Shown here in pieces: positions 1 to 31,197 of a stretch of DNA of 31,197 nucleotides; positions within the stretch are counted from its first letter, which is position 1, and every line of letters starts with the position of its first letter. The notes beneath the pieces were generated by a model that searched no databases, was not told the DNA's origin, and was given only the letters and a program-made list of their open reading frames with translations. The DNA lies in IMG/VR virus record IMGVR_UViG_3300014501_000054, positions 1 to 31,197 of that record; one strand, given 5' to 3'. Made by a program: the position numbers and the translations under genes. The DNA is from a virus.

Positions 1-222
1 CCAGTCGTTTCCGACCATATGGCTGCCGAGGGGTATCCATCCGGTAACGACCCCCGGCGAGCTTTCGTCGACCGCGAGCGTCGGGATCTGGACTTTGACG
101 CAATGGTTCTTCGCGTCATAAGCAACGATGTGACCGTAGAAGGTCATCCGCTTGTCGCCCTGCTGGCGCGCGGCGGCGTGCACGATGAGGTGCAGGAGTT
201 CATCGTAGCTTTGGAAACTCAT
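1..222 (-). CDS. Baseplate spike protein, gpV/gp45-like (partial, 3' end outside window)
   Basis: The ATG at 222 overlaps the TGA of the upstream gene as ATGA, and the frame stays open to the window edge (74 codons). After a helical start (MSFQSYDELLHLIVHAA) comes a beta-barrel signature: YGHIVAYDAKNHCVKVQIP, then VVTGWIPLGSHMVGNDW. The pattern 'G.V..yD...h.vkV......TGWipl' is typical of the N-terminal OB-fold of contractile-tail baseplate spike proteins (P2 gpV, Mu gp45, Phage_base_V family). Established role: the spike sits under the hub at the tail tip and pierces the host envelope. Its place directly after the hub gene and a membrane coiled-coil gene fits. The C-terminal spike helix is not in the window. 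Confidence 0.82.
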   Translation of the reverse strand, partial: MSFQSYDELLHLIVHAAARQQGDKRMTFYGHIVAYDAKNHCVKVQIPTLAVDESSPGVVTGWIPLGSHMVGNDW

Positions 223-779
223 TTCTTATCTTCCGTGCTACCCGCAGTTGGCTCATCAACTTTGGCGTTCGTCACTGGATCTTCAGCCTTGCGAGTCAGT
301 TCAGCTACGACGCCCTTGTGCTCGCCTTCGGCAAGCGCGGTTTTGACGTTGGCCTCACCGAGCTTACGCTCGGCAGTGACCCTCTCGGCGTTGGTCTCCA
401 TTAACCTCATACGAATATCGGCTGCAGCCCTCGCCTCACGCTCGGCAGCGTCTCTAAGCCGAACGTTTTCCGCCGTCGTCTCTGCCGCCTCTTTAACCGC
501 CGCGCGAATCAGTTCGTTGAGTTTGGTCTGCTGCCCATCGACAAGAATATGCAGCGATTCCTGACTTCTTGTTATCGCCTCTTGGCCGCGGCGAATGTAG
601 ACCGTAACGATGATAAGTGCAGCTCCTGAAATCGAAGCAGTGATAATCGCGGTAACAATGCCGGTTAGAAAAACATTCCAATCCATCAGATGCGCAACCG
701 CAACCGCGCTCGTCGTTACGGTCGACACCCCGATCGCAGATGCAAGCTCAACGCCGCGTACTGTCAAACGCTCAAGCAT
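219..779 (-). CDS. Membrane-anchored coiled-coil protein of unknown function
   Basis: A 186-residue product with ATG start at 779, three bases after the hub stop. Residues about 8-30 are moderately hydrophobic, and residues about 36-62 form a clear membrane segment ending in YIRRGQ. The rest (about 65-170) is rich in Ala, Glu, Arg and Lys with heptad-like spacing, a long predicted coiled coil with a charged tail ending TEDKK. I recognise no family. Membrane helix plus long periplasmic or cytoplasmic coiled coil recalls spanins or holin-accessory proteins, but position between the hub and spike genes is not where lysis genes usually lie; a tail-tip or injection-channel role is equally possible. 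Function unassigned. Confidence 0.7.
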   Translation of the reverse strand: MLERLTVRGVELASAIGVSTVTTSAVAVAHLMDWNVFLTGIVTAIITASISGAALIIVTVYIRRGQEAITRSQESLHILVDGQQTKLNELIRAAVKEAAETTAENVRLRDAAEREARAAADIRMRLMETNAERVTAERKLGEANVKTALAEGEHKGVVAELTRKAEDPVTNAKVDEPTAGSTEDKK

Positions 780-783
780 AACC

Positions 784-2010
784 CTATGACTCGCCCCCGG
801 TTACGAGGATTGGGTCCTCGGTCCCCGAACTCGGACTCGCGGGCAGAAAATGCGCCTTCCAATCGGTTACGAATCCCGCCTCGTTCTTACCACGCGGCGC
901 CATCTGGAAGCGATGCGCAACACTGACCAGCGAAAGCTGCTGCCCCGCGAAGCCTTGGAGATCTCCGGCGTTCGCCTCGACAAGCTGAATCGAGTCCTGA
1001 AGATTCAGAGTCACCAAGCCATCGACCTCGCCCGACGCGACGAACAGCTTGCGCGCAATGTCGTAATAGATGCGTTCGGCAAGCCCCTGGACCTGCTGGA
1101 GCGTCTTGCCTTGTGGATAAAAAATGTAGAGTGGCCGTCCGTCGAGCTTGCTCGAGATCGCGGATCGCAACCGCTGTGCGGCAGATCCCTTGTAGACCCC
1201 GGCCTTCACCTTGCGAACAGTGTCAATGGTGATCTCCTGATTAATTACCATGATTCGTTCTGAGTAGACTTCTTCGGTCGCGGCGTGCTGACTCATCACC
1301 AGGATCTGAAAGGTCATGTTCCGCCGCGGCTGGTACTCCATGTGAAGATTCATCACGGGGATACCCGCGCTAGGGTCATTCATCTTCCAAGTAAATTTGT
1401 GCGGCTTGCCGGGGACCGCAGGACCGAAGAACAGATCGTTATCGAGTCCGGCGAAGACTTCCCATCCTACTGACCGGGCAAGGAAAACCAACAAGTCCCA
1501 CTTTGGCCGTGGCAGAGGTAGGCTCACCGCGTCGATCTTATAGAGGTCGCCCGCCAATGGCTGGGTCCTATCGACCGTTACTTTTGGAGTGAGACCGTAG
1601 TCGCCAGCCAACTTGATCGCAATTTCGTACGGACGCTTGTTCTGATATTCGTCCGCCTTGAGCACGACGCGATCGTCGAAAAGCCGCGCGGCATGATCTC
1701 GGCCACGGATCGTGACGGTGTCTCCCTGGAAGTCGAAATCGGCATCGTCCATATCGCCGGTCCAGAGCTTGGTGAAGTTATTGCCCCCATCCGTGCTGAT
1801 CGATATTGCGATAGGCAAACTGGCGCCGAGTTGGCCTCCGATCGCCGCCTGATTCGCCTTGAGTATATTGAGGCTGTTCGTCTTCAATTGCTCCACGTCG
1901 GTTGTGAACACACAGGTCCCGATTGCCCCATAGCTTCCGCGCTGAGTTCGAAAACTGGATACCGGGATCGTCCTCCCCGCGATCACAACCTGTGGAACGA
2001 TTTTAGCCAC
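784..2010 (-). CDS. Baseplate hub protein, gpD/gp27-like
   Basis: A 408-residue product from a GTG start at 2010, which overlaps the previous gene by 8 bases; a GGTGA stretch lies upstream. Family signatures: DTVTIRGRDHAARLFDDRVV (about residues 95-114, the 'GRD' strand of hub proteins), WDLLVFLARSVGWEVFAGLD followed by NDLFFGP (about 170-195), and a C-terminal beta region. This matches the phage late-control gene D / T4 gp27 fold, which forms the trimeric hub joining the tail tube to the spike. The next structural gene is the gpV-like spike, its known partner. Length is within the usual 350-420 range. The Pro/Ser-rich C-terminus (about 390-408) is probably flexible. Confidence 0.85.
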   Translation of the reverse strand: MAKIVPQVVIAGRTIPVSSFRTQRGSYGAIGTCVFTTDVEQLKTNSLNILKANQAAIGGQLGASLPIAISISTDGGNNFTKLWTGDMDDADFDFQGDTVTIRGRDHAARLFDDRVVLKADEYQNKRPYEIAIKLAGDYGLTPKVTVDRTQPLAGDLYKIDAVSLPLPRPKWDLLVFLARSVGWEVFAGLDNDLFFGPAVPGKPHKFTWKMNDPSAGIPVMNLHMEYQPRRNMTFQILVMSQHAATEEVYSERIMVINQEITIDTVRKVKAGVYKGSAAQRLRSAISSKLDGRPLYIFYPQGKTLQQVQGLAERIYYDIARKLFVASGEVDGLVTLNLQDSIQLVEANAGDLQGFAGQQLSLVSVAHRFQMAPRGKNEAGFVTDWKAHFLPASPSSGTEDPILVTGGES

Positions 2011-2983
2011 TGGATGTCACCGCTACGGGAATGTTGAGATGTAAGAAGACTCCCTTCGGCATCGTCTCCAAAAGACCATTCGCCGCTGCGATCGCTGGCC
2101 ATTGCTTCTGATCGCCGAGCTGCTCGGCCGCCAACGCCGGCAGATTCGGATTGATGCGATTGATTTGAGTCTTGATCGGCGGGGCCACCGGGTAGAGTTG
2201 CGCCAGGAGCAGGAGTTTAGAAAGCACGTCTCCGACCAGCGCGGCATCCGCCGGGTTAGGACTCTTCGCTTGTGCGAACACGGCGCTATCAGATCCCGTC
2301 ACAGCGTCGATCGCATTCGATACCAACGATGGATCTGCTGCCAATCCAGCGGAACCAATCGACGCGATTACTAAGCTGATCTCGCTGAGTACGTCAGCCG
2401 AGAGTCCGGTCGTGTTGCCGACGAACGTGCTCAGACTGTTCATCAGTTCGGTGAGCAAGCTCTGAGAGCCCTGGGCGGCAATCACTTGGTTGGTGTTCGT
2501 CAGGTCGATGAACGGTTCGAATTCGGCCTCGTATTCGATCAACCATTGATGGCGCACCCGGCCTTTGAATCGAATCAGTAAGCCCTGCCACTGCCACGGA
2601 CCATAGTTGAGGAAGAGCAAAGTTCCAGCGGCATTGATGCGTAGACGGTCCATGGATGCCGCGCGCGCGAAAGCCTGACCGCCTATCAGGGTCCCCTTCC
2701 ACTTGAGCGTCTCGGGAAAGGCCCCCATCTGCTGGAGTGTCCTGACACCGCCGGGGAAGTCGTGGCCGGCGAACATCTGGGTGCCTCCCAAACCATCGAA
2801 CTCTTCCGGGATCTCCATCCCGACGTTGCCGCGGAGATTGCTCCCGTCGCCGAATACGATCTCGGGGTTGGCGGTCGACGTCCCGATGAAGAAGTCGAGC
2901 GGTTGGGGTCCACCGAAAAGAAGGCGCGCCGCATTTCCGATGACGGCCGTCCCTAAGTTCGTCAGTATGGGTATCGCGCCCAT
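2003..2983 (-). CDS. Baseplate/tail protein with C-terminal LysM-like motif
   Basis: A 326-residue product. The ATG at 2983 follows the tape-measure stop as TAAATG. The middle part (about 80-165) contains GGVRTLQQMGAFPETLKWKG and RHQWLIEYEAEFEPFID, matching the N-terminal domain of phage baseplate proteins that precede gpD-like hubs ('GG.rti...G..p..l.W.G'). The last 45 residues, with AEQLGDQKQWPAIAAANGL and a closing FLHLNIP, resemble a degenerate LysM or tail-protein-X motif. Established context: such proteins connect the tube end or tape measure to the hub in contractile tails. The region about 175-270 is helical and Ala/Ser-rich with no recognised domain. Confidence 0.72.
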   Translation of the reverse strand: MGAIPILTNLGTAVIGNAARLLFGGPQPLDFFIGTSTANPEIVFGDGSNLRGNVGMEIPEEFDGLGGTQMFAGHDFPGGVRTLQQMGAFPETLKWKGTLIGGQAFARAASMDRLRINAAGTLLFLNYGPWQWQGLLIRFKGRVRHQWLIEYEAEFEPFIDLTNTNQVIAAQGSQSLLTELMNSLSTFVGNTTGLSADVLSEISLVIASIGSAGLAADPSLVSNAIDAVTGSDSAVFAQAKSPNPADAALVGDVLSKLLLLAQLYPVAPPIKTQINRINPNLPALAAEQLGDQKQWPAIAAANGLLETMPKGVFLHLNIPVAVTSSG

Positions 2984-5086
2984 TTAGATCGACGCCGCTC
3001 CATGAGCGAATGTAGATTCGGTAACGCCCCCGCCGCTGCCGAACGAGAGCAGCGCCGCGTGCAGCTCGCGCCGGAGCTTCTCGATCGTCGAGTCGCCGGC
3101 GATGTCGCCGTGAACTTCGATATGGATCGCGCCAGGTGCGATCGTGACGCCACCTGTTGCCATCGCGGGCTCGATGCCGCCACCGAACGGCCGACCGAAA
3201 TATGCCGACGGACTCTTATGCGCTGGCACCGGCGCCGGTGTGCCAAACGGATGAATTCGCTTCCGCCACTCTTCGTATTCAGGGCTGTCTTTGAAGGCAC
3301 CGGGAATAGGCGTCGATGGCCCAACCATACGGCGCCACCATTCACTCATCGTCTTCGGACGATCCTTCTCGGCGTCACGATGCAGCTTAGCAAGCGGATC
3401 GTCGGGACCTCCTAGACCGGTCCACTTGGTTATCATCCAGGCGATGAACCCCGCCGCGATTGCGCCACCGATTATGAGAGCCGTTGGTCCTGTAAGCGCC
3501 GTTACGATCGCGCCAGCGATCGACCCGAAACCTCCTATCCCCGCTATGATCCGGAGCGCACGGCCAACTGCCAAAAGGGAAATCGCTACTCCGCCGGCGA
3601 GTGTAAGTCCGGAGATGGCGGCCGCCAACTCTGTTAGCCGCTTCGTAGCAACCGGATGCGCCTCGATCCAAATCCGAAACTTTTCGACGACGCTGTCGAT
3701 GCTCACCACCCACCGCGTAAGGATGGGTAGCAGCGTTGTCCCGATCTCGATCGATACATTGTGAATATCGGTCGTGAGCTGGGCCCAACGACCGGGCAGG
3801 GTGTCGAGAAACTTCTGCTGCTGCTCGGCGATGCTGGCGCCGCCCTCGATGGACTTGACGAGATTCTGCATCGCAGTGACGGTGCCGGGCGCGGACACTG
3901 TCGCAGCAAAACGCATCCCGGTCTGCCCACCGATGAACTTCTCGAACATATCTACTAACGCGCCGGGGTTTTGCACCTGTCCTGCCAGCACTCCCTTGAT
4001 CATCGGCGCATTCATAATCGTGGTGACCTGACGGAGAGTCATGTGCGCATGACTCATCTCCTGGACCATTCGCCGTACCATCTGCTGCTGACCTTGGAGT
4101 GTCCGGGCCTGATTGAATGCCGCCTGTGCTGTCTGTACCTCCTTCCAAATATCGAGGGCGCCGCTTGCCATCGCCGGGGATTTTCCGGTCGCAGGATCGA
4201 GAAATCCGAGCGCTGCTCGACCGAGTTGATTCTGAATGAATCCAAAACCCGTCAGAGTTGTACCTACGCCAGCGGCACCCATTAGGAAATTGAGCATCGC
4301 CGCGCCAGAAGCCGGACCTCTGGCGCCCGAACCTCTGCCGCCGACGATCTGCTGCGCCAGCGCGGACAGTTCAACCATTTTGATTCCGCCGCGGACCTGG
4401 AACTCCTCTGTTTGTTGCGGAGTGAGATTACCCGGAGGAATCCCCATAAGCTGCGCTGGACGGAGATAGCCGAGCTGTGTGATGAGTCCCTGCGCTCCTC
4501 CTGGTATGAGTTGCGCGGCGTTGACCAGCACGTTACTCAGCCGCGCCAGCCCTTTCGGATCGTAGACCCCCAAGGTATGCGCGAATTCGCCCAGGACTTG
4601 TCCGGTTTGCTGCGGCGACACGCCGCCCTTGCTGACTCTGAATAAGATTTCCGCAGCGGCGCTGAATTGCGGCAGCAACTTGCTGATGTTCTCGAAGTTA
4701 ATACCGACATTCTTCATGCCGAGCGCTACGTCTTGGATGTTTTCCGCGGAGAACATCGTGCGGTGCGAGATCTCGAATAGCTCGTTTTTGAATAGGCGCG
4801 CCTGATCGGTCGAGAGCTTGAACATATTCGCGACGCGCACCATGTTGATCTGGAATTCGGCAGCGTCCTTGACTGCCTTTCCGATCAGCCCAAGTCCAGC
4901 GCCGCCGATCATGGTCATACCCATCCCGATCCGCATCGAAGTCTGAATGCCGGCGAGCTCGGCGCGCAAAGCTCTGCTCGCCCCGGTTGCGCTCGCGATC
5001 GAGCGGGTGATTCCCATCAACCCGCGACTTGCCTGATCCAGCAGGAAAATCGAGATACCGACCTTAAATCCGGAGAAACCAGCCAT
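2984..5086 (-). CDS. Tail tape measure protein
   Basis: A 700-residue product starting at ATG 5086, right after the previous stop. The N-terminal 250 residues are helical with minor-tail-protein features (KAVKDAAEFQINMVRVANMF; HRTMFSAENIQDVALGMKNVG). Gly/Ala-rich hydrophobic stretches occur at about 490-560 (AAAISGLTLAGGVAISLLAV; GPTALIIGGAIAAGFIAWMI), as is usual for tape measures that cross the host membrane. A Pro-rich segment and a short beta region end the protein. The tape measure sets tail length; using the common rule of about 0.15 nm per residue, a tail near 100 nm is inferred. Its place after the tail chaperone genes and before baseplate genes is canonical. Confidence 0.9.
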   Translation of the reverse strand: MAGFSGFKVGISIFLLDQASRGLMGITRSIASATGASRALRAELAGIQTSMRIGMGMTMIGGAGLGLIGKAVKDAAEFQINMVRVANMFKLSTDQARLFKNELFEISHRTMFSAENIQDVALGMKNVGINFENISKLLPQFSAAAEILFRVSKGGVSPQQTGQVLGEFAHTLGVYDPKGLARLSNVLVNAAQLIPGGAQGLITQLGYLRPAQLMGIPPGNLTPQQTEEFQVRGGIKMVELSALAQQIVGGRGSGARGPASGAAMLNFLMGAAGVGTTLTGFGFIQNQLGRAALGFLDPATGKSPAMASGALDIWKEVQTAQAAFNQARTLQGQQQMVRRMVQEMSHAHMTLRQVTTIMNAPMIKGVLAGQVQNPGALVDMFEKFIGGQTGMRFAATVSAPGTVTAMQNLVKSIEGGASIAEQQQKFLDTLPGRWAQLTTDIHNVSIEIGTTLLPILTRWVVSIDSVVEKFRIWIEAHPVATKRLTELAAAISGLTLAGGVAISLLAVGRALRIIAGIGGFGSIAGAIVTALTGPTALIIGGAIAAGFIAWMITKWTGLGGPDDPLAKLHRDAEKDRPKTMSEWWRRMVGPSTPIPGAFKDSPEYEEWRKRIHPFGTPAPVPAHKSPSAYFGRPFGGGIEPAMATGGVTIAPGAIHIEVHGDIAGDSTIEKLRRELHAALLSFGSGGGVTESTFAHGAASI

Positions 5087-5701
5087 CTAAAATCGACTCC
5101 TCATGCCCATCCCGCGCGCGAATCCGCGGAAGCTCGCGCGCGAAGTATTCACGTATTCGCGACCAGTGCCGAAATTAGACAGTTGAGCCGAGGTGTAGAG
5201 CGTTCTGATTCCTATGCCGGTGATGCCCGCGACGGCGAATTCGCCGATGCGCGCGAGCATGACCTCTTCGACGATCTCTTCTGCTGCTGGCCGAAAGGTT
5301 GGTCGCGGCGGTTCGTTCACGGTCCCGAACTCCGCGTAGAAAAGGCCGTCGCTGTTACTGCCGATCGTGACCGCGAGATCGTTGCGATGAACGACATACT
5401 CGATTTCGTCGCGCGATTTCCCGGTTGCCATGAGCGGATCTTCGCCGCTGCGCCGCCCGGTCTGACCGAGAGCTATCTTTCCGGGGTTCGGTCCCCATCC
5501 ATGCAGGGTCGTATCGGCGAGCGGAGCCCAGCCGGGGTAGCCGTGGCTCGGACCTTGGGAGACGCCTATCTTCTCTTGGATGCGTTCTTTGACGGCGGCG
5601 CCGCATTCATCGAGCGCCGCGTGCATGGCGAGCAAGTAGCCGGGTATGACCGCAAATTCCCAGAACGCGCCGAAGGCTTCAAAACTATCGAAGTCGCGCA
5701 T
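5087..5701 (-). CDS. Tail-completion / HK97-gp10-like minor tail protein
   Basis: A 204-residue product from ATG 5701, three bases after the preceding stop. The central part carries the family pattern: PLMATGKSRDEIEYVV, then VTIGSNSDGLFYAEFGT, then RPTFRPAAEEI ('L..TG.L..si......v.iGt...YA..hqfG....P.RpFl'). This is the signature of HK97 gp10-like and phage virion-morphogenesis proteins, which complete the tail at the head-proximal end. The position is unusual: these genes normally lie before the sheath or tube genes, not between the tail chaperones and the tape measure. The C-terminal 50 residues, Arg/Phe-rich, are an extension of unknown role. Confidence 0.7.
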   Translation of the reverse strand: MRDFDSFEAFGAFWEFAVIPGYLLAMHAALDECGAAVKERIQEKIGVSQGPSHGYPGWAPLADTTLHGWGPNPGKIALGQTGRRSGEDPLMATGKSRDEIEYVVHRNDLAVTIGSNSDGLFYAEFGTVNEPPRPTFRPAAEEIVEEVMLARIGEFAVAGITGIGIRTLYTSAQLSNFGTGREYVNTSRASFRGFARGMGMRSRF

Positions 5702-5704
5702 CGC

Positions 5705-5914
5705 CTACTCCCGCCCAGCCACGCGCGGATCTCGTCCCGGCTGCGGCGGCTCGCTGATTTCGCCGGTTTCCCAGTTGACACGCATCCCGTCCATCTCCGC
5801 TGCCACGTAAAGAAATGCCTGCCGTTCACTGGGATGCATCCTCACGGCATCGTAATAACTGAGGCCGTGCTTAACCGCCGCCACGATCTCGCGGACGTCA
5901 TCCGACGACCCCAT
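5705..5914 (-). CDS. Second tail-assembly-chaperone frame (probable frameshift extension)
   Basis: A 69-codon frame overlapping the end of the first chaperone gene by 17 bases. It begins inside or just after a run of nine A. Its ATG at 5914 has only the A run and no purine-rich ribosome site upstream. The short helical product (SERQAFLYVAAEMDGMRVNWE) and position match the T extension of lambda G/GT-type or the Mu gp42-type chaperone, made mainly by frameshifting. The frame is +1 (equal to -2) relative to the upstream gene. Shifting at the AAA codon at 5918-5916 would give a fused chaperone of about 246 residues. Independent initiation at ATG 5914 cannot be excluded. Confidence 0.68.
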   Translation of the reverse strand: MGSSDDVREIVAAVKHGLSYYDAVRMHPSERQAFLYVAAEMDGMRVNWETGEISEPPQPGRDPRVAGRE

Positions 5915-6446
5915 TTTTTTTTAGGACCGTGAGTTCGGTCATCTGCGGCCAGTATCGAGCGAACTCCATCGATACAAGATCTAGGTTGCGATCACCTATC
6001 ACGTTCGAGAGATTCTGCAACTCGGCCATATTGGTCGGGCGTCTGACCGGCTGCCCATCGATCTCGGCGACGTACATGAGGGCCTTCGCATAGCCAACTG
6101 AGAGTGGGTTGCTCGACTCTTGGGGTCCGAGAATTCGACCGAGGATGAAGCCGACGGCGACCTCGGGTTGGGCTAGGGTCAACGTCCGACCGTCGGGAAG
6201 TTGGAGCTGCACAAACGGTCGCTCCCCTGTTGCGTTCGGAATGAAAGCCGCGCCGTTCTGTGAGTCGGGGCGTTCGAACCCGCCTCCGGCTGCCTTGCGC
6301 AACGTATCGGCGACAGCGTCCGATTGGGCTTGTGCGTCCTGGAAGTTCGGCTGCCTCGACGCGCGCGCGGGATCTACCTCGCGCACTTGGCGCCGGATAG
6401 GTCCGGGTCCAGATGCTTCCTCTGGCGGTTTGGTCTCTTCAGGCAT
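5898..6446 (-). CDS. Tail assembly chaperone (G-like)
   Basis: A 182-residue product from ATG 6446 with a strong upstream purine site (AGGGAGAGAGAC). The N-terminal 60 residues are Pro/Glu/Arg-rich and probably disordered. Residues about 70-180 contain QLPDGRTLTLAQPEVAVGFI, GYAKALMYVAEIDGQPVRRP and DLVSMEFARYWPQM, the small alpha-beta core typical of contractile-tail chaperones. Position (tube gene before, tape measure soon after) and the overlap with a second short frame at an A9 run identify it. The established role is to hold the tape measure during tube polymerisation; it is absent from the finished virion. Confidence 0.78.
   Translation of the reverse strand: MPEETKPPEEASGPGPIRRQVREVDPARASRQPNFQDAQAQSDAVADTLRKAAGGGFERPDSQNGAAFIPNATGERPFVQLQLPDGRTLTLAQPEVAVGFILGRILGPQESSNPLSVGYAKALMYVAEIDGQPVRRPTNMAELQNLSNVIGDRNLDLVSMEFARYWPQMTELTVLKKNGVVG
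5914..5922 (-). promoter_or_regulatory. A9 slippery run for frameshift between tail chaperone genes
   Basis: On the minus strand the chaperone frame reads GTC CTA AAA AAA AAT GGG: nine consecutive A, 17 bases before its TGA stop. A lysyl-tRNA on AAA at 5918-5916 can re-pair perfectly after moving +1 or -2, and both movements enter the downstream frame at ATG 5914. RNA-polymerase slippage on the A9 tract is an alternative with the same outcome. Programmed frameshifting is conserved at this gene position in tailed phages, with a -2 shift reported for Mu-type phages. Confidence 0.6.
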
Positions 6447-6500
6447 GTGTCTCTCTCCCTGTCGTAAGTATGCCTTAATTAAGGCTTAGTTATGCCATTC

Positions 6501-6992
6501 TTATCCCGCCGCGATCGGAAGCAGCGCCGCGTACCCGGCCGTCAGCGCCATCCGCTGGAAATTAAACTCGATCCGCTGATCGACTTCCTTGTCCGCGCGG
6601 AAGTTGCCGCCCTGATGCCGACTCAGAACACCGGCGGTGAACATATACTGATCCACCGTCGAGTCGCGATTCAGCACGGTGGCCAGCATGTTGAAGTGAT
6701 TGAGGTGGCCGTTGTCGAAGTAATCTTTCTCGGTCGCCGCCAAGATCGCGGTCAGGGCGCCGTTGACTCGGGTGAACATCGCGTGCCCGCGCCAACCCAT
6801 GTAGACCACGTTGTACAGCGGCTTTCCGCCGTTCGTAATCGGCACGACGCGAATGACTTGGTCTTCCTGATCGAACTGGAATTCCATCAGGTGGCCCAGC
6901 AACGCCGCCGGCAGCACGACGCCACTCTCGACGTGCTGCAGCGTCATCGAAACGTCCGTGCCCAGGTTGTAACCGTTAAGTTGGAATCCCAC
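6501..6992 (-). CDS. Tail tube protein
   Basis: A 163-residue product from a GTG start at 6992, with TAGGAGAAC eight bases upstream. It follows the sheath gene by 10 bases, the invariable sheath-tube order of myoviruses. Contents are beta-rich with one central helix: GYNLGTDVSMTLQHVESG, then LGHLMEFQFDQEDQVIRVV, GHAMFTRVNGALTAILAATE, and a C-terminal strand RIEFNFQRMAL. Length and layout match FII/Mu-type tube proteins, which stack as hexameric rings inside the sheath. Assignment rests mostly on gene order and size, supported by the strand-helix-strand pattern. Confidence 0.83.
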   Translation of the reverse strand: MGFQLNGYNLGTDVSMTLQHVESGVVLPAALLGHLMEFQFDQEDQVIRVVPITNGGKPLYNVVYMGWRGHAMFTRVNGALTAILAATEKDYFDNGHLNHFNMLATVLNRDSTVDQYMFTAGVLSRHQGGNFRADKEVDQRIEFNFQRMALTAGYAALLPIAAG

Positions 6993-7002
6993 GTTTGTTC
7001 TC

Positions 7003-8925
7003 CTAGACCGAGAGTCCCTGTCCCGCCAGCGCTTGCGACTGGCTGTTACCCTGCGTGACCACCGTCGTACCGCCCTGAAGCGAACCGATCAGGAATCGGA
7101 TGTTACTCAGGTAAACCACTCTCCAGGCGATGGAAGAGTAGCGCGCGGCGATCTGGGCCGGCGTATTGTTCGTCAGATCGCAGACGACCAGGTAGCCAGG
7201 TCCTCCATTCATATCCTGCGTATCGATCATCCCGAGGTCTTGGAGGGACTGGAGCTCGGCATTCGAAATCGTCTTCATCGCATCGCGGGTAGGATCCTTC
7301 GGCGATTGACTCTGCGGCTGATCGACGAACTGGCCAAGGATGCGGTTCATCAACTGCTCCAGCATATTCGTCATCCGGGTGTACGCAACGTCATCAGCCG
7401 GCGGCACGGGATTTCCGTTCTGCCCATGACGGATGCCCCACTTTTGTCCCGCCGGAATGGGGTTCGTTACGAACAGGATGCCGGCCGACTCTAGGAGCCC
7501 AATCTCAGCGTTCGAATAAGGAATGTTCCCGCTGTACGGACTGTTCCGCTCGGTCCCGATAATCCCGAAGACTTCCTTGTTTCCGGGCGAGACGTGTGGC
7601 GGCAGAGTCGCGGTGCGGCCGAGAATCGTGGAATAGGGCGGCACGAGCCGGACCTGCTGGTTCACCGGGTCGTACCAATAGATCCAGTCCTTCAACCAAA
7701 GCATCTCGAAGTCGAGGATGCCGTAGCCCTGCTTCGCGGTGACCGCCGCTTGGCTCGAGGTTCCGGTCGGGAAGGCGAACGCCATCGCAACGCCCTCGCT
7801 GTCGGCGAAGCCCTGAAGATTCGAGACGATCGTCCCATCCGTCATGCCGGCGAGGTAAGCCATGCTTGGCGCGGGATTGAGGCTGCGCAACGCATACAGA
7901 CCAGTTTTCGGAAGCGATGCGTCGCTGCCGAGCAAAGCGGCCGTGTTCACACCGGCGCGCCCGTCGGCGCCGTTTGCGAGAGGCGTCGAGCCGGCCACCG
8001 GAGCGTGGGTATTGGCCACCATGTAGTCGTAATCCGCCGCCATCGTGGTAGCGGTTATCGGAGCGACCGAGTAGGTCAGCGCGACTTGCTTGGTCACATA
8101 GTTGACAGTTCCGGTCCCGCCGACGCCCTGTAGCGTGCCGTTGCCCTCAGAGTCAGCGAAGATCACTCCGTGACTATCGGTCAGAATGAGAGTTCCCTGC
8201 TGCACGGGACCATTCGCGAGAGTGAAGGTGAACTGCGTATGCGTTCCGTCTGGCGCCGGCGAAAGGGTGGGCGCCTCCGTGGGAACCTCCGTCGGCGTTC
8301 CTGGAATGAAGCGCGCGAATTGAGAAGGCGGCCGGATACCGGACTGGCCCAGCGCGAGCGCATTCGCGAGGTTCTGCCAAAAGCTTCCCGCTGAGTTCGG
8401 GATGTTCGGGAACAGCTCCGCCGGCACGCCGGGGAAACCGCCGATAACGACGTTGAAGGTATTGGCCAAGGCTCCCGGAGAGATCGTCAACGAGAGTTGG
8501 TCGCCTGCGATACCGCTGTAGAGCGCCTCGACAACGCCGCCGGCCACCGGAGTACCCTCGCCGTCCATGACTGATCCGAATGCCGGGGCGTCAGTACCAT
8601 CGCTGATACGCGAGGCCCAAACTTGGAGCTGCGCCTGGGATGGCGCCTGCTGGAAGAGCATCACGATTTCAGTCGCCAAATCGTGCAGGTCGATCGTTCC
8701 GCTGCCCCAGACCGGGATGGGTCCGAAGTTTCGAGCACCGTCGCCCGGAGTCCCGAGTAACGTCGGCGCGTTGAGCGGTCCCCACGACGCGGTTCCCACT
8801 ACTCCGACGACGTCGACCGGCACGCCCACAACCGACGCAGGCGGCGGAATAATCTGAATGTAGAGATCGTCGGCCTGCAGACCAGCCGCGTTGAAGCTCC
8901 CACCATTAACAATGATCTGACCCAT
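7003..8925 (-). CDS. Contractile tail sheath protein
   Basis: A 640-residue product from ATG 8925, immediately upstream of the tube gene. The N-terminal part (VDVVGVVGTASWGPLNAP at about 38-55, LHDLATEIVMLFQQAPSQAQ at about 80-99) is the classic sheath start, and the C-terminal RYSSIAWRVVYLSNIRFLIG with an extended tail matches the domain that interlocks neighbouring subunits. Residues about 140-200 and 212-303 are additional beta modules. The second, with VQQGTLILTDSHGVIFADSE then GTGTVNYVTKQVALTYS, resembles beta modules inserted in many phage virion proteins and would lie on the outer face. The sheath contracts to drive the tube through the host envelope. Confidence 0.92.
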   Translation of the reverse strand: MGQIIVNGGSFNAAGLQADDLYIQIIPPPASVVGVPVDVVGVVGTASWGPLNAPTLLGTPGDGARNFGPIPVWGSGTIDLHDLATEIVMLFQQAPSQAQLQVWASRISDGTDAPAFGSVMDGEGTPVAGGVVEALYSGIAGDQLSLTISPGALANTFNVVIGGFPGVPAELFPNIPNSAGSFWQNLANALALGQSGIRPPSQFARFIPGTPTEVPTEAPTLSPAPDGTHTQFTFTLANGPVQQGTLILTDSHGVIFADSEGNGTLQGVGGTGTVNYVTKQVALTYSVAPITATTMAADYDYMVANTHAPVAGSTPLANGADGRAGVNTAALLGSDASLPKTGLYALRSLNPAPSMAYLAGMTDGTIVSNLQGFADSEGVAMAFAFPTGTSSQAAVTAKQGYGILDFEMLWLKDWIYWYDPVNQQVRLVPPYSTILGRTATLPPHVSPGNKEVFGIIGTERNSPYSGNIPYSNAEIGLLESAGILFVTNPIPAGQKWGIRHGQNGNPVPPADDVAYTRMTNMLEQLMNRILGQFVDQPQSQSPKDPTRDAMKTISNAELQSLQDLGMIDTQDMNGGPGYLVVCDLTNNTPAQIAARYSSIAWRVVYLSNIRFLIGSLQGGTTVVTQGNSQSQALAGQGLSV

Positions 8926-8931
8926 CGCGCC

Positions 8932-9810
8932 TTACGCTCCTTGTTCCACGGTGAGATTTGGCCGCGGCGATAGAATGTCGTACGCAATTTGCTCGGCGGT
9001 GATTCCGTATTCGGCGTTGAGCAGGATGTCGCGGCGATAGAGAGCGCGTCCTGCGTCCTGATCGTTCAGCACATCTCCGAACGGAATGACACGCACCCAC
9101 TCGCCGTCATCGTCCTGCAAACCGAAGTTCGCATAGAGCTGGGCGAGGTCGCCCATGATGGCTTTCCCGAGGATCATGCGAGCGGCACTGCTGTTCGTGT
9201 AGACGATGATCTGCAGCTCGCGCAGAAACCGCGCGTTCTCGACTTTTTGGAACCGGATGTTTCCGACCGCGACCGCAAGCTGAATCGGCTGCGCGCCGGT
9301 CCCTTCAAGCGTGACAACCGCGCCGGTGGCGTTGGCCGTCATCCACTCCGGCAGGAACGAGTCTGCATTGATGGCCGCCGCGAGCTTCGCGGCAAGGGTC
9401 GCCGGCGTATCCTGCGGTCCCGCGATCGCGCTCACACCGCCATTGACAGACGGGCCGCCGCGAAGGAACGCGGTCAACGCGACGGCATCGTTCTGATTGA
9501 CGACGCCGCTGAGCGTGATGGTTTGCTCGCCATCGACGGCAAGCGGGCTGCCGCTGAGTTCGACCGTGACCCCCGTGGAATGCGGCTTCTCGACTGCGAC
9601 GAACGGCATCCAGCGCGTCACGTTCGCCGCTGGCCTGCGATCAAAGATCGTGATGGAGACACTACCCTTGGAAGCGACCTGCTGTAGCAGGAACGACTCC
9701 GTGGGATAGCCCTCGCCAAACACGATAGGCGCCGTGAATGCAGGCGACAGAGCACCGATCGCTCTTTGCAATTCGGTGGTTAGCAGCGTCATGACCTCAT
9801 CAACGTCCAT
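8932..9810 (-). CDS. Probable tail terminator / neck protein with inserted beta domain
   Basis: A 292-residue product from ATG 9810, six bases before the sheath start and overlapping the previous gene by 11 bases. The terminal parts (MDVDEVMTLLTTELQRAIGA..., GSVSITIFDRRPAANVTRW; then FLRELQIIVYTNSSAARMIL and ILLNAEYGITAEQIAYDIL) fit tail-terminator proteins, which cap the tube and join it to the neck. Residues about 80-185 form an inserted beta domain with a helix TPATLAAKLAAAIN, a module also seen in the protein at 10911-11726. Gene position directly before the sheath supports the call; I am fairly but not fully sure. Confidence 0.62.
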   Translation of the reverse strand: MDVDEVMTLLTTELQRAIGALSPAFTAPIVFGEGYPTESFLLQQVASKGSVSITIFDRRPAANVTRWMPFVAVEKPHSTGVTVELSGSPLAVDGEQTITLSGVVNQNDAVALTAFLRGGPSVNGGVSAIAGPQDTPATLAAKLAAAINADSFLPEWMTANATGAVVTLEGTGAQPIQLAVAVGNIRFQKVENARFLRELQIIVYTNSSAARMILGKAIMGDLAQLYANFGLQDDDGEWVRVIPFGDVLNDQDAGRALYRRDILLNAEYGITAEQIAYDILSPRPNLTVEQGA

Positions 9811-10090
9811 CTGCCAAATCTTCCAACTCGACCATATCGACTGTTTGACCAGCGAACTTGTGGTGACAATCAGGCTGATATTTAATTTTCCCGTCTGTCA
9901 CAAAAAGATGACATCGGCTTGCCGGATCGCTCTGATTGCAGAGCAGGGACGGCGTGAAGGTCGGCTTGTCCATCGAACCGCTGAAGGTCCAACGCGGCAC
10001 TTCGAACGAGTGGCAGTTCCCACAGCCGGGGCAATAAAAAACGTAGAACGCCCGCCCTTGGCCTACTTCGTCTTTTCTAAGCTTCGCCAT
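9800..10090 (-). CDS. DUF6527 family small zinc-binding protein
   Basis: A 96-residue product from ATG 10090, overlapping the previous stop as TGATG. It shows the DUF6527 pattern: FYCPGCGNCHSFEV (Cys pair), WTFSGSMDKPTFTPSL, then CHLFVTDGKIKYQPDCHHKF and GQTVDMVEL. The conserved Cys and His residues (CPGC, CH, DCHH) suggest one bound metal. Members are common as small uncharacterised phage proteins; function is unknown. It lies between two neck-region structural genes and overlaps both, so it is co-expressed with them, but nothing in the sequence shows it is part of the virion. Confidence 0.78.
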   Translation of the reverse strand: MAKLRKDEVGQGRAFYVFYCPGCGNCHSFEVPRWTFSGSMDKPTFTPSLLCNQSDPASRCHLFVTDGKIKYQPDCHHKFAGQTVDMVELEDLADGR

Positions 10091-10911
10091 CAGTTCTGCC
10101 CTATGCGCTCACATACCAACTGGTTACCGACCAACCCGGACTCCTGACCGAACGGATGAATCACGATGTACCGGGAGCCGTTTTGGAGAATGTCAGCATA
10201 GTCCTCTACCGGCGCGTCCGCGTCGAGACTTGCGATGATGTCCCCCTCAAGAAACTGAAACCCCTTCAGCGCCGGTACGAATATGAACCAGCGCGTGAGC
10301 GGCGTCGACGACGGCAATCCATGGATGAGTTCCCCATGGAAGCGCTCGTTGGCTGAGACGCCCATCGGTATCAGCGCGTTGGCCGCGCCCGGCGCCGCGA
10401 GAGCCCAACTGCCATTCGACAGCAGGAGAGGCTGCGCGGAGTTGATATCCGGCGACCAGTAGCCATTCGCGTCCGGAGCGCCCGTCGGACGGAATACGAT
10501 GCCGAGTCGGTTCACGCGCGCGCCGATGTTCTTTCGAATAGGCGCATGAAACGCCAGGCAGATCCCGTTGAACTGCGGAGTCGGGAAAGGAGTGATGTCA
10601 CCCGCGGTAGGATACCCGCTGGTTCCATAGAACGGGTCGCGTTCAACGAAAACATCGCCGGTCACGAAGTTGCTCATGTCGGCGATCATTTCGAAAAACA
10701 GCGATCCCATATCCGGGCCTTCCTTGTGTTCGAGGCCCTTCAGCACTCGGCGGAAGACCGGAAAGTTGCTTCTGATTTTGTTCGCCGCGTCGAGATAGTT
10801 CAGCGCCGCATTGGCTTGGATGCGATAAACGTCGAAGGGCGGACCGAGATGCTTCGCGGCCTTGCCTCTACCACGATCAATTTGCCTTTCGATGTGGTTG
10901 AAGTGGGACAT
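10090..10911 (-). CDS. Uncharacterised neck-region protein
   Basis: A 273-residue product from ATG 10911, overlapping the upstream stop as TGATG. I do not recognise a domain. The N-terminus (FNHIERQIDRGRGKAAKHLG, PPFDVYRIQANAAL) is basic and helical. The middle (VTGDVFVERDPFYG, GICLAFHAPIRKNIGARVNR) and C-terminal parts (RWFIFVPALKGFQFLEGDII, then YADILQNGSRYIVIHPFGQ) are beta-rich. Its location between a head-tail adaptor-like gene and the tail terminator or sheath genes makes a head-completion, neck or tail-terminator role the best inference. Confidence 0.5.
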   Translation of the reverse strand: MSHFNHIERQIDRGRGKAAKHLGPPFDVYRIQANAALNYLDAANKIRSNFPVFRRVLKGLEHKEGPDMGSLFFEMIADMSNFVTGDVFVERDPFYGTSGYPTAGDITPFPTPQFNGICLAFHAPIRKNIGARVNRLGIVFRPTGAPDANGYWSPDINSAQPLLLSNGSWALAAPGAANALIPMGVSANERFHGELIHGLPSSTPLTRWFIFVPALKGFQFLEGDIIASLDADAPVEDYADILQNGSRYIVIHPFGQESGLVGNQLVCERIGQN

Positions 10912-11726
10912 CAGATTGTAGCCATCGTCGGCACGCCGCCGCCGTAATCGTTAAAGTCTTCCCACAGCGGAACCTCGAGATGCCGCGCCAACGCTCGACG
11001 CCAGTAATTATAGAGCTTGATCCGCATCTCGGGCTCATCGGTGCGCGCGGTCCACACGTCCGCTTTCGAAGTATCGAGATTCTGCGTCGTGCCCGCGATC
11101 GCGCCCTCGAGGTAGATCAGAATTGGAATGAAGCCGGTTAGCGTCGTCACGGGGCTCGTCGAATCGTCAACTATCGCTATCGGATCCGTAACCGGGCTGC
11201 CATCTGTGGTGACAGCCGACCCGGTTTGTCCCGTGGCTGCCGCCGCGATGGTGAAAGGCTTGGGATTGAAGAACGCCACTTCCGGCAGAGGGACAGCGTT
11301 CTGCGCGAAAGGTCCCGTTCCGTATGGAGTCACCGCCATGAAGCCTGCACTGATGAGCGCGGGATTCTGAAGAGCCAAGGCCGCCAACTTATTCGAGAGG
11401 CTGACCGGATTATCGCCGAGGACAGCGGTTACGGTCAGTGTGACTGGGCTCACCAGTCCTGCGCCCGACAGAGTGACCGAGACAGTATCGCCGACCGCTG
11501 TCAGACCGAGAATCGAGATCGACCCTACGGCAGATCCGATGATCTGCGCTTCTTCATACGGCTGAAGATTGTTCAGGATGTACTCGAGCCGGCCGTACGC
11601 CTGAAAGTAGCGGAAGCCCTGCCCACCACTGGCTAACGATTGGCCGCCAACCGAAGTACGCGAGACGCCGATCGCCGGATACCGAAGCTGCCGGCGTATC
11701 GTGACCTTTTGTTGTCCGGTCAGCAC
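10911..11726 (-). CDS. Head-tail adaptor-like protein with inserted beta domain
   Basis: A 271-residue product from a GTG start at 11726, directly after the preceding TAG. The N-terminus (LTGQQKVTIRRQLRYPAIG, then GFRYFQAYGRLEYILNNLQ) and C-terminus (AIAGTTQNLDTSKADVWTAR, MRIKLYNYWRRALARHLEVP) form the helical pattern of a common head-tail connector family ('R...GYPa.G......y..LE..l..Ls', 'LE.AI.ga..NLdt..A.vW'). Between them, residues about 64-185 are a beta domain with a Thr/Val-rich start and helix SLSNKLAALALQNPAL, absent from the short versions of this family that I know. Likely sits in the neck under the portal ring. Confidence 0.65.
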   Translation of the reverse strand: MLTGQQKVTIRRQLRYPAIGVSRTSVGGQSLASGGQGFRYFQAYGRLEYILNNLQPYEEAQIIGSAVGSISILGLTAVGDTVSVTLSGAGLVSPVTLTVTAVLGDNPVSLSNKLAALALQNPALISAGFMAVTPYGTGPFAQNAVPLPEVAFFNPKPFTIAAAATGQTGSAVTTDGSPVTDPIAIVDDSTSPVTTLTGFIPILIYLEGAIAGTTQNLDTSKADVWTARTDEPEMRIKLYNYWRRALARHLEVPLWEDFNDYGGGVPTMATI

Positions 11727-12155
11727 CTATCCGATTAGCTCCAGACCCATCGCTTCCGCGACGGATCGCAATTCGCTCTTGGTCGGGCTTATCGCAGCCA
11801 TAGATCCACACGATCCGCAACGATGCCGGAGCATGTCGCGAGCCTGTCCGATGGGGCAGCCGAGGTCGAGGAGCGTCCTGATGGTGCCCTGCTCAACGAT
11901 GGTCTCGCCCATCTCGAAACTTCGCATCTGCGGGCCTATCATCACGTTGAAGCTCGACAGCGCCTTATGAACGGGGAGCTGTTCCGGCTTTTCTTCAGAG
12001 TGTGCGCCGGCAGGGGCGGACTCCGTTTCACCCCGCCGCAGGGAGAGTTTTTCCTCGGCCGGGTTGGCCGTCGCTCCCGCCCCTGCCTTTGCAACTACCG
12101 GCTTCACCGCCCGGTAAGGCGGCGACGCATCCGCTAGTTCAGGTAATTCCGCCAT
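11727..12155 (-). CDS. Hypothetical protein with C-terminal His-Arg-Cys-Gly-Ser-Cys motif
   Basis: A 142-residue product from ATG 12155. The upstream site CAGGGAGAGAGAAACCAG is nearly the same as that before the tail chaperone gene at 6446. The first 65 residues are Ala/Pro/Glu-rich and probably disordered. The rest (FNVMIGPQMRSFEMGETIVE, then RTLLDLGCPIGQARDMLRHR) ends in HRCGSCG and a helical tail. Only two or three cysteines are present, so a complete zinc site within one chain is doubtful. No family recognised. It lies between the capsid and neck genes and is read with them. Confidence 0.6.
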   Translation of the reverse strand: MAELPELADASPPYRAVKPVVAKAGAGATANPAEEKLSLRRGETESAPAGAHSEEKPEQLPVHKALSSFNVMIGPQMRSFEMGETIVEQGTIRTLLDLGCPIGQARDMLRHRCGSCGSMAAISPTKSELRSVAEAMGLELIG

Positions 12156-12195
12156 CTGGTTTCTCTCTCCCTGTCGAACGCGATCTTCTCTTCTA

Positions 12196-12516
12196 CTATG
12201 CCGATACCGGCATTCCCGCAGTCACCATCTCGTTATAGAGCGAGGTCGAGATCTCGTAGGTTCTGCCGTAATAATACGAGACAATGATGCCCGCCGCAGC
12301 GGCGCCGCCGGGGTGGCTGACGTAGGTAAAATTGTTGGTCGGCACCATGCACGTCGTCGCACCGGACGTCGGATGCAGGGTTTTCATCTGGCGCGGGCTC
12401 TCGGACTGCAAAGCGCCGTTTTCGTAGAAGACAGGATCGAAGTTCGGGATCAGCGTCGGTTGACGCCCATCGAACACATTGGGATTGCCCTGCAGGGGCG
12501 TCGGTGCTGTCGGCAT
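12196..12516 (-). CDS. Hypothetical small beta-rich protein
   Basis: A 106-residue product from ATG 12516 with a clear ribosome site (CAGGAGATAAATTTAG). The N-terminal half is Pro/Asn-rich (TAPTPLQGNPNVFDGRQPT); the second half (FTYVSHPGG, AGIIVSYYYGRTYEISTSLY) is hydrophobic and aromatic, likely beta strands. No transmembrane segment of normal length is evident and no family is recognised. The post-capsid position and size would suit a head-associated accessory protein, which is only inference. Confidence 0.58.
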   Translation of the reverse strand: MPTAPTPLQGNPNVFDGRQPTLIPNFDPVFYENGALQSESPRQMKTLHPTSGATTCMVPTNNFTYVSHPGGAAAAGIIVSYYYGRTYEISTSLYNEMVTAGMPVSA

Positions 12517-12522
12517 CTAAAT

Positions 12523-12855
12523 TTATCTCCTGATCAAGCCTGGCCCGCCGATCGGTGTCTTTCTCTGGCCGTCCTCGCGGCGCTCCGCAACCCGTTCTGC
12601 GGCGGCTGAGGCGCCGGGCAGCCTGTCCCATCCCGGAACATAGCGATCGTCGGCATCTACCTCGCGCACGACACCGATTCCGGGAATCGTTTCGCGCTCG
12701 ACCGTCGCCCCGGTTCGGGAATAAAGGGCCTTGACCGTATCGGTCTGCTTTTGCTCCCGAATCTCTTGGCCGGGCCAATAGGTGCCGGGTTGCACCGGAT
12801 GTTTGACCTGCTTGCTTGGTCGCTTCGCCGTAACGATTTTTCTCACCGTGGGCAT
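12523..12855 (-). CDS. Hypothetical basic, probably disordered protein
   Basis: A 110-residue product from ATG 12855, 15 bases after the preceding gene and 6 bases before the next start. It is rich in Lys, Arg and Pro (VRKIVTAKRPSKQVKHPVQP), with a short ordered-looking centre (TVERETIPGIGVVREVDADD) and an Arg-rich end (AERVAERREDGQRK). No domain recognised. Coding status rests on tight packing in the operon and absence of a better frame; the ribosome site is weak. Confidence 0.55.
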   Translation of the reverse strand: MPTVRKIVTAKRPSKQVKHPVQPGTYWPGQEIREQKQTDTVKALYSRTGATVERETIPGIGVVREVDADDRYVPGWDRLPGASAAAERVAERREDGQRKTPIGGPGLIRR

Positions 12856-12870
12856 TGGGCTAACCGCCGG

Positions 12871-13116
12871 TCACTTGTTATCGACGCGCTTTCCGTCGCC
12901 CGAGTCAGCGGGCCCGCCCACCGATGACATCGCATCGGCATAGTCCACCGCCGAACGACCTGCGCGATTTCCCGGTAGCGTACCTTTGGCCTTGCGCACG
13001 CCGCCGTCGCCCGGAACATTCATCGAGGGCCCGCCGCTGCGCAATCCTCTCTTGGTGGGTGCCGCGTCGGCGGGAACCCGTGGAAACTCTTTATCTACTC
13101 GCGTTACTTCGGCCAT
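12871..13116 (-). CDS. Hypothetical small disordered protein
   Basis: An 81-residue product from ATG 13116 with a strong purine site upstream (GGGAGAGAGGAGAACTCAG). It is Gly/Pro/Lys/Arg-rich (PTKRGLRSGGPSMNVPGDGG) with no predicted secondary structure of note and no family recognised. It lies just after the HNH gene. The strong ribosome site suggests it is the first well-translated gene after the HNH insertion. Confidence 0.55.
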   Translation of the reverse strand: MAEVTRVDKEFPRVPADAAPTKRGLRSGGPSMNVPGDGGVRKAKGTLPGNRAGRSAVDYADAMSSVGGPADSGDGKRVDNK

Positions 13117-13139
13117 CTGAGTTCTCCTCTCTCCCTGCT

Positions 13140-13985
13140 TTAGTTGGGCAGGCCGTTGAGAATCTGGTCGGGATCGACTCCTCGCTCTCGACAGAATTCC
13201 TCGAACGGCCGTTCCTGCTTCGACGCATTACACGGCAAACAGGCCGGAATGATATTCCCTTTCTCGGTTCGGCCGCCACTCACTAAGGGAACGATGTGCT
13301 CTAAGGTCATGCGCCCCGGCTTGCCGCAATAAGCACACGCCCCACCGAATTTCTCGATCACAGCGATCCAGTCCGCGCGCGTGAACGATACTTCCAAGCT
13401 GGTCTCCACGTCGCCGTTTGCATACCGACGCTCGCGGAGGATGCCCTTCGTCACTCGTTCGCGCTCGCGTATGACCGCGCGCACTTCGGGACGCTTGCGC
13501 CAGACTTTGGCAACCGCTTTTGCAGCAGGCCCACGTCGGCGCTCATTCTGCTTCGCACGACGCGTCTCCGCATGGCGATGGTAGTACGCGTTTCCGCGCT
13601 TCGCAGATTTCTTCCGATTGCACGGAACGCAATAACATCCTCGCCCTTTGCTATTGCGTTTGTCGCGCATGAACTGTTCAAGAGGCAGAACTTCCTTACA
13701 GGAACCGCAGCGCTTCAAACCTTCGGGCAGAGGGGGATGCGCCTCAAGGCGCTCGGCTTTTTGCTTCGCGCGAGACTTCGCCAATATGGCTTTGGCTCGC
13801 CCCGGATTACGCTGGCGAAAACGCCGCTGCGATTCGCGAGAGTGCCGTCGATGGCCCTCGCTGTTCTTATGGCGCGCGTTATCACAGAGTTTACACCACC
13901 CGGACAGGCCGTCGGCACGACGGGGACTTGGATAGAAGTCCGTGTTCGGCTTTTCGGTCTGGCAGCGAGGGCAACTCTTAGTCAT
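13140..13985 (-). CDS. HNH endonuclease with two N-terminal zinc motifs (homing-type)
   Basis: A 281-residue product from ATG 13985, 18 bases after the capsid stop, without a clear ribosome site. Three Cys clusters are visible: residues 5-8 CPRC with 31-34 CKLC; 93-96 CGSC with 119-122 CVPC; and the C-terminal HNH core at 217-253 (CAYC, then LEHIVPLVSGG with H230, NIIPACLPCN). A long basic helical linker (about 125-185) separates them. HNH nucleases with such zinc modules cut double-stranded DNA and often behave as free-standing homing genes in phage structural operons. Insertion directly behind the capsid gene fits. A role in terminase action, as for some HNH proteins, is less likely from position. 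Confidence 0.88.
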   Translation of the reverse strand: MTKSCPRCQTEKPNTDFYPSPRRADGLSGWCKLCDNARHKNSEGHRRHSRESQRRFRQRNPGRAKAILAKSRAKQKAERLEAHPPLPEGLKRCGSCKEVLPLEQFMRDKRNSKGRGCYCVPCNRKKSAKRGNAYYHRHAETRRAKQNERRRGPAAKAVAKVWRKRPEVRAVIRERERVTKGILRERRYANGDVETSLEVSFTRADWIAVIEKFGGACAYCGKPGRMTLEHIVPLVSGGRTEKGNIIPACLPCNASKQERPFEEFCRERGVDPDQILNGLPN

Positions 13986-14003
13986 CGGATTACGATATAA
14001 CGA

Positions 14004-15374
14004 TCAGCCAGCTATCTCAATCACCGCTGCGCGTTTGAACAAGGAGTTACTAGCGGTGGGGATAGTGTCTGTGGTGGCGGTGACGTCGGTCGGGACCGCG
14101 AAGTCTCCGATCCAAGTCCAGGTCTGCGCGATGTTGCGCTGCAGGCGATCGAGCGGTGGCCTCACAATCTGAGCGACGTTATCGATCAGCATGATCTCGC
14201 CGATCGGATTGACGCCCTCTCGATTGAGCCAGATGTCCAGCCCTTCGAAGTTACCCTGCATCAAGCTCTCGGCCCCCATGATGATCGGCCGGCGTACTCG
14301 CACCCCAACGCCGGAGCCGGGATTTTGGACAAAGGTTTCCGTGGTGGGGATGAAAGTTATGCCAAGCAGGCGCACGATATCGCCGCCGCGAAACTCCGGA
14401 GTCTCCTCGCGCCCTGCGAACAGGACTTTGAAGTCCTGATCGGCCCTCAACTGACGCATCGAGGTGTTATCCAAAATCATGTGATAGGTGCCATCGGGCA
14501 TCGGCGGAACGCCGTTATCCAGCAGATAGGCCCGGACATCATCGACGATCGACATGGTGAGAACGTCGGCGCCATTTAGCAAACTCGTCAGGCGTTTGCC
14601 GAACGGCCGGAACACCTTGGGGGCATTGTTCGAGATGACCGAGTCGCCCACCTGGATCGTATTGGCCGCGCCGGCCGCCAAGGTCAGCACTCCCGACAGC
14701 CCACCGGTGATGCTGGTGGAGCTCACGTTCGTCGCGTCCGGGGCGACGCCCGTGACGTTGAGCGCCTGCGTGGCCGTCGCCAAAGTTCCGGAATCGTTGT
14801 ATTCGGTGATCGCCAACGGAGTCGCCGAGCTCACACCCTGCGGTGTGCCGTTTACGAGGACCGTGCCGAAGCCGCGGATATCGTCGACCTGGATCGACGT
14901 CTGCGAGTTGACGGCGAGGACGCGCGAGTTGCCGCTCATGTATGCGGCGAACAAATCATTACGCGCGATGCGCTCCATCGACTGCGCGGCTTGGACGCCG
15001 TTGTTCCGCGAGTTGGCGATAAGCTGATTGGCTATGCCCGCCAATTCGCCCATCAAATCGGTATCGACGGTATCCGCCCATTCCTTCATCGAGAAGCTGT
15101 ACTGCTCGATGGAGAACGTCGAGGGCGTCATCCCATTGTCGAGGTTGGTGCCGACCTGGGTCGGATCGAGCGGTTGCGTGATCGGGGTCTTACGCCCCTT
15201 TCTGGTCATAGTGAGGGTCGCGCCGATCCGCGCTGGGATAGTCTCCTGGACCGCTTCGCGCCGGTAGGCCAGATAGGAATCGAGACCTTCCTCGAGTTCG
15301 CGATCGAGGAAATTTTGCTGCAACATCCCAAGGAGTTGCGGCGGGAAATTTACGAAAGTGCCTGGGCTCGACAT
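14004..15374 (-). CDS. Major capsid protein (HK97 fold)
   Basis: A 456-residue product from ATG 15374 with ACGGAGTTCTCGCAAA upstream. An N-terminal helix and E-loop region (NFLDRELEEGLDSYLAYRRE, then TMTRKGRKTPITQPLDPT) precede the spine helix (QLIANSRNNGVQAAQSMERI). Residues about 170-260 are a beta insertion rich in Thr, Ser and Val. The P and A domains follow (PMPDGTYHMILDNTSMRQLR; GGDIVRLLGITFIPTTETFV), and the C-terminus has IGEIMLIDNVAQIVRPP. This layout matches HK97-fold capsid proteins of the N4-gp56-like or coat-protein type. It is not preceded directly by its scaffold: three signal-peptide genes lie between. About 415 copies per T=7 head would be expected from the fold. Confidence 0.85.
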   Translation of the reverse strand: MSSPGTFVNFPPQLLGMLQQNFLDRELEEGLDSYLAYRREAVQETIPARIGATLTMTRKGRKTPITQPLDPTQVGTNLDNGMTPSTFSIEQYSFSMKEWADTVDTDLMGELAGIANQLIANSRNNGVQAAQSMERIARNDLFAAYMSGNSRVLAVNSQTSIQVDDIRGFGTVLVNGTPQGVSSATPLAITEYNDSGTLATATQALNVTGVAPDATNVSSTSITGGLSGVLTLAAGAANTIQVGDSVISNNAPKVFRPFGKRLTSLLNGADVLTMSIVDDVRAYLLDNGVPPMPDGTYHMILDNTSMRQLRADQDFKVLFAGREETPEFRGGDIVRLLGITFIPTTETFVQNPGSGVGVRVRRPIIMGAESLMQGNFEGLDIWLNREGVNPIGEIMLIDNVAQIVRPPLDRLQRNIAQTWTWIGDFAVPTDVTATTDTIPTASNSLFKRAAVIEIAG

Positions 15375-15430
15375 TTTGCGAGAACTCCGTCTCCGTAAAA
15401 AGTTGTGACGTTCTTACCAACTTTCCACGG

Positions 15431-15529
15431 TCATCGGATCTTCCGCTTTTTCCGGGGGGACCGCTTCGCGCCGTTCCCTACCCGCCCCAGGTTCTTGCCG
15501 GTCTGCGCTTGGATCTGCCAGCTCTTCAT
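15431..15529 (-). CDS. Possible small basic ORF between secreted protein and capsid genes
   Basis: From ATG 15529 this frame gives 32 residues ending in the basic sequence KRSPRKKRKIR. The same frame is open upstream to 15631 and reads as plausible protein (REPEIAAERLAADPKATPKL), but that part has no ATG, GTG or TTG; an ATA at 15613 is the only near-start. The rest of the 15375-15638 gap shows nothing else except an inverted repeat. It may be a real small protein, a degraded gene, or one with a damaged start. Confidence 0.35.
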   Translation of the reverse strand: MKSWQIQAQTGKNLGRVGNGAKRSPRKKRKIR

Positions 15530-15591
15530 CCGGCGAAATAGTTTGGGAGTCGCCTTTGGATCTGCCGCCAGCCGCTCCGCCGCTATCTCAG

Positions 15592-15647
15592 GCTCTCTGC
15601 TTGGTGCAACTATGCCTTTACCGAACGCTTGTCAAACCTCAGAGAGC
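15592..15647. repeat. 8-bp perfect inverted repeat at end of secreted-protein gene
   Basis: GCTCTCTG at 15592-15599 and CAGAGAGC at 15640-15647 are exact reverse complements separated by 40 bases. They span the stop codon of the gene ending at 15639. No T tract follows on the coding strand, so this is not a standard terminator. It could form a long-loop hairpin before the capsid gene and affect message stability; this is inference, and the arms are short enough to occur by chance. Confidence 0.3.
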
Positions 15648-16016
15648 GGGGCTCACCGTGAGATTGAAGGCCGCACTCGATATGAGCACCCCCGATCCCC
15701 ACTGCGCAACGAGTTGCAGTTGGTAGGCGCCGGCGGTAGGGAAATCCGTTGCGAGAGTAGTGTAGGTTGCACTCGTCCCACCGTTGGCGACCGTCGCTGT
15801 GACCACATGGCGCACACTGATTGGCGAGATGATTACGAGGGTGACCGTTGCCCCAGTTAAATTTACCGGCGGCTGGGTCGCGGTGTTCGGGGTGATGTTG
15901 AGGACGACGCCCTTCGCCCCGGCGACATAGACCTGTTGCTGCTGGGCCGCGAACGTCGGAAAAGCGAGGAGCAGGGCGAGCGGAATTGAGAAGCCAAGTC
16001 TTTTGAGAGTTTTCAT
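15639..16016 (-). CDS. Exported Ig-like (BppU-N-like) protein with Sec signal peptide
   Basis: A 125-residue product from ATG 16016, overlapping the upstream stop as TGATG. The N-terminus MKTLKRLGFSIPLALLLAF, then PTFA before AQQQQ, is a textbook signal peptide: two Lys and an Arg, hydrophobic core, and a likely signal-peptidase-I site after Ala23. The mature part (VNLTGATVTLVI, ATYTTLATDFPTAGAYQLQL) has the 'dLtGatv.f.i...g...y...t...pG.Y.l.' pattern of the beta-sandwich N-domain seen in phage baseplate-upper-like proteins. An exported phage protein directly before the capsid gene is unusual. Function unknown; cell-surface display or periplasmic assembly are possibilities. Confidence 0.7.
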   Translation of the reverse strand: MKTLKRLGFSIPLALLLAFPTFAAQQQQVYVAGAKGVVLNITPNTATQPPVNLTGATVTLVIISPISVRHVVTATVANGGTSATYTTLATDFPTAGAYQLQLVAQWGSGVLISSAAFNLTVSPAL

Positions 16017-19000
16017 CAGGGCATCCTCGCTTCAAGATATATCCTCGGGTAGATCGGCATCGTCAAAGGCTCGATTGGCCACAGCGCGGGGTCTTCGTAG
16101 ACCGTCGGATAGAGGGGCATCGTGAGATTGATTATTGCCGGCGTCGGCAAGGAGGTCGGCACGGCAGATCCCGTGATCGAGCCGCCTCCATGGATGAGTC
16201 CAACGATGTAGGCCCAAATCCTTCGCAGCGTTGAGATAAGGCCACCGCTCTGGAGTGACGCAGAGCGGTTCAAGGATACGCCGCGCACCGCAGACACCTG
16301 CCCGCCTTCTCCGAACGAAACCGCGCGCATAGCTTGGGCTGTACGCGCCGCCGAGATCGCACCTCCTTTCACGACCGCAGCCGACTTAGGCACGGCAACC
16401 GCTCGCGCGGCGCTCATGCCGCCACCAAGTCCAATGATTGATGCCGAAACCGAAATGAGACTACTTACCGATACAGTCGCGGACACTACCCCGCCCCTTA
16501 TGATCGACGCGGCCCGCGAAATAGTTGTGGCGAAGCTCGATGATATCAAGCCGCCTTTCACGACCGACGCGGACCTCGATACCGATGCCGCACGCGATCC
16601 AGCTATTGTTCCACCCTTCGAGACCGAGCCCGAACGCGCTACCGCCTCCTGACTTGATCCCATGATACTTCCGCCCTTGGAAATCGTCGCACTGCGAATA
16701 GCCGAAATTACAGCGCTCGCTGCTACGCTGCCGCCCTTCGCGATTGTCGCAGCGACAGCAATCACGCTACCTACGATCACGGATGCCACGATCGATCCCC
16801 CTTTGCTGATAGCTCCGCTGACTCCCGCTAAGACTGCTCGGGCAGCCGATAGTGTCCCACCTTTCGAAATGTTAGCCGAACGCGCGACAGTTTCCGTACC
16901 GGCACCCGCGACGGAGCCGCCTTTCGAAATGGAGCCCGCGCGCGTAAGAGTTTCAGCGCTCGAAGTTCCGACCACGCCACCTTGGGCGACCGATGCGTTG
17001 CGTGCGAATGACTTCTGAGAAGAGCCTACGATCGATCCGCCCTTCACAACCGCAGCGCTGCGAGCAATCGCTCCTATACTTTGCGAACTGGTAATCGTGC
17101 CGCCTTTAACGACACTTGCAGATACCGGGACTCTCGGCGCTCTCGATCCTGTGACCGTACCGCCGCCCGCAACCGCCAGAGACGCTGGAGTAAAGTCTAC
17201 CATCTCCCATACGTCTTCAACTTGCGCTGTGCCAGCGCCAACTCCTGTATTTTGAACTCCTATCTGAGAGCTTGCAGCCGTAAGATTTGTGTAGGTCGGG
17301 GTAGATAAGGCGCTACTATAGAAAGCATCGCTGGCAGTCGCATTAATGGCAGTTACGGTGTTGACGCCATTAAAACGTGGAAAGATGTTGATCCCTTTTG
17401 AAGTAGACCACGATGACTTGGCGACTATCGAAGTCTGCGCTGCGTTGATCGTATCTTGCGGCGCGATAATTCCAGTGCCTTCGGTCCCGCTGCCAGCGGC
17501 TCCGAAAGAGCCGAGGTTCATGCTCTGAATCGCGCTCGCCGTAGTTGTACTGACGTTATTAGTTGCGTTGAACGGAGTCTCGGACAGAAGGTTGTAAGCG
17601 GTAGTGCCGCTGCTCTTAGTCCACGCATCGTAGGTCGGCGTTCCTGAGACTCCCTGCCGCGCGATGATGTAGCCGGGGCCGGGGTAGCGGTCGGAGCGGA
17701 CAACTACATCGTCGAACCACAGATTCCCCGAAGTACTAGAGCCGTTAGTCAGAACACCGAGAGATATGTTTCTTAAATTGACGGTGCCTGTATTGGTAGC
17801 ACTGTTGGTATAGACTACTAAGCCGTTAAGTCTTACCTCAACCGCGCCATTGCTCGATGTCGTTCCAGCTACACACTTTACCTCCAGCGGTTCCCAGGTG
17901 TTCGAGGGAACCGTAAAAGTACCTAGCGTACCAGTTAAACTTCGTACACCTAAAGTGATAGTGCCGGTAGAATCCGTTTGCAAGCGCAGCCCACAACTGA
18001 CTTGACTGGACGTATTAAACACCTGGAGAAAAACAAGCTGATTCGTGACAGTGGGGGACACGGCATTCGTATTAAAGTTAAACCCTATATATCCAACTCC
18101 GCCCGAGAAAATAGTCGGACTGTTGGCGAAGGCCGACAACCCCCAGGTAGACTGCTCCGAGTATCCACCGAAGGTTCTCGGCGATGTAACCACGGAAGGC
18201 ACGCCGTTAAGTGTACCCCATTCGCTGAAATCCCCAGTCTCGAAGCCACTCATAAAAACCACGCCCGCCGCATTCGGAGTCGTCGGAGGGTAGCCAGCGC
18301 GGGATAAAGATGCGGCGTTTGAGCTAGTGACCGTTCCGCCCTTTGCTACAGTTCCGCTGACACTGACCGTATTGTACTTGAACGCTGCGACCGCACCTGA
18401 ATTAAGTCCGGTCGTGCTCCAACTGAACGACGGCGTATAAGTACCAGTCGCTGCTGACAATTGGTAAACCACGTCGATAGTAGGAGTCGCCGCGTCGCTA
18501 CCGGTCAACTTGCTCCACAGCGAGCTAGGCACCGTAACCGTCTCGATTGCGGCATGACCTGCGAAAGCGAGAATCAGATCGTAGGCGTTAGTAGTCGCAC
18601 CAGTAGTCGGAGCAACCGAAGTTCCCGTCGCTGCCGCAGCGGTTCCGGTGCCGTCGGTGGTGATGCTTATTCCAAACCATTCTTGAGCTACCGCCGACAC
18701 CGTACCGGCGGTAAAGGCAACTGAGACGGTAGTTCCCGGCGTGACTACGATTGCGGCGAACAACGACGACTGCTGCGCGCCCGCCGTGCTATCTTGCGCG
18801 ATCTTGGTCCACGTCGCGCCCATGCCAGTAACAGACGGCGCTCCCAGGATTCCCGAATCCTGAACCTCGACTGTTACGAGATTGGCGGCGGTAGTAGTAG
18901 CTGGGAAGGTTAGCGTGATCGGACTTACGGCGTTATTAACAACCGCGCTAGATTGAACGAAGTTCGTTGCCGCTTCAAGAGCTACAACTGCCGCTCCATC

Positions 19001-19669
19001 GCCCGTCGCTGTTGTCCACGAGAACGAAGGGTTGAAACTGCCGGTGCTCGTAGCAATCTGATAGCTGGCAGCATCCGCAAAAATAGTCGTTGATGGCGCT
19101 GCGCCGTTCAACCCGTTCCAAGGACTTGACGGCGAAGCGATTGTACCAGTAGCCCCCGCTATCGGGCCAACGCCTACCGCCCCAACAATAAGATCGTTGG
19201 CGTAGGTAGTAGTGATACTCCCGGTCGCTTGAGACGTTGCGCCCGAAGCCGCGTTGCCGCTATTTGAGCCATCAGCAACTAGCGGCGATGCAACGCCCGA
19301 GAATTCTATAAGCTGTGCGCTGCTCGCAGCGCTGGAAATGGTGATCGTCGTAGAGGTGCCAGGCGTGACGACGATCCCGGCGAAAATCCAGACCCTCACG
19401 GCCCCGCTAAGCGATCCTGAATCACGCAGCGTTGTCCAGGTAGCGCCCATCCCCGATATCGAAGCCGTTCTAATGCCACCCATATAGACGATGGCGATGA
19501 CCACGTTTCCGGCTGTGGTATTAACGCCGAAAGTAGGATTAGGACTGCCCGAAGCAACGTTCGCTACCGTCGTCTGCTGAACGAATCCTACGGCGGCAAA
19601 CGCCGTGCGCGGTACCATGATAAGTATCGCGCACAGGAGTAACCAAAAGGTATAACGGACCGCGCGCAT
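16016..19669 (-). CDS. Very large exported multidomain repeat protein
   Basis: A 1217-residue product. I chose ATG 19669 over the adjacent TTG 19672. Residues 1-24 (RYTFWLLLCAILIMVP, ending RTAFA before AVGF) form a Sec signal with a good cleavage site. Two similar beta domains follow (about 25-230 and 235-430; both contain 'GMGATWT' and an '(A/V)YDLI' or 'ANDLIVG' strand). A single repeat unit (about 432-455) comes next, then a LamG/concanavalin-like domain starting near FMSGFETGDFSEWG, a further region to about 824, sixteen or so 20-22-residue repeats, and a tail with LTMPLYP and LTMPIYP duplicated. Domain types suggest glycan binding. It could be a fibre, a surface adhesin or a decoy. No close family recognised. 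Confidence 0.72.
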   Translation of the reverse strand: MRAVRYTFWLLLCAILIMVPRTAFAAVGFVQQTTVANVASGSPNPTFGVNTTAGNVVIAIVYMGGIRTASISGMGATWTTLRDSGSLSGAVRVWIFAGIVVTPGTSTTITISSAASSAQLIEFSGVASPLVADGSNSGNAASGATSQATGSITTTYANDLIVGAVGVGPIAGATGTIASPSSPWNGLNGAAPSTTIFADAASYQIATSTGSFNPSFSWTTATGDGAAVVALEAATNFVQSSAVVNNAVSPITLTFPATTTAANLVTVEVQDSGILGAPSVTGMGATWTKIAQDSTAGAQQSSLFAAIVVTPGTTVSVAFTAGTVSAVAQEWFGISITTDGTGTAAAATGTSVAPTTGATTNAYDLILAFAGHAAIETVTVPSSLWSKLTGSDAATPTIDVVYQLSAATGTYTPSFSWSTTGLNSGAVAAFKYNTVSVSGTVAKGGTVTSSNAASLSRAGYPPTTPNAAGVVFMSGFETGDFSEWGTLNGVPSVVTSPRTFGGYSEQSTWGLSAFANSPTIFSGGVGYIGFNFNTNAVSPTVTNQLVFLQVFNTSSQVSCGLRLQTDSTGTITLGVRSLTGTLGTFTVPSNTWEPLEVKCVAGTTSSNGAVEVRLNGLVVYTNSATNTGTVNLRNISLGVLTNGSSTSGNLWFDDVVVRSDRYPGPGYIIARQGVSGTPTYDAWTKSSGTTAYNLLSETPFNATNNVSTTTASAIQSMNLGSFGAAGSGTEGTGIIAPQDTINAAQTSIVAKSSWSTSKGINIFPRFNGVNTVTAINATASDAFYSSALSTPTYTNLTAASSQIGVQNTGVGAGTAQVEDVWEMVDFTPASLAVAGGGTVTGSRAPRVPVSASVVKGGTITSSQSIGAIARSAAVVKGGSIVGSSQKSFARNASVAQGGVVGTSSAETLTRAGSISKGGSVAGAGTETVARSANISKGGTLSAARAVLAGVSGAISKGGSIVASVIVGSVIAVAATIAKGGSVAASAVISAIRSATISKGGSIMGSSQEAVARSGSVSKGGTIAGSRAASVSRSASVVKGGLISSSFATTISRAASIIRGGVVSATVSVSSLISVSASIIGLGGGMSAARAVAVPKSAAVVKGGAISAARTAQAMRAVSFGEGGQVSAVRGVSLNRSASLQSGGLISTLRRIWAYIVGLIHGGGSITGSAVPTSLPTPAIINLTMPLYPTVYEDPALWPIEPLTMPIYPRIYLEARMP
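16165..17195 (-). repeat. Tandem 20-22-residue coding repeats (KGG repeats)
   Basis: Within the large exported protein, about 16 consecutive units follow the consensus A-S-(V/I)-x-K-G-G-x-(I/V)-x-x-S-x(6)-R-S. Examples are ASVVKGGTITSSQSIGAIAR, GSVSKGGTIAGSRAASVSRS and ATISKGGSIMGSSQEAVARS. Unit length is mostly 20 residues (60 bases), sometimes 21 or 22. Units are similar but not identical, so the repeats are old rather than recent copies. The alternation of short strands and glycine turns suggests a beta-solenoid or trimeric fibre shaft. Confidence 0.85.
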
Positions 19670-19672
19670 CAA

Positions 19673-20641
19673 TTATCCGGCAGTCGAAGTTACAGTTCCC
19701 GTCACATTAATTGTATACCCGGCGGCGATCGGAGCGGCCGTGAAGGTCGCCTCACCTAGAAGCTGCCCGTAGGTCGTGCCCGCGAGCACGTTGCTGTTTG
19801 TCACCAAGATGCCCTGCAAAGTCACAGTCGCATTGCCGGTGAAGACTGCGACCGAGCCTGAGTTGGTTGTGCTGCCAGAAGAAACCGCGCCGCCGACAAA
19901 CTGTGGCCGCGTAGCGTTCGTTACTTGCGTGCTCGTAACTTCAGCGGAACCAGTCCAGCCGTTTGAAGCGAGCGTGTCAGTGATCGCGAACGTGGGTGCG
20001 CTCGCTCCGTAAAACAGACTGACATACATCTTCGAGGCGATGTAGTTGTAGGCCGCCGTGATCGCGTTCGCGTTGGGTCCACCACTGGTGAAGCTGAGCA
20101 GGAACGCGCCTGTCGTATAGGTGAACGTGCTGGTGCTGGCGGTGAAATTCGTGCAAGTGCCAGTGCAGATCATGCCGCCCTTGCCGTTGTCGGTGAACGT
20201 CCCGGTATAGCTCGCGATCGTGAAGCTCACCGTGCCGGGAACGATTAACGACGTTTGTCCGGTCGCGGCCTGGTCTTGTAGCAGAGTTCCCGTCACGGCG
20301 GTCGCCGAACCGGCAGTGTTGCCATCGGCTTCGGCGGAGACAGGGACGCCGTTCAACAGGGTGCTGTTGATATACAAGTTCGCGCCCTGCGTCGTCACCA
20401 TGTTGTGAGTATCGCGAGTCCAAGCCAAGTGACGATCGCGGTCGAAAGCTTCAACATGAAACTTGAAACCGAGTCGCGAGTGGACGCTGGCTTGACGCTG
20501 AACGCCGAGGCCACGATCTACGCTTACCGCGCTTGCGTTGCCGACCTCGGCCGAAACCTGCGCACGCAAGGGCATCAGATGCAGGAGGCTTAGAGAGACA
20601 ATGAGCGCGACGATCAAGCCGGTAATGGTCCGATTTTTCAT
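19673..20641 (-). CDS. Exported beta-rich phage structural-like protein with signal peptide
   Basis: A 322-residue product from ATG 20641 with GGAGAGACCCCTCAC upstream. It ends in TAA directly followed by TTGATG of the next gene. The N-terminus (MKNRTITGLIVALIVSLSLL, then HLMPLRAQVSA) is a Sec signal or signal anchor. A short basic region containing HMVxx-like 'THNMVTTQGANLYINSTLL' follows, then Thr/Gly/Ser-rich beta domains. The C-terminal part (NATRPQFVGGAVSS, then GSVAVFTGNATVTLQGILVT and TTYGQLLGEATF) matches a beta module common in phage virion proteins ('...RP.i.f..a......v.......a.v.l.gi.i'). So a virion-type domain is joined to an export signal. Location in the finished particle or in the host envelope is unresolved. 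Confidence 0.68.
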   Translation of the reverse strand: MKNRTITGLIVALIVSLSLLHLMPLRAQVSAEVGNASAVSVDRGLGVQRQASVHSRLGFKFHVEAFDRDRHLAWTRDTHNMVTTQGANLYINSTLLNGVPVSAEADGNTAGSATAVTGTLLQDQAATGQTSLIVPGTVSFTIASYTGTFTDNGKGGMICTGTCTNFTASTSTFTYTTGAFLLSFTSGGPNANAITAAYNYIASKMYVSLFYGASAPTFAITDTLASNGWTGSAEVTSTQVTNATRPQFVGGAVSSGSTTNSGSVAVFTGNATVTLQGILVTNSNVLAGTTYGQLLGEATFTAAPIAAGYTINVTGTVTSTAG

Positions 20642-20655
20642 GTGAGGGGTCTCTC

Positions 20656-21408
20656 CTACCGTACGTTTCGCAGACTGCGAAGCGTCTGAGCTTTGTGGGC
20701 GTTATAGTCTTTCTGCTCCAAAGTGCCGACATCCTTCGGTGCGCCGCCGCCGCCATCACCAGCCGGGGCGGGACTGCGGGGCCCGGTCCCCCGAGGGGTA
20801 GGACCACCGCCGCCTCCCCCGCCACCGCCAGCAGGCGCAGCAGCCTTGAAGAGATTGGGCTTCTCGGCTTTGAACGCCTCAACAGCCTCGCGGGCACCGG
20901 CGACCTGACCGGAATCGGTTACTTGGACGGTCTCGCGCTTGATGAGAGTGACGAGGTCGGGATCTAAGATACCAGCGGCGGCGGCAGCCTCGCGGATCGC
21001 ACCGTCGATGGTCTGTGCTCGGCGCGCGGTGCGTTCGGTATCGAGTTCTTTTTTGGTATTCTCGTAGAGGGTCTTGAATTCGCCTTTTTCGACGGACGCT
21101 TTGTCGTCGCTGTCTTTTTTCTCTTTCGACAGGCGATCGCGCTCGGCTTCGACAGCGATTCGCTTGGTGCGCTCACTCGCAGATTCGCCGCGGATCTTCT
21201 GGATGTATTCCTGAGCTGCTTTCGGCAACTTGGCGATATCCACCTCGCCGCTCTCAGCGGCTGGCGGCGCTCCGCCTCCGCCTGCGGGTGCGCCACCGCC
21301 GGCAGGAGGATCGCCGCCAGCTCCTCCTCCCCCACCACCTTCGCCTTCGCCCTCAAGCAGCAACATCCGTCGGTCCAACTCTCTACCGAAGAAGCCTTGT
21401 ATGAACAT
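20656..21408 (-). CDS. Capsid scaffolding protein (GP20/DUF4355-like)
   Basis: Start chosen at ATG 21408, which has AAGGGAGAGAAGG just upstream; a TTG 69 bases further up would overlap the previous gene. The 250-residue product has Gly/Pro-rich low-complexity ends (about 19-52 and 193-225) and a charged coiled-coil centre (about 65-125: SERTKRIAVEAERDRLSKEK). It then has AIREAAAAAGILDPDLVTLI and EAFKAEKPNLFK, the closing pattern of phage scaffold proteins. Scaffold proteins shape the procapsid and leave before packaging. No protease domain is visible in it. The capsid gene would be expected next, but three export-signal genes intervene. Confidence 0.75.
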   Translation of the reverse strand: MFIQGFFGRELDRRMLLLEGEGEGGGGGGAGGDPPAGGGAPAGGGGAPPAAESGEVDIAKLPKAAQEYIQKIRGESASERTKRIAVEAERDRLSKEKKDSDDKASVEKGEFKTLYENTKKELDTERTARRAQTIDGAIREAAAAAGILDPDLVTLIKRETVQVTDSGQVAGAREAVEAFKAEKPNLFKAAAPAGGGGGGGGGPTPRGTGPRSPAPAGDGGGGAPKDVGTLEQKDYNAHKAQTLRSLRNVR

Positions 21409-21430
21409 CCTTCTCTCCCTTATTCGACTA

Positions 21431-21739
21431 TCAGTCGAAATATATCCAGACTTCGTGATTGGCGTCAGTGTCGACAAAGTTCACCAGCAGGTACTGACCC
21501 GACTCGACAGCTATGCCGTTTGGCACCGCCAGTGTGTCTGTCCCTGCGGCCGACGCTTTCATATGCGCGATCTCGTCGCCGTTCGTAGTAGCGTTGTTCT
21601 GCGGGGCGACCCAGACCGCAGCATCGAGAGCCGCGACGCCAGCCACGCCTTTAATGGCGACCACTAGCCCCGAACTTTGGAGTTGCGCGCTCGCCGCGAT
21701 CCCCGCCCCGCTAGCTGTTAGTTTGATTGGTAGCGCCAT
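21431..21739 (-). CDS. Small beta-rich protein, possible capsid decoration protein
   Basis: Two adjacent ATG codons (21742 and 21739) follow GGAGGTGG. I prefer 21739 for spacing, giving 102 residues. It overlaps the end of the biotinyl-domain gene by about 30 bases. The sequence (LTASGAGIAASAQLQSSGLV, ALDAAVWVAPQNNATTNGDE, GQYLLVNFVDTDANHEVWIY) is hydrophobic and strand-rich with no cysteine. It fits the general look of head-decoration or stabilising proteins, and its gene lies directly before the scaffold. No family is recognised with certainty. Confidence 0.6.
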   Translation of the reverse strand: MALPIKLTASGAGIAASAQLQSSGLVVAIKGVAGVAALDAAVWVAPQNNATTNGDEIAHMKASAAGTDTLAVPNGIAVESGQYLLVNFVDTDANHEVWIYFD

Positions 21740-21947
21740 CATCCACCTCCGCCAGAACTTGTCCGCGATTCACTACTTGTCCAAGACGTACCTTGAAACT
21801 CAGCCGACCCGCAGCCGGCGTTCTCACCTCGTTCATCATCTTCATGCTCTCGATGCCGAGGATTTTGTCCCCGACCGCGACCTGAGCGCCGTCCTCGCGC
21901 AAAAAGAGCTGTATCGAACCTGTCATTGGGGACTTGATTTGAATCAC
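21711..21947 (-). CDS. Stand-alone biotinyl (BCCP-like) domain protein
   Basis: A 78-residue product from a GTG start at 21947, overlapping the upstream stop as GTGA. The whole chain is one biotinyl/lipoyl-fold domain: KSPMTGSIQLFLREDG (residues 5-20), AVGDKILGIESMKMMNEV (24-41), TPAAGRLSFKVRLGQVVNRG (43-62), QVLAEVDDG (63-71). Lys36 lies in ESMKM, the biotin-attachment motif recognised by biotin protein ligase; lipoyl domains have a DK(A/V) motif instead. The Pro-Gly pairs on both sides and the 'G..V..G..L' turns are all kept, so the domain should fold. No carboxylase or carboxyltransferase gene is nearby. Modification by the host ligase is inferred. The role in a phage head operon is unknown. 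Confidence 0.88.
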   Translation of the reverse strand: MIQIKSPMTGSIQLFLREDGAQVAVGDKILGIESMKMMNEVRTPAAGRLSFKVRLGQVVNRGQVLAEVDDGATNQTNS

Positions 21948-22246
21948 ACTAGGTCGCGCGTTTTCTCTCTAAAGTTGACGTTCACCGTCGGCGGTCCACC
22001 TTGGATCTCGATGATCAGTCCTTCTTCGGCCTCGCACCCAATCACGAACGATCCTGTAAAAATGGACGGCTGATACCAGAGGCTCCGCCCGCGTCCATTG
22101 CTCACCCGGAGTCTCCCCCAGCCGCCCATAATCTCGACCGAGTACAGCTCGCAGGTCCGACGGGCTACGTGGAAGACGCCGACATCATCGATCGTTACCG
22201 ATCGCATGAGGCTTCCGGGCCCGGCCGGTGTGAACAACTCAGTCAC
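21944..22246 (-). CDS. Beta-rich head-region protein, relative of the 22498-23028 product
   Basis: A 100-residue product from a GTG start at 22246, overlapping the preceding gene by 8 bases and the biotinyl gene by 4. Its C-terminal two-thirds (CELYSVEIMGGWGRLRVSNG, WYQPSIFTGSFVIG, EGLIIEIQGGPPTVNVNF) align by eye with the flanks of the 176-residue protein two genes upstream (GLLRGIACTHAG, FDAGFHHGLSIAVAGGTPSV). Both share '.GL.I...GG.P.V.v.'. This looks like a compact beta-sandwich found in phage accessory head proteins. Function unknown; it may be a capsid-bound decoration protein and a candidate partner for the biotinyl protein. Confidence 0.62.
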   Translation of the reverse strand: MTELFTPAGPGSLMRSVTIDDVGVFHVARRTCELYSVEIMGGWGRLRVSNGRGRSLWYQPSIFTGSFVIGCEAEEGLIIEIQGGPPTVNVNFREKTRDLV

Positions 22247-22508
22247 CGAACATCACCCGTTTCCCCATCTCCAACAAATAGAGCTTTTCAGCCCGCGTCA
22301 GATTGTTAGTAACCGTCGCCCATTCGCATTCGTGGTTCTTGTCGGGGTAACTCTGAATCACGACCAAGACTTGCTTGGCGCCCGGAAAATCCTTCTCTAA
22401 ATTCCGATAGAGCCTGGCCAGCGTCGCGTGGACCCCATGCTGCCCGTCGATCGCGTGCAACTTCACAACCTTGCCCGGCTTTCGATGTGCTTTTTGTTTA
22501 GTCGCCAT
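22239..22508 (-). CDS. Hypothetical small basic protein
   Basis: An 89-residue product from ATG 22508, overlapping the preceding gene by 11 bases and the next by 8. The start is very basic (ATKQKAHRKPGKVVKLHA); the middle is helical (HATLARLYRNLEKDFPGAKQ), followed by strands (VLVVIQSYPD, CEWATVTNNL) and a helix (TRAEKLYLLEMGKRVM). The alternation suggests a small alpha-beta fold. No family recognised. It lies in the tightly coupled block between portal and scaffold. Confidence 0.62.
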   Translation of the reverse strand: MATKQKAHRKPGKVVKLHAIDGQHGVHATLARLYRNLEKDFPGAKQVLVVIQSYPDKNHECEWATVTNNLTRAEKLYLLEMGKRVMFGD

Positions 22509-23028
22509 GCGTCAGCCAAGTGATCGTCGCGATGATGTGCACCGATGGGGTTCCGCCGGCAACTGCGATCGAGAGGCCGTGGTGAAACCCCGCATCGAAC
22601 ATCCACATCCCCATTTGATTCAGCCGCATCATCACGCGGCCGTTTCGCGACCAGTAGTCTCCCTCTATTCCGGTGCCCCTGCAGGCTGAACAATGCCGAG
22701 GTCCTACCGGGCAAGGGACGCGTTCGATCGCATGAGCAATCTCCCCGGCACCAAAACACATCGGGCATTGAGCGCCATCGCACCGCGCGCACCGCCAGAT
22801 CTCGTCGCTGCTGCCGGCCGCCATCTGCCGGTGTCCGCGATTCTCGAAGAAGCCATTCGAAGTAGGCACCCCGTCGTGCACCACGAGCATTCCGGATCCC
22901 GCGTGGGTGCACGCGATACCGCGCAACAATCCCGGTCCGGTCGATAAGACGAAGAGCCCATCTTTCTCGATGAGAAAGCCCTTGGACCCGATCTCGGGCT
23001 CGCGTACCTGGATTAGTTGAGGGTTCAC
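22498..23028 (-). CDS. Beta-sandwich head-region protein with inserted DnaJ-type zinc finger
   Basis: A 176-residue product from a GTG start at 23028, overlapping the portal stop as GTGA. The N-terminal part (FVLSTGPGLLRGIACTHAGS, MLVVHDG) and C-terminal part (FDAGFHHGLSIAVAGGTPSV) match a beta-sandwich seen in many phage accessory proteins ('tGpG.l.gi....g.g.l.v.Dg ... f..GL.i...ggtp.v.v'). Between them, residues about 80-120 hold CARCDG, CPMCFGAG and HCSACRGTG, the CxxCxGxG pattern of the DnaJ cysteine-rich zinc finger, probably with Cys106 as a further ligand. The finger could bind partly folded proteins or nucleic acid. The gene directly follows portal, so it is probably tied to head assembly. 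Confidence 0.68.
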   Translation of the reverse strand: MNPQLIQVREPEIGSKGFLIEKDGLFVLSTGPGLLRGIACTHAGSGMLVVHDGVPTSNGFFENRGHRQMAAGSSDEIWRCARCDGAQCPMCFGAGEIAHAIERVPCPVGPRHCSACRGTGIEGDYWSRNGRVMMRLNQMGMWMFDAGFHHGLSIAVAGGTPSVHIIATITWLTHGD

Positions 23029-24713
23029 TTACTTACCTTCTTGCGTGGCGCTCGCCCGCTCGGACGTTTCGGTTTAGGCTGCGAGAGCTTCGACGCGCGC
23101 GCGAGGGCGTCTCCTTCGTCTTCTTTGTCGTGCTCCGGCGTCTCGACCGGCTCCGGAGAAGGATGCCCGCCATCGTCTCCGGTGGGCGCGGGCTCCTGTT
23201 GCGCGGGCATAGTCGCAACGTCCGGCGGAACGTCGAGCATAGTGTCGACCAAGCGGGACGCCTTCTCGATCGTCATAATCGGCCGCATCGCGACCGTGCC
23301 AGTCTGCTGCGCCGCGCCGGGCTTCCCCGGTTTCCCGTCGGCGCCGGGTACAGCAGGCCCAGGAGCAGTTTCGTGCTCGTCCGGAATCGGCGTGGTGAGC
23401 GCAACAAGTCCTTGCCCAAGCTGGAATATCTCCTGCGCGCCCGGCTGGTACGGCTTCGGCCAGTAGTAAGCGAGCGCATCAATGTCGGTGAGACTAACGC
23501 CTTCAAGCAAGGCGTGCTTTACCTTCGCCGCCGCGCGCATCGCCTTGCGCATCAGAGGCAGGGATCCGTTCTCGCCGTACGTCTGGCGCATCTCGTCATA
23601 GAGATCGAGCGGATCGTCGTCGAGCATCTCCATCGCACGTCCGCTTTGGGGACCGCCTATCTTGTCGGGGTCCTTCCTGGAGGCGGCTATCGATTCCAGC
23701 GCAAACTTACGGAGCGTCTCCACGAGCTGCAGGCCGACGGCAATCCCCTGGCCGCTCATTTCGAGGAGCTTCGCGTCACCGCCGCCGATCTGGTTGCCGG
23801 CGGAATCGCGCCGGGTGCCTTCCATCTCGATGACGTGAGTCGGCCCGCGGATCACCATCGCCCCGGTGCGTTCGTCCAGGTCGGCATTCTTGCGTTTGCC
23901 GATTAGCACTACCTCGGGCGAGGCATTGTAGCGGACGCCGCGGCCGAGCGAGCTGATGGTGTAGTCGATATCGATCGCCGTGTTGATCGCATCTTTGAAC
24001 AGGCATTGGCCGTCGATGTCATCCCCGCTCGACAGATTCACGAACCAATGCGCCGGCACGAACCCGAAGTTGTGCGGCGTAGGTTGCTTCAACTCGTCCA
24101 TCGCCAAGAGTGGCTTTTCATCGCCAGGGGGCCATGAGTCCTTGGCTCTCGGTTGGTAGACAATCCATTGCTGCGTGTCGATGTCCGAGACATGCCAATA
24201 GAGGGCGCCATCATCGATCGGCTTGCCCTCATCGTCCTTTTCGACCCCGTAGATCGCCTTGAACTGGTAGCCATAAGTCAGGTAGGCGATGCGCAGCGAG
24301 TTCAGCTCGCCGAGCTTGTCGAATTCCGGCTCGCACCATTTCGCGCGCCAGACCTCGAATACGATGCGCTGCTGTTCGGCGCCATCGGGCTCGATTTTGA
24401 AAGTGACGCAAACGGCGCCGACGGAGCCCCAGACCGCTGCACGAAGGAGCTTCTGCTCGAGGAAGCCCTCGCGCGCGAGTGCGGTAGCCGCTTCCTTGAG
24501 GTCGTCGTTTTCGTGCGCGAAGCGAGGCGCGTGGCGTCCCGCGAAGAGCTTGCGCGCGATCTTCCTGGCCACGAACGCACAGAGATTGTACTGGACCGAC
24601 GGCCTGCGCTCATGCAGCGGGATGTAGTGGTTTCGTTGTCCCGTCTCTTCATAAAACGAATTGGGCAAATGATCGTAGAAGGTTCCGTCTAACAGGCGGT
24701 CGTATAGATCCAA
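23025..24713 (-). CDS. Portal protein (true N-terminus probably further upstream)
   Basis: From the TTG at 24713 the product has 562 residues. It starts DLYDRLLDGTFYDHLPNSFY and contains the wing and stem signatures of SPP1/HK97-type portals (VQYNLCAFVARKIARKLFAG; AAVWGSVGAVCVTFKIEPDG; HWFVNLSSGDDIDGQCLFKD; NTAIDIDYTISSLGRGVRYN). The C-terminal 75 residues are Pro/Glu/Lys-rich and disordered. The dodecameric portal is the head vertex through which terminase pumps DNA. The TTG lacks a ribosome site, and the frame continues upstream as convincing protein (IGNKITFASWATARYKK) to about 24779 without a normal start; see the entry at 24769-24789. A frameshifted start at ATG 24789 would give about 587 residues. 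Confidence 0.9.
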   Translation of the reverse strand: MDLYDRLLDGTFYDHLPNSFYEETGQRNHYIPLHERRPSVQYNLCAFVARKIARKLFAGRHAPRFAHENDDLKEAATALAREGFLEQKLLRAAVWGSVGAVCVTFKIEPDGAEQQRIVFEVWRAKWCEPEFDKLGELNSLRIAYLTYGYQFKAIYGVEKDDEGKPIDDGALYWHVSDIDTQQWIVYQPRAKDSWPPGDEKPLLAMDELKQPTPHNFGFVPAHWFVNLSSGDDIDGQCLFKDAINTAIDIDYTISSLGRGVRYNASPEVVLIGKRKNADLDERTGAMVIRGPTHVIEMEGTRRDSAGNQIGGGDAKLLEMSGQGIAVGLQLVETLRKFALESIAASRKDPDKIGGPQSGRAMEMLDDDPLDLYDEMRQTYGENGSLPLMRKAMRAAAKVKHALLEGVSLTDIDALAYYWPKPYQPGAQEIFQLGQGLVALTTPIPDEHETAPGPAVPGADGKPGKPGAAQQTGTVAMRPIMTIEKASRLVDTMLDVPPDVATMPAQQEPAPTGDDGGHPSPEPVETPEHDKEDEGDALARASKLSQPKPKRPSGRAPRKKVSK

Positions 24714-24768
24714 CTTTTTGTAGCGCGCGGTCGCCCAGCTCGCGAAAGTGATCTTATTGCCGATTGTC

Positions 24769-24789
24769 TTAAAGATGGGACTGCTCCAT
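24769..24789 (-). promoter_or_regulatory. Short leader ORF with CUU UAA, candidate +1 frameshift into portal
   Basis: Six bases after the terminase stop, an ATG at 24789 opens a six-codon frame (MEQSHL) that stops at UAA. The last sense codon and stop read CUU UAA (24774-24769). Moving +1 on CUU to UUU makes the next codon AAG, which is in the portal frame and runs without a stop into it. The release-factor-2 gene uses CUU UGA in the same way. AGGT lies about 8 bases before the ATG. A single-base error in the CCC just upstream would create the same picture. Confidence 0.45.
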
Positions 24790-24794
24790 CGATT

Positions 24795-26405
24795 CTACCT
24801 GCCGTAGACAAGACCTGCGTGTAGGCCGGATGACGGCTCCTCATCATCGAATAAACTCATTGGTATGTCTGCGTAAGCGATCACCACGGCGTCGCCGAAG
24901 TCCGGTGAAGCCTCGCCGCGTGTCTTCATGGCCTCCTTGCTCTCTGCTCGCATTCTCCCATCGGACCCGTATTCGTATTTGCGCGAGACCAATTCGTCCA
25001 TCAGGTCTTTGTCAGCGAAGACCTCGCCGGAGATGTCCCCGGCTTCGAAGCCTCGTGCTGTCAGCGCCCACCATTCGGTAGTAGCGTTGGTGTATTGGAT
25101 GGGATTGCGCGCGGTGCGATGCTCGATCATTTCGTGGACCGTGACGGTACGTCGGCCATCCACGCGCCATTCTTCACCGTCGAAGATCTCCTTGCAGCGA
25201 TCGTAGGCGCCCGCACCGAGGCCAACTGCGTCGATTTTGACTCGAATCAGCGGGCAGGGCAGATTCGCGGGGGCCACTTCCTTCCAAAAGGCACGGATCT
25301 TTGAAATAAACTGGATAATGCGGCCGCACGTAACCATCAAGCCCTGCTGACCGTACTTCTCCCAAGCGAATGCGTTTCCCTGTGCAGGCCGATCGCCGAT
25401 GCGCGCGACAAAGACCGTGTTCGCGCTGCCATAGCGCGCGACGTCGACACCGACGTCGATAGTCGCGCCTTCCAGATTGCGAGTCGCCGCCGCGGCGCGC
25501 TCGACCCACGAGATCGCGATGAAGGTGTCCTCCGTCCGATCCGGAAACTGCCCGAGCACACGCGCCTGCCAGAGCGGATGATCTTCGCCCCATTTGTAGA
25601 AGTCGCTCTTGATATTTGCCGGGGTTACAACGCCATCGATACTGATCGGCATCGTGAGGAGGCTATCGAGGAACCGCTCCATGATTTCTTTGCGCGTGCC
25701 GAGATCCTGTTCAAATATTCGCGGTGGAGGGACTGCATTTACGTTCGGGGTATCGAATTGCGAAATGTGATAACAGACCCAGTCTTTACTCTTGAAGGCT
25801 CCGAAGAACGGCCCTTTGAGTGTGGTCGGATTGCCGATTTTCAACCAGCGAGTGAAGGCGCCTTTGAGAATCGAGTTGATCCCTTCGTCGACCGGCTCAC
25901 TGATGCCGGCGGCCTCATCCTCTATCACCAAAATATGTGAGTTGTGATAGCCCTGAAATTGGTTGACGTCGTATTCTTTCGAGGCGAAGCCGACGCCGTA
26001 GTGCCTAATGCCCCTTCTCTTGAGCGCGGGAAATTCCCAACTCGCGGTGAACAGTTCGCCGCCCAGATCATGCCCATTCTCTTTGGCCTTGCCAGCGACG
26101 ACCTGAATTTCTTTCCAGAGGAGGTCTTTCACTTGACGCATGTTCGGCGCGGTAGTCACCACGGTCGCAGGGGAGAAGACGCTTAGGAACCAGGCCGCCA
26201 ACCGAGCAGCGAGCCACGTTTTCCCAATTCCATTCCCGGACGCGACCGCCACCCGCGGGTGCATCGCAACCGCCTGCATGACCTCGACCTGCCTAGCCCA
26301 AGCCTTTTCGCCAGTCGTCTTTTCGAGCCAATAGTCAGGACAGGCGCGGGTCAGAATAACCTCCTGCTCGGCGGAAGATAGTGATTCGAAACTCTCAGTA
26401 GCCAT
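24795..26405 (-). CDS. Terminase large subunit (ATPase and nuclease)
   Basis: A 536-residue product from ATG 26405, overlapping the preceding gene by 11 bases. N-terminal ATPase: Walker A SGNGIGKT at 56-63, Walker B HILVIEDEA at 157-165 with catalytic acid E164, coupling motif about KIGNPTT at 189-195. C-terminal RNase-H-type nuclease: D321 in VGVDVARYG, D392 in VKIDAVGLG, D505 in PDFGDAVVIA, the three acidic positions expected. It packages DNA into the procapsid through the portal and cuts the concatemer. All key residues are present and length is normal, so the enzyme should be active. The probable small subunit is three genes upstream. Confidence 0.95.
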   Translation of the reverse strand: MATESFESLSSAEQEVILTRACPDYWLEKTTGEKAWARQVEVMQAVAMHPRVAVASGNGIGKTWLAARLAAWFLSVFSPATVVTTAPNMRQVKDLLWKEIQVVAGKAKENGHDLGGELFTASWEFPALKRRGIRHYGVGFASKEYDVNQFQGYHNSHILVIEDEAAGISEPVDEGINSILKGAFTRWLKIGNPTTLKGPFFGAFKSKDWVCYHISQFDTPNVNAVPPPRIFEQDLGTRKEIMERFLDSLLTMPISIDGVVTPANIKSDFYKWGEDHPLWQARVLGQFPDRTEDTFIAISWVERAAAATRNLEGATIDVGVDVARYGSANTVFVARIGDRPAQGNAFAWEKYGQQGLMVTCGRIIQFISKIRAFWKEVAPANLPCPLIRVKIDAVGLGAGAYDRCKEIFDGEEWRVDGRRTVTVHEMIEHRTARNPIQYTNATTEWWALTARGFEAGDISGEVFADKDLMDELVSRKYEYGSDGRMRAESKEAMKTRGEASPDFGDAVVIAYADIPMSLFDDEEPSSGLHAGLVYGR

Positions 26406-26643
26406 TGGTCACACGCCAGAATTTGAGGGTCTTCCCGCCGGCCTGCTTGGGGCGAATGATGGCGTAGTTTTCGTCGATTGAGTCGATCTGATCGTCGTCG
26501 AGAAGCACCGCCGCGAGCCCGCGGGGCCTTTGCCAGAATCCGTTGTAGAGACGTTCGAACGACCAACCGAATAAAATTGCGATGTCTTCGACCTCTTGAA
26601 CGATCGATGCGGCCTTGCCGGTATAGGAATCGTCACGCGCCAT
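26395..26643 (-). CDS. Hypothetical small acidic protein upstream of terminase
   Basis: I chose ATG 26643 because GGAGG lies eight bases upstream; an ATG at 26679 or TTG at 26682 would extend it by 12 or 13 residues. The 82-residue product is helical then strand-rich (AASIVQEVEDIAILFGWSFE, RLYNGFWQRPRGLAAVLLDD, NYAIIRPKQAGGKTLKFWRV). It overlaps the start of the large terminase gene by 11 bases, which suggests coupled translation. No family recognised. Confidence 0.62.
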   Translation of the reverse strand: MARDDSYTGKAASIVQEVEDIAILFGWSFERLYNGFWQRPRGLAAVLLDDDQIDSIDENYAIIRPKQAGGKTLKFWRVTNGY

Positions 26644-26965
26644 CGCCTGCGCCTCCGGGGCCTTTGACATATTTTCCATCAAGCCCCCGCGCGCGCGGTC
26701 GCATACTTTTGAGTTCGTCGCTCGGGGTCCAAGCCCTTATCGGCTCATTGGGGTCAGATGGTTTCTCGCTCGGGCCATCGACGTACTCGTGGAACATGCG
26801 ATAAGCGATCCAGCGCCAGTTAAACCAGCGCCTACAGCTACGACAGGTCTCGGTCGAGTGATCTGAAGTTTTGAGATTAAGCGCTTGGCAGAGAGGACAC
26901 GGAAGTTCTAATTGTCCGTCCCAGAATAACTGTGAGCTACCGAGTCGAAAATCCACATTCGCCAA
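26633..26965 (-). CDS. Zinc-ribbon protein of unknown function (start uncertain)
   Basis: The reliable part contains LELPCPLCQALNLKTSDHST, then ETCRSCRRWFNWRWIAYRMF: a CxxC pair repeated about 20 residues apart, a zinc ribbon followed by an aromatic basic helix. The C-terminus is Arg/Gly-rich. The frame is open far upstream to 27190, but that part overlaps a better-supported gene. Within the free interval only a TTG at 26965 and a GTG at 26956 are available; a GGGGAG site sits before an ATT pair near 27000. I use TTG 26965 with low certainty. The zinc ribbon suggests nucleic-acid or protein binding. Confidence 0.5.
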   Translation of the reverse strand: MANVDFRLGSSQLFWDGQLELPCPLCQALNLKTSDHSTETCRSCRRWFNWRWIAYRMFHEYVDGPSEKPSDPNEPIRAWTPSDELKSMRPRARGLDGKYVKGPGGAGDGA

Positions 26966-27042
26966 CGCTCTGAAGTCAAGGCGGGAAGTCGCTAGAGGTA
27001 AACCAATAATCGACTCCCCGCCCTTTTTTGGGGTGTTTTTCT

Positions 27043-27591
27043 TTAGGGCACGGGCGACGCCAGCGGCCCGTAGTTTGGAATCATCAGGGGATTCCAAATG
27101 CCGCAAACTCCGACTAGGCACCGTGCCGGCGAGCAGGTCGAGGCGCTGCACTGTTCGAGCACCGGCGGATAATCGTTGGTGTTCAGCCACAGCGCGGTAT
27201 CAGGTGCGGTCGATGGCGGCGTGACGCCTTTCGTGAGCGCAGCGGGCCGGACGAACGAAACTCCGTTCCAGACCATGAGCACGTAGGGCGATTGGCTCTG
27301 ATCCTGACACCAGCTCACGCCGATGGTATAGGGCCCGAGGCCTGCGATAGATGCGCAGCCGGCGGGCGCGGCGACGACAGTCGGCGTGGGAAATACTGCG
27401 ACAACCGGCGTGGCCGTAGCGGTCGTAGTCGCGGTTGCGGTCGCGGTTGCGGTCGCGGTTACGGTCGCGGTTACGGCGGCGGCGATCGTCTGGAAGACCC
27501 GGAGCGGATCCGGTTTGAGGCTGAGCGTGCCGAACAAAGCAATAATTGCAGCTAGCCCTATCAGTCGCGCTACATTTTTCCGCACTTTCAT
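27043..27591 (-). CDS. Membrane-anchored or exported protein with Thr/Ala stalk
   Basis: A 182-residue product from ATG 27591 with GGGAGGATGCGGGA upstream. Residues 1-24 (basic start, then LIGLAAIIALFGTLSL) form a signal anchor or signal peptide. Residues about 37-75 are almost entirely Thr, Ala, Val and Pro, encoded by a 12-base tandem repeat. The remaining domain (GLGPYTIGVSWCQDQSQSPY, VLMVWNGVSFVRPAAL, LWLNTNDYPPV) is beta-rich, and the Cys-rich end has CSASTCSPARCLVGVC. Cysteines together with an export signal suggest disulfides outside the cytoplasm. No family recognised. It sits between the small terminase candidate and the zinc-ribbon gene. Confidence 0.65.
   Translation of the reverse strand: MKVRKNVARLIGLAAIIALFGTLSLKPDPLRVFQTIAAAVTATVTATATATATATTTATATPVVAVFPTPTVVAAPAGCASIAGLGPYTIGVSWCQDQSQSPYVLMVWNGVSFVRPAALTKGVTPPSTAPDTALWLNTNDYPPVLEQCSASTCSPARCLVGVCGIWNPLMIPNYGPLASPVP
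27417..27477. repeat. 12-bp tandem repeat encoding Thr-Ala/Val stalk
   Basis: On the plus strand the unit GTCGCGGTTGCG occurs about four times in a row, with later copies reading GTCGCGGTTACG and degenerate copies at both sides. On the coding strand it gives alternating Thr and Ala/Val. Length change by slippage would keep the reading frame because the unit is four codons, so stalk length may vary between relatives. Confidence 0.8.
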
Positions 27592-27636
27592 TCCCGCATC
27601 CTCCCGACATTGTCGCCAAGATTGGTCGCTTACTCT

Positions 27637-28278
27637 TTATGCTGACTCACTCGCTTGCGCAACTCCCTCGGCGAGAACCTCGTCGTAGAGTTGCTCGTCA
27701 GGGTCAACGGCGTTCTCATCGGACCCGCGCATAAAACTCGCATCGATCGCGGATTCCTTGGGCCCGCTGATCATCTTCTCCCGGCGAGCTTTCTGCACCG
27801 CGGCGATGACATCGGGGCTCTGCCACACGCTCGAGAGTTCGACCGTCGCCCGCGCTCCAGGGGGAAGGCCGCGCGCTATCTCCCCGAGCCGGGGCCCATC
27901 GGGTGAATCCGGTTTGCCGGCGGCATACCCGAACAGTTCGGCGCGCTGGGTCTCGCAGCGCAGGATGAAATTCCCGGCCTTGACGTCGCCCCCGAGAGCG
28001 CGCGCCCAGAACGGCCGCTCGAGCGCGTCGAGCCGCTCGGCCGCGAGCTTGCGGCGATCGAGCAGATCGATCTCGTCGATCTCGCCGAGTGCCTTGCGGA
28101 TTTCGCGGCCGACTCTCTTTACATGGATGCCAGTTTGTTTGGCGATGTCCTCGTAGCTAGCGTTCAGGATTCGAAGATTAAACGCCTTTTTACGACGCTC
28201 GGCTTCGTCGCGCGCTTTGAGCAACGCGTCGGGAGTGAGGTCCTTGGGGACTCGTCGTTCTGGAACCGCAGCCGCCAT
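27637..28278 (-). CDS. Probable terminase small subunit (helix-turn-helix protein)
   Basis: A 213-residue product from ATG 28278. Residues about 30-65 (ILNASYEDIAKQTGIHVKRV, GREIRKALGEI) are a helix-turn-helix. Residues about 70-120 (DRRKLAAERLDALERPFWAR, ALGGDVKAGNFILRCETQRA, ELFGY) form the helical pattern '..L.RLD.l....w..A..GD..A....l.i...r..l.Gl', typical of small terminases and related phage DNA-binding proteins. The C-terminal 60 residues are acidic and probably disordered. Small terminases recognise the packaging site and stimulate the large subunit. Three short genes separate it from the large subunit, which is not unusual. Confidence 0.7.
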   Translation of the reverse strand: MAAAVPERRVPKDLTPDALLKARDEAERRKKAFNLRILNASYEDIAKQTGIHVKRVGREIRKALGEIDEIDLLDRRKLAAERLDALERPFWARALGGDVKAGNFILRCETQRAELFGYAAGKPDSPDGPRLGEIARGLPPGARATVELSSVWQSPDVIAAVQKARREKMISGPKESAIDASFMRGSDENAVDPDEQLYDEVLAEGVAQASESA

Positions 28279-28288
28279 TCTTACAACT

Positions 28289-28774
28289 TCAGTCGTTATC
28301 CGGTTCGCTGTATTTGCGAAAATCGACCGGCGTGGCGGACGCGCTCGGCGAAGGAGTCACCATCGGCGTCGGCGTATCACTTGGCGATGCGCTCGCGCTC
28401 GACGCGGCCGCGTTGCCCCAAGTGTTGGTCGGCTCCGGGGGCGACTCCAACTGCGAGCGATTTAGCGCGTACCAGCCAGCGGCGCATAGCAACCCGATCA
28501 CCGACAGAGCGATGAGGATGGCTTTCCATGCCTTGCTTTCGGATTCCGGAGAGTGATGCGTCGCCTCGAGGTCGAGAGTGTCGAGCGGCGCTTCTGCTTC
28601 TTTGCCCGGCGAATTCGGTGCGTCTCCGAGACTGTAGGTGTCTCCGGACAGCAACTCTTTGGCTACTTCCTCGTGCGGCACGGCGAGAAGCGCCGCCGCT
28701 CTCTTAGCCGCCGCTGCCGCCAATCGAATCCGCGTGCGCTCCGAGATGAACCGACCTTTTTTGTCGCGTGCCAT
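28289..28774 (-). CDS. Single-pass membrane protein with Pro/Ser/Thr-rich tail
   Basis: A 161-residue product from ATG 28774 with GGGAGAGGAGGGATACC upstream. The N-terminus is basic and Ala-rich (MARDKKGRFISERTRIRLAA) and lacks a signal peptide. One membrane helix lies at about 83-103 (AWKAILIALSVIGLLCAAGW). The tail after it is Pro/Ser/Thr-rich (SASASPSDTPTPMVTPSPSA). N-terminus inside and tail outside is the likely topology. No family recognised; one membrane span and small size could fit a lysis-accessory protein, but the tail resembles a surface stalk. Confidence 0.62.
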   Translation of the reverse strand: MARDKKGRFISERTRIRLAAAAAKRAAALLAVPHEEVAKELLSGDTYSLGDAPNSPGKEAEAPLDTLDLEATHHSPESESKAWKAILIALSVIGLLCAAGWYALNRSQLESPPEPTNTWGNAAASSASASPSDTPTPMVTPSPSASATPVDFRKYSEPDND

Positions 28775-28891
28775 GTAGGTATCCCTCCTCTCCCCTTAGC
28801 ACGATCAAAGAACCGAGCGCGAGCCGCCAGATACCGGCTGGCAAAGTCCGGAGGCTCCGGTTAGGCCCGGACGCCCGCGCTCGGAGCTTTT

Positions 28892-29776
28892 CTAAAATCC
28901 GCCGTCAGCCGCAACATCCGCGAGCCACTGAGCATGGTTGAAGCCCTCGATGTTCCGCCCGCGCCGGCGCTTTCCGTTGGCCTTCTTGCCGTGGCGCCCG
29001 AATCCGAACTCCAGCGGATCGATAATGACCGTGAGTTGGTTGCATTGCTGCGCGAGACCACCCGGCGTAATGATGCGCGGCCCCGGCGCCGCGTTGCCCC
29101 AAGTGTCGATCTGGATACCGCTGGTCGTCAGCTTCAGGTCCGAGTAGCCGGGGATCTCGTGTCCACCTTCGAGTGGCGTGTTGGTCACGTCCCATATCGG
29201 CGAGTTGTCCCAGGCAGCCGGGAAGTTGACCCCGATCATGATACCTTGGGCGATATTCATCGCGATGATGACTTCCGCGAAGTCGAGGGGATTGACCTGC
29301 AGCATCGGGCCGAACTTGTGGCGCGAACCATTCGAGCACAGCAAGCCCTTGGTCTGGAGCCACTTGAAAGCGCGGTTCGGGATCGTGCCTTGGTCAGTCG
29401 GGTTGTTGCCCTGCGAGTCGGTCTGGTTGATGTCCCAACCGGTGCTCGCGTATCCATCGAGCGCGGCGGTACACATATCAGCCGCGTTCTTGAACAGGAC
29501 ACGCCCCCGGCTCAGCCCTTCAAGGGCAGCGAAGCGTACCGCTGCTGCGAATACGCAGTCGCCAACTCCGAACGGCGCGATTTTTAGCGGCGCGACCGGG
29601 TCAGGCCCGTTAGCCATCATGGCAGTCATCACATAGTCGTACTTCGCCGCGTACTTGCTCATGTCGATCGGTTCGGTCGCCGGGGGTGTGATCGCCTTGC
29701 GATCGAGATAGTTCTTGAGCAGCTTGGCTTTAGGATCTGGTTCGGGCGGCAATTGCCCCAGCTTAAAACGCGTCAT
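28892..29776 (-). CDS. Papain-like cysteine-protease-fold protein
   Basis: A 294-residue product from ATG 29776, three bases after the preceding stop. Residues 70-80 (GVGDCVFAAAV) place C74 at the start of a helix, as the nucleophile of papain-type enzymes. Residues 204-211 (GGHEIPGY) followed by IQIDTWGNAAPGPRI match the 'GGHa..i.Gyd......i.NSWG..WG' histidine and third-residue region: H206, then D224 or N228 in place of the usual Asn. Between them are helices and FPAAWDNSPIWDVTN. Such proteins occur in phages but their substrates are mostly unknown. Processing of a virion protein or of the host wall are options. Activity is not proven; the third catalytic residue differs. Confidence 0.6.
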   Translation of the reverse strand: MTRFKLGQLPPEPDPKAKLLKNYLDRKAITPPATEPIDMSKYAAKYDYVMTAMMANGPDPVAPLKIAPFGVGDCVFAAAVRFAALEGLSRGRVLFKNAADMCTAALDGYASTGWDINQTDSQGNNPTDQGTIPNRAFKWLQTKGLLCSNGSRHKFGPMLQVNPLDFAEVIIAMNIAQGIMIGVNFPAAWDNSPIWDVTNTPLEGGHEIPGYSDLKLTTSGIQIDTWGNAAPGPRIITPGGLAQQCNQLTVIIDPLEFGFGRHGKKANGKRRRGRNIEGFNHAQWLADVAADGGF

Positions 29777-29779
29777 TGG

Positions 29780-31066
29780 TTATCCTCCGTTAGTTACGAA
29801 TTTTCTCGGGTAGTCGACGCTCGGAACCGGGTTTCCGAGAAACCGGCAGAGATCTGTCCACGCCGGCGTGCGCATCACCAGTAAATCATCGGGCCGATTC
29901 TTGAAATGCTCGATCACTTCCGCGTTGTGCCAACGATAGCGCGCCCGGAAGGTGTGGTAGTCGAAGGTCTTGCGCCCGTAAATCGCCTGATGGATCACGT
30001 TGCTGAACGGGTAGACGTCCCATTCCCACCGAAACGGATTCTTGTACGAAAAGTGATCGCGCACGCTGCGCAGCCATTCGGCTTCATTCCGAATCGTCAG
30101 GATGAACTTCGATCCCGGATACGCGCGATCCATCTCTTTGTAGAGAATGCTAATCGGCAGGTCCGACGCCGCATAAAACTTCTCCAAGGTCGGAGCAATC
30201 CCTCCCGCGCGCACTTCATCCCAGACGCTTTTGGCCCAAGCCCCCGACTCCCAGTGAGCGCTCTCGTAACCCAGGATTTGAAGAGCGGCGTGCAGCGAGC
30301 TGGTCGCGGTCTTGTGCAACCCGATTCCGAAGATGCGCGTCGGTATCGGGCCGAGTTGCAGGGCGCCACCGGGCCCGAGAACCTCGCCCATGCCAAACTT
30401 TCCAAAGTTGGCGACCGCGGTCTCCGGCGGCGGCAGTTCCGCCTCTTCTCCTAACGCGTTCTCACGCGCCTCGGGGTACTCCTTAAAACGCACGCCATCG
30501 CCATGCGGGATCGCCGCCAGATAGTTTCGATCGATCTGGACGGGCCGGTAGCCCAAGTGACAGAGTCGGGCATTGAAATCCTTATCGTCAGGCCCCCAAG
30601 TGTCGTACTTCTTCTCATCGTAACCGCCGGCTTTGAGAAACGCCTGCGGCGTCACCGCGATCTGGCCGCTGACCCCCCGCATTTTGCGGCCGAGACCCTG
30701 CACCAGCCCGGACCAGAGAAACGTGTCGCTCTCAAATCTCTCCGCGACAAAGTCTTCGAACCCGGCGCCGAGGTAGTTATCCGCGTCGAGGTTTACCAAG
30801 ACGTCGGCGCCTTCCAAGATTCCGAGCCGGTGCGCCATGTTTTTCGCGTGGGCCATGCGGAACGGTCCGTCGGTCGGATAATGATAGACAACTAGCCGTC
30901 CGTACTTGAAGTCCCGGTAAGGCATCAGCACAGATGTCAAATCATCTTGGCTGCCATAGTCCAGAACCAGGAACGTCGATCGAGGATTGTCCTCCAAGTT
31001 CTTCGGCAGCGTTCTGGCCAGATGGGCGGCACGATTCTTACAGGTCGTCACGAACACGATCTTCAT
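29780..31066 (-). CDS. Fused glycosyltransferase (GT-A) and sulfotransferase
   Basis: A 428-residue product from ATG 31066. Residues 1-215 are a GT-A glycosyltransferase: KIVFVTTCKNRAAHLARTL at 2-20, the metal-binding DxD-type NLDADN at 92-97, and TWGPDDKDFNARL at 156-168, as in galactosyltransferase-type enzymes. Residues 244-428 are a sulfotransferase: the 5'-phosphosulfate loop GLHKTATSSLHAAL at 249-262 and the 3'-phosphate strand FILTIRN at 321-327 with S334 following. The first would add a sugar from a nucleotide sugar, the second sulfate from PAPS. One chain with both suggests making a sulfated glycan on one acceptor. The acceptor is unknown: a virion protein, phage product or host envelope. 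Confidence 0.82.
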   Translation of the reverse strand: MKIVFVTTCKNRAAHLARTLPKNLEDNPRSTFLVLDYGSQDDLTSVLMPYRDFKYGRLVVYHYPTDGPFRMAHAKNMAHRLGILEGADVLVNLDADNYLGAGFEDFVAERFESDTFLWSGLVQGLGRKMRGVSGQIAVTPQAFLKAGGYDEKKYDTWGPDDKDFNARLCHLGYRPVQIDRNYLAAIPHGDGVRFKEYPEARENALGEEAELPPPETAVANFGKFGMGEVLGPGGALQLGPIPTRIFGIGLHKTATSSLHAALQILGYESAHWESGAWAKSVWDEVRAGGIAPTLEKFYAASDLPISILYKEMDRAYPGSKFILTIRNEAEWLRSVRDHFSYKNPFRWEWDVYPFSNVIHQAIYGRKTFDYHTFRARYRWHNAEVIEHFKNRPDDLLVMRTPAWTDLCRFLGNPVPSVDYPRKFVTNGG

Positions 31067-31076
31067 CCGCTTTCCC

Positions 31077-31197
31077 TTACTTCGCGATCGGCTGCGTCGA
31101 CCAGCTCGTCTGTGCCAGAGAATAATGAAGCCAGTCCGAGGGAGTCGCCTTGCGCGGCGTGATACCGCAAGACCGCCCGACTTGGATCGCCGCGAGC
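31077..31197 (-). CDS. C-terminal fragment of an unidentified gene (5' part outside window)
   Basis: The frame ending in TAA at 31077 has 39 visible codons with high GC in third positions and reads RSCGITPRKATPSDWLHYSL, then AQTSWSTQPIAK. A second frame, ending at the TGA that overlaps the ATG of the next gene (31063), is also open across this stretch, so which one is the gene is not certain. I prefer the first for codon use. Nothing about function can be said. Confidence 0.4.
   Translation of the reverse strand, partial: LAAIQVGRSCGITPRKATPSDWLHYSLAQTSWSTQPIAK

Follow-up and report, generated by a model that had tools for sequence, protein, structure and literature searches.

The window analysed here is a stretch of 31,197 nucleotides, held as a virus record in IMG/VR (IMGVR_UViG_3300014501_000054). 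All of its major genes lie on the minus strand (Table 1), and the block from portal to scaffold has the order p176-p89-p100-biotinyl-p103, the biotinyl gene being referred to below as BIOT. The identities of the portal and capsid proteins depend on PHROGs matches, while that of the scaffold, already assigned to this block by the first-pass annotation, is backed by PF06810. A region of variable surface-protein genes separates the scaffold gene from the major capsid protein gene. The first-pass annotation had given the position of the BIOT reading frame correctly; the strand was missing and is the minus strand, with the GTG start at 21947 and the stop codon ending at 21711. The overlaps it had described, at GTGA and by about 30 bases, were borne out: BIOT overlaps the upstream 100-aa gene by 4 nt, its GTG start sharing the stop of p100, and the downstream 103-aa gene by 32 nt.

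Table 1. Genes in the portal-to-capsid part of the window and their assignments
Feature	Position	Strand	Basis
Terminase large subunit	24795..26405	-	PHROGs
Portal protein	23025..24713	-	PHROGs phrog_145; portal matches in relatives too
p176, co-occurring with p100 and BIOT; Cys-rich zinc-finger-like insert in this copy	22498..23028	-	
p89, small protein, matching nothing in Pfam or PHROGs	22239..22508	-	
p100, predicted all-beta jelly roll, GTGA-coupled to BIOT	21944..22246	-	AF2, Foldseek, homologues adjoining BIOT
BIOT, putative stand-alone biotin-acceptor domain of 78 aa, GTG start, Lys36 in ESMKMM	21711..21947	-	
p103, small protein after BIOT	21431..21742	-	
Capsid scaffolding protein	20656..21477	-	PF06810
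Major capsid protein, marker of the clade	14004..15374	-	PHROGs

Some further features of the window stand apart from BIOT. The insert in p176 (window 22498-23028) resembles the Cys-rich zinc finger of DnaJ (CARCDGAQCPMCFGAGE...CSACRGTG), and the p176 homologues at two related loci, L005 and L027, are without it. Between the scaffold and capsid genes, three consecutive reading frames (20641-19673, 19672-16016 and 16016-15639) begin with hydrophobic, Sec-signal-like N-termini (MKNRTITGLIVALIVSLSLL, MMRAVRYTFWLLLCAILIMV and MKTLKRLGFSIPLALLLAF), which is odd for a head operon; a similar signal-like protein is encoded at L027 13637-14173. At 29780-31066, a 428-aa product looks by eye only like a fusion of a glycosyltransferase with a sulfotransferase-like part (GLHKTATSSLHAALQILGYES), an unusual protein for a phage.

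The 78-aa BIOT product (MIQIKSPMTGSIQLFLREDGAQVAVGDKILGIESMKMMNEVRTPAAGRLSFKVRLGQVVNRGQVLAEVDDGATNQTNS) is, by its sequence, a member of the Biotin_lipoyl family (Pfam PF00364; E=4.1e-12, 46.2 bits, the cut-off being 22.1). The alignment pairs residues 3-67 with positions 2-72 of the 73 in the profile, and this nearly full-length match agrees with the first-pass description of a complete biotin-attachment domain, with the acceptor Lys36 inside ESMKM and two flanking Pro-Gly turns (P7-x-x-G10 and P44-x-x-G47). In NCBIfam and the PDB, the window copy matched biotin carrier domains; its best NCBIfam score, 41.8 bits, misses every BCCP/carrier equivalog cut-off, and PHROGs offered no clear family. 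Comparison of a profile of the BIOT family with cellular biotinyl domains gave E 1.4e-23, versus E 1.8e-10 with lipoyl domains, and the lipoyl D-K-(A/V) motif is absent, M-K being found in 16 of 16 copies. On these profile and motif grounds the family groups with biotinyl rather than lipoyl domains. Against solved structures, the top matches of the family profile were biotin carboxylase carrier domains, the best being that of the alpha subunit of 3-methylcrotonyl-CoA carboxylase, and the structure 1z6h of the Bacillus subtilis protein BLAP was also among them. Since AF2, given an alignment of only 3 rows, modelled BIOT at pLDDT 35, we base the assignment of a barrel-sandwich fold on the profile matches to solved biotinyl domains.

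Fifteen further divergent copies of BIOT were found at the same locus in related IMG/VR phages. L005 came from a scan with the biotin profile, L007 from a capsid-protein scan and L027 from a portal scan. A wider scan with the capsid protein gave 80 loci, and among these an ORF profile search located BIOT in L038, L041, L042, L044, L046, L047, L049, L050, L051, L052 and L053/L054; in L040 the gene lies just beyond the stretch covered by that search. The order in these relatives is portal, p176, p100, the biotinyl gene, a small beta protein, scaffold and major capsid protein, and the slot of p103 is filled by a protein of 114-261 aa that follows BIOT and precedes the scaffold. The BIOT reading frame is not a chance one, because 16 distinct homologues share this place in the head gene module and all of them match PF00364.

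BIOT is present in every relative that shares 49% or more of its capsid-protein residues and has the locus covered, a count that leaves out L043 and L048, whose records begin too near the scaffold gene, and L045, in which about 1.6 kb upstream of the scaffold gene are present and BIOT is absent from them. It is absent from all 61 portal-to-capsid loci of more distant relatives (about 60). In Komagataeibacter phage phiKX1 (42% capsid identity), the portal, scaffold and capsid genes adjoin without such a block. A capsid-protein tree of 57 rows places the BIOT phages, together with L043, L045 and L048, in one group (SH-aLRT 81), and a single change suffices to account for the distribution of BIOT on it. 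Scans of viral contigs by 8-mers, with single-sequence queries for BIOT, portal and TerL, returned nothing, nor did an exact DNA pattern search. Among 395 genomes of the phylum of the metagenome-assembled genome discussed below, we recovered only the contig C444 itself, a prophage (G103) that does not carry BIOT, and one weak match.

This distribution bears on the possibility that BIOT is a host fragment or a contamination in one phage. What could suggest it is that the matches in GenBank phage records, where opened or annotated, were bacterial carboxylase, decarboxylase and dehydrogenase genes in mislabelled records. The explanation is refuted by synteny, with sixteen divergent copies at a single phage locus, and we regard its probability as negligible; the first-pass statement that BIOT is locked into the head block and is no stray host fragment stands. 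The INPHARED tblastn matches were rejected as phage copies of BIOT, those opened or annotated being operons of bacteria whose records are mislabelled or unverified. MT835614, MT837082, MT835556 and OQ572412 contain bacterial biotin decarboxylase or accB-accC operons, and so are mislabelled or include host DNA; the decarboxylase operons are of the oxaloacetate decarboxylase type, and the accB-accC pair is that of 'Pseudomonas phage Y11'. Matches in records of chromosome size were bacterial carboxylase or dehydrogenase genes. L006 was also discarded, as the edge of a Mu-like prophage next to a host carrier gene.

A near-identical contig of 75,384 bp (PMOH01000316.1, here C444) is binned in a 'Deltaproteobacteria' metagenome-assembled genome (isolate palsa_1089). 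It is 99.2-99.7% identical to the window over most of the length and about 95-98% identical near one end. As both of its ends lie within similar pentapeptide-like repeat coding sequence, C444 probably represents an almost entire genome, interrupted at the repeat. A Pfam scan of 36 other C444 proteins detected an integrase, baseplate J and DNA methylases. The integrase suggests that the phage is probably temperate, and its tail is presumably contractile. Between the window and C444, 14 of the 237 bases of BIOT differ (dN/dS about 0.21), and the motif is unaffected. Divergence is raised over a short stretch made up of p100 and BIOT, next to a nearly identical upstream flank, which suggests that the two genes were exchanged as a unit. 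The bin of C444 contains a single biotin ligase, on a different contig (C199), and the bin organism may be the host of the phage, as a candidate only. Two other differences from C444 were seen in the window. Directly after the capsid gene lies an ORF for an HNH-type endonuclease (281 aa, 13985-13140), about 701 bp of which (13268-13968) are absent in C444, where window positions 13267 and 13969 map to the adjacent positions 23951 and 23952; with this clean gap, the occupied and the empty site of a recent insertion are both visible. At 16130-20652, where the window encodes repetitive 1218-aa and 322-aa proteins, C444 has a different sequence with a 664-aa protein between flanks about 99% identical, and on this comparison the interval is a surface-protein cassette of the head operon that has been exchanged.

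If BIOT is a biotin acceptor, what does selection preserve in it? In the alignment of the 16 distinct copies (69 filled columns; mean pairwise identity about 35% for 15 of them), the number of residue types per column has a median of 5, and only five columns are invariant: G20, E33, M35, K36 and G47. E-x-M-K thus supplies three of the five, including the acceptor lysine, and the chance that all three named motif columns would be invariant is about 2e-4. Lys is conserved at no other column, and Glu, Met and Lys are the sole invariant residues other than Gly. The first-pass annotation would have been refuted by homologous phages that lack the lysine or its motif at this locus, and the outcome speaks for it: E-x-M-K is kept in all 16 copies, Met preceding the acceptor at -1 and Glu at -3. 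The residue at +1 varies (M in 7, T in 6, and S, F and V in 1 each); the window copy keeps its Met, and Met/Leu at this position is not a family-wide feature. In carboxylase carriers, +1 Met of the AMKM motif is nearly universal (PMC2964542, PMC3048393). Because E-x-M-K is invariant, +1 Met is variable and the profile is of the biotinyl type, we infer that selection maintains the modification and not carboxyl transfer. The AMKS acceptor of Sulfolobus tokodaii is reportedly not biotinylated by E. coli BirA (PMC3048393), so that some copies of BIOT may need a particular ligase and the ligase of the host matters.

Could the domain work without being modified at all? BIOT might be a small building block of head or tail, in which E-x-M-K serves folding or contacts. 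Barrel-sandwich relatives free of modification do exist, the HlyD_3 and RnfC_N profiles also match some BIOT copies, and the relaxed +1 residue would fit. Such relatives, however, typically lose the Lys motif, and the invariance of precisely the Lys, Met and Glu of the presumably exposed hairpin, in a family this divergent, makes this explanation rather improbable.

The variable +1 position speaks against a role for BIOT in a carboxylase, which is unlikely. A phage-borne carboxyl carrier serving a host carboxylase, as an auxiliary metabolic gene, would account for the closeness of ESMKMMNEV in the window copy to bacterial carboxyl carriers, but 9 of the 16 copies have no +1 Met, and the position in the head operon is conserved. 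Furthermore, no carboxylase subunit was found among the operon proteins scanned or among the 36 further proteins of C444, a subset of that contig, in keeping with the first-pass remark that none is nearby. We consider such a metabolic carrier very improbable.

The evidence for a function in the head comes from the neighbouring genes. p100, 54% identical between the window and L005, stands directly before BIOT in nearly all loci, and in most of them its stop is at most 4 nt from the BIOT start: the 4-nt overlap recurs in the window, L005, L041, L049, L050 and L053/L054, and the spacing is within 2 nt in L038, L044 and L047. The adjacency is broken in L027, L046, L052 and L040; in L027, a DNA methyltransferase gene (252 aa, 10647-11405) sits between p100 and BIOT, inside the head block. 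Wherever a biotinyl locus has a portal match (12 loci), p176 and p100 are both present; of the 61 covered loci without BIOT, 2 have both. The AF2 model of p100 is an eight-stranded jelly roll (pLDDT 73), and with Foldseek and VIA-align it matches nucleoplasmin cores, the HFTV1 turret and the cement protein of phage KHP40 (Z 7.5-8.8). These matches, of middling strength, are suggestive only of a likeness to virion turret and cement proteins. At two loci that carry no BIOT (L028 3667-4503 and L030 4216-4866), relatives of p176 and p100 are fused into proteins of 216-278 aa in the portal-scaffold interval. A paralogy of p176 and p100, suggested by their visual likeness and by these fusions, was considered and dropped, the profile comparison being weak.

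The strongest rival to a function in the head, and a serious one that we nevertheless judge unlikely, is a late sink for the host biotin ligase. A burst of unmodified acceptor late in infection would occupy ligase and biotin and starve acetyl-CoA carboxylase, with no need for BIOT in the virion; in hosts with a BirA-type repressor, it would also switch on biotin synthesis. BIOT looks a good ligase substrate, and the phages encode no ligase of their own in the records searched, which also yielded no avidin gene. The protein-bound biotin pool of E. coli, reportedly only about 200 molecules per cell, is small enough to be easily overwhelmed (PMC2964542), unmodified acceptor raises transcription of the E. 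coli biotin operon (PMC4016012), and a variable +1 residue suits a substrate that need not be carboxylated. On the other hand, BIOT keeps its place in the late head module, in coupling with the gene of a structural protein, which is not where one expects genes for early host take-over, and it is strictly linked to p100 and p176.

The data favour a partnership of BIOT with p100 in the head over a role in a carboxylase: it would be made together with p100, a predicted jelly roll, and its position between p100 and the scaffold is conserved. As a full account, a dedicated biotin acceptor that is modified by the host ligase and works with p100 in the head or its assembly is our tentative choice, which we put slightly short of an even chance. 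Late in infection, translation of BIOT would be coupled to that of p100, and the biotin protein ligase of the host would attach biotin to the invariant Lys of E-x-M-K (Lys36). Biotinylated BIOT would then join p100 and its neighbours in the head or in head assembly, for example in a head-surface or vertex complex with biotin as the binding group, and the phage would make no use of it as a CO2 carrier. The biotinylation, the location in the head and the binding partner of the biotin are all presumed in this scheme. A biotin pool as small as that reported for E. coli would be strained by a fully biotinylated, high-copy shell and favours a low copy number, as at a vertex, or partial modification. 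That the covalent biotin itself has a function within the particle, as a docking group or structural latch, giving a naturally biotinylated virion and a use of biotin outside carboxyl transfer, is a more doubtful proposition that we nonetheless consider possible.

The closest known counterpart, the stand-alone BLAP of B. subtilis (YngHB), resembles the NCBIfam families PRK05889 and PRK08225 and accepts biotin from BirA in vitro (PMC4016012). Like BIOT, it is a biotinyl domain of 70-80 aa with no fused carboxylase; its gene is bacterial and chromosomal, whereas BIOT lies in a phage head operon. From the PRK05889/PRK08225-type acceptors, BIOT differs in scoring far below the equivalog cut-offs, and its family in allowing T, S, F and V at +1. 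The carrier domains of PCC, MCC, pyruvate carboxylase and the 1.3S subunit of transcarboxylase belong to the same sequence family and share E-x-M-K and the P/G turns; in the BIOT family, +1 Met is not conserved, and for BIOT no biotin carboxylase or carboxyltransferase partner was detected among the proteins scanned. Phage decoration and cement proteins such as the KHP40 cement and the HFTV1 turret, which the p100 model matches, are likewise encoded near scaffold and capsid genes, but none with a biotin-acceptor domain was found in our searches. In filamentous phage, engineered tags receive biotin from BirA in vivo on structural proteins (PMC3256129); they are artificial peptides, in contrast to the natural full domain of these tailed phages. 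Apart from engineered tags, the literature and phage records searched held no natural biotinylated or biotin-acceptor phage protein, which accords with the first-pass remark that no role had been described for such a protein in a tailed-phage virion.

In known biology, protein-bound biotin is a carboxyl carrier, and we know of no natural phage particle that uses it. An invariant acceptor Lys combined with a free +1 position in a head module suggests that the cofactor does something else here. Were the virion biotinylated, its assembly would be tied to the vitamin supply of the host, and such particles could be captured naturally by streptavidin and selected from soil samples. If BIOT is a sink for the ligase, it would represent a new phage route to host lipid synthesis. 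Under either reading, the BIOT family is now defined.
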